Shown here: in pieces, positions 1-49,076 of the stretch | Position numbering within the stretch: the first letter of the stretch is position 1 | Layout of the letters: every line of letters starts with the position of its first letter | The notes under the pieces: generated by a model | What the model saw: only the letters and a program-made list of their open reading frames with translations | Told to the model about the DNA's origin: nothing | The model's database searches: none | Made by a program: the position numbers and the translations under genes | Source: Myxococcota bacterium | GTDB taxonomy: Bacteria; Myxococcota_A; UBA9160; UBA4427 | Direction: 5' to 3' | Length of the DNA: 49,076 nucleotides | Assembly (NCBI GenBank): GCA_029941885.1 | Contig: JAPYTP010000019.1 | Location: 1-49,076 of the forward strand

Positions 1-1002
1 GGCTTGATCTCGATCGGAACCGTGACATCCCAGGCGCTCTACGAGATCGGCGGTCCCGAATATTTCGGGCCCGACGTGACGACTCGCTTCGACACGATCC
101 AGCTCGAGCAGATGGGCAAGGATCGCGTGCGCGTTTTCGGCGTACAGGGACAGCCGCCACCGGACACGCTCAAGGTCTGCATGAATCGAGACGGCGGCTT
201 CCGAAACGACATGCGCGTCGCGATTGCGGGCCTGGACGTCGAGGCCAAGGCCGCGGTGGTCGAGAAGGCTTTCTGGCGTGCCTGCCCCTATCAGCCGAGC
301 GACTACGAGCAGGTCACCACCCGCGTGATCCGAACGGACAAGGAGGACCCCAGTACGAACGAAGAAGCGATCGGGGTCTGGCACATCGCGGTCAAGGATC
401 CCGACGAGAGAAAGGTCGGTCGCGCATTCTCGAATGCCGTGACCGAACTCGGCCTCGCCTCGATCCCCGGATTCTTCGGGATCGGGGGTGGGCCGACCGC
501 AGGGCGATCTTTTGGAATCTACGAGCCCGCGCGGATCCCCGCGAGCGCGGTTCCCCAGGAGGTCGTCTTCTTGGGAGGATCCACTCGACGGGTCGACTCG
601 GTGATCCCGCACGGAGTCGCTCGGATCTCCCCCGCCGAAGGTCCGATCGCTGCAGCGCCCACCGGGCCGACGAGACGCGTTCCGATTGGATCGGTGGTCG
701 GCGCGCGCTCGGGAGACAAGGGGGGCAACGCAAATCTGGGGGTGTTCACCCGGGACGACGAGGCCTGGATCTGGCTCGACGGGACGCTTACGACGGACAG
801 GCTGAAGGAGTTGCTCCCCGAAATCGCCCGGTTCGAGGTCGATCGATACCGCTTTCCCGCGCTGCGCAGCCTCAATTTCGTCGTGCACGGTCTGCTCGAA
901 GAAGGCGTCGCCGCAGCGACGCGACAGGACGGCCAGGCGAAGAGTCTCGGTGAATGGCTGCGTTCGCGCGTAATAGACGTGCCCGAGGCCCTGCTTTCGT
1001 GA
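1..1002 (+). CDS. AtuA/DUF1446 family protein (3'-terminal part)
   Basis: The reading frame is open from base 1, so the gene begins outside the window and only about its last 333 codons are here. The C-terminal ~110 residues contain GARSGDKGGNANLGV, the hallmark of the AtuA-like ferredoxin-fold domain. The upstream part matches the main DUF1446 domain. This family is named after acyclic terpene utilisation AtuA of Pseudomonas, and its biochemical reaction is not settled; members usually sit among acyl-CoA metabolism genes, as here. The stop codon overlaps the GTG start of the following TetR-type regulator (GTGA), which suggests co-translation. The family assignment is firm; the substrate is unknown. 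Confidence 0.88.
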   Translation, partial: GLISIGTVTSQALYEIGGPEYFGPDVTTRFDTIQLEQMGKDRVRVFGVQGQPPPDTLKVCMNRDGGFRNDMRVAIAGLDVEAKAAVVEKAFWRACPYQPSDYEQVTTRVIRTDKEDPSTNEEAIGVWHIAVKDPDERKVGRAFSNAVTELGLASIPGFFGIGGGPTAGRSFGIYEPARIPASAVPQEVVFLGGSTRRVDSVIPHGVARISPAEGPIAAAPTGPTRRVPIGSVVGARSGDKGGNANLGVFTRDDEAWIWLDGTLTTDRLKELLPEIARFEVDRYRFPALRSLNFVVHGLLEEGVAAATRQDGQAKSLGEWLRSRVIDVPEALLS

Positions 1003-1676
1003 GTTCCTCGGCAATCCCCGGAAGCGCAACCCGAGACCTTCGACTCCCGAACGTGCCAGCGCCGAAGAGGCTGCTTTCCCGAGAAGCGGAAGAGTCGCTC
1101 ACACCGCGCCAACTCGAAATCCTCGATGCCCTCGAGGCGTGGGTGCTACAGGGCGATTTCGCGGACGTGACCATGGCCGAGATCGCGAAGCGGATGGAGT
1201 GCTCATTGCGCACGCTCTACGGAATCGCCCCGAGCAAGGACGAGCTGGTCCTCGTGATCCTCGACCGACGCCTCCATCGCCTCCAACGCTTCGGTCGCGA
1301 TGCAATTCGCGCCCTCGAGCTCGACGAACCGCCCCTCACTCGTCTGCGGGCCTATCTGCGCGCCACGAATCGGGCGGTGCAACCCACGACCGCCGCATTC
1401 TCCCGGGACTTCGCGACCGTACCCGGCGCGAAGGAACTCAATGAATCGCACGCGAGTTTCGTCGTCGCGATCACCTGCGCCCTGTTGGAAGAAGCCATGG
1501 CCTCGGGCGAAATCGCTCCCCTGAACGCGCCCGCGATCGCCCAACTTCTCGGCCGGCTCGGCTACGACTTCGCCCATGCACGGCTTTCGGATGTCGTCGA
1601 GGGTTCGCCGCGCAAGACGGCGGATGCGGCTGCCGAGATCATCCTCGATGGATTGCGAGCGACGCGCACACCTTGA
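999..1676 (+). CDS. TetR/AcrR family transcriptional regulator
   Basis: The 225-residue protein has an N-terminal helix-turn-helix (about residues 34-80). It includes VTMAEIAKRMECSLRTLY, which is the TetR pattern in which an Ala/Ser-rich recognition helix is followed by an aromatic residue and K/D. The rest is helical, as expected of a ligand-binding dimerisation domain. An open frame extends upstream to 954, but GTG at 999 is preferred because it overlaps the AtuA stop by 4 nt. It probably regulates the AtuA-containing transcription unit or nearby acyl-CoA genes; this is inferred from co-orientation and overlap only. The ligand cannot be predicted. Confidence 0.85.
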   Translation: MSSSAIPGSATRDLRLPNVPAPKRLLSREAEESLTPRQLEILDALEAWVLQGDFADVTMAEIAKRMECSLRTLYGIAPSKDELVLVILDRRLHRLQRFGRDAIRALELDEPPLTRLRAYLRATNRAVQPTTAAFSRDFATVPGAKELNESHASFVVAITCALLEEAMASGEIAPLNAPAIAQLLGRLGYDFAHARLSDVVEGSPRKTADAAAEIILDGLRATRTP

Positions 1677-1690
1677 AGCATCGCCAGAAA

Positions 1691-1709
1691 GGGGGCGGGG
1701 CCAGCCCCC
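1691..1709. terminator. possible hairpin terminator between convergent genes
   Basis: A G-rich arm at 1691-1696 (GGGGGC) is complementary to GCCCCC at 1704-1709, with a 7-nt loop. It lies 15 nt past the TetR stop and before the end of the convergent uridylyltransferase gene. There is no T-run, so a rho-independent function is uncertain. Confidence 0.3.
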
Positions 1710-1765
1710 GACGCGATCGAGTGCACCGGATCGACTGGCGGCAACGACGGTTCGGAGCCGTGGGG

Positions 1766-3181
1766 CTAGGATTGGATCCCTCCTTGGCGACCCTCGAGGA
1801 CGCAGCCATTCTCGATCTCGACGGGACTGGCCGATGAGTTTGCCAGCTCGACCTCACCCCGAACCTTCACATCGGCACCGAACCGATGATCGCCGAAGAC
1901 CGCGAAGCGGCGACAGCCGACCAGTGAGGGCGCTCCATGGGGAAATCGCGATCGGAGATCATCGAAGCCCCCGAAAAAACGCGGATCCAGCTCGATCTCA
2001 AGGAGTCGCGATCTCTCCGGGTCGACGGCGACCATGCGGTGATCCGCGCTCAATTCGTAGGCATCCGACCAGATCCGGAGCAGGTCGCTCGTCGTCTTCA
2101 CCGGAGCGAACCGGTCACGAGGCACGACCAAGGCCTCGGCCCCCTCGAAACACTCGATTGCCGCGCCCATCGCTGTTTCCAGTTGCAGACAGCGGGGACC
2201 CTCGGGATCCGTTGGCGAGACCGGCTTCTCGTTGCGAATGATCGGCAGGGATAGGCCTTCGGACGACCCTGCGAGCCTCTCCGAGAGCACATCGAGATCG
2301 AGCCACAGATTATTCGTGTTGAAGAAGTGATGGCGTTCGATGTCCTGGAACGCTTCGCGGTCCTGCTCTTTACACTGCGCACCTTCACGAAGGATCAGAC
2401 GACCCTCGCGCAAGGCGAGGTGCCCTCCCTTGCGATCCGCTGCCGTCCGTTCCGCGACCTCCATCGCAAAGGGAACGTGATGGGAAGCGAACCAGCCGAG
2501 AATCCGAAGGTCGAGAACACCTCCGAGGTTGTCCGCGTTGGACACGAATGCGTAGCGGATGCCATTCGATCGCAAGGCCTCGAGCATGCCGGAATCAACG
2601 AGCGCGGGGTACAGGTCACCGTGGCCCGGCGGACACCACTCGAGCTGAGGCGCCTCGGGCCAGTCGATCGGCGCGCCCGTGTCGATGTCGACCCTTGGCA
2701 CCCGGCGTTGGAGAAAATCGAGGGGAAGGGAGCCCGCGAGCGTCGGAAATTTTTCGAGTTCGGCCAGCGAGTCCGCCCGGGTCCGATTGCTGTTCATGAG
2801 CACGAGGGGCACTGCTGCTGCATACCGCTCACGCGCCCACAGCACCTGCCTGGCGATCAAGTCGAGAAACGAGAGACCGGGCCGTACGGGGAGCAGACTC
2901 TTTGCGGACGACAACCCCATGCTCGTTCCGAGCCCACCGTTCAACTTGATGATCGCGGTGTGATGAATGGCATCCCGACCCGCGGATTCGAAGCGCGCGA
3001 GCTCCGAGTACCGGGGCAGGTCATGGACGGGTTCGATCGCCGACTCGGGGATCGATGTTTCCCCGCCCTCGACGACGAAGCGCAGCGACTGCAGAAAACG
3101 ACGGATGGCGACGTCTGACAGGCCGACCTGGTGCATCCGCTTCCGATTCGCATCCTCTGCGTTGGCTTCGAGCCTCGACAC
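1766..3181 (-). CDS. UTP--glucose-1-phosphate uridylyltransferase (UDPGP family)
   Basis: This would catalyse UTP + glucose-1-P to UDP-glucose + PPi in the cytosol, for polysaccharide and glycolipid precursors. The protein belongs to the UDPGP family related to eukaryotic UGPases rather than to short bacterial GalU. The nucleotide-binding loop LNGGLGTSMG lies at about residues 80-89, followed by SAKSLLPVR, and NADNLGG lies in the middle. A C-terminal region carries strand repeats (RFGADVKVRGEVEL) resembling the family's beta-helix end. The open frame extends to 3535 and overlaps the sulfotransferase. I prefer GTG at 3181 (471 aa) because GGGGAGAG stands 7 nt upstream; ATG at 3136 is the alternative. 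Confidence 0.9.
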   Translation of the reverse strand: MSRLEANAEDANRKRMHQVGLSDVAIRRFLQSLRFVVEGGETSIPESAIEPVHDLPRYSELARFESAGRDAIHHTAIIKLNGGLGTSMGLSSAKSLLPVRPGLSFLDLIARQVLWARERYAAAVPLVLMNSNRTRADSLAELEKFPTLAGSLPLDFLQRRVPRVDIDTGAPIDWPEAPQLEWCPPGHGDLYPALVDSGMLEALRSNGIRYAFVSNADNLGGVLDLRILGWFASHHVPFAMEVAERTAADRKGGHLALREGRLILREGAQCKEQDREAFQDIERHHFFNTNNLWLDLDVLSERLAGSSEGLSLPIIRNEKPVSPTDPEGPRCLQLETAMGAAIECFEGAEALVVPRDRFAPVKTTSDLLRIWSDAYELSADHRMVAVDPERSRLLEIELDPRFFGGFDDLRSRFPHGAPSLVGCRRFAVFGDHRFGADVKVRGEVELANSSASPVEIENGCVLEGRQGGIQS

Positions 3182-3423
3182 GTCTGCACTCTCCCCGGGA
3201 CCCGTCGCCGAGCGCGGAGAACGCACCTTCGCGTCCAGATCGGCGAACGGGCGCGCTCGTGGCCCTTGGATCGTAGTATTTGTACCCGAGATCGCCCCTC
3301 CCGGGTCGGACTCCTCGAAATTCGAACTCAGTTGCCGGTGGCCTGCGTCCGAGCTGCAGAAAAAGCTAGCGTTCCGGACCCAGAACCCCTTGGCGCCTCG
3401 TGCGATCCGGGAGAATTCGTGCC

Positions 3424-4683
3424 GTGGCCGGTCAGAAGATCCGCATCGAAGACCTCGCGAACCCCATCCTCGACGAGGGGCAGAAGGCCGCACTCGCCTA
3501 CGCGGACACCCTCGAGATCGACCTCTCCGTCGCAACGGTCCAGAGCGCGGCCAGTGACGCCACCGGCCTCGACGACTGGGGGGCCGGCGATTGGAAGGAG
3601 CGACTCGAGCTCTGGTTCGACGAAATGAATGCCGACGACAATCGAACGAATCTCGGGCGCCTGACCCTCTTCAATGACACCGTTCGGTACGCCAAAACGC
3701 GACTGCGAATCAACGCCCTGTTGGCCGAACATCCGGAGATCCACGATCAGAAGATCAACGCACCGATCATCGTCGTCGGGCTTCCACGCTCGGGCACGAC
3801 CCACCTCGTCAATCTGATCGCCGCGGACGAACGACTTCGATCGATGCCGCTCTGGGAAGGACAGGAGCCCGTCCCCGATCCGAAGGAAAAGCCGGGGGCG
3901 GATGGGATCGATCCGCGCTGGACGCGCTGCAATGACATCTGGGAGCAGATGAGAAACGCGTCGCCTCTGATTGCGTCGATGCATCCGATGGAGCCAGATC
4001 ATATCCACGAGGAGCTCGAGTTCATGCTCCCCGATTTCACGAGCTATAACATCGAATGGATCACCCAGGCTCCGAAATGGCGCGACTACTATCTGGCCCA
4101 CGACCAGACGCCCCATTATCAGGGCGCCCTCTTGACCGGCCTCAAGATCCTGCAGTGGATCAAGCCGCGAGATCGCTGGATTCTCAAATGTCCCCAGCAC
4201 CTCGAGCAACTCGGCCCGCTCATGAAGACATTTCCCGACGCGACGGTCGTAGTGACCCATCGCGATCCGGTTTCGGTGATCCAATCCGCGATCACCATGA
4301 TGACCTACAGCTCTCGAATCAACTATAAGCGTACCGATCCACAGTGGTACCTCGAGTATTGGCACGACCGCGTCAAAAAACTGCTGACCGCTTCGATCCG
4401 CGATCGTGATCTGATCCCGTCGGACCGCAAAATCGACGTGCCCTTCCACGAATTCATGGCCGACGACGTTGGCATGGTCGAGAAGATCTACGAAGTTGCG
4501 GGTCTGCCGATGACAAATGAGGCGCGCGCTCAGATCGACGGCTATATGGCAGCGCATCCGCGTGGCAAGGCCGGTCAGGTCGTATACGACCTGCGTAAGG
4601 ATTTCGATGTCGACCCGGCGGAGCTCCGCCGAAGCTTCGACTTCTACTTCGATCAGTTCCCGGTGCGCGAGGAAGCGGGATAG
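3424..4683 (+). CDS. PAPS-dependent sulfotransferase family protein
   Basis: This is predicted to transfer a sulfonate group from 3'-phosphoadenylyl sulfate to an unknown acceptor. The 419-residue protein has the 5'-phosphosulfate-binding loop GLPRSGTTH at about residues 119-127. It has a second PAPS-contacting segment around TVVVTHRDPVSVIQS, matching the 3'-phosphate-binding Arg/Ser region. The N-terminal ~110 residues are the helical extension usual in bacterial members of this group. GTG at 3424 is chosen over GTG at 3400 because GGGAGA lies 9 nt upstream. The gene is divergent from the uridylyltransferase. The acceptor could be a lipid, steroid or glycan; nothing in the sequence decides this. 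Confidence 0.88.
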   Translation: MAGQKIRIEDLANPILDEGQKAALAYADTLEIDLSVATVQSAASDATGLDDWGAGDWKERLELWFDEMNADDNRTNLGRLTLFNDTVRYAKTRLRINALLAEHPEIHDQKINAPIIVVGLPRSGTTHLVNLIAADERLRSMPLWEGQEPVPDPKEKPGADGIDPRWTRCNDIWEQMRNASPLIASMHPMEPDHIHEELEFMLPDFTSYNIEWITQAPKWRDYYLAHDQTPHYQGALLTGLKILQWIKPRDRWILKCPQHLEQLGPLMKTFPDATVVVTHRDPVSVIQSAITMMTYSSRINYKRTDPQWYLEYWHDRVKKLLTASIRDRDLIPSDRKIDVPFHEFMADDVGMVEKIYEVAGLPMTNEARAQIDGYMAAHPRGKAGQVVYDLRKDFDVDPAELRRSFDFYFDQFPVREEAG

Positions 4684-4713
4684 CGAAGAGAGCGAAGCGG
4701 TGTACCTCGTGGA

Positions 4714-5220
4714 TCAGGCCTTGGCGATGTACTCGAAGGAGAGATCGGTGGTACCCCGACTCGCGCCCGCGCTCACATCGGCCCTCTGAAGGGGGAAAGC
4801 ACTCGACATGTCCAGCAGATGAATCCGATGCTCGATCGCCCACACGCCATCGCGACGCTCCCAGCGGTCGAGGTAGCGCCCCCGCCCGACGAGTTCTTGC
4901 TGTTGCCCGTCCTCATCCGGCAAGGTCCAGAGCACCACCGTCACATAGGATTCGCTCGTCGCCCGATCGTCGTCCACCTCGATCAAGACGTTCGTGATCT
5001 GGTGTGAATGCCGCTCCATCCCGGCATGCGCCTGCCAGACCCAGTCGATGAATCCGTGGCCGGTCCCTTCGAAGATCCCATCGTAGAAGGCCGTGCCCCC
5101 AGGATGCCAGACCGCGTTCGCCATCTCCTTGTCCATGCGATCGAGACCGCGGCAGTATCGCGAGAGCACGTCGCGTATCGCCTGTTTGTCTAGAAGTTCC
5201 CTGAGTACTGAGTCGGACAT
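4714..5220 (-). CDS. SnoaL-like / NTF2-fold family protein
   Basis: A 168-residue protein opens with the pattern typical of SnoaL_4 proteins: LLDKQAIRDVLSRYCRGLDRMD, then a short strand-rich region including HSHQITNVLIEVDDDRATSESYV and a C-terminal RWERRDGVWAIEHR strand pair. This NTF2 fold hosts small hydrolases, isomerases and dehydratases as well as binding proteins, and the catalytic role here is unknown. The start is well fixed: ATG at 5220 has GGGAGG 4 nt upstream, although the frame is open to 5622. It converges on the sulfotransferase and diverges from the first DUF3604 gene. Confidence 0.82.
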   Translation of the reverse strand: MSDSVLRELLDKQAIRDVLSRYCRGLDRMDKEMANAVWHPGGTAFYDGIFEGTGHGFIDWVWQAHAGMERHSHQITNVLIEVDDDRATSESYVTVVLWTLPDEDGQQQELVGRGRYLDRWERRDGVWAIEHRIHLLDMSSAFPLQRADVSAGASRGTTDLSFEYIAKA

Positions 5221-5373
5221 CTGACCTCCCGAGATGAACCCACATACGGGCCGAATCTGTGGGGGGACTCTAGTGCAGGCCGTCGGTGGAACCCGCTTCG
5301 ACGAACGAGCGACACGACGGCGCTGGGCTAGCGTCCGAGCGCGCGAAGGGAATAGCGGCGCGCCGGAGGTAGC

Positions 5374-7464
5374 ATGGCTCGCGAAGTGCACTCGATCGGT
5401 CGACCCCGTCTCTTCATCGCCTTCGCCTGCGTAGGCACCCTCGCCGTCGCGGCCTGTTCTCCACACTCCGTCGAGGAAGCCGACATACCGGACGCGGCGG
5501 ACACGGCGGAACCCGTATCGCGCGCCCTCGCGCCCTCCGGTGAACCCTACAGCGAGAATCGCGCACCCTGCGCCGACCGCGTTTCCCTCCGCCAGACGTT
5601 CTGGGGAGAGCTGCACGTTCACTCATCGCTCTCGATGGACGCCTGGCTGTGGGACGTACGAAATGGCCCCGACGAGACCTTTCGCTTTGCCAAGGGTGAA
5701 GAGACCTTCCTCCCCCCGCTCGACGATCTGGGCGCGCCCACCAGGGCCGCGCGCCTCGAGCGTCCGATCGATTTCGCCGCGCTCACTGATCATGCGTCAT
5801 TCCAAGGTGAGGTCGCCCTCTGTTCGCGACCGGATTCCTCGCGCTATGCCAGCGAGGCCTGTCGACTCTTTCGAGGGGAGATCCCGATCCCCGAAGGTCC
5901 CCTCGGAGACTTCGGAACAAGGATGGCTTCGCTCTCGGACGCCCTCGACGCCGCCGCCACGCTGATTCGCCGAAACGAGGCGATCTGCGGCGATGAGAGC
6001 GGCGAGGTCTGCCGTGCTTCGATGACGACAGTCTGGGAGGAACAGCAGGCCGCTGCGGAGCGGCACTACGACCGCTCGGAAGATTGTCGGTTCACGACGC
6101 TCCATGCCTACGAGTACACTGCGACCCCGGGGCTCGCGAAGGTCCATCACAACGTGATCTTCCGCAACGCGAACGTGCCCGTCTCGCCGATCGCGTGGGT
6201 CGACGAACCCGATGTCTACGACCTCTGGGACGAACTTCGAAGGCAATGCCTCGAGGCCGGCATCGGCTGCGATGTCATCACCCTGCCCCACAACTCGAAT
6301 CTGAGCAATGGCAACATGTTCGCGATCACTGGAAAGGATCTCCCTCTCGAGCAACAACGCACCCGCGCCATGTTGCGCGGGGATATCGAGCGCCTCGCCG
6401 AGATCACCCAGATCAAGGGCGACTCGGAATGTCGCAATGGCTTTGCCGGCGTAATCGGCGCAACGGATGAATTCTGCGAATACGAGGAATGGCGGGGTCC
6501 GGAGGTCGAGGACTGCGGCGCTGACGGCAAGGGCTACGGAGCCTTGATGGACCAGGGCTGTGTCTCGCGCAAAGACTACGTGCGTTATGCGCTCCTCGAA
6601 GGTTTCCGAGAACAGCGCCGAATCGGGGTGAACCCCTTCAAGATCGGGATCATCGCCGCCACCGATACGCACAATGCGAATCCAGGTGACGTCGAAGAAT
6701 ACTCCTACCAGGGCTGGCAGGGTTCACCCGATGCGACGACCGAGAAGCGCCTCGAGCGCGGGAACAGCCCCATCAACGCGACGAATTCTCTGGCCTCCAA
6801 TCCCGGAGGTCTGGCCGGTGTCTGGGCGGAAGAGAACTCCCGCGACGCAATCTTCGATGCCATGAAGCGCCGCGAGACGTTCGGGACCAGTGGCCCCCGA
6901 ATCACCGCACGTTTTTTCGGCGGCTGGGAGTTCCCCGAGGATCTATGCGGGGATCCAGAACTCGTCGCGAAGGGCTACGCCCGGGGCGTTCCAATGGGGG
7001 GCGACCTGCCGCCGCGACCCGACGGAGCCTCCGCACCAACCTTCGTCCTCTCGGCGATGCGCGACCTCGGCACCCCCGACCATCCCGGCGGATTGCTTCA
7101 GCGCGCACAGGTCGTGAAGGGCTGGGTGGATGAAGAAGGTCTCTTCCATCAGGAAATCGTCGATGTCGCCGGGGGTCCGAACGGAGCGCGCATCGATGCG
7201 GACACCTGTCGACCACGTGGTGTCGGGCATAACAGCCTATGCAGCGTCTGGACCGATCCCGACTTCGATATTTCCCAGAATGCGGTCTACTACGCCCGGG
7301 TCATCGAGAACCCGAGCTGCCGATGGTCTGCGATTCAATGCCTCGAACAGGGCGACGGATCACGAAGCCCTAGCTGTTCGGACCCCAGCATTCCGAAGGC
7401 GATTCAGGAACGGCTGTGGACTTCACCGATCTGGTACGAGGCACGAGCCGGGAACGCCCGCTAG
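5374..7464 (+). CDS. DUF3604 protein, predicted lipoprotein (first of a tandem pair)
   Basis: This 696-residue protein begins with a signal peptide ending in a lipobox (AVAAC, Cys at about residue 28), so it should be a lipoprotein. The mature part is DUF3604, related to PHP-type metal hydrolases. Likely metal ligands are seen in LHVHSS near residue 85, ALTDHA, TLPHNSN and AATDTHN. The substrate is unknown. The central part carries many Cys residues (CGDESGEVC, CEYEEW, CGADGKG), consistent with disulfides outside the cytoplasm. GGAGG precedes the ATG by 4 nt. The next gene, 21 nt downstream, encodes a paralogue, so the two are probably co-transcribed. Confidence 0.87.
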   Translation: MAREVHSIGRPRLFIAFACVGTLAVAACSPHSVEEADIPDAADTAEPVSRALAPSGEPYSENRAPCADRVSLRQTFWGELHVHSSLSMDAWLWDVRNGPDETFRFAKGEETFLPPLDDLGAPTRAARLERPIDFAALTDHASFQGEVALCSRPDSSRYASEACRLFRGEIPIPEGPLGDFGTRMASLSDALDAAATLIRRNEAICGDESGEVCRASMTTVWEEQQAAAERHYDRSEDCRFTTLHAYEYTATPGLAKVHHNVIFRNANVPVSPIAWVDEPDVYDLWDELRRQCLEAGIGCDVITLPHNSNLSNGNMFAITGKDLPLEQQRTRAMLRGDIERLAEITQIKGDSECRNGFAGVIGATDEFCEYEEWRGPEVEDCGADGKGYGALMDQGCVSRKDYVRYALLEGFREQRRIGVNPFKIGIIAATDTHNANPGDVEEYSYQGWQGSPDATTEKRLERGNSPINATNSLASNPGGLAGVWAEENSRDAIFDAMKRRETFGTSGPRITARFFGGWEFPEDLCGDPELVAKGYARGVPMGGDLPPRPDGASAPTFVLSAMRDLGTPDHPGGLLQRAQVVKGWVDEEGLFHQEIVDVAGGPNGARIDADTCRPRGVGHNSLCSVWTDPDFDISQNAVYYARVIENPSCRWSAIQCLEQGDGSRSPSCSDPSIPKAIQERLWTSPIWYEARAGNAR

Positions 7465-7485
7465 CGACTGAACGAGGACGACTGA

Positions 7486-9465
7486 ATGTTTCGAGTGCGG
7501 AGCGCAACCGCCGTGACGACTGCCGCGATCCCGCTGGCGTCGTTCCTCGCGATTCCCATCCTGATCCTGTGGGTCGCCGGGACGGCAAGTGGGGCACCAG
7601 ACAACGCAGTCTCGACCACGGATCCCGAATCTCCGCATGCGATTCTCGCTCGACCCTACGCAGTCACCGAGAACCGGGAGCCGTGTGCCGAATACGACGT
7701 GCTTCGCCGACCGCTCTTCGGAGACCTGCATGTGCACACCGCGCGATCCCAGGACGCGTCGACCCAGGACACGCGCATGAGTCCACGCGACGCCTATCGC
7801 TTCGCCAGGGGGGAAGCGCTCGAGATCCAGCCCTTCGACGATCGGGGTGTTGGCATGCGGCAGGTGCGACTCGATCGCGCCCTCGACTTCGCCGCCGTCA
7901 CGGATCATGCCGAGCAGATCGGCGAGGTGCACATCTGTAATACCCCGACCGCGGCAGGCCACGGATCCCTGGCCTGCCGAATCTATCGGAGCTTCCCACG
8001 CGTTGCGTTCTATCTCTTCAATGGGCGCTATTCGATGTTCCAATCGCGCTGGGGATTCTGTGGGGAGAACGGCGAGATCTGTCTCGCCGCCGCAGGCGTC
8101 GTCTGGCAGGAACATCGAGACGCAGCGGAGCAATACTATGATCGATCTTCACGCTGCGCGTTCACCTCCCTCGTTGCATACGAGTGGACCGCGGCACCGA
8201 AACGAGGAGCCCATCTCCACCGCAACGTCATTTTTCGCAACGAGCTCGTCCCCGACGTCCCGATCAGCGTAATGGAGACGACCGAGATGGCCATCAACCT
8301 GTGGCGAATGCTCGACGCGGCTTGTCGAGATGGGAAGCCGGGCTGCGAGGCGATCACGATTCCGCACAACTCGAACTGGGGGCGAGGCACGACCTTCAGC
8401 TCCGCCAGCATTCCGGATGCGGAGATCACCGCCCAGGAATCCGAGATCCGGGCCCGCTACGACCGACTCGTCGAGATTATGCAACACAAGGGAGAATCCG
8501 AGTGTGCGCTCTATCCCGGCGTCACCGACGAGGGCTGTGGCTTCGAAAAGGCGCCGGACCCCTTTGCGATGGGCGACACGGCCTTCGAGGCGATCAACTT
8601 TGCGCGGGACGCGTTGAAGCGTGGTCTCGCCCTCGAGAGCCCACTCGGGATCAACCCCCTTGCCTTCGGCCAGATCGGCAGTACCGACACCCATCTCGGC
8701 ACCCCGGGACTCGTCAAGGAACGCGGTCACCCGGGCCATGGAGGGGCAGGCAAGCCCGGCAACGAAGTCTTCGACGAGCCCGGCTTACCCGATGCCGCGA
8801 CATTGAATCCGGGCGGCCTGGCGGTGGTCTGGGCGGAGGAAAATTCGCGGGATGCGATCTTCGAAGCGATGCGACGGCGTGAAACCTACGCGACGAGCGG
8901 AACGCGTCCCGAGCTGCGCTTCTTCGGCGGCTGGACCTACGCGCAAGAGACCTGTGCGGACGGCAACGTCGCCGCAACGGGCTATTCGGAGGGCGTGCCC
9001 ATGGGTGCGGATCTGCCCGAGCGCATGGCCGACGCGGGCGCCCCCACCTTCCTGCTCGCGGCCTCCCGCGACCCGCACCCGAACGGCGGCGATCTCGAGC
9101 AAATCGAAATCGTGAAGGGTTGGATCGAGAACGGCCAGGCGAAGGAGATCGTACTGAGTGTCGCCGGCGGCGCCTCCGAGGCGAGCGTCGACGTCGATAC
9201 CTGCGAACGAAAAGGTCGGGGTGAAACCCATCTCTGCAGCGTCTGGCGCGATCCGGATTTCGATCCGGCCGAACCCGCCTTCTATTATGCGCGACTGCGG
9301 GAGACCCCGAGCTGCCGTTGGACTCAATGGGCGTGCGTCGATGCGGGCGTTTCCTGTGACGACCCGTCGACGATCCCCGATGGCTTCGGGATCTGCTGCA
9401 GAGGTGAGGTCGAAGCGACGATCCAGGAACGCGCCTGGAGTTCACCGATCTGGTATCGGCCCTGA
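7486..9465 (+). CDS. DUF3604 protein, secreted paralogue (second of the pair)
   Basis: A 659-residue paralogue of the preceding protein with the same order of motifs: LHVHTARSQD, AVTDHAEQIGE, TIPHNSNWG, and STDTHLGTPG near the C-terminal third. Both share the closing sequence SSPIWY/TSPIWY. Unlike its neighbour it has a classical signal peptide (hydrophobic to about residue 36, cleavage near ASG-AP) and no lipobox, so it is predicted to be released to the periplasm or outside. Cys positions partly match the paralogue, again suggesting disulfides. The RBS is GAGGA before the ATG. The pair may act on one extracellular substrate with different localisation; that is inference. Confidence 0.86.
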   Translation: MFRVRSATAVTTAAIPLASFLAIPILILWVAGTASGAPDNAVSTTDPESPHAILARPYAVTENREPCAEYDVLRRPLFGDLHVHTARSQDASTQDTRMSPRDAYRFARGEALEIQPFDDRGVGMRQVRLDRALDFAAVTDHAEQIGEVHICNTPTAAGHGSLACRIYRSFPRVAFYLFNGRYSMFQSRWGFCGENGEICLAAAGVVWQEHRDAAEQYYDRSSRCAFTSLVAYEWTAAPKRGAHLHRNVIFRNELVPDVPISVMETTEMAINLWRMLDAACRDGKPGCEAITIPHNSNWGRGTTFSSASIPDAEITAQESEIRARYDRLVEIMQHKGESECALYPGVTDEGCGFEKAPDPFAMGDTAFEAINFARDALKRGLALESPLGINPLAFGQIGSTDTHLGTPGLVKERGHPGHGGAGKPGNEVFDEPGLPDAATLNPGGLAVVWAEENSRDAIFEAMRRRETYATSGTRPELRFFGGWTYAQETCADGNVAATGYSEGVPMGADLPERMADAGAPTFLLAASRDPHPNGGDLEQIEIVKGWIENGQAKEIVLSVAGGASEASVDVDTCERKGRGETHLCSVWRDPDFDPAEPAFYYARLRETPSCRWTQWACVDAGVSCDDPSTIPDGFGICCRGEVEATIQERAWSSPIWYRP

Positions 9466-9500
9466 GCTCTTGTCGCCTCGGTGGACTTTCGGGGCCACCC

Positions 9501-10811
9501 TCAGACCGCTCCTTCGGCCTGTCCTTCCGGCGGCGGTACGCGCACGAGGGCAAGGAGTAGACCCGCGACCCCGAGCAGAACGGCCTGGACCAGGAACGAC
9601 GCGTGGTACGATCCGGTCGCCGCCTTCAGAACCTGACTCAGGATCTGCGCCATCACCATCAAGGGGATTGTGGCAAGCCCGCCGAGGCCCCCTGCCGTTC
9701 CGAAATTCGCCCGTCCGAAACAGCGCCCGACCATCACACCGTGAAGCGGTGCTGCACCGCCGATTCCGATTCCGTAGAGCGCCCCGGTCGCGATGAAGAC
9801 GGGGTAGCTCGGATCCGAGTAGAGGATCATCCACACGACGATGTTCACCAGCACCGTCAAGGCGATCGAGGGCTTGAGAGGAGCGACGTCGGCGAGACCT
9901 CCGATCACGAGCTTTCCAAGGATTGAAAACGGGGCCATCGCCAGAAAGAAATACGATGCCCCCGTGAAACCCAGGGATTCGCCGAAGGGCACGAGGAGTC
10001 CGATGATCACGATCGGCGAGGTCATGACGAGTCCGAAGCCGATTGCGACCTGCCAGAGAACCGGGTCACGAGCGAGTTCCCTGGCGGTCTTTGCTCCCCC
10101 GATCGCAGCCGATGGCTCGCTCGCCGCTTCCGACGAGGGTTCGTCTTCAGCGGCTCGAGGATCATCTCCGTCGGGAAGCTGTCCGACATCCTCGGGTCGA
10201 CTGATCACGAATGCAGCGAAGATCGGCAGGGCGGTGATAAAGGTGGCGAGGCCGAGATAGCGAACGGCCACGCGCCAGCCCTCCGACTCGATCACCGCCT
10301 GTGCGAAGAGAGGACCCGCCGCACTCGCGACAGTGGCCCCCGCAAACGCGATTCCCAGCATCAATCCACGCCGACGCACGAACCAGTTCGCGACGAGCGT
10401 CATCGAGGGCAGGGCCCCGAACAGCGCGCCTCCCGTGCACACCACACCGACATAGACGAGGCCGAGGTGCCAGACGGCTGTTGCATGCGAGAGCAGGATC
10501 AGCCCCGAACCCGTCAGGAGAGAACCCAGGATCATCAGGCGCCGCGTCCAGCCTCGATCGAGCAACCGGCCCAATAGCGGGCCGAGGATCCCCATCACCA
10601 GCACCGCGAGGGCGGGCCCGATCCCGATCAGGGAATCCGAGGCCCCGAACTCCCGACTGATCGGGCCGACGAAGTTGCCGAAAGCGGAGAGAGTCACGCC
10701 GCTGGCGACCAGCTGGGCCGTGAACGCAACCAGGACGATCTGCCATCCCAGGAATCCGCGAACCCGGACCGGAGCCTCCGCGGACTGGGCCTCGATCGAT
10801 TCGACCGCCAT
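9501..10811 (-). CDS. MFS transporter
   Basis: A 436-residue integral membrane protein with about twelve hydrophobic segments and a central cytoplasmic loop (acidic, around residues 200-235, rich in E, S and A). An MFS-type loop-2 motif follows TM2 (GPLLGRLLDRGWTRR). The family transports small organic acids or drugs by proton coupling, and members of this OFA/monocarboxylate-like shape are common near catabolic genes. GGAGGG stands 4 nt before the ATG. It converges on the second DUF3604 gene with a 35-nt gap and diverges from the CMD selenoprotein gene. The substrate is unknown. Confidence 0.88.
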   Translation of the reverse strand: MAVESIEAQSAEAPVRVRGFLGWQIVLVAFTAQLVASGVTLSAFGNFVGPISREFGASDSLIGIGPALAVLVMGILGPLLGRLLDRGWTRRLMILGSLLTGSGLILLSHATAVWHLGLVYVGVVCTGGALFGALPSMTLVANWFVRRRGLMLGIAFAGATVASAAGPLFAQAVIESEGWRVAVRYLGLATFITALPIFAAFVISRPEDVGQLPDGDDPRAAEDEPSSEAASEPSAAIGGAKTARELARDPVLWQVAIGFGLVMTSPIVIIGLLVPFGESLGFTGASYFFLAMAPFSILGKLVIGGLADVAPLKPSIALTVLVNIVVWMILYSDPSYPVFIATGALYGIGIGGAAPLHGVMVGRCFGRANFGTAGGLGGLATIPLMVMAQILSQVLKAATGSYHASFLVQAVLLGVAGLLLALVRVPPPEGQAEGAV

Positions 10812-10963
10812 TCACCCTCCTCGACCCCGCGGAACGTCGGGGCCGTGGGTCGATCGAGTCTAGGTCAGCCCCCCCTCGCCGCCCGCCTCGACAACGCCCC
10901 CCATCCGCTAGAATCGTGAGCACCCAGAAGACCGCGATCGTCCGCGGCGAAGGAGGAATCAGC

Positions 10964-11464
10964 ATGAGCGCAGAGGAAGTCACTCCCGCCGAGCCGGAAG
11001 GCGCAGGCCTCAATATGACGGAGCTGCTGCCTGACCTGTTCGAGCGCTTCTTCGCCTTTTTTCGACCCGCTCACACCGAGGGCGTGGCGCCAAGCCGAAT
11101 CAAGGAACTCGCTCGGATCAAGATCGCGGCCTTGAACGGTTGCGACACTTGACTGTTCGCACGCTACGCGTCGGCGACGCGTCAAGGACTCGACGAAGAG
11201 ACGATTGCCCAGATCCACAAACCGCTTGCGGAGCGCACCCTCGAGCCGCGGGATGGCCTGGCGGTTCGGTTTGCTGAAAAGCTCGCAACGGATTTCAGGG
11301 CTGTGGATGCCCCCTTCATGGCGGAACTCAGGGAACATTTCAACGACGCGGAAATCGCGGAGCTCGGGCTCATGATCGGTCAGTACATGGCGCTCGGCCG
11401 GATGCTCGTCATCTCGGGCGGTCATCACGCGGCGTGCGAAATCTACGAGGCGCCCGGAGGCTGA
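10964..11464 (+). CDS. carboxymuconolactone decarboxylase/AhpD-like selenoprotein (CxxU)
   Basis: The gene starts at ATG 10964, with AAGGAGG 7 nt upstream, and reads 62 codons to TGA at 11150-11152. The same frame then continues without a stop to TGA at 11462. Read through, it gives 166 residues with U63 in NGCDTU-LFARYAS. CMD/AhpD-like proteins have NGCxxC at this point, followed by an F-A-x-x-A helix, so the TGA replaces the second redox Cys. The part after the TGA is clearly the rest of the same domain (REHFNDAEIAELGLMIGQY, then GRM). An immediate hairpin fits a SECIS. AhpD-like selenoproteins are known in some bacteria. The likely role is thiol/peroxide redox chemistry; the partner is unknown. 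Confidence 0.88.
11166..11182 (+). promoter_or_regulatory. putative bacterial SECIS hairpin of the CMD selenoprotein
   Basis: ACGCGTC at 11166-11172 pairs perfectly with GACGCGT at 11176-11182, leaving a GGC loop. The loop begins 20 nt after the TGA, and its first base is G. Bacterial SECIS elements are stem-loops inside the coding region just 3' of UGA with a G near the start of the apical loop; both the spacing and the G match that model. Binding by SelB is inferred. Confidence 0.72.
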
Positions 11465-11502
11465 TTTCGACGTGATTTCGGCGGTCGACTCCCCCGAGAG
11501 TT

Positions 11503-12561
11503 CTAGAGGGCGTTCCGCGTGGCCTCGATCAGGTCCGGAATGAATTGCGCCGTGAAATTCGGGACGACCATGTCGGGATTCGCTTCGCGCATAGCAGCGA
11601 ATTTCAGTTCGAGCACGATCGCGTAGCGAACGACTGCGAAGAGTTCGAACCACTCGATCCCTGTGATCGAGCGGCCGGTGAGTTCACCCCAACGCGCGTA
11701 GACTTCTGCCGGCGCGGGCAAGCCGGGCAGACGCTCAGCGCCCAGGCCTTCGCTGTTGCAGCGATCGATCCAGATCCACCAGGCGAGATCGGCGCGCGGA
11801 TCGGAGATGCTCGCCATCTCCCAGTCGAGTACTGCGGCCACACGATTGTCGCGGAAGATCAGGTTTCCGGGACGGGAATCTCCCCAACACAGGGCCGACT
11901 CGCCCGCCGGTGGGCTCGTGTCACGCAAGAACTCCCAGCCGGCGAGAATGCGCGAGTCGACCGCTTGACGAAGCTCGGGTTTGAACATCGAATCGAAGAT
12001 CCGCAATTCTTCGCCGACGAGGGTCTCGCCGTCTCGGGCGCGCGGCAATCGGGTCAGATCGTGTGCACCGGGATCGATCCGATGAATCTTCGCGAGGGTC
12101 TCGATTCCGGACGCCCACATCGCGGTGCGGTCCTGCGCGCCCACCTCGTCCTTGAGCCATCCCGCGAGCATCATCGGCGGATTATCCGGAGGGATTCGTC
12201 CCTCGCAGAAACCCATGACGTAGAAGTCGCTTCCGAGCATCGACGAATCCGGCTCATAACCCACCAACGGTGGCGCGGGGAGCCCCTCCGCCGTCATGAT
12301 CTGCATCATCTGGAATTGCATGAGCAGGTCATGGGTCTCGAAAACCTGACTCTTCGGCGGCGCCATCCGAAAGACGAACCGTTCCTGCGCGGAATCGGCG
12401 AAGGTCGCGTCGAGAATCAGTGTGACGCTGCTCTCGCCACTCGCCTTCGGAAACTCGAGATGGGAAATCGCGAGCCCTCTACGCTCGGGCAGCTGCCCCT
12501 TCAGCCAGCCCTCGATTCCCCTGCGAATCTCCTCGAGATCGCCGATGTCCTGCTCACCCAT
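11503..12561 (-). CDS. APH-like phosphotransferase family protein
   Basis: A 352-residue protein of the aminoglycoside phosphotransferase/choline kinase fold. The catalytic loop CWGDSRPGNLIF (about residue 220) is a variant of the HGDxxxxN motif, with Trp in place of the usual His-type residue and the catalytic Asp and Asn retained. The Mg-binding segment AVLDWEMASISDPRADLAW follows. The N-lobe shows RFVFRMAP as the likely Lys/Arg-containing strand. In bacteria rich in acyl-CoA dehydrogenases such genes are common and resemble the kinase domain of ACAD10/11, which acts on 4-hydroxyacyl-CoA; that role is plausible but unproven here. The RBS AGGAG is 7 nt before the ATG. Confidence 0.82.
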   Translation of the reverse strand: MGEQDIGDLEEIRRGIEGWLKGQLPERRGLAISHLEFPKASGESSVTLILDATFADSAQERFVFRMAPPKSQVFETHDLLMQFQMMQIMTAEGLPAPPLVGYEPDSSMLGSDFYVMGFCEGRIPPDNPPMMLAGWLKDEVGAQDRTAMWASGIETLAKIHRIDPGAHDLTRLPRARDGETLVGEELRIFDSMFKPELRQAVDSRILAGWEFLRDTSPPAGESALCWGDSRPGNLIFRDNRVAAVLDWEMASISDPRADLAWWIWIDRCNSEGLGAERLPGLPAPAEVYARWGELTGRSITGIEWFELFAVVRYAIVLELKFAAMREANPDMVVPNFTAQFIPDLIEATRNAL

Positions 12562-12656
12562 TCCAGCGCTCCTCGCGCGATCAGCCGCGCGTAGCCCGAT
12601 GCGGATCGGCCGCGCGAGCCGGCCAGGTTGGTCTACGCGTCCGCCGGCCAGTTGGT

Positions 12657-13040
12657 CTAGAAGGGGATCTCGTCGTCGTCGCTCGGCGGCGGCGGCGGCT
12701 CGCCGAAGCCGGAATCACCCTCTCCGGATCCGGAGTCCGCGCCCCCGCCCTGTGCACCGACGGATTCCACAGACCAGGTCTCGAGACTGTTGAAGTAGCG
12801 GATTTCGCCTTTGGGACTCGTCCACTCGCGACCGCGCAAGCTGAACTCGACCTTGACTTCCTGCCCAGCCGAAAAGCCGTCCAGCACCTCGCAGCGATCG
12901 CCCGTCAGCTGGAACATCACGTATTGCGGATACCGCGAAGCGCCCTCGAGCTCCAGAACGAACTCGCGCTTGCGAAATCGCTCGGTGACCTGTGCGGCAT
13001 CGAATGTCGCGTGGATTTTACCCTGGATCTGCATGTTCAT
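12657..13040 (-). CDS. DUF3127-like protein with an SSB-type acidic tail
   Basis: A 127-residue protein whose first ~85 residues are strand-rich and OB-fold-like (VTERFRKREFVLELEG, QYVMFQLTGDRCEVL, VEFSLRGREW, YFNSLETWSVE), matching DUF3127. A Gly/Ser/Pro-rich linker follows, and the protein ends in DDDEIPF, the acidic-hydrophobic tip with which single-stranded DNA-binding proteins recruit repair and replication partners. It may bind nucleic acid or dock onto SSB-interacting proteins. GTG or ATG starts are possible; ATG at 13040 or two codons later at 13034 differ little. The gene follows 95 nt upstream of the kinase gene on the same strand. Confidence 0.82.
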   Translation of the reverse strand: MNMQIQGKIHATFDAAQVTERFRKREFVLELEGASRYPQYVMFQLTGDRCEVLDGFSAGQEVKVEFSLRGREWTSPKGEIRYFNSLETWSVESVGAQGGGADSGSGEGDSGFGEPPPPPSDDDEIPF

Positions 13041-13351
13041 CCGGTTGGGCCCGCCTTTCGGCGCGCACGGTAGCGCGACTCGGGGCCACTGTGGGCATGC
13101 GTCAGCCGATTTCCAATCAGGACGAATTGAGGAGCGGATCAGCCGGTGTCAGACCACGCTTTCCGGAAGCTTCGGCCGGTTCGCGATGCCGTCGTGTCGG
13201 GCCCGTCAGCCCCACCGCGACGAGCAGAATTGGGGGAGTCTCGTCATGACCGACGGATGGACCGATTCGCAGCGTCCTCCCGCACATGACCTAGAATGCG
13301 CGTCGCTGGCAAAATCGTGCCGTCTAGAGGCTAAACGCAGGAGAGATCAGA
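13041..13351. other. 311-base intergenic region, no gene seen
   Basis: This stretch separates the DUF3127 and CoA-transferase genes, which are divergent, so it should hold promoters for both. The only frames in it are short and lack family resemblance. I see no clear hairpin, repeat or recognisable operator. Confidence 0.5.
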
Positions 13352-14539
13352 ATGCCCGGCCCCCTCGAAGGAGTCCGCGTCATCGAAGTGAGCGAGGTCA
13401 TCTCCGGCCCCCTCGCCGTCATGGTCCTGGCAGACCAGGGTGCCGATGTCATCAAGATCGAACCGCCACGATACGGTGAAGAGAGCCGTCAACTCGCCAA
13501 TTTTCGGGACGGCATGGCCGCGCTCTACCTCAACTGCAATCAGGGGAAACGATCGATCGGCCTGAATCTCAAGAACGAGGAGGGCCTCGCTCTCCTCTAT
13601 GACCTCGTTCGAGGCGCGGACGTCTTCGTCCAGAACTGGCGGCCGGGCGCGGCGGCCCGTTTGAAGGTGTCGGAAGACGATCTGCGCGCGATCAACCCGG
13701 AACTGATCTACGCAACCATCACCGGGTTCGGCGACGACGGGCCCTACGCTGACCGACGCGGCTATGACCCGATCTTCCAGGCGCTGACAGGATATGTGGG
13801 AGCTCAGCTGAATCCGGAGGTCCCGATTCACGATCTGGTACGCAACGCTGTCGTCGACAAGGCGACCTCCTACTCGTTGGCCCAGGCCATCACCGCGGCA
13901 CTCTTCGCTCGCGAGCGCGGCGCCCCCGGCCAACACGTGCGTGTCTCGATGCTCGATGCGGGCCTCGCCTTCTTCTGGCCCGACGGAATGCTCAGACACT
14001 CCCTGGTCGGCTCGGACGTGGCCAACCCGGTCGTGCCGGGTGAGCGCTACCAGCTCATGCCGACCGCGGACGGGCAGATCATCATCTGGGCGGGCACCGC
14101 CGATCAGATGCGCGGCAGCCTCCGCGCTGTCGGTCGCGGCGACCTTGCGGACAGCCCGAGCCAGCGCGGCGAGAAGATGATCCAGGACGACAACACCGCG
14201 CTACGCGCGCAAGCCGTCTCCCTTGGGTTGGCTCGGATGACGACCGCCGAGGCCTATGAAGAGATGGTCGCCGCGCAGGTACCCGCTGCCCCGGTCCTAT
14301 CCCACCAGGACGTCCTCATCGATCCACAGATCGTTCACAACGGCTGCATCATCGAGGCGGATCATCCCGTCTACGGTCGCTATCGCAGAGTTCGACCGTC
14401 TGCGCGTTTTTCGAGGACGATCGAAGAGACGACGCAACCGAGCGCACTCTACGCCGAGCACTCCGACGAGATTCTGGACGAGATGGGGATGAGCGCCGCC
14501 GAACGAAAGCGCCTGCGCGAGATCGGCGCGCTGACCTGA
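13352..14539 (+). CDS. CaiB/BaiF family (class III) CoA-transferase
   Basis: A 395-residue cytosolic enzyme predicted to move CoA between carboxylic acids. It has the family N-terminus (PLEGVRVIEVSEVISGPLA), LADQGADVIKIEPP, and the segment with the nucleophilic Asp at D169 (VVDKATSYSLAQAITAALF), the same number as the active-site Asp of formyl-CoA transferase. The C-terminal portion contains PAAPVLSHQDVLIDPQI and the final helical domain. GGAGAG lies just upstream of the ATG. It is one of several CoA-ester genes in this window and could activate a substrate for the nearby beta-oxidation-type enzymes. The acid it uses is not predictable. Confidence 0.92.
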   Translation: MPGPLEGVRVIEVSEVISGPLAVMVLADQGADVIKIEPPRYGEESRQLANFRDGMAALYLNCNQGKRSIGLNLKNEEGLALLYDLVRGADVFVQNWRPGAAARLKVSEDDLRAINPELIYATITGFGDDGPYADRRGYDPIFQALTGYVGAQLNPEVPIHDLVRNAVVDKATSYSLAQAITAALFARERGAPGQHVRVSMLDAGLAFFWPDGMLRHSLVGSDVANPVVPGERYQLMPTADGQIIIWAGTADQMRGSLRAVGRGDLADSPSQRGEKMIQDDNTALRAQAVSLGLARMTTAEAYEEMVAAQVPAAPVLSHQDVLIDPQIVHNGCIIEADHPVYGRYRRVRPSARFSRTIEETTQPSALYAEHSDEILDEMGMSAAERKRLREIGALT

Positions 14540-14576
14540 TCAGCGCCTCGCACGCAGCGCACGGATGCCGCGACGG

Positions 14577-15995
14577 CTACGAAACCGCGGCCTCGCGCAG
14601 TTCGCGGAACGACGCTTCGATGCACTCGGCGTAGAAGCTCGGATCGGGCATCTGGTCGCGACACGCGGTGACTGCAATCGTGATCGCACCGTTGTAGCTC
14701 AGAACCGCATGAAATAGCCCGATCCCCTCCATCGGACACCCCAATCCGAAGGAACCGACCATCTTCGCACCCGTGAAGTACATCGGGACCTGCGGGCCGG
14801 GAACGTTCGTCACGACGCAATGGGCGATCGGCTTCATTCGACTCATCAGGCCGGTCCGAGCGACGAGGCGCCCGGCGATCCCGGCCAGCACGCCGGGCAT
14901 CGTCTGGGTGACATCCGTCATCGATCGCGCTCCTACGGCCTCGGTCATTTCCTTCGAACTCGTCGTCGTGCGATAGACCTTCTCGAGTCGCGTAACCGGA
15001 TCGACCTCATCCGTGTGCAGCGCGACGAACATCCCCGAGACCTGATTGCCCGCGGTCCCCGCCTGATCGGGAGTGCGCGTCGAGATCGGCGCGAACGCGG
15101 AGAGGGTATCGATCGGGAGCTCGAGATGTTTTTCGAGATACTTGCGAAGTCCACCGCCCACGACCGCCAGAATGACATCGTTCACCGTCGCGCCTTCGAC
15201 GCGCTTGCGGATCTGCTTGACGTCCGCGAGCGCGAGAGAGGACGCCTCGAAGACGCGATGAGGTGATACCTTGCCGTTGAAACGAGTGCGAGGGACCTCT
15301 GCAGGACCCTCCTCGTCGTCGAGCTCGTTGGCGCGCTCGATCAGCGCTTTGATCATCGGCGGCGCCGCCTCACGAAGGATCCGCGCGAAGCGAAAGGGCT
15401 GTTGGACGTTGTTGACGGTGCTCCGAAGAGCGAGCTCGACCAGGGTCGGCTGGGACTCGGCGACCCAGGGACGCTCGGGCGGCACGGGCTTCCCGTCGGG
15501 TGTCAGGTCATGGGTGGCGGCCTGCATCTCCATCCCCGAGACCCCGTCGATCGCCGAGTGATGGATCTTCGTCAGGATCGCGAAGCAGCCCGGCGGCAGG
15601 CCCTCGACCCCATCGAGTCCCTCGATCACGTACATCTCCCAGAGCGGCTTTCCCAGATCGAGCGGCCGGGCGTGCACACGCGCGACCTGGATGCACAGCT
15701 GGCGCCAATCGCCCGGCGTTGGCAGCGCGATATGACGCACGTGGAATTCGAGATCGAAGTCGGCGTCCTCGATCCAGTAGGGGTGATCGAAGCCGAGGGG
15801 GACGCGGACCAACTTCTGCCGGAAGCAGCGTGCGAGGTGAAGCCTCGACTCGATGTTGGCGAGGATGCCCTTGAACGTCACCCGCCCTTCCGGGGCAGTC
15901 GATTGGTCATAGACCATCATCGAGCTGATGTGGGTCGGGGCGTTGCGCGTCTCCATGTTCAGGAAGGTCGCGTCGAGTCCGCTGAGCTGTTCCAT
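14577..15995 (-). CDS. wax ester synthase/diacylglycerol acyltransferase (WS/DGAT) family
   Basis: This is predicted to esterify fatty alcohols or diacylglycerol with acyl-CoA, making storage lipid. The 472-residue protein has the catalytic motif HHSAIDG at residues 145-151 and the conserved VNDVILAVVGGGLR segment in the C-terminal half. It also carries the family ending with NVPGPQVPMYFTG and a late Leu/Asn-rich part. Length is typical. ATG at 15995 is used because the family start is MEQLSGLDATFL; the frame is open 19 codons further. The start lies 53 nt downstream of the YrdC-like gene's stop, on the same strand. Confidence 0.92.
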   Translation of the reverse strand: MEQLSGLDATFLNMETRNAPTHISSMMVYDQSTAPEGRVTFKGILANIESRLHLARCFRQKLVRVPLGFDHPYWIEDADFDLEFHVRHIALPTPGDWRQLCIQVARVHARPLDLGKPLWEMYVIEGLDGVEGLPPGCFAILTKIHHSAIDGVSGMEMQAATHDLTPDGKPVPPERPWVAESQPTLVELALRSTVNNVQQPFRFARILREAAPPMIKALIERANELDDEEGPAEVPRTRFNGKVSPHRVFEASSLALADVKQIRKRVEGATVNDVILAVVGGGLRKYLEKHLELPIDTLSAFAPISTRTPDQAGTAGNQVSGMFVALHTDEVDPVTRLEKVYRTTTSSKEMTEAVGARSMTDVTQTMPGVLAGIAGRLVARTGLMSRMKPIAHCVVTNVPGPQVPMYFTGAKMVGSFGLGCPMEGIGLFHAVLSYNGAITIAVTACRDQMPDPSFYAECIEASFRELREAAVS

Positions 15996-16048
15996 GGTGG
16001 GGGCCTCGCCTCTTGGTCTCTCAAGGTTCCATAGATGGGCCATCTCGG

Positions 16049-16663
16049 TCAAGTGTCGGGGACTGCTCCTTTTCCCACCCGGCTGACTTCGAGTTCGTTG
16101 TCTGTGGCCTGCAGGATCGTCGACGGCTCAGGCCACATCGGACCGCCATCGACGACGACGCCAACTCGTCCGCGGAAGAGGCGCTCGAGCTCCTCCGGAT
16201 CCTCGAGTAGCGGCTCCTCGTCGCCTGACGTCAGGGAGCCGCTGACGACCGGCTCCCCGAGATGCTCGACCAACATCCGACATAGCGGAACATCGGGCAT
16301 CCGGAGTCCGATCTCGCCATGCCGATTGCGCATGTCGCGGGGGACATCGGCGCTGGCCTCGAGAATGATGGTGTAGGCGCCCGGCAGAATCCGGCGCACC
16401 GTTCGAAAGACGCTCGTTCCCATGATCGAGTAGTGACCGAAATCGCTGAGTTCGTTGACGAGCATCGAGAGCGGCTTGCGGGATCGCTCGTCGAAGCCCT
16501 TCAGCGCGCGGATGCTGCCGATGCCCTTGCGACTGGAGAGTGCACAGCCGAAGGCATAGCCCGTATCCGTGGGGTAGAGGATCACCTGATCTCGCCGCAA
16601 CGCCTCGATCGCGGGCGCGAGTTTCCGGGGCGCAGGCCGCAACGGATCGACACGCAGGCGCAC
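16049..16663 (-). CDS. Sua5/YciO/YrdC family protein
   Basis: A 204-residue protein with the YrdC fold. The signature YPTDTGYAFGCAL is followed by ALKGFDERSRKPLSMLV, the K-x-R-type nucleotide/carbamoylphosphate-binding region. Family members make threonylcarbamoyl-AMP for the t6A tRNA modification or, in the YciO branch, are of unclear role. The second half (MPDVPLCRMLVEHLGEPVVSGS) matches the family. The start is GTG at 16663; a GAGGCGG sequence lies upstream. It follows the amidohydrolase stop by 38 nt and precedes the WS/DGAT gene, so a shared transcript is likely. Whether it is the essential TsaC or an accessory YciO cannot be decided here. Confidence 0.85.
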   Translation of the reverse strand: MRLRVDPLRPAPRKLAPAIEALRRDQVILYPTDTGYAFGCALSSRKGIGSIRALKGFDERSRKPLSMLVNELSDFGHYSIMGTSVFRTVRRILPGAYTIILEASADVPRDMRNRHGEIGLRMPDVPLCRMLVEHLGEPVVSGSLTSGDEEPLLEDPEELERLFRGRVGVVVDGGPMWPEPSTILQATDNELEVSRVGKGAVPDT

Positions 16664-16701
16664 TCGCCTACCGCCTCGGGTCGAGCGGGGCGCGAGGCGA
16701 C

Positions 16702-17904
16702 TCAGCCCTCCGCAAAATCACTCAGTTCCGGCCCGATCCGATCGACCAGGGGGGCCAGCTTTTCAGCATCGATGTCGTACACGCGAACCGCGTTGCCGGA
16801 CAGGATCGCGGCAAGGTCCTGCTCCGGAAGTCCGCGAAGCGTATCGGTCATGACGGACCGTGTACGCGGCCATGAGCCCTCCGGGTGCGGATAGTCGGAG
16901 CCCCACATCATGCAATCGAGTCCGAGAGCGTCGCGCTCGACGGCTTCGCGGCGGTCCATCACCGACGCCCCAACGGCACAATTCCGGTAGAAATACTCGC
17001 TCGGCGCCATCTTGAGATGACTCGTGTAGTCCCCCATCTTCGCGTTGATCTGATGTGCGCCGTAACGATGGTCCATCAATCGCGTCCACTCCCCGACCCA
17101 CATGCACGCACCCTCGGTCACGACCGCTCGAAGCTCCGGGAAACGCTCGAAGACACCACCCCAGATCATGAATGTGAGTGGGCGGGCGAGCCACCAACCC
17201 GCCTCCGTCGCATAGATCCCGACCGCCCCGACCGGAACCGAACCGTCGGCCTCCGGCATGAAGAAATCCTCGCGCGGTGCCGGCCCGGAATGGAAGTGGA
17301 CGACCATCTTCTCTTCGACGCAGGCCTGCCAGAAGGGGTCGTATCGCTTGGAGTGATAGGCCGGAAACTTGCCCCACATCGGCGGAATCAAGACTCCGCC
17401 GAGGCCACTCTTTCGGGCCCAGCGGACCTCCTTGATCGCCTCGTCGATGTCCCAGAGCAGGGGCACGACGGCGAGTCCGATCCGCCGCTCCGGCACCATC
17501 TGGCACAACTCCGCGAGCCAGCGGTTGTGTGCGCGTGCGCCCGCCCATTGTTGTTCGGGCACGACGCCCTCGGTCCCGAGCCCCAGGCCCGCATCGAAGG
17601 GAGGCGTGTTGTGCTCGGTCACTCCGTCGGGAAAGATGACCTCGACCGCGATGCCGTCGCCGTCGAGGACCTTGATGCGCTGGTCGTGATCCCAGGCGCC
17701 CTCGAGCATGTCCCAGTTCTCGTCCTTCCAGACGGTATTGAATTCGTCGACCATGAAGAGCTTCGCGGCCTCCTTCCGCAAAGCGATCTCCGCGGCCAGC
17801 GCCGTCTTGAAGGCCTCGCGAAACGAGGGGTCCAGATACTCGCCATATCGCTCGGGCGGCAATCCGGCGTGGCAATCCGAGGACACGACGAGTAGGCGGC
17901 TCAT
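16702..17904 (-). CDS. amidohydrolase family (Amidohydro-rel) metal hydrolase/decarboxylase
   Basis: A 400-residue TIM-barrel protein of the amidohydrolase-2 group. Probable metal or active-site residues are SSDCHAG at the N-terminus, VVHFHSGP in mid-protein, the VTEGACMWVGEW strand, and MWGSDYPHPEG near the C-terminus, whose Asp is the conserved last barrel ligand. This group includes ACMS decarboxylase-like and orotate/aromatic acid decarboxylase-like enzymes, so either hydrolysis or non-oxidative decarboxylation is possible. Its ATG overlaps the stop of the peroxiredoxin selenoprotein (ATGA), implying translational coupling, so full expression of this gene may depend on UGA readthrough upstream. 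Confidence 0.9.
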   Translation of the reverse strand: MSRLLVVSSDCHAGLPPERYGEYLDPSFREAFKTALAAEIALRKEAAKLFMVDEFNTVWKDENWDMLEGAWDHDQRIKVLDGDGIAVEVIFPDGVTEHNTPPFDAGLGLGTEGVVPEQQWAGARAHNRWLAELCQMVPERRIGLAVVPLLWDIDEAIKEVRWARKSGLGGVLIPPMWGKFPAYHSKRYDPFWQACVEEKMVVHFHSGPAPREDFFMPEADGSVPVGAVGIYATEAGWWLARPLTFMIWGGVFERFPELRAVVTEGACMWVGEWTRLMDHRYGAHQINAKMGDYTSHLKMAPSEYFYRNCAVGASVMDRREAVERDALGLDCMMWGSDYPHPEGSWPRTRSVMTDTLRGLPEQDLAAILSGNAVRVYDIDAEKLAPLVDRIGPELSDFAEG

Positions 17905-18512
17905 CGACTCTGCTCCTTTGTCTTTTCTGTCGTCATCGCTGTCGGCGCACGGCTCGATGACTTCCTGAAACCAAGTTTCGCGAGCTTCTCGACGATGTCC
18001 TGACCGGCACTTTCCGGCTTGACGTCCTTGTCGATCTCACGAAGCGTACCGGTCTCGTCGATATAGAACGTCCAGCGCTTCGAGTACAGACCCCCGAAAC
18101 CGATCACGCCGTATCGCCGTGCCGTCTCGCCTTCTGGATCGCTCAAGACTGGAATCTGCGTCTTCATTGCAGCTGCGAACTCCGCGTTCTTTTCCGGGGT
18201 GTCGAGACTCACGTAGAGAATTTCGACATCGTATTCTGCGAGATCCTGGGCGCTGTCACGCAGCGCTGCGAGTTCGGTCGTTCAACCCGCCGTGAACGCC
18301 TTTGGGAACCAGGCGATCACGACACCCTTCCGACGGACCTCGGACGTGACCTTCGAAGCGACCTCGGGAGCGATATAGTCGGCCAGCCGGTAGGTCGCGC
18401 CGTCCTCGCCCTGAAAGTTGAAATCCGGGGCCGGTGCGCCCACTTGGGGCGCCGCCAAGGCGACCCCAGGCAGCAGCGCAAGCAGCCCCACGAGAAGGAT
18501 TCGAATACGCAT
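17901..18512 (-). CDS. exported peroxiredoxin selenoprotein (AhpC/BCP type, Sec at peroxidatic position)
   Basis: Translation from ATG 18512 gives a signal peptide (cleavage near ALA-AP, residue 21), then [13 protein letters not shown] and [17 protein letters not shown] follows at 18284-18282, and the same frame continues to 17901 (203 residues in all). Peroxiredoxins have FxxxxFTxxC here, so U77 takes the place of the peroxidatic Cys. The region after the TGA is plainly peroxiredoxin: [16 protein letters not shown], then [17 protein letters not shown], then WTFYIDETG. No Cys remains, consistent with a 1-Cys enzyme. A GAAGG sits about 8 nt before the ATG; an in-frame GTG is two codons earlier. 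The likely role is reduction of peroxide outside the cytoplasm. Selenium-containing peroxiredoxins are known in some bacteria. Confidence 0.88.
18250..18266 (-). promoter_or_regulatory. putative bacterial SECIS hairpin of the peroxiredoxin selenoprotein
   Basis: In the sense direction GCGCTG (18266-18261) pairs with CAGCGC (18255-18250) around the loop CGTGA (18260-18256). The loop starts 21 nt after the TGA and has G in the second position. Spacing and loop G agree with the bacterial SECIS model and with the other candidate in this window. An overlapping 4-bp hairpin is possible closer to the TGA. Confidence 0.68.
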
Positions 18513-18664
18513 GGTCACACCTTCGCGCGCTTCGCTCTGAGCGGCAACCGCGCGAGCGTGCTAACGAAAATGCGCTCAGAGGCCTCATCGCCGCCCGCCC
18601 CCGACGCCCCCCCCCTCGGGCGACGCCCCACCCCACCCTTGCTCGACGAACTTGGAGAACCCCA

Positions 18665-19843
18665 ATGGCTGGAAAACCCGGATTCGACTGGTCGGATCCC
18701 CTGCTGCTGGACGAACAGCTGACGGACGAGGAGCGCCTGATTCGTGACAGTGCGCGGGATTATGCCCAGGAGAAGCTTCAGACGCGGGTGCTGATGGCCA
18801 ACCGCGAGGAGCGCTTCGACCGGGAGATCATGAACGAGATGGGCGCGGTCGGCCTACTCGGCGCCACGCTGCCTGTCGCATACGGTGGAGCGAATGTTTC
18901 CCACGTCGCCTACGGACTGATCGCACGGGAGGTCGAGCGCGTCGACTCGGGCTACCGCTCCGCGATGAGCGTCCAATCCTCTCTCGTGATGCACCCGATC
19001 TTCACCTACGGAACGGAAGAGCAGAAGCAGAAGTGGCTGCCGGGCCTCGCGACCGGCGAGCTCATCGGCTGCTTCGGGCTGACCGAGCCCGACCACGGAT
19101 CCGATCCCGGCCGCATGCGCACCCGCGCCGAGAAGGCCAGCGGGGGGTATCGACTCACCGGGAGCAAGACCTGGATCACCAACAGTCCGATCTCGGATGT
19201 CGGCGTGGTGTGGGCGAAGCTCGACGGCGAGATTCGCGGGTTCCTGGTCGAAGCGGGGATGGAGGGACTGAGCTTCCCCAAGATCGAGGGAAAGATGTCC
19301 CTGCGCGCGTCGATCACGGGCGAGATCGTGATGGACGACGTTTTCGTCCCCGAAGAGAACCTCTTTCCGGAAGTGCGGGGACTCGGCGGGCCCTTCGGCT
19401 GCTTGAACAAGGCGCGCTTCGGGATCGCCTGGGGCTCGATGGGCGCTGCGGAGTTCTGTTGGCACGCGGCCCGCCAATACACCCTCGACCGCGAGCAATT
19501 CGGCCGACCTCTGGCTGCCAATCAGCTGATCCAACTCAAGCTCGCGGACATGCAGACGGAGATCACCCTCGGTCTTCAGGCGTGCCTACGCGCCGGACGG
19601 CTCATGGACGAGGGACGGCTCGCTTCCGAAAACATTTCGATGCTGAAACGAAATAATTGTGGCAAGGCGCTGCATATCGCGCGGCTGTCGCGGGACATGC
19701 ACGGCGGGAACGGAATTTCCGACGAGTTCCATGTCATTCGACACCTCATGAATCTCGAGACGGTGAATACCTACGAGGGCACCCATGACATTCACGCGCT
19801 GATTCTCGGTCGCGCCCAGACGGGGATTCAAGCGTTCAGCTGA
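18665..19843 (+). CDS. acyl-CoA dehydrogenase, glutaryl-CoA dehydrogenase-like
   Basis: An FAD enzyme of 392 residues predicted to oxidise an acyl-CoA, passing electrons to ETF. It shows the N-terminal [20 protein letters not shown], the FAD-binding [15 protein letters not shown], and [12 protein letters not shown]. The C-terminal block [11 protein letters not shown] continues to [16 protein letters not shown], whose Glu in YEGTHD is the catalytic base. The ending [14 protein letters not shown] is typical of glutaryl-CoA dehydrogenases, which also decarboxylate to crotonyl-CoA; that activity is likely but not proven. ATG 18665 follows GGAGA by 5 nt. The gene is divergent from the selenoprotein operon, 152 nt away. 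Confidence 0.92.
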
Positions 19844-20003
19844 ACGCCATCCCTCGAGTGTTCGCTTGTCGACTCGCCACATCTGCGGCGCAATTCCATT
19901 CGATCGGTGTCATGGGGGCGGCGATTCCCATGCACAACTACTCGGCGGCTATATGGGCCATTTCGAAGGCCGCCTCGGCCTGACCCGCTACTTCAGCAGA
20001 TCC

Positions 20004-20927
20004 CTAGAAGTGGTACGGAAATTTCGAGAAGTCGGGATCGCGCTTCTCGAGAAAGGCGTCTCGGCCCTCTTCCGCCTCATCGGTCATATAGGCGAGGCGG
20101 GTCGCCTCACCGGCGAAGACCTGCTGCCCGACGAGACCGTCGTCCACGAGGTTCATCGCAAATTTGGCCATGCGTTGGGCGGTTGGGCTCTTGGCATTTA
20201 TTTCCGCGGCCCATTCCAGCGCGGTCGACTCGAGCTCGGCATGCGGCACCACCGCATTCACCATCCCCATCTGATTCGCCTCTTCGGCGCTGTAGCTCTT
20301 GCCGAGGAAGAAGACCTCGCGCGCAAATTTCTGGCCGATCTGTTTGGCCAGATACGCGGAGCCATATCCGCCATCGAAGCTGGCAACGTCCGTGTCGGTC
20401 TGCTTGAAGACCGCGTGTTCGGCGCTGGCAAGGGTCAGATCGCAGACGACGTGCAGGCTGTGTCCACCCCCGACCGCGAATCCCGGGACCACGGCAATGA
20501 CGACCTTGGGCATGAAACGGATCAGACGCTGGACCTCGAGAATATGCAGTCGCCCGGTTCGGCCCGGGTCGATCGATCCAGCCGTCTCGCCCTCCGCATA
20601 TTGGTAGCCATCTCGTCCGCGGATGCGCTGATCGCCACCGCTACAAAAGGCCCACACGCCATCCCTGGGTGAAGGACCGTTGCCGGTCAGCAGAATGCAT
20701 CCCACATCCGTCGACATCCGGGCGTGATCGAGCGCGCGATCGAGTTCGTCGACGGTGCGCGGCCTGAACGCATTGCGAACCTCGGGCCGATCGAAGCCGA
20801 TCCGGACAGTGCCCTGATCGACCGCACGGTGATAGGTGATGTCTTCGAGGTCGAAGCCAGGGACCTCTTGCCAGCGGCTGGAGTCAAAGATCTCCGAGAC
20901 GGATTTCGCGCTGTTCTTCGAGGTCAT
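20004..20927 (-). CDS. menB: MenB-like 1,4-dihydroxy-2-naphthoyl-CoA synthase (crotonase superfamily)
   Basis: A 307-residue crotonase-fold protein. The MenB-like features are WAFCSGGDQRIRGRDGYQ near residue 115, GFAVGGGHSLHVVCDLTLAS as the oxyanion-hole and active-site region, and DVASFDGGYGSAYLAKQIGQ. Known MenB proteins cyclise o-succinylbenzoyl-CoA in menaquinone synthesis. No other men gene is in this window, so a related ring-forming or ring-opening role such as BadI-type hydrolysis is an alternative. ATG 20927 is preceded by AGGAGG at 7 nt, an ideal RBS; an upstream in-frame ATG at 20966 lacks it. It is divergent from the nitroreductase gene. Confidence 0.82.
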   Translation of the reverse strand: MTSKNSAKSVSEIFDSSRWQEVPGFDLEDITYHRAVDQGTVRIGFDRPEVRNAFRPRTVDELDRALDHARMSTDVGCILLTGNGPSPRDGVWAFCSGGDQRIRGRDGYQYAEGETAGSIDPGRTGRLHILEVQRLIRFMPKVVIAVVPGFAVGGGHSLHVVCDLTLASAEHAVFKQTDTDVASFDGGYGSAYLAKQIGQKFAREVFFLGKSYSAEEANQMGMVNAVVPHAELESTALEWAAEINAKSPTAQRMAKFAMNLVDDGLVGQQVFAGEATRLAYMTDEAEEGRDAFLEKRDPDFSKFPYHF

Positions 20928-21057
20928 TCGCTTTCCTCCTCCGGCGGTCGGCGACAACAGCGCCACTCACGGGCGGCGAGGATAGCGGCCATCGCTCCGT
21001 CTGTGTCGCGCTATCGTCGCTCGATATCGGAGGTCGATGGACGTGGATGGAGGCGAG

Positions 21058-21735
21058 ATGAGCGAATTTCCTGCGGATCCGAACCTCGATCTGCTCGGCG
21101 AGGACACTCCTCTGCTCGAAGGCATGCGAACGGCCCGGGCCATCCGGCGGCTGAAGCCCGATCCAGTGCCGCGGGCACTGATCCGAAAGGTCTGCGAAGC
21201 CGGCACGTTCGCGCCGAGCGGCGGGAACCGGCAGCCGTGGTTCTTCATCGCCGTCGACGACAGGAAGAAGCGGCGATGGGTCGCCGATCGCTACCGACCC
21301 GTCTTCCAGAAATACATCCAACCTGCGATGGACCGGGGAAAGCGAGACAATTTTTCGGATCGCCTGATGCGCAACATGCGTGCGGCCCTCCACCTCGCCG
21401 AACACCTCCACGAAGCTCCGGTCCTGCTCTTCATTGCAGGATTCACTCGTCGCGACGAGCCCCAGATTCAGGCGCTCTATCCCTGTGCCCAGAACGTACT
21501 GCTCGCGTGTCGTGCCGTCGGACTCGGAGCCTCGTTCACCTCTCTCCATCGCGCCTTCGGTGAGGAGTGCGACCGCATGCTCGGCCTGCCCGAGAACATC
21601 CCGAGCGCTGTCATGATCCCGATCGGTTGGCCGCTCGGGAGATACGGACGACCGCCGAGGAAGTCCATCGATTCGAAACTATTCTTCGACGAGTTCGATC
21701 CTTCGACACTCCAGGCCGAGCGCCCGATTGAGTAG
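21058..21735 (+). CDS. nitroreductase family protein
   Basis: A 225-residue protein of the FMN-dependent nitroreductase fold. RTARAIRRLKPDPVP matches the R-x-x-R-x-[FY]-x-x-x-x-V N-terminal FMN motif. The middle FAPSGGNRQPWFFIAV is the conserved [AS]PSxxNxQPW segment. The later portion SAVMIPIGWPLGRYGRPPRKS matches the typical C-terminal IPxGxP. It should reduce a nitro group, quinone or enone with NAD(P)H. ATG 21058 is chosen over 21037 because GGAGG lies 4 nt upstream. Its stop overlaps the TTG start of the sulfatase, indicating a two-gene unit. Confidence 0.87.
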   Translation: MSEFPADPNLDLLGEDTPLLEGMRTARAIRRLKPDPVPRALIRKVCEAGTFAPSGGNRQPWFFIAVDDRKKRRWVADRYRPVFQKYIQPAMDRGKRDNFSDRLMRNMRAALHLAEHLHEAPVLLFIAGFTRRDEPQIQALYPCAQNVLLACRAVGLGASFTSLHRAFGEECDRMLGLPENIPSAVMIPIGWPLGRYGRPPRKSIDSKLFFDEFDPSTLQAERPIE

Positions 21736-23476
21736 CGGCGAAACCGGGTGGCTCCGATTCGCCAGGAGCCTGATCCTGATAATCGGCGCCCTCCTTGTGC
21801 TCGCGAATGTGCCCCCCGTCGGTCCAGCCGCCGCCAACGACGATGCCTCGATGGGGGCAGACGTCCCGCGTCCCCATATTCTGCTCCTCGTCGCGGAAGA
21901 CATGAGCCCCCGAGTCGGTGCCTTCGGAGATGGGGTCGCAAGAACACCCCATCTCGATCGTCTTGCTGCGGAAGGCGTCCGCTATTCGAACGTGTTCACG
22001 ACGGCTGGGGTCTGTGCCCCCAGCCGAGCGGCCCTCATGCTCGGGATGCACCAGATTTCGACGGGCGGCCAACACATGCGCACATCGACGCGGAGCGAGG
22101 GTGGATACCTCGCGGTGCCGCCCGAGCACGCCAAAGCCTTTCCCGAATTGCTGCGTCGCGAGGGCTACTTCACCTATCAGCACGGGAAGCTCGACTACCA
22201 GTTCGGCGGCACCCTCTCGGGAAGCGGTCCGTTCACGATCTGGGACGCCGAGGACAACGAGGACGCGTGGGCGGATCGAGAGGAAGGTCAACCCTTCTTC
22301 GGCATGATCAACTACATGGTCACGCACGAGAGTGGTCTCTTCGAACCCCTCGGGACCTGGCCCCGAGGCGCCTTCCATCTGCTGATGCAGATCGTCCAGG
22401 CCTATGGTCGCTGGGGCTTCACGGAGTCGGTCGTGCCGACCGACCCAGCGAAGGTTCTCGTCCCGCCCTACTACCCCGACGTCCCGGAGGTGAGGCAGAC
22501 GATCGCGCGCCAATACGACAACATCCAGATCATGGACGCGAAGGTCGGAGACCTGCTCGCGCGACTCGAGCGAGATCGACTCGCTGAGTCCACGATCGTC
22601 ATCTGGACCACCGACCATGGCGATGGGTTGCCCCGTGCCAAGCGCGACCTCTTCGATGCCGGAATTCGAGTTCCCATGATCATTCGTTGGCCAAAAGAGC
22701 TCCAGCCGGACGGCCTGTCGCCGGGCGCGATCGAAGAGCGCCTGATCAGCTTCGTCGACCTGACCGCGACGATCCTCTCCCTCGCCGGCATCGTTCCTCC
22801 GGAACACCTTCACGGCCGGGATTTTCTAGATTCGTCGAATCCGTCGCGCGAGTTCGTGTTCGCCTCTCGGGATCGCATCGATGATACGACCGATCGGCAA
22901 CGCGCCGTGCGCGACGTGCGCTTCAAATATATCCGCAGCTATGTCCCCGACCTCCCCGGCGGCCATCCGTCGGAATTCCGGGACAACCTCGAGATCATGC
23001 GCGTGCTGGGTCGCGAACTCGAAGCGGGACGACTCGATGCGAACCAACGGAGCTGGTTCGAAGCCCCGGGCACCGAGCGTCTCTTCGACCTCGATCGCGA
23101 TCCATTCGAGTTACAAAATGTTGCTCGCGAACCCGCCTATCGCAGCGACCTCGAACGCATGCGTAATGCCTATGCCGACTGGCAAACGCGGGTGCCCGAT
23201 GGGAGCGACGAACCCGAGGAGACGATGATCGAGCGCTTCCAACCCGGCGGCGAAAGATTGCGGACCGGGGCCCCGCGCTTCTCCCCGGGTCCGAGTGGAC
23301 TCACTCTCCGGTCGGCGAGCCCCGGTGCGTCGATCGGATATCGAATCGATGGCGGCCGCTGGCGCCTCTATCGCGAGCCGCTCGCGATCGAAGCGGGAGC
23401 CCGGATCGAGGCGCGCGCGATCCGGTACGGGTGGGTCGAGAGCGAGGTGGTCCGCTGGACTGCCGCCCCGGACTGA
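21728..23476 (+). CDS. type I sulfatase with C-terminal beta-rich domain
   Basis: A 582-residue secreted arylsulfatase-like hydrolase. The N-terminal signal sequence is hydrophobic to about residue 36. VAEDMS (D58) supplies a metal ligand, and GVCAPSRAALMLG has C96 in the C-x-P-S-R consensus that sulfatase-modifying enzyme converts to formylglycine. WTTDHGDGLP carries later metal ligands. The last ~70 residues (SPGASIGYRIDGG then ARIEARAIRYGW) look like the small domain found at the C-terminus of some hexosaminidases and sulfatases. The only start that keeps the signal peptide is TTG at 21728, overlapping the nitroreductase stop. The substrate ester is unknown. Confidence 0.88.
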   Translation: MSSGETGWLRFARSLILIIGALLVLANVPPVGPAAANDDASMGADVPRPHILLLVAEDMSPRVGAFGDGVARTPHLDRLAAEGVRYSNVFTTAGVCAPSRAALMLGMHQISTGGQHMRTSTRSEGGYLAVPPEHAKAFPELLRREGYFTYQHGKLDYQFGGTLSGSGPFTIWDAEDNEDAWADREEGQPFFGMINYMVTHESGLFEPLGTWPRGAFHLLMQIVQAYGRWGFTESVVPTDPAKVLVPPYYPDVPEVRQTIARQYDNIQIMDAKVGDLLARLERDRLAESTIVIWTTDHGDGLPRAKRDLFDAGIRVPMIIRWPKELQPDGLSPGAIEERLISFVDLTATILSLAGIVPPEHLHGRDFLDSSNPSREFVFASRDRIDDTTDRQRAVRDVRFKYIRSYVPDLPGGHPSEFRDNLEIMRVLGRELEAGRLDANQRSWFEAPGTERLFDLDRDPFELQNVAREPAYRSDLERMRNAYADWQTRVPDGSDEPEETMIERFQPGGERLRTGAPRFSPGPSGLTLRSASPGASIGYRIDGGRWRLYREPLAIEAGARIEARAIRYGWVESEVVRWTAAPD

Positions 23477-23596
23477 ACCCCAGTACCGCCTACGATTGGC
23501 TTCGGTCCCCCTAGTCCCGTACCGTCATCGCTCCTTCGAATGGACCGGATCGCAACCTCCGACCGGCCAGGCAGGCCCACAGAAAGGCCCCTCCCA

Positions 23597-24772
23597 ATGC
23601 GTGAAGTCGTCATCGTAGAAGCCGTCCGAAGTCCCCTGGGCAAGCGCAATGGTGCGTTGGCGGCCATGCACTCAATCGATCTCCTCGGTCTCGTCCAATC
23701 GGAAGTCATCCGTCGGGCGGGCATCGATCCAAACGAGATCGGCCAGGTGATCGGCGGCTGCGTCGGGCAGGTCGGAATGCAGACGATGAACGTGACACGC
23801 AACGCCTGGCTCGCCCAGGGTCTCCCGATCGGCGTACCGTCGACGACTGTCGACACCCAATGTGGCTCCTCCCAGCAGGCCACCAACCTCTCCTACGCTC
23901 TCGTGTCATCCGGTGTCGTCGACGTTGCGATGGGTTGCGGCGTCGAGCTGATGAGCCGGATCCCGATGGGCTCGACGATCCCCAAGGAGACGCCGGTGGG
24001 GGCGCCTGTCAACAAGAACTACTGGGCGCATCATGAATTCACTTCGCAATTCGACGGCGCCGAGCGAATCGCCACGCAATGGGGGATCACGCGCGCCGAT
24101 ACCGACGCCTTCGGCCTGCGATCGCAGGAATTGGCCCGAGCGGCCTGGGCGGAGGATCGCTACGCGTCTCAGATCCTCCCGATCGATGCGCCGATCGGAT
24201 TCGAAGAGGGAAAGCCGGCCAAGCAGACCCAGCGGGTCGATCGCGACGGTGGCTTGCGCGAAACTACGCTCGAGGGCCTCGGAAGCCTCAAGACGAACAT
24301 GCCCGATGGAGTGCATTCGGCGGGATCTTCTTCGCAGATCTCGGACGGCGCGGGGGCGGTGTTGATGATGACCCGCGAGAAGGCCGACGCCCTCGGCCTG
24401 AAGATCAAAGCAACGATCGTCGACACATGCCTGGTTGGCTCCGATCCGGTCCTCATGTTGACCGGCCCGATCTTCGCGACACAGAAGCTCCTCAGCGACA
24501 ACAAGTTGAGCATGAACGATATCGATGTCACGGAGATCAACGAGGCGTTCGCTTCCGTCGTGCTCGCCTGGGCTCAGGAACTCGAGCCCGACATGGACAC
24601 GGTGAACCCCAACGGCGGCGCGATCGCGCTCGGGCATCCCCTCGGTGGCACCGGCGCAATCCTCATGACGAAGGCCATCTTTGAACTCGAACGCGCGGAC
24701 AAGGAACACGGACTCGTCACGATGTGTTGTGGCGGCGGTCTCGGCACCGGTACGCTCATCCGCCGGGGCTAG
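23597..24772 (+). CDS. thiolase (acetyl-CoA acetyltransferase family)
   Basis: A 391-residue thiolase. The acyl-accepting Cys is C89 in DTQCGSSQQA. NEAFASV, GGAIALGHPLGGTGA (active-site His) and the second catalytic Cys in CCGGGLGTG are all present. Family members either cleave 3-ketoacyl-CoA in beta-oxidation or condense acetyl-CoA; genes of this layout near dehydrogenases usually degrade. ATG at 23597 starts the family sequence MREVVIVEAVR; the frame is open upstream to 23540 but without similarity. The gene lies 31 nt before the 2OG-type oxygenase gene. Confidence 0.94.
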   Translation: MREVVIVEAVRSPLGKRNGALAAMHSIDLLGLVQSEVIRRAGIDPNEIGQVIGGCVGQVGMQTMNVTRNAWLAQGLPIGVPSTTVDTQCGSSQQATNLSYALVSSGVVDVAMGCGVELMSRIPMGSTIPKETPVGAPVNKNYWAHHEFTSQFDGAERIATQWGITRADTDAFGLRSQELARAAWAEDRYASQILPIDAPIGFEEGKPAKQTQRVDRDGGLRETTLEGLGSLKTNMPDGVHSAGSSSQISDGAGAVLMMTREKADALGLKIKATIVDTCLVGSDPVLMLTGPIFATQKLLSDNKLSMNDIDVTEINEAFASVVLAWAQELEPDMDTVNPNGGAIALGHPLGGTGAILMTKAIFELERADKEHGLVTMCCGGGLGTGTLIRRG

Positions 24773-24803
24773 CCGGCCTCCCGGACCCGAAGCGGAGACG
24801 TTC

Positions 24804-25781
24804 TTGGAGATTCTCGATGTCGCCCTCCTCGATTTCGAACACGGCGACGAGATTCAGAAAAAGGCGATCATCGACGGCGTGATGCGGAGCCTCGCAACGG
24901 GATTCGTGTTTGTCGCCCATGATTTCCCGGAATCCGATCTGGACGATTGTTATGCGCAGCTCCAAACGTTTTTTGCCCTCCCGCAAACCACCAAGGATCT
25001 CAGCGCCGCGCCCGGGTCCCGGGGCCAGCGAGGCTACACCGGCCTGCTCGTCGAGACGGCTGCGGGCCGGTCGGGGGCGGATTGGAAGGAGATGCTCAAC
25101 TGGGGAGAGCCCGCACCCGTCGGCCATCCCCTGGGTCGGAGTTATCCGGATCGGTACGGCGAACCGGTTTTCCCCGAGGCCGAGATCCCCGGAATTTCGG
25201 CCCGTTTGATGGAATTCCACCGCCGGATCGCAGACCTCCAGCGCCGCTTCCTCCGGATCGTGGCCCTGGGACTCGGCGCCCATGTCTCATTCTTCGACTC
25301 GATCGTCGAACGCGGCGCGACGCTGACCCGCGCCGTCCACTACCCACCGATGAAGAACGCCCCGGAGAACGCATCGAAGGCGCCTGGAAATGGACACGTG
25401 TGGGCGGCGGAGCACGGAGACATCAACCTCGTCACGGCGCTCCCGCGAGCGACCGCGCCCGGGCTACAGGTCAAGACCGAAGAGGGATGGTTCGACGTGA
25501 CACCTCCGGAGGGCCATGCGGTCGTGAACACCGGGATGATGCTCGAGCACCTGTCCAACGGGGTCCTGCCGACCGGGATCCACCGGGTGGTCGCCAGGCC
25601 CGACCAGACCGGGTCGCGACTCTCGGTCGTCCAGTTCTGCCATCCGACTCCGAGCACGATCCTCGCGCCAATGGCGTCCTGCGTGACGCCGCGGAACCCG
25701 GAACGCTACGGCACGATCTCCGCTGCCGATCGCCTCGACGAAGTTCTCTGGCAGATCAATCTCGCCGGCGACGAGAACTGA
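24804..25781 (+). CDS. 2-oxoglutarate/Fe(II) oxygenase, isopenicillin-N-synthase-like
   Basis: A 325-residue double-stranded beta-helix oxygenase. The iron ligands are H and D in AAEHGDINLVTAL and the distal His in LPTGIHRVVARP. The 2-oxoglutarate or substrate-binding Arg-Ser pair is in SRLSVVQFCHP. The N-terminal part (ALLDFEHGDEIQKKAIIDG and GFVFVAHDFPE) matches the DIOX_N domain. TTG at 24804, with GCGGAGA 7 nt upstream, is the best start because no ATG fits in this frame before the domain; the frame itself extends back into the thiolase. It likely hydroxylates or desaturates an unknown small substrate. Confidence 0.83.
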   Translation: MEILDVALLDFEHGDEIQKKAIIDGVMRSLATGFVFVAHDFPESDLDDCYAQLQTFFALPQTTKDLSAAPGSRGQRGYTGLLVETAAGRSGADWKEMLNWGEPAPVGHPLGRSYPDRYGEPVFPEAEIPGISARLMEFHRRIADLQRRFLRIVALGLGAHVSFFDSIVERGATLTRAVHYPPMKNAPENASKAPGNGHVWAAEHGDINLVTALPRATAPGLQVKTEEGWFDVTPPEGHAVVNTGMMLEHLSNGVLPTGIHRVVARPDQTGSRLSVVQFCHPTPSTILAPMASCVTPRNPERYGTISAADRLDEVLWQINLAGDEN

Positions 25782-25811
25782 CGACCCGATCGAGTCGACG
25801 CGGTTCCGCGC

Positions 25812-25832
25812 GGGGTCACCGCCCCCGACCCC
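25812..25832. terminator. possible hairpin between convergent oxygenase and SDR genes
   Basis: GGGGTC at 25812-25817 pairs with GACCCC at 25827-25832 around a C-rich 9-nt loop, between the two converging stop codons. No T-run follows on either side, so its action is uncertain. Confidence 0.28.
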
Positions 25833-25835
25833 TCG

Positions 25836-26561
25836 CTAGAACGACTCGCGATCCGGACGCACGTCGAGTTCGAGGGTCCAGGCGCTCCGCGGTTGGGTGT
25901 GAAGCATCCAGTAGGCCTCGGCAATATCGTCGGGCTGGAGCATCCCCTCCTCTCCGAGCCGTTCCTTGATCTGGGGAAGCCTCGAATTGACCTGCTCCCC
26001 GTCGATCACGCCGTCGATCACGACGTGGCCGACGTGCAGCCCCTCCTTACCGAACTCCCGGGCCATCCCATGCGCGACCGCGCGCAATCCGGCCTTCGCC
26101 GAGGCAAAAGCTGTGAAGGGGGGACGCGCGCGTATCGACGCCGTCGCGCCCGTGAAGATCAGGGTCCCGCCGCCCGCCGGAATCATCCGTTGTGCGGCTT
26201 CACGCCCGGTCAAGAATCCGCCGAAGCAGCACACGCGCCACAGATCTTCGAAGAACTCGTCCGTCATGTCGACGAGCTTCGAAAAGCGGTTGTTCCCGAC
26301 GTTGTACACGACGAGTTCTGGCACACCCGCCGCCTGCTCCGCGGCATCGAAATAGTGTGCGATCCCCGTCGATATCGTCGCATCTCCGACCACGTGGCTC
26401 GCCTGCCCGCCGCTCGAGCGAATCGACTCTGCAACGCCCTTCACCTTGTCCTCGGTTCGGCCCGCCACGACGACGTGCAGTCCCTCACGCGCAAAGCGTC
26501 TGCAGAGTGCTCCGCCGACGCCATTCTCCGAGCCTACTCCGATGACCAGGGCAGTTCCCAT
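25836..26561 (-). CDS. short-chain dehydrogenase/reductase (SDR) with Phe for catalytic Tyr
   Basis: A 241-residue SDR. It keeps the Rossmann start ALVIGVGSENGVGGAL, an NADP-leaning AGRTEDK, and VVYNVGNN in place of NNAG, and it has a Ser in GATASIRARPPF. Where the catalytic Y-x-x-x-K is expected it has FASAK, so the general-acid Tyr is Phe. Some SDR subfamilies carry this change and may have altered or non-reductive roles. ATG 26561 has AAGGAGG 7 nt upstream. It follows the VOC gene by 44 nt on the same strand, so the two probably form one unit. Confidence 0.85.
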   Translation of the reverse strand: MGTALVIGVGSENGVGGALCRRFAREGLHVVVAGRTEDKVKGVAESIRSSGGQASHVVGDATISTGIAHYFDAAEQAAGVPELVVYNVGNNRFSKLVDMTDEFFEDLWRVCCFGGFLTGREAAQRMIPAGGGTLIFTGATASIRARPPFTAFASAKAGLRAVAHGMAREFGKEGLHVGHVVIDGVIDGEQVNSRLPQIKERLGEEGMLQPDDIAEAYWMLHTQPRSAWTLELDVRPDRESF

Positions 26562-26605
26562 CGATTCGCCTCCTTGTCGTTTCTCTTTCGAGAGGATCTG
26601 CCGAT

Positions 26606-27340
26606 TCAGACCAACCTGAACTCCACTCCGGCGAGATCGAACCGCTCCCCGACCCGTTCGGGTAGGGTCGCACGGAGTTCGATCGCGGAGAGGCCCTCGA
26701 GTTCATCCGCCTTCGTCTCGCGGAACCCGATCGCCCCCTGATCCAATTCGATTCGACCTCGATCGTCGACGACAAGCCCGAGAACCTCGCTCCAGCGATG
26801 CGACAAGCGTTTCGGGTCCGGACTGCGAAGTTCGATTCCGACGAGGCCATCGACGACATCCTGGCAGATGAAATCCCGCCATCGGGGCCCCGCCCCCGCC
26901 CACGAATCCGGGGGATCCGGCTGATCCAACGAAATCATCATTCCGCCCGTGTCGCTCGGGTGCAGGTGGATTCCCGCCCAATCCTGACCGTCCACGGAAT
27001 CGCGAGTCTCGGCTTCGAAGGCGATCCGCAACCCGAGCTGGCCGATCCGTTCCCGCCAGGGCGTCAAGTCGCGGGTCTGCAGGATCACCATATAGCCGCC
27101 ATCGCCACCTAGGCGATCGAGATGACGCCCTCCCGGAGTGTCCGCCCGCGTTGGCGCGAGGACCTCGATGAAGGTCGTTCCCATCGGCAGGACGACGTTT
27201 TCGAGTCCCCAGCGATCGACGCTCGGGTCCCGAAAGGCGACGCGCAGACCGAGCGCCTTTCCGAAGGCCAACTCGACGGCTCCTAGATCACGCACGATGA
27301 GCGTGATCTGCAGCAGACCCAATCGCCGAGGGTCCGTCAT
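26606..27340 (-). CDS. VOC superfamily (glyoxalase/bleomycin-resistance fold) protein
   Basis: A 244-residue protein with paired beta-alpha-beta-beta-beta modules. It opens with LGLLQITLIVRDLGAVELAF, a classical VOC first strand and helix. The first half resembles the Glyoxalase_3-type domain (GTTFIEVLAPT), and the second half repeats the pattern from VVDGLVGIELRSPD onward. Metal ligands are not obvious to me, so catalysis is unproven. ATG 27340 is chosen because GGGAGG lies 6 nt upstream; the frame continues six codons further. It is co-directional with the SDR and divergent from an enoyl-CoA hydratase. Confidence 0.76.
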   Translation of the reverse strand: MTDPRRLGLLQITLIVRDLGAVELAFGKALGLRVAFRDPSVDRWGLENVVLPMGTTFIEVLAPTRADTPGGRHLDRLGGDGGYMVILQTRDLTPWRERIGQLGLRIAFEAETRDSVDGQDWAGIHLHPSDTGGMMISLDQPDPPDSWAGAGPRWRDFICQDVVDGLVGIELRSPDPKRLSHRWSEVLGLVVDDRGRIELDQGAIGFRETKADELEGLSAIELRATLPERVGERFDLAGVEFRLV

Positions 27341-27432
27341 TGCGCGCCTCCCTCGCATAGCTGCCCAGCGCGCACGTGCTCGCGACGTCCGGGCTATCGT
27401 CGAGCCTACCTACCCGATGGAGTTCCCGCACC

Positions 27433-28209
27433 ATGAGCGAATCGACTGTTCTCTACGAAGTCCGCGACGGCGTGGCGACGATCACGCTGAACCGACCCCG
27501 GGCAAAGAACGCACTCTCTACGGCGCTGATGCGCGACCTGACGAACGCGCTCGAGACGGCGAGTCGGGACGAGGTCGTTCGCGTCGTGATCCTCACAGGT
27601 GCCGGAGACGCCTTCTGCGCCGGCGTCGACCTGAAGGAATTCGGTCAGGCCAGCGACGAGGCGGATTCCCAGCAACAGCCGAATTGCTGGGATGCTATGG
27701 AGGCTTGCGTGAAGCCGATCATCGGCGCGGTCAACGGCCCGGCCATCACCGGCGGCTTCGAGATCGCGCTGGCGTGTGACGTGTTGATCGCCGGAAGAAA
27801 TGCCCGCTTCGCAGACACCCATGGCCGTGTCGGTGTACTGCCCGGAGCGGGGCTCTCCCAGCGTCTGTCCCGCGCGGTCGGGATCTATCGCGCCAAATAC
27901 CTGTCGCTCACTGGAAATTTCCTGTCCGCCGCCGACGCCGCGGAATGGGGGCTCGTCAGTCACGTCGTCGACGACGATGCCCTCATCACCACGGCCAGAC
28001 GGATCGCAGACGATATGTTAGGCCTGATGCCGCATATGCTTCCGGCAATGAAGGAGCTGATCGATGATGGTTTCGAGGCGCCTTTCGGCGAGGGCATGAA
28101 GCTCGAATCGCGTCGCTCCATCGAGTATGTCAGGAAGATGAAGCCGATGCAGGGAGCCAACGCGGCCTTCGAAGACGTTCGCCGACGCGGCCGGTCCCAA
28201 AAGAGTTAG
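27433..28209 (+). CDS. enoyl-CoA hydratase/isomerase family protein
   Basis: A 258-residue crotonase-fold enzyme. It has the N-terminal YEVRDGVATITLNRPRAKNALS. The first oxyanion segment is AGDAFCAGVDLKEFG, and the second is AVNGPAITGGFEIALACDVL. The Glu residues normally used for hydration fall in FADTHGRVGVLPGAG, where Gly-Val-Leu replaces the Glu-containing sequence of true hydratases, so isomerase- or ligase-like chemistry is possible. ATG 27433 starts the family sequence and has GGAG about 9 nt upstream. It is likely part of the acyl-CoA catabolic set of this window. Confidence 0.88.
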   Translation: MSESTVLYEVRDGVATITLNRPRAKNALSTALMRDLTNALETASRDEVVRVVILTGAGDAFCAGVDLKEFGQASDEADSQQQPNCWDAMEACVKPIIGAVNGPAITGGFEIALACDVLIAGRNARFADTHGRVGVLPGAGLSQRLSRAVGIYRAKYLSLTGNFLSAADAAEWGLVSHVVDDDALITTARRIADDMLGLMPHMLPAMKELIDDGFEAPFGEGMKLESRRSIEYVRKMKPMQGANAAFEDVRRRGRSQKS

Positions 28210-28239
28210 GCGGTCGATCCGGATCCGACCCCGGGTCCG

Positions 28240-28695
28240 CTATTCGATCAGGACGTTCGGCTCGCCGAACCCGGACTGCTTGCATGCCGCGAGATAGAAT
28301 TGCAGAGTCGTCGTGGCGTCGACCACACTCGTGACGTTTCCGTCTTCGTCCAGGTTGATATTCGCGCCATACATCTGAAACCAGACCCGCGTCTCGTCTT
28401 CGATGCACTGCAACGTATGGACCGAGCCCGCCGGCTCGTAGAGAAACGACCCTGCTCGGTTCACGTAGTCGTATTCCTTGTACTTCCACGCACCCGCTGT
28501 CGTGTAGCCATAGACGGGCCCGGAATGTCGATGGGTCTGCACTTCGTATCCGGCCTGGAAGATATTCTCGATGATCCAGAGATTCTCGCCACGCTTCACT
28601 TGAAGGACCTTGAGCTTGGCGCCTTCTCCGATATCGACGAAGGGCAGATCGTCGACACCGACATGAATCGATTCAGCCGGGGCAAATGCGTCCAT
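28240..28695 (-). CDS. cupin protein, 2,4'-dihydroxyacetophenone dioxygenase-like
   Basis: A 151-residue single cupin. Metal ligands are seen in EVQTHRHSGPVYGYTTAG (H-x-H and a downstream Glu-like site) and GSVHTLQC. The overall shape matches the dihydroxyacetophenone dioxygenase group, which cleaves the C-C bond of hydroxyacetophenones. The assignment to that particular substrate is tentative, since many cupins share the fold. ATG 28695 is preceded by AGGAG at 6 nt; the frame runs upstream to 28905 without similarity. It is divergent from the M20 hydrolase gene. Confidence 0.72.
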   Translation of the reverse strand: MDAFAPAESIHVGVDDLPFVDIGEGAKLKVLQVKRGENLWIIENIFQAGYEVQTHRHSGPVYGYTTAGAWKYKEYDYVNRAGSFLYEPAGSVHTLQCIEDETRVWFQMYGANINLDEDGNVTSVVDATTTLQFYLAACKQSGFGEPNVLIE

Positions 28696-28835
28696 CAGTG
28701 GCTCCTGCCGTCGCTCGACGGTGATGTGACTCGGAGGTGTGCTCAGAAGAGTTGCCTCTCGCCGAACGCCGAGTGGTATCCTACGACGTCCGAAGGATAA
28801 GTCAGTCATTCCGCCCGAGCGAGGCCACGAAAGCC

Positions 28836-30035
28836 ATGTCCGTAGATCTAGAAACCCACACTTCTCTGGCTGCTCTTCTGGAAGATGCCAAGCGGCTCCA
28901 CCCACGCCTGGTCGATCTCCGCAGGAGCATCCACGAGGAACCGGAGCTCGGACTCTTCACCCCGGCGACTCGAGCGAAGATCCTCGATGATCTCGCAGAT
29001 CTCGATCTCGAAGTATCGCTGCACGACAAGACGAGCGGGATCGTGGCCACCCTGCGCGGCGGAAAGCCCGGCAAGCGTCTTCTCCTGCGAGGAGATATGG
29101 ATGCGCTCCCGATGCCCGAGCACACGGGCCTGCCCTTTCGAAGCAAGCACGCGGAGCGGATGCATGCGTGCGGACACGATGCCCATGTGGCAATGCTCGC
29201 TGGCGCGGCACGTCTCCTCTCCGCTCGCCGAGCGGATTTGTCGGGCGAGATCGTCTTCATGTTTCAACCCGGCGAAGAGAGTTACGGTGGCGCGGAGGTC
29301 ATGCTGACGGAGGGGATGCCCGAAGTCGACGCGGCCTTCGCGATGCATGTCGCCCCCCAGATTCCAACCGGAATGGTCGGAACAAAGCCCGGTGCGATCA
29401 TGGCTTCCTTCGACGATTTCGAGATCGAGGTGCGCGGGCGAGGCGGCCACGCATCGATGCCTCACGACTGCATCGACCCGATCCCGATCGCCTGTCTGAT
29501 CGTTCAGGCTCTCCAGAACTTCGTGACTCGGCAGATCCCTGCAACCGATCCCGGCGTCCTGACGGTCGCTCAATTCCACGCGGGGACGACCAACAACGTC
29601 ATCCCGGATTCCGTTCGAATGACCGGGACGATGCGGGCCCTTTCCGACAAGACGCGCGCCTTGATGATCGAAGGCCTGCCGCGCATCAGCGAGGGCATCG
29701 CGCGGGCACATGAGGCCGAAGCCACGATCGAACTCAGTGCGGGCTATCCGGTCGTGGTAAACGATGACGACTTCGAGTCGTTCGCTCGGAACGTGGTCAG
29801 CGATCTGCTCGGTGCGCAGGCCGTCCTCCCCCTTCCGACACCGGTGATGGGCGCCGAGGACTTCTCCTACGTGCTCGATCGTGTGCCAGGAGCCATGCTG
29901 CTCCTCGGCGTACGCCCGCCCGGCACTTCGGATCCGGCCCCGTGTCACTCGAGCAAGATGATGCTCGACGAAGAGGCGATGGTCGTCGGTACCGCGCTCC
30001 ATGCCTCGGTCGCCACGCGCTTTCTCGCGGGCTGA
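28836..30035 (+). CDS. M20 family metallo-amidohydrolase
   Basis: A 399-residue dinuclear-metal hydrolase of the IAA-amino-acid/hippurate hydrolase branch. The metal ligands lie in LLRGDMDALPM, MHACGHDAHVAMLAG and FQPGEES (catalytic Glu pair), with the later ligand His in PAPCHSSKM. The dimerisation domain lies in the middle (GHASMPHDCIDPI). It should cleave an N-acyl or amide bond in the cytoplasm, releasing an acid and an amino acid. ATG 28836 fits the family N-terminus. It is followed by the DUF5718 gene 163 nt away. Confidence 0.92.
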   Translation: MSVDLETHTSLAALLEDAKRLHPRLVDLRRSIHEEPELGLFTPATRAKILDDLADLDLEVSLHDKTSGIVATLRGGKPGKRLLLRGDMDALPMPEHTGLPFRSKHAERMHACGHDAHVAMLAGAARLLSARRADLSGEIVFMFQPGEESYGGAEVMLTEGMPEVDAAFAMHVAPQIPTGMVGTKPGAIMASFDDFEIEVRGRGGHASMPHDCIDPIPIACLIVQALQNFVTRQIPATDPGVLTVAQFHAGTTNNVIPDSVRMTGTMRALSDKTRALMIEGLPRISEGIARAHEAEATIELSAGYPVVVNDDDFESFARNVVSDLLGAQAVLPLPTPVMGAEDFSYVLDRVPGAMLLLGVRPPGTSDPAPCHSSKMMLDEEAMVVGTALHASVATRFLAG

Positions 30036-30198
30036 AGCCGAACTCGCTGCCGGACGCCAGACGAGAAGCCGGCTGCTGCCCTGCTAGACTGCGCCGCCCG
30101 ATCACTCGCCGTACAGCCAGGCCGATCGGACCTTTCAAGTTTCGCACAGAGCCGCCCTCGGAACCCCACCGAACGGAACCCGTCAGGAGGAAGAGCGA

Positions 30199-31038
30199 GT
30201 GGACTGGGAGCGTGTCATCGGCCTCGGTGTCGCCGGCAATTTTGCTGGTCGCCTCGAGCAGGCGGGTGAAGCCGACGATTTCAAGGATCTCTTCGTCGAG
30301 GACGCGGCCGCGCCGAAGGGCGTGTTCCCCTTCTATGTGCCGCGAAGTGATCCGGAAGCGGGCGATCATTTCCTCCACATATGTCCCATCTCCGCCGCGC
30401 GCGTCCGCCTCGGCGAAGACCTTGAAAAGCATCAGATCGAGCCCGAGGTCTCCCTGCTCTGTGATCTCGTCTACGAAAATGATCGTGTCACGCAAATCGT
30501 GCCGCGCGAGGCAATGGCGCACAACGACTGTTCGATCCGACGCGAAGGCGCCAAGAAGATCAGCGAAAAGAAGAATGGGGGGGCGGATACGAAGGGGACG
30601 GCTGCTCAGTCGATCACCGTCGATCGCTTCGAAATGGCAGGCGTGCTCGACGGATATCGGATTGCATCCTACCTGCTTCGCGAAGGAGAGCTCAGCGAAT
30701 ACGGCGTCGACTCCTCGGTCTCGACCTATAGCTACCTGTACGGTCAGCTCCTCGATTGGCTGGTCGCCAAGCTGAATGATCAGGTCGACGAGGGCCCGCT
30801 CGAGAACATCGCCGAATGGCTCGCGATCGCCGGCCAGCCGGCGCAGGCGCTGATCAGCATCGGCGCCACTCGCTATACCGAATTCGGTGAGGCGACGTTC
30901 CTCGAACACGGCGACCACGTCGTCGTCGCGGTCTACGACGGAAATCGCTTCGATACGGGGGCCATCCGACGAATGGCTCGCGGCGAAGATCCGGTCCCGA
31001 AAGATGGGATCTCCCTACTTCGCCAGGAAGTCGTCTGA
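30199..31038 (+). CDS. DUF5718 family protein
   Basis: A 279-residue protein with the distinctive opening VIGLGVAGNFAGRLEQAGEA and PKGVFPFYVP, which I recognise as the family labelled DUF5718. No catalytic motif or function is established. The Gly-rich start looks like a nucleotide- or FAA hydrolase-like pocket but this is only a guess. It contains the conserved-looking CDLVYEND and a segment ISIGATRYTEFGEATFLEHGD near the C-terminus. GTG at 30199 is preceded by AGGAGG at 8 nt. The ZIP transporter gene follows six nt after its stop, so co-expression is likely. Confidence 0.72.
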   Translation: MDWERVIGLGVAGNFAGRLEQAGEADDFKDLFVEDAAAPKGVFPFYVPRSDPEAGDHFLHICPISAARVRLGEDLEKHQIEPEVSLLCDLVYENDRVTQIVPREAMAHNDCSIRREGAKKISEKKNGGADTKGTAAQSITVDRFEMAGVLDGYRIASYLLREGELSEYGVDSSVSTYSYLYGQLLDWLVAKLNDQVDEGPLENIAEWLAIAGQPAQALISIGATRYTEFGEATFLEHGDHVVVAVYDGNRFDTGAIRRMARGEDPVPKDGISLLRQEVV

Positions 31039-31044
31039 CACACC

Positions 31045-31842
31045 GTGTTCGAAATCAAGCTCGTACTTCTGATCGCAATCCTCGCCGCTGGCGCTGCCGG
31101 CGGCGCCCTTCCGCTTTTGCGGCGAAAAGTCACGGTGAACGATCGCATGCTTGGCTGGGGCAACGCATTTGCCGCCGGGGTCTTCCTCGCGGCGGGAATC
31201 GTCCACATGCTCCCGGACGCGGACCGGACCTGGAACCGCCTCGGGTGGGACTACCCGATGGCCTTTGCCCTCGCGGGATTCGCGTTCACGTTCATGCTTC
31301 TGGTCGAGCACGTGCTCCTACCGGAGCACGCGCATGAAGAGGTCCACGCCCCGTCCGGTGAGCGCTTCGCGCGGATTGCCGAGCATCATCAGGATGCGCT
31401 CGCCGCCTATGCCGTCTTGACCGCGCTCTCGATCCACGCGCTGCTCGCCGGCCTGGCGCTCGGAGCCGAACCGGATCTGGCCCGGGCTCTCGTGATCTCT
31501 CTCGCGATCATCGCCCACAAGACCGCGGCCGGATTCGCACTCGGAGTGTCGCTCGCGCGCAGTCCCCTGCCCCGAGCACAATGCTGGAGACTGATCGCCC
31601 TCTTCGCTCTAGCGACACCCGTCGGCGGCCTGATCGGGGCTTTCCTCGGCGAGACGATCGAAGGACGCCTGGGGGCCAGCCTCGAAGCGCTCTTCCTGTC
31701 GATCGCCGCAGGGACATTCATCTACGTGGCGACCTTCGACATCCTGCGCGACGAGTTCCCAGCGGCTGGCGGCCGCTTCACGAAATGGCTCGTCCTCACG
31801 GCAGGCGTCGCCTCGATGAGCTTGCTGGCGTTGTGGACGTAG
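31045..31842 (+). CDS. ZIP family divalent metal transporter
   Basis: A 265-residue protein with about eight hydrophobic segments. The pore-type motif lies in LSIHALLAGLALG (TM4) and AIIAHKTAAGFALG (TM5), where ZIP proteins carry paired His and Glu/Lys ligands. A His-rich cytoplasmic loop (PEHAHEEVHAP, then EHHQD) sits between TM3 and TM4. It probably moves zinc or iron into the cytoplasm. GTG at 31045 lies just after the DUF5718 stop. It converges on the methyltransferase gene. Confidence 0.87.
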   Translation: MFEIKLVLLIAILAAGAAGGALPLLRRKVTVNDRMLGWGNAFAAGVFLAAGIVHMLPDADRTWNRLGWDYPMAFALAGFAFTFMLLVEHVLLPEHAHEEVHAPSGERFARIAEHHQDALAAYAVLTALSIHALLAGLALGAEPDLARALVISLAIIAHKTAAGFALGVSLARSPLPRAQCWRLIALFALATPVGGLIGAFLGETIEGRLGASLEALFLSIAAGTFIYVATFDILRDEFPAAGGRFTKWLVLTAGVASMSLLALWT

Positions 31843-31861
31843 AATGGGCCTCTCCCGCCCC

Positions 31862-32482
31862 CTAACGCTGGGTGGCGGATCCCCAATACTGAAACGCCGC
31901 GATCTTCGGCGTGCCCGGCAGGTACATCGTGTCGATCTCTTCGATCTTGAATCCCGCTCCTTCCAGGGCATGGGGGATTTCACGATTGATGTTGCAGCCT
32001 CCGGCGAGCCTCTTCCAGATCGGATTCACGCGATCCTGCCATTTTCGAACGCCGGCGTCCGGCGCCGCTCCATGCTCCGCGAAGAGCAAGCGACCACCGG
32101 GTTTGAGGACGCGGCGCATTTGATCGAGAGCCCTCGCAAAGTCGCGAATCGTACAGAGAGTGAATGTGAGCAACACGGTATCTGCACTGTCATCGTCCAG
32201 CGGAATCTCCTCGCCCGGAAGCCCGAGCCACTCGACGGGAAAGGGTGATGCAGCGATCCGCGGAGCCGCCTTCCGACGCATCGCCTCGGAGGGCTCGAGT
32301 CCCCAGACCATTTCGACCTTGCTCGGGTCGTAGAAGGGAATGTTGATTCCAGGACCCATCCCGACCTCGAGGATCCGTCCCTTGGCGTGGGGAACGACTT
32401 TCTCGCGCTGTTTCAGGATGGGCTTGGTCGAACAGCCCACTTCGATCAACTTCGGCACGATGCGGTTCTCGTAGAATCCCAT
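31862..32482 (-). CDS. class I SAM-dependent methyltransferase (METTL7/PE-methyltransferase-like)
   Basis: A 206-residue cytosolic methyltransferase. Motif I is ILEVGMGPGINIPFY, with the acidic Glu in WGLEPSEAM following as motif II. The post-motif region has LLTFTLCTIRDFARALDQ, and LKPGGRLLFAEHG is motif III. The C-terminal YLPGTPKIAAFQYWGSA is characteristic of METTL7-type and small phospholipid methyltransferases. The acceptor may be a lipid or a small thiol. It diverges from a second, exported-looking methyltransferase. Confidence 0.87.
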   Translation of the reverse strand: MGFYENRIVPKLIEVGCSTKPILKQREKVVPHAKGRILEVGMGPGINIPFYDPSKVEMVWGLEPSEAMRRKAAPRIAASPFPVEWLGLPGEEIPLDDDSADTVLLTFTLCTIRDFARALDQMRRVLKPGGRLLFAEHGAAPDAGVRKWQDRVNPIWKRLAGGCNINREIPHALEGAGFKIEEIDTMYLPGTPKIAAFQYWGSATQR

Positions 32483-32627
32483 TCAGTTCTCCAATGTTCG
32501 GATCTCACGGTTCCTGGGCGCGTGGCGTCGAGAAGGGACTGTGCGAATGTTCAGGACCGCGACCGTTCCCGAGCTTCGGGTCGGGGGGCGGGCCTCGCAA
32601 GACCTCGAATGTGGATGGGAGTCCGCC

Positions 32628-33359
32628 ATGAATCCGACACGCATAGGCCTGCGTGCCCCGGCGAAAAGCCTTGCCGTCCTGCTCGTTGCGTCCGGGCTCA
32701 TCGGCTGCTCGGGCCTCGTCGGGCCCACACCCGAGGGTCTACCGGAAGGAATCAACGACAATTTTCTGTCCGAAGATCTCGACATCGAAGCATACGTCGA
32801 ACGCTTCGAGGGGGAATCCCGAGCGGTGTTCGCGGAGCGCCAGACCATCGTCGACTCATTGGACCTGTCGCCGGGCGACTCCGTCGCGGATATCGGCGCC
32901 GGGACCGGCTTTTTCAGCTTTCTCTTCAACCAGACGGTGACCGATACGGGACGGGTCTACGCCGTCGAGATCTCGCCCGGCTTCCTGAGACACCTGCGCG
33001 AGCGCGTTCAGAAGGAAGCGCCCGAGTCGATGCGGGTCGTCGAAGGAACCGCACACTCCGTCGCCCTCCCAGACGCGTCGATCGACCTCGCATTCATCTG
33101 TGACGTCTACCACCACTTCGAATATCCGGAGGATTCCCTCGCGAGTCTCCACGCAGCGATCCGACCCGGCGGCTCGCTCGTGCTCGTCGAGTTCGAACGC
33201 ATTCCCGGCAAGAGTCCGAAATGGTTGATGGAGCATGTACGAGCTGGACGCGACGTCTTTCGAGCCGAAATCGAGGCCGCGGGCTTCGCATTCAGTGAGG
33301 AGATCGAACTCGATCGGCTCGATGACAACTACGTCCTTCGCTTCGATCGCGTCGAATAG
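32628..33359 (+). CDS. class I SAM-dependent methyltransferase with lipoprotein signal
   Basis: A 243-residue protein. It has a positively charged start, a hydrophobic segment (SLAVLLVASGLIGC) and a lipobox LIGC with Cys at about residue 26, so it is predicted to be a lipoprotein. The rest is a methyltransferase: motif I VADIGAGTGFFSFLF, VYAVEISPGFLRHLRERV, and IRPGGSLVLVEFERIPG. S-adenosylmethionine is not normally available outside the cytoplasm, so the export and the fold do not fit easily. The start with GGGAG before ATG 32628 is well placed. It faces away from the cytosolic methyltransferase. Confidence 0.83.
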   Translation: MNPTRIGLRAPAKSLAVLLVASGLIGCSGLVGPTPEGLPEGINDNFLSEDLDIEAYVERFEGESRAVFAERQTIVDSLDLSPGDSVADIGAGTGFFSFLFNQTVTDTGRVYAVEISPGFLRHLRERVQKEAPESMRVVEGTAHSVALPDASIDLAFICDVYHHFEYPEDSLASLHAAIRPGGSLVLVEFERIPGKSPKWLMEHVRAGRDVFRAEIEAAGFAFSEEIELDRLDDNYVLRFDRVE

Positions 33360-33430
33360 CCGATTCGAAGTCGCCACCCCACTCATTCATCCGGGCTACC
33401 CGCCCGCGGTCCGGATAACCAGGAGAACTG

Positions 33431-34246
33431 ATGTCGGATCCCGTTGGCGACCCATCCGAAACTGAAATGGCGCGCGACGTTCTCACCGAACGAGTGGATC
33501 AGATTCTCGTCGTCACCTTCAACCGCCCCGAACGAATGAACTCGATCGGCGGGAACACCATCGATCTCCTGAGCGAAATATTTCTCGACGCCGAACACGA
33601 TCGCGATGTCCGGGCCATCATCCTGACGGGGACGGGTCGCGCCTTCTGTTCGGGACTGGACCTGAAGGATGTCTCGAGCGGAAACACGAACGTCACGCAA
33701 AACGCCGGAGGCTTCAAAATCAACGAGACCCCACCCTTCGTCCTGCGCCGCATGGACACACCGATCGTTTGCGCCCTGAATGGACCCGCTGCGGGTTACG
33801 GAATGGATCTGGCGCTGGGCTGCGACTTCATCCTCGCGTCGGATCGCGCCAAATTCGTGCCGCCGGTTCGACGCGGTGTGATCCCCGAAAGCGGAGGAAC
33901 CTGGCTGCTGCCTCGTCTCGTCGGTTGGCACAAGGCCTGCGAGATCACGCTCCTGGCTCGTACCCTCGAAGCCGCAGACATCGAACGTCTCGGCCTCGCG
34001 AATCGCGTAGTTCCGCACGACGAACTCATGGACGAAGCGATGTCCTGGGCGAGTGAACTCGCGTCGAATGCACCGCTCGCCGTCGCTGCGGCGAAGCGCT
34101 CGATGAGGCTCGGGCTCGACTCGACTTTCGAGGCGAATTCGAGTGCGGTGATGGCCGAACTGATGCAACTCTTCAGAAGCGAGGATTTCAAGGAATCCCT
34201 GGTCGCCTTCATGCAAAAGCGGCCGGCCAAATTCGAAGGACGTTAG
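33431..34246 (+). CDS. enoyl-CoA hydratase/isomerase family protein
   Basis: A 271-residue crotonase-fold protein. It shows LVVTFNRPERMNSIGGN, the oxyanion segment GTGRAFCSGLDLKDV, CALNGPAAGYGMDLALGCDF and the later RRGVIPESGGTWLLPRLVG, where the Glu occupies the position normally used for hydration or isomerisation. The C-terminal Lys-rich part (FMQKRPAKF) is typical. GGAG lies 7 nt upstream of the ATG. It follows the lipoprotein methyltransferase by 71 nt. It can act with the other acyl-CoA enzymes but its substrate is unknown. Confidence 0.9.
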   Translation: MSDPVGDPSETEMARDVLTERVDQILVVTFNRPERMNSIGGNTIDLLSEIFLDAEHDRDVRAIILTGTGRAFCSGLDLKDVSSGNTNVTQNAGGFKINETPPFVLRRMDTPIVCALNGPAAGYGMDLALGCDFILASDRAKFVPPVRRGVIPESGGTWLLPRLVGWHKACEITLLARTLEAADIERLGLANRVVPHDELMDEAMSWASELASNAPLAVAAAKRSMRLGLDSTFEANSSAVMAELMQLFRSEDFKESLVAFMQKRPAKFEGR

Positions 34247-34376
34247 GCGTCCCTTGCGCCTCCAGCGCAAGGATTCCGCTCGAGGCGGAAAGCGCGCGTC
34301 GTTTCGCGAGCAAACCACGCGAAATCCCCTTCTGGCCCTCAACCCCATCCAGAACACAGCCGATTTCCCTTTGGAA

Positions 34377-34640
34377 TCAAGCGTTCACGTCCGTCGCCTG
34401 CACCCGCAGTGCCGGGGAGGTGCCCGCCGGAGCCGGGTCGCCCACGGTCCACGGCACGAGGACGATGTCCTGAAGGCCCGTAATCATCGCGGTCTCACCC
34501 TGGATGATGGAGATGCCGGCCGTACCCGTCGAGATAAGACCCAAAGTACCATCGGTCGCCGCCGTAGCCGTCGTGCTGATGAGTAGAGCAGCGAGGCCGA
34601 CGAGACCGATCAACCACTGTCGCGAAAGAAAACGTGTCAT
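34377..34640 (-). CDS. small secreted protein, possibly a shortened coat-like protein
   Basis: An 87-residue protein with a clear signal peptide (RFLSRQWLIGLVGLAALLIS, cleavage near TATA-ATD). The mature part is about 65 residues long with DGTLGLISTGTAGISIIQG and ITGLQDIVLVPWT. It resembles the beginning of longer exported beta-sandwich proteins of the spore-coat-U/Csu type, which usually continue past this point with Cys-containing strands. It ends at TGA 34379-34377 soon after VQATDVNA. GGAGAAC lies 9 nt upstream of ATG 34640. Function unknown. Whether it is complete or truncated is uncertain. Confidence 0.55.
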   Translation of the reverse strand: MTRFLSRQWLIGLVGLAALLISTTATAATDGTLGLISTGTAGISIIQGETAMITGLQDIVLVPWTVGDPAPAGTSPALRVQATDVNA

Positions 34641-35004
34641 GATGTTGAGTTCTCCAGTTCTTTCCAGTTCGAAGATCGAATCCAGTTCATGGCCCGACAT
34701 TCCGGGCACTCTTGGATTCGGCCCTGCAAGCCAGCTCCTAAAGGTTTCCCCCTGCGAGGGAAGCGGATCCGCGAAAGGGGTCGGCAGCCCATTTCCCGAT
34801 CCCGGCCAATTCACAGAGGAAATCATCAAGATGACGATATCGGGATCCAATCATGGGTTTTGCGATGGATGTGGAAAATTTCAGGGGACCCGGAATCCCA
34901 CTTCGAGGGCCGCGAATGGCGGGGGGGATCACCTGATCTAGACTTGCCCGCCGTTCCCGCTCCGGGGCGGGCAATCCAGAAAGGGCCCGAAGGATCTCAA
35001 TCAG
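34641..35004. other. 364-base intergenic region between divergent genes
   Basis: This region should contain the promoters of the small secreted protein and of tupA. I see no gene in it. A 7-bp inverted repeat, GATCCCG at 34798-34804 and CGGGATC at 34841-34847, could be an operator but may be chance in GC-rich DNA. No recognisable molybdate- or tungstate-type riboswitch was identified. Confidence 0.4.
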
Positions 35005-35850
35005 ATGACGACCCGAATCCTCGCTTCGATGCTGCTGCTCGCGACGACGCTTGCGACCCCACTCGCCAGCGCCGCGGATCGGTCGATGATCCTCGCCACG
35101 ACGACGAGTGTTCGCGACTCCGGACTCCTCGACGCTCTGCTGCCCTCCTTCACCGAACAGACGGGAATCGCGGTTCGCGTGATCGCCGTCGGGACGGGGG
35201 CAGCGCTTCGCATGGGACGCGAAGGCAACGCGGATCTGCTCCTCACCCATGCGCCCGACTCGGAGCAATCCCTCGTCGACGAGGGAATCGCTCGACGGCG
35301 GACACCTTTCATGGAGAATTTTTTCGTGATCGCGGGCCCGAAGCACGATCCGGTCGACGTTGCCCACGCCCGCTCACCCGAAGAGGCGATCGAGAAGATC
35401 GCGGGTGCCAAGGCGGGCTGGGTCAGCCGCTCCGACGATTCCGGCACGCACAAGAGAGAGAAGTCCCTGTTCGAGGCGTCGGGACTCGATCCTGATGCGG
35501 ACTGGGAGGGGCTCGTTCGAACCGGAAGCGGAATGGGCCTCTCGCTCCAGGTTGCCGGCGAACGCCGCACATATATCCTGAGCGACATCGGCACTTTTCT
35601 CGCTTTCGAGAGTCGCGTCGAGCTGGTCGCACTCTCGAGCCCCGCTCCGTCGCTTCGCAACACCTACTCGATCCTCCAGCTCTATTCAGACCGCTTCGAG
35701 CGGCCCCTTCGCAGCGCCGAAGCCGAAGCGCTCGAGGATTTCCTGCTCGACGCGAGCACCCAGGCACAGATCGGGAAGTTCGGACTAGAGCGCTTCGGCC
35801 GTGCGCTCTTCACCCCGACGGCCGCCTCGGCCCCACCCTCGGCGGATTAG
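35005..35850 (+). CDS. tupA: tungstate ABC transporter substrate-binding protein
   Basis: This is an exported binding protein (281 residues; signal peptide to about residue 23, ending LASA-AD). It has the TupA/WtpA-like binding motifs ILATTTSVRDSGLLDALLP (oxyanion site with Thr-Thr-Ser) and WVSRSDDSGTHKREK. The order substrate-binding protein, permease, ATPase and these motifs set it apart from the phosphate and molybdate versions. It should bind tungstate with high affinity in the periplasm. TupA also binds molybdate weakly, so selectivity is inferred. The permease gene starts only 3 nt after its stop. Confidence 0.9.
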   Translation: MTTRILASMLLLATTLATPLASAADRSMILATTTSVRDSGLLDALLPSFTEQTGIAVRVIAVGTGAALRMGREGNADLLLTHAPDSEQSLVDEGIARRRTPFMENFFVIAGPKHDPVDVAHARSPEEAIEKIAGAKAGWVSRSDDSGTHKREKSLFEASGLDPDADWEGLVRTGSGMGLSLQVAGERRTYILSDIGTFLAFESRVELVALSSPAPSLRNTYSILQLYSDRFERPLRSAEAEALEDFLLDASTQAQIGKFGLERFGRALFTPTAASAPPSAD

Positions 35851-35853
35851 AAC

Positions 35854-36513
35854 GTGTCCACCGAGGAGATCCAGGTGCTCGCCGAGATCACTCTTCGGAC
35901 CCTGTGGGTCTGCGGTTCGGCACTCGTGCTGGCCCTCCTCGCCGGCGTACCGGTCGGGATCGTCCTCGGTTCGCGGCGCTTCGTCACACGTGGGCTGCTG
36001 GTTTCCTCGGTGAATGCAGGCATGGGCGCGCCACCTGTCGTCGTTGGCCTGATCGGCTCGATCCTGCTCGCTCGCAGCGGCCCCCTCGGAGGGTACGAGC
36101 TGCTCTATACGCCCTATGCGATGATTCTGACTTCGACCGCAATCGCTCTCCCCCTCGTGATCGGCCTGACCCTGGCCTCTGTCGGATCCCTGGACGAGGA
36201 GTGGGACCTCCAGGTGCGAACCCTCGGGATCGGGCGGGGGTGGCGGATCTGGCTGCTCGTGCGCGAGATTCGGATGGGCCTGCTGGCCGCCGTGATCGCA
36301 GCGATGGGCGGCATTCTCTCCGAGGTCGGCGCAGTCAATATGGTCGGCGGCAACATCGCCGGCGAAACCCGGGTCCTCACCACGGCGATCATGATGCACA
36401 CGAGCATGGGTGAATATGAAGTGGCGGCAGGCGAGGCGATCGTCCTGGCTGGAAACCTGCTGGTGCTCGCCGGGCTGCTGACCTGGTTTCAGCAGAGCGG
36501 GCGGACACGATGA
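35854..36513 (+). CDS. tupB: tungstate ABC transporter permease
   Basis: A 219-residue inner-membrane protein with about five or six hydrophobic segments. The EAA-like cytoplasmic loop reads EEWDLQVRTLGIGRGWRIW, the ATPase-docking region of this permease family. The C-terminal region GILSEVGAVNMVGGNIAGETRVLTTAI matches TupB/ModB-like permeases for oxyanions. GTG at 35854 comes 3 nt after tupA stops, and its own TGA overlaps the ATG of the ATPase gene (ATGA). Two copies would form the channel together with two TupC. Confidence 0.9.
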   Translation: MSTEEIQVLAEITLRTLWVCGSALVLALLAGVPVGIVLGSRRFVTRGLLVSSVNAGMGAPPVVVGLIGSILLARSGPLGGYELLYTPYAMILTSTAIALPLVIGLTLASVGSLDEEWDLQVRTLGIGRGWRIWLLVREIRMGLLAAVIAAMGGILSEVGAVNMVGGNIAGETRVLTTAIMMHTSMGEYEVAAGEAIVLAGNLLVLAGLLTWFQQSGRTR

Positions 36514-37592
36514 GTTCCGACCCGACCGAAAATGGGATCGCGCTCTCGGCGATGGATCTCGTCTGTCGGCGCGGCGCCGGTGAGAACAGCTTCGAGCTTC
36601 GGGTCCAGGCACTCGATCTCCACGTGGGGGAGGTTCTCGTGATTCTCGGACCGAACGGTGCGGGAAAGAGCACGCTTCTGCGAGCGCTCGCCGGACTCGA
36701 GCGCAGCGCGAACAAGCATGCGGTCCGTGGAGGACCCGGTCCGGTGACCCTCGTCTTCCAGCGCCCCGCAGCGCTCTCCGGCAGCGCCGAGTTCAACGTC
36801 CGTGCCGCTCTGCTCAGCAAGCGGCTTCCCGAAGACAGTCGACGAGAACGAGTCGCTCGTGCCCTCGCTCGATTCGACATTGGTCATCTTGCAAGCCACG
36901 ATGCCCGGACGCTCTCGGGGGGCGAGCTACGCAGGCTTGCCCTCGCCCGGGCATTCGTGCTGGAGCCTCGCGTTCTTCTACTCGACGAGCCCTTCGACGA
37001 CCTCGACGCCGAGGGTCAGCGATCGCTCTCGCTCGATCTCCAGCAGGCCATCGCCGACACGAATGTCGCGGTTGCGATGGTGACCCACGACCTTCGACGT
37101 GCGCTTCTTCTCGCGGATCGGATCGCGGTCCTCGCGCGGGGCCGCCTGGTTCAGCATGGCTCGCGCGACGATGTGCTCCTGCGCCCCGATTCACCCGAGA
37201 TCGCGCGTATCGTCGGCATGATCAATCTGGCCTCGGGCGTCGTTCGCAGGCACACCGACGGCACGTCCTGGATCGAGATCGACGAGGGCTTCGAGGTCCC
37301 CACGACGGCAGACCTCCCGCTCGGATCCGATGCCTGGATCGGAATTCGTCCAGAACACCTCAAGCTCGATGTCGGCCGTGGCGATGGCCAGTCGATCGGC
37401 AAAGCGGTCGTCGAGAGTCTCGTGAGCGACGGTCTCGCAACGGTCGTCACTCTGCGCGTGCGCCAGCGCCACTTCACCACCCACCTGCTCTCCGGTCGCG
37501 GACTCGCGCGCCGATTGCGGCCCGGAGATCCCGTCTCCCTGGCGGTCCGTCCCGAACAGGTTCACGCCCTGCAGAGCGACTCGTCTCGCTAG
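36510..37592 (+). CDS. tupC: tungstate ABC transporter ATPase
   Basis: A 360-residue ATPase. Walker A is GPNGAGKST at residues 47-55, the signature is LSGGELRRLALARA at about 134-147, and Walker B is VLLLDEPFDDLDA followed by the switch His in VTHD. The C-terminal ~120 residues (after GMINLASGVV) carry a TOBE-type small beta domain seen in oxyanion transporters, which can bind the anion and regulate transport. ATG overlaps the tupB stop. Together tupABC would supply tungsten for pterin cofactors, for example of formate dehydrogenases or aldehyde oxidoreductases located elsewhere. Confidence 0.9.
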   Translation: MSSDPTENGIALSAMDLVCRRGAGENSFELRVQALDLHVGEVLVILGPNGAGKSTLLRALAGLERSANKHAVRGGPGPVTLVFQRPAALSGSAEFNVRAALLSKRLPEDSRRERVARALARFDIGHLASHDARTLSGGELRRLALARAFVLEPRVLLLDEPFDDLDAEGQRSLSLDLQQAIADTNVAVAMVTHDLRRALLLADRIAVLARGRLVQHGSRDDVLLRPDSPEIARIVGMINLASGVVRRHTDGTSWIEIDEGFEVPTTADLPLGSDAWIGIRPEHLKLDVGRGDGQSIGKAVVESLVSDGLATVVTLRVRQRHFTTHLLSGRGLARRLRPGDPVSLAVRPEQVHALQSDSSR

Positions 37593-37804
37593 GTCGAGCA
37601 ATCGGTGATCGGGTTCGGACGCGCCAAGGACCGCGAGAAATTCGCAACGCGATGAATTTCGGCCGCTGGCCCCACCGGATCGGCAGGCGACACGCAAGTT
37701 CCCCGCCGCCTTCGCCCGCCTGATGATTTCCCCTCATGAGACTCGGGAATCGGCCCGATCTCCACCGTGGGACGGCCTTCGCCGTGTCGACGAGAGAGGA
37801 CCCC

Positions 37805-38182
37805 ATGTCGGAATCCCGAAATCTGGACACACCCGAAACGCCGGAGGAGCGACGGCAGAGACGCCGCGCGCGCCGTTGGAAGCGCCGTGGGCGAACCGTG
37901 GCGCCTTTCATCGGGGTCTCGCTGCTCGTTGCGACGCTCGCTCTCTCCGTCGATCTGATCGAGTACCAGCCGCAGAAGAAGGTGGATCGTCTGAGCGATC
38001 GCCCTCTGCCCACGGCCTTGGTCGAAAAACAGAAGAGCCGCTCACTCTCGGTGGCGCCGTCGATCTCCAACGCTTCGGTGGTGAACGCCAGGCCGCTCGA
38101 CTCCGAAATCTCGGCGTCCGGACTCGATGTAACCCTCGTTCCCGGTGAAGGGGAAAGGGATCTCCAGATCCCTCCACGCTAG
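37805..38182 (+). CDS. small single-pass membrane protein, unknown
   Basis: A 125-residue protein. The N-terminal ~30 residues are very Arg-rich (EERRQRRRARRWKRRGR), followed by one hydrophobic helix (APFIGVSLLVATLALSV). A soluble ~75-residue tail without known domain follows, ending in DVTLVPGEGERDLQIPPR. The orientation predicted from the charges is N-terminus inside. I do not recognise a family. GAGAGGA lies 4 nt before ATG 37805. It converges on and overlaps the end of a broken ParB-like gene. Confidence 0.6.
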   Translation: MSESRNLDTPETPEERRQRRRARRWKRRGRTVAPFIGVSLLVATLALSVDLIEYQPQKKVDRLSDRPLPTALVEKQKSRSLSVAPSISNASVVNARPLDSEISASGLDVTLVPGEGERDLQIPPR

Positions 38183-38869
38183 TCGGGGGCGGAGGCGACG
38201 GCCGCGACGAGCGCCAGGTCTCCCTGCTTCACGCTCGAGGCATCGAATTTCCTGGCGGACGCGGCCATCCTCGTGAGCGCGGCGGCCATGGGCATGGCTG
38301 GCCCCGTCTCGCCGCGCTTGGCTCGATGAAAGCGCACGGGATTGATCCGAGCGACGACGAAGGTCCTGAGATACACCGACTTGAACCCCCTCTCCTGCAA
38401 CCCTTCGATGATCCGCCCGACCTCGGCATTGATCTTCTCGAGGCGGGAAGCGAACCCCTCCCGCTCCCGAAGACTCGCCTTGAGTGTCTTCGAGCTGAAG
38501 CGATCGACCTTCTTGAGAACCGGGCTGAAGGCCGCTCCGGCAAACCGACCTTGCCGCTCGTAGATGATCCCGAGAGTCAGTTTCGAGGGGAAGGCTCGCG
38601 AGCAGGAGTGGACGGCCCGAGAGGGGCTCGCGATAGCCGGTGAGCGGGGCACCACCGACGCGGCGGACTTCGTTGGCCAATCCGGTGATCGCCGGATCCT
38701 CGATCGAAAGCGCAACCTCCCCGGCTTCGAGCCCACGCTTGTGCTTGCTCGGGGCGATAGTCTTGCGGGCCGCCGCCTTCTGTCGTGCCGACTTCTTCTT
38801 CGTCGGTTTCTTCACGACCTTTCTCTTGGGAGGGCCCTTCGCTGCCTTCTTCTTGCTTTGCACTGCCAT
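38179..38869 (-). pseudogene. ParB-like domain protein with internal deletion and frame change
   Basis: From ATG 38869 the frame encodes a Lys/Ala-rich N-terminus (KKKAAKGPPKRKVVKK) and then EAGEVALSIEDPAITGLANEVRR and PLLLASLPLE. A different frame continues with LTLGIIYERQGRFAGAAFSPV to the end at 38179. In intact homologues I know, these two pieces flank the ParB/Srx nuclease-like core (PTPFQRDLSPTH and the region after), roughly a hundred residues or more, which is absent here. The joint is near 38590. Both flanks are well preserved, so the gene lost its catalytic core recently or an assembly collapsed. Original role: probably DNA-binding or nucleotide-processing; unknown. Confidence 0.75.
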
Positions 38870-38958
38870 GACGAATCAGTCGAGCAACGCATTTCGGTGG
38901 AACCCGGAAGCGGTCGCCACCATGGGATCCACCCGGGGCGAGGACCGGCGGGTCGAAC

Positions 38959-40016
38959 TCAGGGATATGCGGTCTGGATGCCGACCATCGTCGTCCAATC
39001 CATCTCGAGTGAAGGACCGTCGAGCCTCTCCTAAGCGGGGAGCCCGACCTCGATCGCGAACCGAATCCCCTGGAGTGGACCCGAGGGAGCGACGACATTC
39101 AATCCCAATAGCGCGTCGAGCCGCATGAACGCGCGACGTCCTTTGTCGGCCGTGGGCACCAGGGGCACCAGGGGCACCATCATCGGATTCATTGTCGCGA
39201 TGCTCGCATCTCGTCCGCGAACGTTGAGGATTTGTTGCCATTCGAAGCGAAGGCTCGCGCTCAGCCAGTTCGTGAACTCATACGCACCCCATGTCGTGAG
39301 AGCCTATTCGTTCCCCTGCCGATATCGGGCGTGGTTTTCATCGAGCCGAATCTCGCCGCGCGCCTGACCACCCCAGGAATACGCGCCCCGATGACCCGAA
39401 TCGGTCAGTCCCGGAAGGAGATCGAAGGCTCCCGATCCGATCTGCATCGGATACGGCAGTCGTGCCTTGGCCGGATTCGAGAATGGCGTCCGGTCGACCT
39501 CGGCGATCGAGCCCGTCGGAAAACTCATCCCCGGGTTCGCGTGGACCCTGTGCCCGTGGACCTCGAAGAGATCGACGAGCGCCCCGTGGCCCGCACGTCG
39601 CCGATTCCCTCGCCTCGCGTCGTGAATGCCACACCCATCCGGTTCCGATATTCCATCTCGAGGGACACGAAGGGAAGCATCAACATGATCGTGAGCCGAT
39701 CGATCGGCGCGTACATCGCGCGGAACCTGTGCATCTCCATAACCATTTTCGTCGGCGTGACGGCATGGTCAGCCGGTACCCGACGGCCGGAAATCCGTTC
39801 ATCCTCATCACGTGAACCGTTCATTCCCATTCGCATGGAGCGATAGGAAAGCATCCCCTCGCCGGCGTCGCGCGTGTAATCTCCCATCACGCCGATCGGG
39901 CCGTGATCTGTGGGCGCACTGCCCGCAACGGCGGGATTCGCGATCAGACCCCAACAGACGAAGCCCGCGAGCGCGAGGACCCCACGCGCGCGATTCCGTT
40001 TCATCTTCACGACCAT
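38959..40016 (-). pseudogene. outer-membrane transporter-like gene with a frameshift and two TAG codons
   Basis: Starting at ATG 40016 the product has a signal peptide (LALAGFVCWGLIANPAVAG) and a Met-rich start (GVMGDYTRDAGEG, then MLSYRSMRMGM), like the meta-pathway/phenol-degradation transporter family (pfam13557-like). Near 39582, in a GGGG run, the frame changes: ALVDLFEVHGHRVHANPG continues in another frame to FPTGSIAEVDRT, then LPYPMQIGSGAFDLLPGL. In that second frame TAG occurs at 39306-39304 and at 39033-39031, with normal-looking sequence on both sides (WGAYEFTNWLSASLRFEWQ, then PLQGIRFAIEVGLP). The end is TGA at 38961-38959. The rest looks intact, so it is a young pseudogene or contains sequence errors. 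Confidence 0.75.
39154..39180. repeat. three tandem copies of a 9-base unit
   Basis: GGGCACCAG at 39154-39162 and 39163-39171 is followed by GGGCACCAT at 39172-39180. In the minus-strand frame of the transporter pseudogene it encodes a VPL-type three-residue repeat, so copies keep the frame. In related proteins only one copy is expected; this is a small in-frame expansion. Confidence 0.7.
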
Positions 40017-40374
40017 TCCCGTCCATTCTCTCGCCCCCGCACGACGCGAACGGAGCTGACGCCGAGGGCCCGATACGGATCCATCGAACGCCCAGTCCAC
40101 CGAGCCCGAAAGCGCGGAACCGCGGAGATCAGGGGGGACCGGTTCTTCACGCGCCAACGGTGCCGTTGCGCTCCTCAGCCTTCACGTGACACGCCAGCGA
40201 ATTCGCGGTCGTTTCGCTCGCCGGTCGCTTTGCTTCCCAGCTGCTGTGGACGGGAGATCGGACGAAGGCTAAACCCGGCACTCGATGCGCTGGCGCGACG
40301 CCACCCCGCCCACTCGAACGAGAGGGAAGACCCCCACTCGGGTGAGTGTCCGGTGGACGAAGGAGGAGAAAGCG
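40017..40374. other. 358-base region without a gene
   Basis: This lies between the transporter pseudogene start and the S-formylglutathione hydrolase gene, which diverge. The only open frames are short and unlike known families. A small hairpin, CACTC at 40335-40339 and GAGTG at 40344-40348 around GGGT, lies 15-20 nt before the RBS of the downstream gene and may be a leader hairpin or chance. Confidence 0.45.
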
Positions 40375-41208
40375 ATGGAAACCCTGAGCGAAACCCGATG
40401 CTTCGGAGGCGTTCAGAAAACGCTGCGGCACGAATCCGACGCGACCGGAACGCCGATGAACCTCTCGATCTTTCTACCTCCGGCAGCGGAAGAGGGCCCG
40501 GTTCCCGTGCTCTATTTCCTTTCGGGCCTGACCTGCAGCGATGAAAACGTCACGGTGAAGGGCGGCGCACAACGATGCGCCGCGGAGGCCGGATTGGCCT
40601 TCGTCGCGCCGGACACCAGCCCGCGAGGGCTCGATCTTCCTGGCGAACACGAGGACTGGGATTTCGGCAGCGGCGCGGGTTTCTACGTCGACGCGACCGA
40701 AGCACCGTGGAAGGATCACTACCGGATGTACGAATACGTGACCGCCGAACTCCCCGAGCTCCTCGAGGGCAGCCTGCCAATCGACACGAGTCGGGCGGCG
40801 ATCACGGGCCATTCGATGGGCGGCCATGGCGCGCTCGTCGTCGGGCTGCGCAACCCCGAACGTTATGCGTCGATCTCGGCCTTTGCACCGATCGTGTCGC
40901 CGACTCGATGTCCTTGGGGCGAGAAGGCGCTGTCGGCGTATCTCGGACCGGATCGCGAGAGCTGGTCCGAGTACGATGCATCGCTCCTGGTTTCGACGCG
41001 AGCGCATCCGAATCCGATCCTGATCGACCAGGGAAGCGCCGACGGCTTTCTCGAAGAGCAGCTCAAGCCGGGGCTCTTCGAAGCAGCCTGCATGCAATCG
41101 GGTCAGGCTCTCAGCCTGCGTATGCAGGAGGGCTACGACCACAGCTACTTCTTCATTGCGAGCTTCATGGGTGACCATGTGGCGCACGCCGCGAAGGCGC
41201 TCAGCTGA
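40375..41208 (+). CDS. fghA: S-formylglutathione hydrolase
   Basis: A 277-residue alpha/beta hydrolase that cleaves S-formylglutathione to formate and glutathione, the last step in glutathione-dependent formaldehyde removal. The nucleophile is S147 in GHSMGG. The acid and His are expected in LIDQGSADGFL and GYDHSYFF. VPVLYFLSGLTCSDENVTVKG and the DTSPRG segment are diagnostic of the family. ATG 40375 has AAGGAGG 8 nt upstream. Neither the partner formaldehyde dehydrogenase nor a glutathione transferase is nearby. Released formate could feed a formate dehydrogenase, which would need tungsten or molybdenum; that link is inference. Confidence 0.92.
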   Translation: METLSETRCFGGVQKTLRHESDATGTPMNLSIFLPPAAEEGPVPVLYFLSGLTCSDENVTVKGGAQRCAAEAGLAFVAPDTSPRGLDLPGEHEDWDFGSGAGFYVDATEAPWKDHYRMYEYVTAELPELLEGSLPIDTSRAAITGHSMGGHGALVVGLRNPERYASISAFAPIVSPTRCPWGEKALSAYLGPDRESWSEYDASLLVSTRAHPNPILIDQGSADGFLEEQLKPGLFEAACMQSGQALSLRMQEGYDHSYFFIASFMGDHVAHAAKALS

Positions 41209-41878
41209 GCTTGGTCAGCGCTTCCAGATTGGCCTCCGCCTCGGCGGCGACGTCCGCCAATCGATCGACGTCGAGACCCGCTCGTGCCCCGAGCGAGATC
41301 AGGAATTCCGGCAGATCGCCACAGTCGCTGGGCCAACCCTCTTCGATCTGATTGGCAATGCGGTGGCCGAGCTCCATCGCACCGGCGAGGCTGATCGTGT
41401 TCTCCGTCGCTTGGCTCGAATCGTGGTGTGTGAGGACGGCTTCGCAGAACGCTTCGGGAAACCCCCATGACGCCAGCACCATCGCGCCCAACGGCGCATG
41501 TGTGGCGTCGAGAATCTTGTCGACAGTCTCGGCACTCGGATCAGAGCCATCCTCCTGCCACGCGGGCAGTTCGGCCACGAAGCCGAGCACGACGAGCTGT
41601 CCGAGATCGTGCAGCAATCCGGCCAGGAATCCGGCGGTCTCCCACGGCGGCAGCTCACTCGCGATTTCCTGGGTGGCCGAGGCCGCGAGAAGTGAATGCT
41701 TCCAGAGGCGATGCGCCGCTTCACCCAACCCCGGCGATCGAAGCAGCGTCGACCGAAGCGCCACGACGACCACGAGGGTGCTCGCCCAAGCCCTCGTCTC
41801 CAACCTCTTCGACTTCGAAAGACATTCCACCTCCGAGGGAACCCTACGGCGTCTCGCAAAGGGGACTTGATCATGCAA
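41201..41878 (-). pseudogene. HDOD domain protein lacking most of its N-terminal part
   Basis: The frame encodes 225 residues from TTG 41878, but recognisable similarity begins only at about residue 33 (ASTLVVVVALRSTLLRSPG, then LWKHSLLAASATQEIA). HDOD proteins have ~70 more residues ahead of this, with PALAARLLRLAN-type helices. The HD pair lies in AGFLAGLLHDLGQLVVLG, and AVLTHHD follows. An upstream in-frame stop at 41923-41921 rules out a longer version, and other frames upstream have no family match. It is either an N-terminally deleted remnant or a short form. Its stop overlaps the FghA stop over TCAGCTGA. Confidence 0.55.
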
Positions 41879-42012
41879 AAGCCCGTCCTCTCGACCCGCG
41901 AAACCGCCTAATAGGCAAGTCTATTGTGATTCATCGCACGTTCTTCAACCTGGGGCCGGCCGAAGCCGATTGAAGAATTGGAAGAAGGGCCCACTGGTCC
42001 GATCGGTCATCG

Positions 42013-43749
42013 ATGCGCAAGATACTCTGGACGGGCCTGATCTCGTTGACACTCGGCTCTTTGATGTTGAGTGTCGGCGTCCCGTGGATTCCCAGACCAC
42101 AGCACGAGAGCGCCGATTCCTCCCCTGCCGGGACTGCGCCGGTACCGGAATTCGCTTCGGAAACCAGCCGACCGGGTTCGATCGAAATCGCCGAGGCCGG
42201 GGTCGAGGCCCGGCGCGACCCGCAGATCGAACGCAATGTGGATGAGGCAGAAGAGCTCGGCATCGATTCACCCGACAGAATCCTCGAATGGGCATCCGAT
42301 CGCGAAATCCGACGGGTGCTGGAGGAGGCCATCGCGGTCGCGCAGCGAACGCGCACGCTCCGGATCCATCCCTCCGTGGTCGAAACGGTGGTCCAGGATG
42401 GCCGGGTCCGCGTCGTCTTCGAAATCCATCCCGCGAGCTCACCGGAGGCTCTCGCGAGTCGCCTCGCCGGTCCGCACGGCGCGCCGGAGGACAACGAGGT
42501 CCGACTCTTTCCCCTGCTCTCCCATGGCGCGGCCCATCTCGGGCCCGATGCGTTGCTCACGTTGATCGAATCCGGTGCGACGCCATCGATCGAACTCGAT
42601 CGCGTCCACCGCCCGAGTCTTCTCGATAGCCTCCCGATCATCGGTGCCGATCTCGCCCACGCTCTGGAATCGGACGGCGACGGAACCTTCATCGCAGTCC
42701 TCGATACCGGGGTCGAGGGAACGCATCCCCTCTTCGCCAGCCGACTCGCCGAAGAGGCCTGCTTCTCGGCACTCGGGCAATGTCCGAACGCGTCCACGCA
42801 GATGTTCGGGCCCGGCTCCGCGGCCCCCTGTAGCGAAGCCCAGTGCGATCATGGCACGCATGTAGCCGGCGTTGCGCTCGCACGCGACGCTGGCGGACCG
42901 TTGGTCGGCGTGGCCCCCAACGCGGGCCTGATTGCCATCCAGATCTTCAGCGAGTTCGACGGCAGTATCGGTGCCTATTCCTCGGATATTCTCGCTGCGC
43001 TCCAGCACGTGCTCGGGCTCTCCGCCTTCTACAACATCGCCGCGGTCAACATGTCGATCGCGGGAGACCCCTTCACGAGCGCAGCGGTCTGCGACTCTAC
43101 CGTTGCCTCCCAGCGAGCCGCCGTCGCGCTGCTACGAGACGCCGGAATCGCGACCGTCGCTGCCGCTGGCAACGACGGCCTGACGAACGCGGTCACGACC
43201 CCGGGCTGTCTGTCGAACGTGATCGGAGTCGGCTCGACGACGGACGCAGATGTCGTCTCGAGCTTTACGAATTCGGCCTCGTTCCTTTCCGTTTTCGCGC
43301 CGGGCGAATCCGTCGAGTCCGCCGCATTCGGCGGGACGACGCGATACGCGAGTGGCACGTCGATCGCCACACCCCATGTCGCAGGGGCGATCGCTGCGAT
43401 TCGGGAGGCACACCCCGCCTCGACGGTCGGTGAGATCGAAAACGCGATTGCGCTCTCGGGCTTTCCCGTGCTGGATAGCCGCAACGGTGAAACCGTTCCC
43501 CGAATCGATGTCCAGGCCACCATCGACCTCTTGACGGCGTCGGTCTCGCCGCCTCCCTCCCCGAGCGATCCCCCGGCGGGCGAAGGGGAAGGGGGCTCAG
43601 CCTCCGCGGCGGCGAATGGCGGCGGCGCCGGCGGTGGTGGAGGCGGCTCCAGTTGTGGCCTCGTCGGAATCGAGCCCTTCCTGGTGCTGGGGTTGATCCG
43701 AATCGGGCGACGCAGACGCCGAGCCGCCAGCACGCAAGCGATCCACTAG
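42013..43749 (+). CDS. secreted S8 subtilisin-like protease with Cys-type C-terminal sorting tail
   Basis: A 578-residue protease. There is a signal peptide (to about residue 25), then a 180-residue propeptide-like region. The catalytic triad is D231 (AVLDTGVEG), H280 (DHGTHVAG) and S450 (ASGTSIATPH); AAAGND near residue 386 contains the oxyanion Asn. After ~residue 515 comes a Pro/Ser/Gly-rich spacer (GGAGGGGGGSS) and then SCGLVGIEPFLVLGLI followed by an Arg cluster. That three-part ending is the layout of bacterial protein-sorting tails, here with a Cys-Gly pair like MYXO-CTERM. It is probably anchored or processed at the surface. A recognisable RBS is weak. Confidence 0.9.
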   Translation: MRKILWTGLISLTLGSLMLSVGVPWIPRPQHESADSSPAGTAPVPEFASETSRPGSIEIAEAGVEARRDPQIERNVDEAEELGIDSPDRILEWASDREIRRVLEEAIAVAQRTRTLRIHPSVVETVVQDGRVRVVFEIHPASSPEALASRLAGPHGAPEDNEVRLFPLLSHGAAHLGPDALLTLIESGATPSIELDRVHRPSLLDSLPIIGADLAHALESDGDGTFIAVLDTGVEGTHPLFASRLAEEACFSALGQCPNASTQMFGPGSAAPCSEAQCDHGTHVAGVALARDAGGPLVGVAPNAGLIAIQIFSEFDGSIGAYSSDILAALQHVLGLSAFYNIAAVNMSIAGDPFTSAAVCDSTVASQRAAVALLRDAGIATVAAAGNDGLTNAVTTPGCLSNVIGVGSTTDADVVSSFTNSASFLSVFAPGESVESAAFGGTTRYASGTSIATPHVAGAIAAIREAHPASTVGEIENAIALSGFPVLDSRNGETVPRIDVQATIDLLTASVSPPPSPSDPPAGEGEGGSASAAANGGGAGGGGGGSSCGLVGIEPFLVLGLIRIGRRRRRAASTQAIH

Positions 43750-43756
43750 GCGAAGC

Positions 43757-45193
43757 TCAAGCCATGGGCGTCCGGATCACCAGCATTCGAAGCTCGGTCA
43801 TGTCCTCCATCGCGAACTTCACACCCTCCCGTCCGAGGCCACTCTCCTTGACACCGCCGTAGGGCATATGATCGACCCGCCAGGACGGAACGTCCCCAAT
43901 CACCACGCCTCCGACTTCGAGCCGGTCCCAGGCCGCCTGTGCCTTGTATAGATCTCGCGTGAAGATTCCCGCCTGCAGTCCGAAAACCGAATCATTGACC
44001 TGGTCGAGCGCGGCATCGAAGTCGTCGAACTTCGACAGGACCGCGACAGGACCGAAAGCTTCCTCGCAGACCACCTCCTGATCGGATGGCACCCCCTCGA
44101 GAAGCGTCGCCTCGAGCATCGATCCCTCTCGCCCTCCACCACAGAGCAGCGTCGCGCCGCTCGTGACCGCAGACTCGATCCAAGCGTGGAGACGCGTCGC
44201 CTCCTTCTCGGAGATCATCGGACCGATGAACGTCGACTCGTCTTTCGGATCTCCCGAACGGAGCGCGCGTGTCTTTTCGACGAGTCCGTCCCGGAAGCGA
44301 TCGTAGAGATCTGCATGGACCAGGATGCGCTGAACGCCGATGCAGCTCTGACCGCTCTGATAGAACGCGCCAAACACGATCCGCTCGATCGCGTCGTCGA
44401 GGTCGGCGTCCTCATCGACGATCACGGCGGCGTTTCCACCGAGTTCGAGCACGACGGGCTTCTTCCCCGCCTTGGCTTTCAGATCCCAGCCGACACCCGG
44501 CGAGCCGGTGAACGAGAGCAGCTTCAGGCGCTCGTCTTCGGTGAAGCGGGCGGCGCCCCCGCGCGAGCAGGGCAGAACCGAAAATGCACCCTTCGGCAGA
44601 TCCGTCTCGGCCAACACCTCACCGATCACGAGCGCGCCGATCGGCGTCAGGCTCGCGGGCTTCAGAACGAAAGGACAGCCCACAGCCAATGCCGGTGCGA
44701 CCTTGTGCGCGGCCAGGTTGAGAGGAAAGTTAAAAGGAGAGATGAACGAACAGGGCCCGATTGGAACGCGTTTCCACATTCCCGAATACCCACGCGCTCG
44801 CGGGCTGATGTCGAGGGGCATGACTTCGCCCGCGATCCGCACGGACTCTTCCGACGCGATCCGAAAGGTGTCGATCAGCCTCCCGACCTCGCCTCGCGCG
44901 TCTTTGATCGGCTTGCCCGCCTCGATACACAGTGCGTCGGCAAGCTCCTCGAAGCGTTCCCGAAAACGTGCGACGCAATGGTCGAGCACGGCCTGCCGTT
45001 CATAGGCGGCCATCGCCGCCATCGGCTCCGTCGCTTCGACCGCTGCCTGGATCCCTCGATCGATCGCGGCGTCGTCTGCCAAAGCCACGCGCGTCGCCAC
45101 CTCGCCGCTGTACTTGTCGAGGACCTCGAGATCGTGATTCGGAGCCACGGGCTCGTTGGCGAGGTAGTAGGGGTAGGTCGCCGCAAGGGACAT
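43757..45193 (-). CDS. aldehyde dehydrogenase family protein
   Basis: A 478-residue NAD(P)-dependent aldehyde dehydrogenase. The active-site Cys is in YQSGQSCIGVQRI and the general-base Glu in PVVLELGGNAAVIVD. NAD-binding FTGSPGVGWDL, PFNFPLNL near residue 160 and the ending PYGGVKESGLGREG are all present. The family oxidises an aldehyde or semialdehyde to the acid. ATG 45193 has AGGAGG 4 nt upstream. It converges on the subtilase and could remove aldehydes from alcohol or lipid degradation; the substrate cannot be read from the sequence. Confidence 0.93.
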   Translation of the reverse strand: MSLAATYPYYLANEPVAPNHDLEVLDKYSGEVATRVALADDAAIDRGIQAAVEATEPMAAMAAYERQAVLDHCVARFRERFEELADALCIEAGKPIKDARGEVGRLIDTFRIASEESVRIAGEVMPLDISPRARGYSGMWKRVPIGPCSFISPFNFPLNLAAHKVAPALAVGCPFVLKPASLTPIGALVIGEVLAETDLPKGAFSVLPCSRGGAARFTEDERLKLLSFTGSPGVGWDLKAKAGKKPVVLELGGNAAVIVDEDADLDDAIERIVFGAFYQSGQSCIGVQRILVHADLYDRFRDGLVEKTRALRSGDPKDESTFIGPMISEKEATRLHAWIESAVTSGATLLCGGGREGSMLEATLLEGVPSDQEVVCEEAFGPVAVLSKFDDFDAALDQVNDSVFGLQAGIFTRDLYKAQAAWDRLEVGGVVIGDVPSWRVDHMPYGGVKESGLGREGVKFAMEDMTELRMLVIRTPMA

Positions 45194-45393
45194 GGATCCT
45201 CCTGATCCCGGGTCGGGGCATGTCCGGGCATTGCCAAATATTCTGGGGTGAAAAAGAACCGCTGGATTCCTGGGGGTTCGCGTCGAACCTAGCCCAACAC
45301 GGCCGAGGCAGGCAGAGAGATCGACCCCGACCCAACGCAAAGGAACCCTGCACGGGCTGTAGATTTCAGCCGTGCTTGCCGATCAGGGAAGCA

Positions 45394-45951
45394 ATGGACG
45401 AATCGAACCGGCTGCCGGCCTGGCTAAGGCGCGCGTTGATTGGCGCGGCGCTCTTCCTCGCCGGCGGGCTGATCGCGTTCGGCTACTCCTATCGTCCGCT
45501 CCACGGCTCGATGACCTGGAAGATCGAAGAACTCGAACAGCGAATCGACGAGAGAAATCGCACGAACATGATGCTCGGAGATGAGTTGGCGCGCCTCCGC
45601 AGCCAGGATGCCAGCCGCATCGATCCCATCACCTTTGCGCAGGTCGAGCGGGAACTCGACAAGACGAACAACGCGCTCGTCCAGGCGGAAAAAGACCTGA
45701 AGCGAGCGGAACGCAAACGCATCGACGCCAACGCGAGCGCCAGCCGCTGGCGGAAACGCTACGAGGGCCTGCGCGACCAGCCGAGCGCCCCCGCCGCACA
45801 AGCGTCGCCACGCAATACGCCGACCGCGGAACCAATCGGATCCGCATCGATTAAAAAGGCCGACTCGCCCGACGCGGCATCGCCGGCACCCGCCGAAAGC
45901 GGCATCCTCCCCCCCGAAGCAACAAGCAAGACATCCGCTCCTGGGCCTTGA
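45394..45951 (+). CDS. membrane-anchored coiled-coil protein, unknown
   Basis: A 185-residue protein. One hydrophobic helix (ALIGAALFLAGGLIAFGY, residues ~14-31) follows a short basic start, then a long heptad-like helix rich in E, R, L and K (KIEELEQRIDERNRTN, VERELDKTNNALVQAEKD). A Pro/Ala/Ser-rich disordered tail closes it (APAAQASPRNTPTAEP). The helix suggests a dimeric or trimeric coiled coil outside the membrane. No family is recognised. GGGAA lies 3-5 nt before ATG 45394. A small protein gene follows 57 nt later. Confidence 0.72.
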   Translation: MDESNRLPAWLRRALIGAALFLAGGLIAFGYSYRPLHGSMTWKIEELEQRIDERNRTNMMLGDELARLRSQDASRIDPITFAQVERELDKTNNALVQAEKDLKRAERKRIDANASASRWRKRYEGLRDQPSAPAAQASPRNTPTAEPIGSASIKKADSPDAASPAPAESGILPPEATSKTSAPGP

Positions 45952-46008
45952 GTCGAGGGCGGATTTTCGAGCGCCGCCCGCTGAGACGCTCGGGGAGGCA
46001 CGCACCCG

Positions 46009-46272
46009 ATGTCCGTCCATGGCGAGTACAGCCGCGCTCTCGAATCGCTGATCGCGTGCGTTCGTGCCCTGGATCTCCCCGGTCGCGAGAGCCGTCTCGA
46101 ACGGCTCGCGAACGCGCGGGTCGAGCGCCACCCCGATCTGTCGACCGCTGCCCGCAACAGCCTCGAAGCCCTCCGGGACCTGTCCGAGATCGAGACAGCG
46201 TCCCCGCGGATAGAGGAAGCCAGCACGCATCTCCAGTCCCATTGCCGAATGATTCTGGGAATCGCGGAATAG
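46009..46272 (+). CDS. small hypothetical protein
   Basis: An 87-residue mostly helical protein with two Cys (IACVRALDL and SHCRMILG) and no signal peptide or known motif. The GGGGAGG sequence 11 nt upstream and the close placement after the coiled-coil gene support it as real. Codon use resembles its neighbours. Function is unknown. Confidence 0.5.
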   Translation: MSVHGEYSRALESLIACVRALDLPGRESRLERLANARVERHPDLSTAARNSLEALRDLSEIETASPRIEEASTHLQSHCRMILGIAE

Positions 46273-46424
46273 CGACCCGTATTCCTCACCTGCGGGGCCA
46301 TCGAAGTCCGCCATTCATGGTAGGATCGAAGGCGCGTTTCCGATACACGATTTAGATCTTTTAGTTCTTTTGCCCCGACCCGGCTGATCTTGAGAAGTCA
46401 CTTCTCGCAGCGCCTCTGTTCACA

Positions 46425-47681
46425 ATGCCGCCTCCCCCGACCCCGACCCCATCCCGAATTCCGTTGCGTCCGCCGCTCGCCGGCTGGCGACGCCGCGCCC
46501 TGGGGCTCGCCCTCGCGGGCGCCCTGGTCATGGCGATGCCACTCGCCGCCGGCGCAGCCCTGATCTCGACGGGGGACGGGACCGGAAACACGACCGCGCC
46601 CGCCGCGGACCCGGGGTTTGCGAACGTCGGCGCGTGCAACCAGCTAAGCGCCGTGTACGTACGCAATAGCTGGGTACTCACCGCGAGCCACGTGGGGGAG
46701 CACGCGGTCGACTTTGGCGGTGTGCTCTATCAACCGATCCCGGGATCCAGCGTACGAATCCAGAACCCGGATTCGAGTTATGCCGACTTACGGGCCTTCA
46801 AGCTCAGCGAGCGACCGCCCCTGCCCGATCTCTTGATCGCGAACAACGCACCGAGCCTGAACACGCTCATCACGGTCATCGGAAACGGCCGGGATCGCGG
46901 AGCGGCGACGACCTGGATGGGAGTGGATGGCTGGCTCTGGGCACCCGGTCACAGAATTCGCTGGGGGACAAACCGCATTGCACTACTCGATCAGTTGAAC
47001 TTGGGCACGCAGTCATTCTGGATCTATTTCGATGACCTGCCGGGACAGTCGGGGGGCCAACACGAGGCCGACATCGTGACCGGGGACTCCGGTGGCGCGG
47101 CGTTCACAGGGAGTGGTGCGAGCGCCGAACTCGTCGGGATCCTCTTCGCGCGGGGCCCTTTTGTAGGCCAGCCAGCCAATAGCTCGCTCTTCGGAAACGC
47201 GGGACTCGTCGTCGACCTCTTCGCCTATCGAAGCGAGATTCTCGCTGTAATCGATCAGCCGGATTGTGACGACGGACTCGATGACGACGGGGACGGACTC
47301 GCCGACTATCCCGCCGATCCCGGCTGTACGAGCCCAACCGACACGAGCGAGCGCGAGGCCAGTCTGGCCTGCGACAACGAACTCGATGATGATAATGACG
47401 GTCTGATCGATCTGAGCGATCCCGGCTGCACGGCGCCCGGCGACACGAGCGAGCGCGGGGCGATCTTCCAGTGCGACAACGGACTCGACGACGACAACGA
47501 TCTCTTCTTCGACTTCCCGGACGACAGCGGATGCCTCCATCCGACCAATCTCATCGAAGCCCCCGAGCCGAACCTCATCCCGATGCTCGCGGCTGGCCTG
47601 CTTGGCCTGGTCGCCCTCTCCAACCGGCGCACAACCGGGCTTCGGAGTCGGACGGCTTGCGCTCTACGCTCCATCGAGTAA
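46425..47681 (+). CDS. secreted trypsin-like serine protease with acidic repeats and PEP-CTERM tail
   Basis: A 418-residue protein. It has a signal peptide to about residue 44 and a chymotrypsin-fold domain with H89 (VLTASHV), a candidate acid D121 (YADLRAFKL) and S222 (TGDSGGAAF). It then has three acidic Cys-flanked repeats of CDDGLDDDGDGLADYPADPGC type at about residues 281-310, 316-344 and 350-371, likely calcium-binding. The end has PEP at residues 380-382, a hydrophobic helix (MLAAGLLGLVALS) and RR, the PEP-CTERM plan, which exosortase systems process; a further 16 residues follow the Arg pair, which is longer than usual. Its 3' end overlaps the NYN gene by 18 nt. Confidence 0.85.
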   Translation: MPPPPTPTPSRIPLRPPLAGWRRRALGLALAGALVMAMPLAAGAALISTGDGTGNTTAPAADPGFANVGACNQLSAVYVRNSWVLTASHVGEHAVDFGGVLYQPIPGSSVRIQNPDSSYADLRAFKLSERPPLPDLLIANNAPSLNTLITVIGNGRDRGAATTWMGVDGWLWAPGHRIRWGTNRIALLDQLNLGTQSFWIYFDDLPGQSGGQHEADIVTGDSGGAAFTGSGASAELVGILFARGPFVGQPANSSLFGNAGLVVDLFAYRSEILAVIDQPDCDDGLDDDGDGLADYPADPGCTSPTDTSEREASLACDNELDDDNDGLIDLSDPGCTAPGDTSERGAIFQCDNGLDDDNDLFFDFPDDSGCLHPTNLIEAPEPNLIPMLAAGLLGLVALSNRRTTGLRSRTACALRSIE

Positions 47682-48518
47682 ATCGACTCGATAGTTTCCT
47701 CGACGCTCGTCGTATTCAAGCCGCACGCAGCCTTCTTTTTCGGCGTCCTGGAGCAGCTCGGCGAAGTTGCGGTAGCCCGCGCTCGTTTCATTGAAATCGG
47801 GATGAAGCCGACGGAGTGCCTGCTTGATCATCGAGCCCCAGACCGCGTCGTAGTCCTTCGAAAGATTCTCGACAATCTCTAGCATGAGATCGATCGCGTC
47901 GGGTTCGTCCTCTGAACCCGCGGGCGCGTCGGGCCTCGCGGACCCCGAAGTCTTCGATGCCGCCTTTGTCTTCGACGCCTTCTTCTTGGCTGCTGCGGGC
48001 TTGCTCTTGTTCTTGTTCTTCTCCGCGCGCTTGTCCGCCTTCGCATCAGCCGCCTTCGCAAGGTCGTCGTAATAGAGAAACTCGTCGCAGCTGCCCATCA
48101 ACAGACCGGAAGTCGAGTTCTTGACACCACATCCGATCACCCGCTTGTGGTTCTCCTTGAGCTTCGATACCAGCGGCGAAAAATCGCTGTCGCCCGTCAG
48201 GAGCGCAAACATCTCGATGTGATCCTTCGAATAACAAAGGTCGAGTGCATCGACGACCATCCGGATATCAGCGCTGTTCTTGCCACTCATCTTCGAGCGC
48301 GGAATGTCGATCAACTCGATTCCGCGCGCATGAAAGTCGCGCACGTCGTTTCGGTACTGACTCCAATCACAGTAGGCCCGCTTGTAGACGATCCGGCCCT
48401 TTTCGAGCAACCGATTCAGAATCAGGTCGATATTCAACTGGCGCCACTTCGAGTCCCTCGCGCCAAGTGCAAGGTTCTCGTAGTCGACGAAAACGGCAAT
48501 CAAAGGTTCTTCGGACAT
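47664..48518 (-). CDS. NYN-domain ribonuclease-like protein with C-terminal LOTUS/OST-HTH domain
   Basis: A 284-residue protein. The NYN (PIN-like) nuclease fold occupies residues ~5-150, with acidic metal-site residues in AVFVDYENLALG (D12), NSADIRMVVDALDL and LLTGDSDFSPLV. A Lys/Ala-rich linker (about residues 160-205) leads to an OST-HTH/LOTUS domain (DAVWGSMIKQALRRLHPDFNE, YRNFAELLQDAEKEG), which binds RNA in other proteins. It is probably an RNA-processing or RNA-decay factor. GGAGAG lies 8 nt upstream of ATG 48518. It ends within the 3' end of the PEP-CTERM protease gene. Confidence 0.88.
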   Translation of the reverse strand: MSEEPLIAVFVDYENLALGARDSKWRQLNIDLILNRLLEKGRIVYKRAYCDWSQYRNDVRDFHARGIELIDIPRSKMSGKNSADIRMVVDALDLCYSKDHIEMFALLTGDSDFSPLVSKLKENHKRVIGCGVKNSTSGLLMGSCDEFLYYDDLAKAADAKADKRAEKNKNKSKPAAAKKKASKTKAASKTSGSARPDAPAGSEDEPDAIDLMLEIVENLSKDYDAVWGSMIKQALRRLHPDFNETSAGYRNFAELLQDAEKEGCVRLEYDERRGNYRVDLLDGA

Positions 48519-48608
48519 CGTTTGTACTCTCCAAGCCGAGTCGACTCGTGTCTCCGGGATCGCCCCCGCAGCTTCCGGTCACCTCCGCTCCGCGAAACGG
48601 TGTGGAAC

Positions 48609-48926
48609 TCATGCCTCATCGGGCTCGCCCAGACGAATCCGCCAGGTCGTGATCTCGCCCTCGACATCGATCTCACCTGCAAAGCTGCCGGGAGCTTCGG
48701 ACATCGGCTTCAAGAAAGCTCGCCAGGGCCGACTTCGGGCAGAGAGCGTCCACCCCGATTCGTCTCCCGGGCGTCCCTCCATCACGACCATGCCCTCCTC
48801 GTCGAAATAGGAGATCAGGATCGATTCGCTCTCGATCCAGACCTCGGCGTCCTCACAATCGAAGGGTTCCCGATCCAGCCCCCCCTCGACCTCGACCCGA
48901 CACTCCGGGTAGTGGGTCCTGCTCAT
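48609..48926 (-). CDS. small hypothetical protein
   Basis: A 105-residue strand-rich acidic protein (ILISYFDEEGMVVMEG, GSFAGEIDVEGEITTWRIRL) without a signal peptide. I do not recognise a family. Its ATG at 48926 overlaps the TGA of the upstream SDR gene (ATGA), so it is translated together with it. It may be a partner or chaperone-like protein of that operon; this is a guess. Confidence 0.65.
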   Translation of the reverse strand: MSRTHYPECRVEVEGGLDREPFDCEDAEVWIESESILISYFDEEGMVVMEGRPGDESGWTLSARSRPWRAFLKPMSEAPGSFAGEIDVEGEITTWRIRLGEPDEA

Positions 48927-49076
48927 TTCGTCCCAGTCGTCCCACCATCGACCGGGATCACGGTCGCGTTCACGTAGGCGCCGGCTCGGGAAGCCAGAAA
49001 GATCGCGATCCCCGCCATGTCCTCGGGCGAACCGATCCGGCCGAGCGGCACCATCTTGGCGACCGCATCACCGAAC
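48923..49076 (-). CDS. short-chain dehydrogenase/reductase (C-terminal end only)
   Basis: The last ~50 codons of an SDR are inside the window; the gene enters from beyond 49076. The sequence carries VPLGRIGSPEDMAGIAIFLAS and the closing VIPVDGGTTGTK, the universal SDR ending in which the G-x-P-E-D-x-A segment contacts cofactor and the D-G-G is conserved. The stop overlaps the start of the small gene downstream. Nothing about the substrate can be told. Confidence 0.9.
   Translation of the reverse strand, partial: FGDAVAKMVPLGRIGSPEDMAGIAIFLASRAGAYVNATVIPVDGGTTGTK

Follow-up and report, generated by a model that had tools for sequence, protein, structure and literature searches.

Does an in-frame TGA in a putative redox gene end a short protein, or is it read as selenocysteine (Sec)? 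This question is raised by a gene at positions 10964-11464 on the plus strand of a 49,076-nucleotide stretch of a Myxococcota genome (contig JAPYTP010000019.1), which was analysed at its full length (the window). The first-pass annotation, made from the DNA sequence, described this gene as a CMD/AhpD-like selenoprotein with TGA where the second redox Cys would stand (CxxU). Our analysis indicates that the gene encodes, in all probability, a CMD/AhpD-like selenoprotein in which Sec63 is directed by a SECIS element, and which is a probable thiol/selenol oxidoreductase or peroxidase.

The reading frame continues across a single TGA

The frame opens with an ATG at 10964 and closes with a terminal TGA at 11462-11464. 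The only in-frame stop between them is the TGA at 11150-11152, as had been described. When this TGA is translated as U, the 62 codons before it and the 103 codons after it give a 166-residue protein with Sec63. Both halves had been assigned to one domain, and the Pfam CMD domain (PF02627) does bridge the TGA, matching residues 23-95 of the readthrough protein at 32.5 bits against a gathering cut-off of 23, which places the protein in the CMD superfamily. The redox motif is C-D-T-U, and its first residue, Cys60 (codon 11141-11143), is invariant in the 29 aligned orthologues. The TGA=U translation, the domain match across the TGA, the orthologues and the codon-position changes described below all define the same gene, which almost certainly encodes an intact AhpD-like redox protein with selenocysteine at its active site. 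Standard gene finding would probably split or lose it. Gene finders could instead call a 262-aa antisense ORF at the same locus.

The TGA column is conserved or replaced by Cys

Orthologues were searched for in 80 genomes of the same order as the window's genome. The TGA was found at the same place in 28 other genomes, with orthologues 66-87% identical, and the only further orthologue without the stop (L052, genome G062) has TGC there; among the close orthologues aligned, TGA is therefore present in 29 of 30. A sample of 379 genomes from the phylum yielded four more TGA genes, each from the class of the window's genome, plus a Cys gene (L098, genome G318), and the complete data set holds 34 TGA genes and two Cys genes. 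Since 28 other genomes of the order and four more of the class have the TGA, it is not a sequencing error of a single assembly; the earlier proviso that reads might show TGC or TGT is answered by its recurrence in independent assemblies. Cys occupies the column in L052, L098, PA0269 (7xw1) and homologues in Chromobacterium, Pseudomonas and Pandoraea. The codon is thus an in-frame UGA where homologues have Cys, as in bacterial selenoproteins, and the earlier assignment of this place to the second Cys of a C-x-x-C pair was correct. Close relatives in GTDB contigs came solely from MAGs labelled Deltaproteobacteria, Myxococcota or bacterium, and plasmid relatives were merely 28-33% identical among the matches listed. 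These results point to a probable selenoenzyme that much of one uncultured order retains.

A second TGA gene of the same subfamily was observed in the window's own genome (L099, G000:C428:2539-3024, on a 3.2-kb contig). It is 65% identical to the window gene and its hairpin, described below for the window gene, is the same. This copy may be contamination of the MAG, because in the tree it clusters with L053, which comes from a different genus.

A covarying SECIS-like hairpin follows the TGA

A bacterial SECIS-like hairpin, ACGCGTC-GGC-GACGCGT, lies at 11166-11182 on the plus strand and begins 13 nt past the TGA, with seven perfect pairs between 11166-11172 and 11176-11182 and the loop GGC at 11173-11175. 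This is exactly the 7-bp hairpin with a G-first loop that had been reported at this distance, and it has the general features of bacterial SECIS elements (PMC1088965), a stem-loop directly after the UGA whose small apical loop contains a G. Of the 1143 TGAs counted on the two strands of the window, 14 are followed by a comparable 7-bp hairpin, so that a hairpin in a single sequence is weak evidence; what raises this one above chance is its conservation and covariation across orthologues. The other 13 TGA-hairpins in the window are not flanked on both sides by long, homologous-looking frames with a redox motif, and none of them looks like a second selenoprotein.

The hairpin is kept in all 29 aligned TGA-bearing orthologues, and the five TGA genes found later (the C428 gene and the four class members) carry the identical sequence. 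Across the 29 aligned TGA genes the stem is paired in 99.5% of cells, compared to at most 57% in slid controls, and RNAalifold recovered the same stem unprompted. Compensatory changes, with both sides altered, were found at three of the seven stem pairs. The compensated stems are ATGCGCA/TGCGCAT in L030-L031 and ACGCGCA/TGCGCGT in L051, and L032 has ATGCGCA/TGCGCAA with one end pair broken; in the protein tree they fall into two distinct clades (L030-L032 and L051), with modest internal support. These changes alter the protein from A-S-A-T-R to A-Q-A-A-H, A-Q-A-A-Q or A-Q-A-A-R, and the RNA structure thus constrains the protein. Identical synonymous codons make up 82% over codons 4-11 after the TGA versus 52% elsewhere, and by this measure no eight-codon stretches elsewhere in the gene score higher than those over the hairpin. 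The Rfam SECIS_1 model (RF00031) did not match the locus, a null result that is uninformative because the model was likewise silent in all 14 control genomes.

The hairpin is broken in both TGC orthologues. L052 has a CNLC motif and the stem region ACGAGGC/GACGCTC, which forms no 7-bp helix, and L098 has a CQTC motif and no stem. L052 is placed inside the Sec clade with support of 95/83, and its genome retains selA. This placement is consistent with a change from Sec to Cys there and later hairpin decay, and to judge from the tree this order of events is likely. The 34 TGA and two Cys genes thus form a clean natural test of a SECIS structure constraining protein sequence, in which amino-acid-altering stem changes are matched by compensation and the Cys forms no longer have the hairpin.

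The genome encodes the selenocysteine machinery

The window's genome has a tRNA-Sec with anticodon TCA (67 bits), SelA (529), SelB (305) and SelD (265), all above curated cut-offs. This is the complete set looked for in a bacterial selenoprotein producer, and the presence of the machinery in the same genome had been named as a check. Contamination of this MAG is estimated at 6%; since selA is present in 28 of the 29 sampled genomes of the order, contamination does not explain the machinery. Together with the TGA/Cys column and the recurring TGA, the machinery supports the first-pass reading of the TGA as a selenocysteine codon, and it is very likely that SelB decodes the UGA for residue 63.

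In the mechanism that we infer, the mRNA hairpin, 13 nt beyond the UGA, would serve as the SECIS element, bringing SelB with Sec-tRNA-Sec so that the UGA is decoded as selenocysteine at residue 63 and not as a stop. Sec63 and Cys60 would then form a C-x-x-U redox pair where the second helix of the AhpD helical hairpin begins, with Glu48 retained as the presumptive proton-relay acid. Sec63 could attack a peroxide (or a disulfide); the oxidised selenium would then be resolved by Cys60, giving a selenenyl-sulfide that a thiol system of the cell would reduce.

The active site is AhpD-like with a changed proton relay

The AlphaFold model is all-helical, with a pLDDT of 87.4 and a pTM of 0.80; it was built from a shallow 29-row alignment of a single subfamily, with Cys substituted for Sec. 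The model matches the AhpD-like structures 2gmy, 2ijc and 7xw1 at TMq 0.67-0.73, and the debrominase Bmp8 (6ohi/6ohj) is also among the matches at TMq 0.63-0.66. PA0269 of Pseudomonas aeruginosa (2ijc, 2o4d, 7xw1) and M. tuberculosis AhpD (1gu9) have in common with the window's protein the fold and the helical hairpin Glu-(11 residues)-C-x-x-C/U (PMC3141380). The proton relay of PA0269, Glu36, Cys48, Tyr50, Cys51 and His55, is equivalent to Glu118, Cys130, His132, Cys133 and His137 of M. tuberculosis AhpD (PMC3141380), and its counterparts in the window's protein are Glu48, Cys60, Thr62, Sec63 and Arg67. The Glu and the first Cys are thus kept, and E48, which lies 12 residues before C60, is invariant together with C60 and U63 in the aligned orthologues. 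In contrast, Sec stands for the second Cys, Thr62 replaces Tyr50/His132 and Arg67 (codon 11162-11164) replaces the catalytic His55/His137 four residues after the second redox residue. Arg67 is Arg in 29 of 29 orthologues, whereas His is found at this place in PA0269 and in the Cys homologues of Chromobacterium, Pseudomonas and Pandoraea.

The original CMD/AhpD-like CxxU label therefore holds for the CMD domain and the C-D-T-U motif. With two of the five relay residues changed, the protein is AhpD-like and its membership of AhpD proper is not established; the catalytic chemistry may also differ from that of AhpD. Given Sec, the likeliest function, and a reasonably probable one, is that of a C-x-x-U thiol/selenol oxidoreductase or peroxidase. 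A late Cys158, present in 27 of 29 orthologues, could be a further redox partner.

The changed relay also lends itself to a different view of the chemistry. Sec63 could belong to a non-peroxidase, such as a reductive dehalogenase or another specialised enzyme with an AhpD site re-tooled through Arg67 and Thr62. The two replaced relay residues, the invariance of Arg67 in the subfamily, the Arg also found in distant Sec paralogues (L101, L108-L110) and the appearance of Bmp8 among the structural matches are consistent with this. AhpD-like oxidoreductases outrank Bmp8 as structural matches, however, and no neighbouring gene suggests dehalogenation, and we consider such an enzyme improbable. There is a small chance that the proteins form a distinct CxxU subfamily whose relay is rebuilt on the invariant Arg (and Thr) for non-peroxide chemistry, for example reductive dehalogenation or the reduction of a specific metabolite.

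Decay, reassignment and an antisense gene do not account for the locus

A pseudogene or an assembly error would, as any nonsense TGA does, interrupt the frame, and 7-bp hairpins after TGAs are not rare in the window. The two halves would then be decaying, but the changes at codon positions 1, 2 and 3 number 220, 193 and 634 before the TGA and 440, 318 and 1296 after it. This excess at position 3 on both sides shows that both halves are under purifying selection; no additional stops accumulate, and 33 other genes have the TGA at this codon. With the TGA, the downstream frame and the hairpin all conserved, decay is refuted. Reading of the TGA as another amino acid, for example Trp, through genome-wide reassignment or a suppressor would likewise keep the frame open. 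Against this, orthologues and homologues have Cys and not Trp at the column, TGA is the terminal stop of the window gene and of most orthologues, and a dedicated Sec machinery is present; reassignment has next to no chance of being correct.

The 262-aa ORF on the minus strand (10865-11653) spans the selenoprotein gene from end to end and could in principle be the true gene. However, 10 of 29 orthologues have stops in its frame, the changes cluster at the third codon position of the plus frame, and the CMD homology belongs to the plus frame. The antisense ORF was rejected on these grounds. The selenoprotein reading thus faces negligible competition from an antisense gene, and the same is true of a pseudogene.

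The probable selenoprotein is of a known kind

CMD/AhpD-like CxxU selenoproteins have been published since 2005, and the kind of protein is therefore already known. A CMD-domain selenoprotein (Pfam02627, CxxU) was described in the Sargasso Sea set in 2005 (PMC1088965) and 'AhpD-like 2' (pfam02627, CxxU) in the GOS set in 2008 (PMC2398784), and such proteins appear in current lists (PMC9312934, PMC13188914). The window's protein shares with the Sargasso (4 sequences) and GOS (70 sequences) proteins the domain, the CxxU motif with Sec as second redox residue and a SECIS directly downstream, a likeness drawn from their descriptions. A literature search on selenoproteins in Myxococcota found no report in the library searched.

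No NCBIfam model reached its cut-off for the window's protein. The best, and by count also the best match across the 29 members, was GroundWater_YciW (NF053654), a YciW-related (seleno)protein of the same superfamily; its score of 36.1 bits against a curated cut-off of 310 indicates a related but different family. The GSU3128 family (NF041047), the 'distant AhpD homolog' of PMC13188914, is likewise a CxxU AhpD-like selenoprotein and matched merely four of the 29 members, weakly (best E 1.5e-4). The AhpD models also remained below cut-off (TIGR00778, 26.3 vs 27.8; TIGR01926, 25.9 vs 81.8). The family, found here in one class of uncultured (Deltaproteobacteria/Myxococcota) MAGs, is probably an additional subfamily of the known CxxU selenoproteins. 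The likely splitting of the gene and the lack of an NCBIfam selenoprotein model at cut-off mean that this selenoenzyme is probably missing from databases.

Neighbouring genes and other CMD genes

The neighbours of the gene encode an MFS transporter, an APH-family phosphotransferase, DUF3604 proteins, a CoA-transferase and a WS/DGAT protein. The MFS gene is directly upstream in four of six related loci compared, and DUF3604, CoA-transferase and WS/DGAT genes recur in several of the six. As no recurring neighbour is redox-related, the context gives no functional clue. The DUF3604 genes form a tandem upstream in the window (5374-7464 and 7486-9465), with counterparts near the selenoprotein gene in L058-L061 and L063.

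Other CMD genes were also observed. A separate subfamily with a CHVU motif and its own hairpin after the TGA comprises L101 in the window's own genome (G000:C1:115859-116203) and L109 (G021), and is, by its motif and hairpin, likely another selenoprotein. A more distant CMD protein, L100 (G000:C208:310-516), has CHYU with a hairpin downstream and, unlike the main family, keeps the catalytic His four residues past Sec. A fifth CMD match in this genome, L102 (G000:C21:37684-37812), has one in-frame TGA and scores 24 bits, with no match to the subfamily profile. Four distant paralogues (L108, L110, L106 and L107), two with TGA (CNLU, CGFU) and two with Cys (CRFC, CPIC), all have Arg four residues past the redox site.

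Follow-up and report, generated by a model that had tools for sequence, protein, structure and literature searches.

A predicted exported selenocysteine peroxiredoxin with a covarying SECIS-like hairpin in a Myxococcota lineage

Standard annotation divides in two a peroxiredoxin gene located in the window, i.e., the whole 49,076-nucleotide stretch of DNA analyzed here (contig JAPYTP010000019.1 of the Myxococcota bacterium assembly GCA_029941885.1). The locus raises the question of whether the in-frame TGA that splits the gene encodes selenocysteine (Sec), in which compartment such a product would act, and what reduces a lone extracytoplasmic Sec. The following features were considered:

16702..17904, minus strand: amidohydrolase gene (PF04909, 2e-29; synteny)
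17901..18512, minus strand: predicted Sec peroxiredoxin gene (translation, PF00578 and PF08534 matches, homologues)
18250..18266, minus strand: bacterial SECIS-like hairpin (6-bp stem; 5-nt loop CGUGA starting at nt 22 after the TGA)
18282..18284, minus strand: in-frame TGA, predicted Sec77 at the peroxidatic position of PxxxTxxU (site invariance; rows with TGA or Cys codons)
18453..18512, minus strand: putative N-terminal signal peptide, residues 1-20 (hydrophobic stretch, n-region charge, ALA/AP, crude criterion)

Reading frame and distribution of the in-frame TGA

When the TGA is taken as Sec at residue 77, the minus-strand gene 17901..18512 specifies a product of 203 residues with the local sequence P-K-A-F-T-A-G-U at this site, and its final stop is a TGA at 17903-17901. 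A first-pass annotation had claimed that one frame passes through TGA 18284-18282, between FPKAFTAG and TTELAALR, and both the frame and the coordinates were correct. The product matched the Pfam families AhpC-TSA (PF00578; 6.1e-28, 97.7 bits compared to a gathering score of 26) and Redoxin (PF08534; 8.8e-15), and both matches span the TGA. The nearest solved structures include Bcp/PrxQ peroxiredoxins; a single-sequence structure model of the protein reached a pLDDT of 41 and was too poor for use. P70, T74, residue 77, and R146, which we take to be the peroxiredoxin active-site set, were invariant in 39 aligned rows, and R146 is likely the catalytic arginine.

To follow the codon in relatives, we looked for family members in two genome sets, one of 79 genomes from the order and one of 377 from the phylum. 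The order search gave 42 matches in 39 of the 79 genomes (≤1e-15), all of which were read. Two of them, L059 and L060, are Bcp-like proteins outside the family and were left out, so that 40 order rows were retained, with TGA at the aligned codon in 33 (31 genomes) and TGC in 7. A profile search of the 377 phylum genomes yielded 8 further rows outside the order at ≤1e-50, followed by a gap to 1.7e-36; five of the eight have TGA and three have TGC or TGT. All 48 family rows therefore have either Sec or Cys at the site (TGA in 38, TGC/TGT in 10). The listed Sec rows of the order share 43 to 74% identity with the window protein and keep the frame past the TGA. The first-pass annotation had placed Sec at the peroxidatic position of a peroxiredoxin and had named homologues with Cys aligning elsewhere as an objection; their Cys falls exactly at the TGA. 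A search of plasmids returned only distant Bcp-like proteins with <60% identity.

If the TGA were a real stop in a broken or split gene, or an assembly error, the two ORFs of 78 and 103 amino acids obtained with the standard code would be the natural annotation. However, TGA occupies the same codon in 38 rows, the frame is kept downstream, the only alternatives at the site are Cys codons, and the hairpin described below is frozen at synonymous sites, so that we consider this explanation extremely improbable. The TGA common to 38 rows led us to reject a pseudogene, a sequencing error, and an ordinary stop alike; an error in one sequence, the concern raised earlier, cannot explain it.

In a tree of 53 rows, the 48 family rows group together (support 100/99). 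One clade of five Cys rows lies well inside the Sec rows (support 100/96), a position that implies replacement of Sec by Cys. The other five Cys rows form a second clade beside distant Sec rows; the deeper branching order is uncertain because of the long branches. The seven Cys homologues of the order (L033, L038, L053, L055-L058) have the same exported-looking architecture as the window protein and a Cys aligned at the Sec site, but carry TGC in place of TGA and have lost the SECIS loop; L055-L058 contain a second Cys four residues on. Three further proteins from the order and the class (L097, L098, L099) are separate, cytoplasmic-type Sec peroxiredoxins of the Bcp type, paralogues without a signal peptide that have a Cys five residues after the Sec and different downstream codons. 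They were left out of the hairpin and site counts.

The SECIS-like hairpin and the selenocysteine machinery

The hairpin downstream of the TGA has the sequence GCGCTG-CGTGA-CAGCGC, with the arms at 18266-18261 and 18255-18250 and the loop at 18260-18256. The 6-bp hairpin of the first-pass annotation was recovered as described there, with 21 nt between the TGA and the loop and G as the second loop base. According to PMC13188914, the bSECIS model comprises a loop of 3 to 9 nt with G among its first two bases and generally G or U as the next one, a stem of 4 to 16 bp, a distance of 16 to 37 nt from the UGA, and an energy of ≤-7.5 kcal/mol. The window hairpin fits these constraints (5-nt loop with G as the second base, 6-bp stem, 21 nt from the UGA, -8.8 kcal/mol). 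For the hairpin alone, 22 of the 33 order Sec rows reached ≤-7.5 kcal/mol and eight lay at -6.9 to -7.3 kcal/mol; the values for L034, L046, and L049 were -5.4 kcal/mol.

The 54 nt from the TGA onward fold into this hairpin. When a 71-nt stretch including sequence upstream of the TGA was folded, the minimum-energy fold differed and was no better than shuffles (z 0.13), and the energy of the window hairpin was not unusual among synonymous variants encoding its own peptide (p 0.117). It is the comparative evidence, and not single-sequence folding energy, that carries the claim of a SECIS-like element. All 38 Sec rows carry a stem of 5 bp or longer at the exact position, compared to 2.3 rows expected from resampled synonymous codons, and 2 of 10 Cys rows carry a comparable stem, compared to 0.24 expected; as the rows are related, these expectations are not probabilities. 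The loop is CGUGA or CGGGA in every one of the 38 Sec rows and in none of the 10 Cys rows, and Cys rows with Arg at this place use CGC. The published preference for G followed by G or U (PMC13188914) would explain why the Arg codon is never CGC in the Sec rows.

Codon use pointed in the same direction. Codons +6 to +10 after the TGA read (GCG/TCG) CTG (CGT/CGG) GAC (AGC/AGT) in all 33 order Sec rows, and the z values for codon sharing above family codon use were 14.9, 12.6, 9.8, 5.3, 12.8, and 5.2 for codons +6 to +11. In the rest of the region from -13 to +30, z was at most 3.0 except at -5 (3.1), +24 (3.1), +1 (4.7), +25 (9.4), and +26 (4.7). The Ser codon +25, which lies outside the hairpin, is AGC or AGT in 29 of the 33 order Sec rows. 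As AGY and TCN codons interconvert poorly, AGC at both +10 and +25 may be partly due to inertia.

The consensus stem is (G/U)-C-G-C-U-G / C-A-G-C-G-(C/A). At its column pair 19-35, 18 rows have G-C and 12 have U-A, the pair being broken in another 3; the switch occurs by a joint Ala/Ser and Ala/Glu change. Both stem sides were changed in 22 cells, compared to 9.4 in shuffles, and 85.2% of the stem cells pair, compared to 77.5% after shuffling (reached in 0 of 500 shuffles) and 14 to 53% when the sequences were slid. In the most distant Sec rows, L095 and L096, the loop is kept and the closing pair is C-G in place of G-C, which corresponds to a change of Leu CTG to CTC together with a change of Asp GAC to Glu GAG. 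As covariation of the SECIS stem proceeds by way of amino acid changes, the family offers a clean example of RNA structure shaping protein sequence.

The source genome is a draft of 6.65 Mb in 500 contigs (92.44% complete, 6.19% estimated contamination). It encodes SelA (528.8 bits), SelB (304.7 bits), SelD (264.6 bits), and a tRNA-Sec (67.4 bits), all above the curated cut-offs. ARAGORN classified the tRNA as SeC with the anticodon tca; these genes sit on contigs other than that of the window. Absence of SelB, an objection named by the first-pass annotation, does not apply to this genome. SelA was found in 75 of the 79 genomes of the order. A match to RF01852 was found in 68 of them, or in 63 when five genomes (G002, G010, G012, G014, G076) are set aside that have only matches near 5e-9, which may be tRNA-Ser. 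Matches of this strength were left out of the tRNA-Sec counts because a similar one in the source genome is a tRNA-Ser according to ARAGORN. Sec rows occur in 31 genomes of the order, and each of these has SelA (30 genomes), a tRNA-Sec at ≤1e-11 (25 genomes), or both. Six of the seven order Cys rows occur in genomes that also carry SelA, and their Cys is therefore not explained by loss of the machinery.

These results also bear on the idea that a changed code or a suppressor lets UGA be read as Cys, Trp, or another ordinary residue. As homologues have Cys at the site, decoding as Cys would likewise yield a working enzyme, but the genome holds the full Sec machinery, including the tRNA with anticodon tca, the SECIS-like loop is kept only where TGA is present, and the gene itself terminates with TGA. 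Ordinary decoding therefore appears hardly conceivable, and a changed genetic code was rejected in view of the Sec machinery and the hairpin. We infer that Sec is inserted at residue 77.

When the hairpin model (R1) was run against the source genome, the only strong match was the gene itself (67.7 bits); by eye, none of five weak matches (≤21.7 bits) showed a convincing read-through frame. Within the window, the model gave one real match. An ORF with a CMD domain (PF02627, 6.5e-8) at 11015-11461 on the plus strand contains C-D-T-U (CxxU) across an in-frame TGA at 11150-11152 and is probably a second selenoprotein gene of the window, 7 kb away.

Predicted export of the product

The first-pass annotation had also claimed a signal peptide. 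The window protein does begin with a signal-peptide-like N terminus, as judged by a crude home-made rule and not by a trained predictor: the n-region has a charge of +2, a hydrophobic stretch of 11 residues has a mean of 2.85, and cleavage is likely after A-L-A in ALA/AP. In the order, 27 of 32 Sec rows and all 7 Cys rows passed the rule, compared to 8 of 43 ORFs of the window; L050, whose N terminus is masked, was left out of these counts and of the cysteine counts below. Five Sec rows failed: L031 and L036 narrowly, L049 with a long start choice, and L047 and L051, which look cytoplasmic. The latter two are second Sec peroxiredoxin copies (in genomes G034 and G033, respectively) without a hydrophobic N terminus and are likely cytoplasmic paralogues. 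By eye, the starts of L095 and L096 are lipobox-like (LTAAAC and LAAAC). As the window protein has no twin-arginine motif, the general Sec translocon is the likelier route.

Taken together, the N-terminal features suggest that the window peroxiredoxin is exported. A location in the cytoplasm, or attachment to the inner membrane through an N-terminal helix that stays uncleaved, has in its favor the crude nature of the rule and the existence of L047 and L051, which indicate that the domain probably can work in the cytoplasm. Against it stand the N-terminal charge, the hydrophobic stretch, and the A-x-A site in most members, the failure of 35 of 43 window ORFs under the same rule, and the lipobox-like starts of the distant L095 and L096, which also mean export. 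An uncleaved helix with its N terminus inside would, moreover, still put the domain outside. We regard both variants as improbable.

Selenoproteins outside the cytoplasm, such as periplasmic formate dehydrogenase and NiFeSe hydrogenase, are known. The earlier remark on an unusual compartment for a Sec peroxiredoxin is therefore only partly justified, although no description of an exported Sec peroxiredoxin was found in the openly accessible papers searched.

Cysteine content, proposed mechanism, and known relatives

Apart from Sec, the window protein contains no Cys. In 30 of 32 order Sec rows no further Cys is present beyond residue 25; the two exceptions with an extra Cys are L043, where it lies in the signal region, and L054. 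In the rows of the second Cys clade and in L095/L096, the site is followed by a Cys at a distance of four residues (CxxxC or UxxxC). Plausibly, a resolving Cys was lost in the branch of the window protein, or else it was gained in the other. A mature protein without Cys has no internal resolving residue, and an outside thiol or a thioredoxin-fold reductant would be needed.

We propose the following mechanism. SelB and Sec-tRNA would bind the hairpin 21 nt past the UGA, and Sec would enter at residue 77. The precursor would be exported via its signal peptide, probably through SecYEG, and act in the periplasm or outside the cell. There, P70, T74, and R146 would position Sec77 so that its selenol attacks peroxide and turns into a selenenic acid. 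Reduction of the latter would fall to an outside thiol or to a partner with a thioredoxin fold, in the manner of 1-Cys peroxiredoxins. Considering the conserved frame and site, the hairpin, and the predicted export, we hold it to be highly probable that the product is a peroxiredoxin which acts outside the cytoplasm through a single catalytic Sec, with the UGA decoded via the hairpin and an outside thiol as the reductant. An exported protein with a thiol-disulfide or signaling role instead of peroxide removal would be in line with weak matches to ResA-like and SelL-like families and with the lack of a peroxidase partner gene nearby. Yet the Sec lies in PxxxTxxU together with the invariant peroxiredoxin P, T, and R, a CxxC-type partner residue is missing, and the best matches are Bcp/PrxQ, which makes such a role unlikely in our judgment.

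A wider proposal, for which we see the chances as evenly balanced, is that of an order-wide lineage of exported, otherwise Cys-free single-Sec peroxidases that descends from relatives bearing a resolving Cys and needs an unrecognised periplasmic reducing system. In this lineage, codon and residue choices (Ala/Ser at +6 coupled to Ala/Glu at +11; the Leu codon coupled to Asp/Glu at +9) would evolve so as to maintain the SECIS stem. Export of the enzyme as such would place a selenium-dependent peroxidase outside the cytoplasm in a large bacterial group with SelA in nearly every genome examined.

A resolving Cys five residues after the peroxidatic position is usual in Bcp but absent from the window protein. 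The best NCBIfam match of the window protein was the Bcp/PrxQ thiol peroxidase NF006960, with 66.7 bits compared to a cut-off of 140. PrxU (NF040737, thioredoxin-dependent peroxiredoxin), to which the Eubacterium acidaminophilum enzyme reported by Sohling (2001) is presumably linked, shares Sec at the peroxidatic position with the window protein, and the latter scored 45.1 bits compared to a cut-off of 270. As both scores are below the cut-offs, membership in NCBIfam PrxU or Bcp was rejected.

The enzyme class of Sec peroxiredoxins is already known, and its TxxU type is long established. Metagenomic studies list 43 such sequences with TxxU in the Sargasso Sea (PMC1088965) and 253 in GOS (PMC2398784), and Sec-containing peroxiredoxin (Prx, PF00578/COG1225) is included in the reviews PMC9312934 and PMC13188914. 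The proteins of these four papers, as described in the accessible parts, resemble the window protein in the domain, TxxU, and a bacterial SECIS after the UGA; unlike for the window protein, export or total loss of Cys is not mentioned there. In the four texts, "signal peptide" occurs 0 times and "periplasm" twice, in PMC9312934 only and in an unrelated context. It is by these descriptions that the family is set apart from the Sargasso and GOS Prx, and some of those sequences may belong to it. As far as the literature was searched, an exported, Cys-free form that is order-wide and has a covarying SECIS seems not to have been described previously.

Neighborhood synteny revealed no conserved partner gene hinting at the reductant. 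Flanking genes are common within the genus and mostly not beyond; they include an acyl-CoA dehydrogenase gene, and two more genus-shared ones presumably encode a Sua5-like protein and a WS/DGAT-like protein. The ATG of the amidohydrolase gene overlaps the stop of the peroxiredoxin gene (ATGA), and the two genes are probably co-transcribed; this neighbor is conserved in just one other family member, L019. Upstream of the peroxiredoxin start, at 18563-18541 on the minus strand, TAGCAC and TTGCCGC blocks are present at a similar distance in all seven genus members read (the window and L019-L024) and represent a putative promoter or regulator site.
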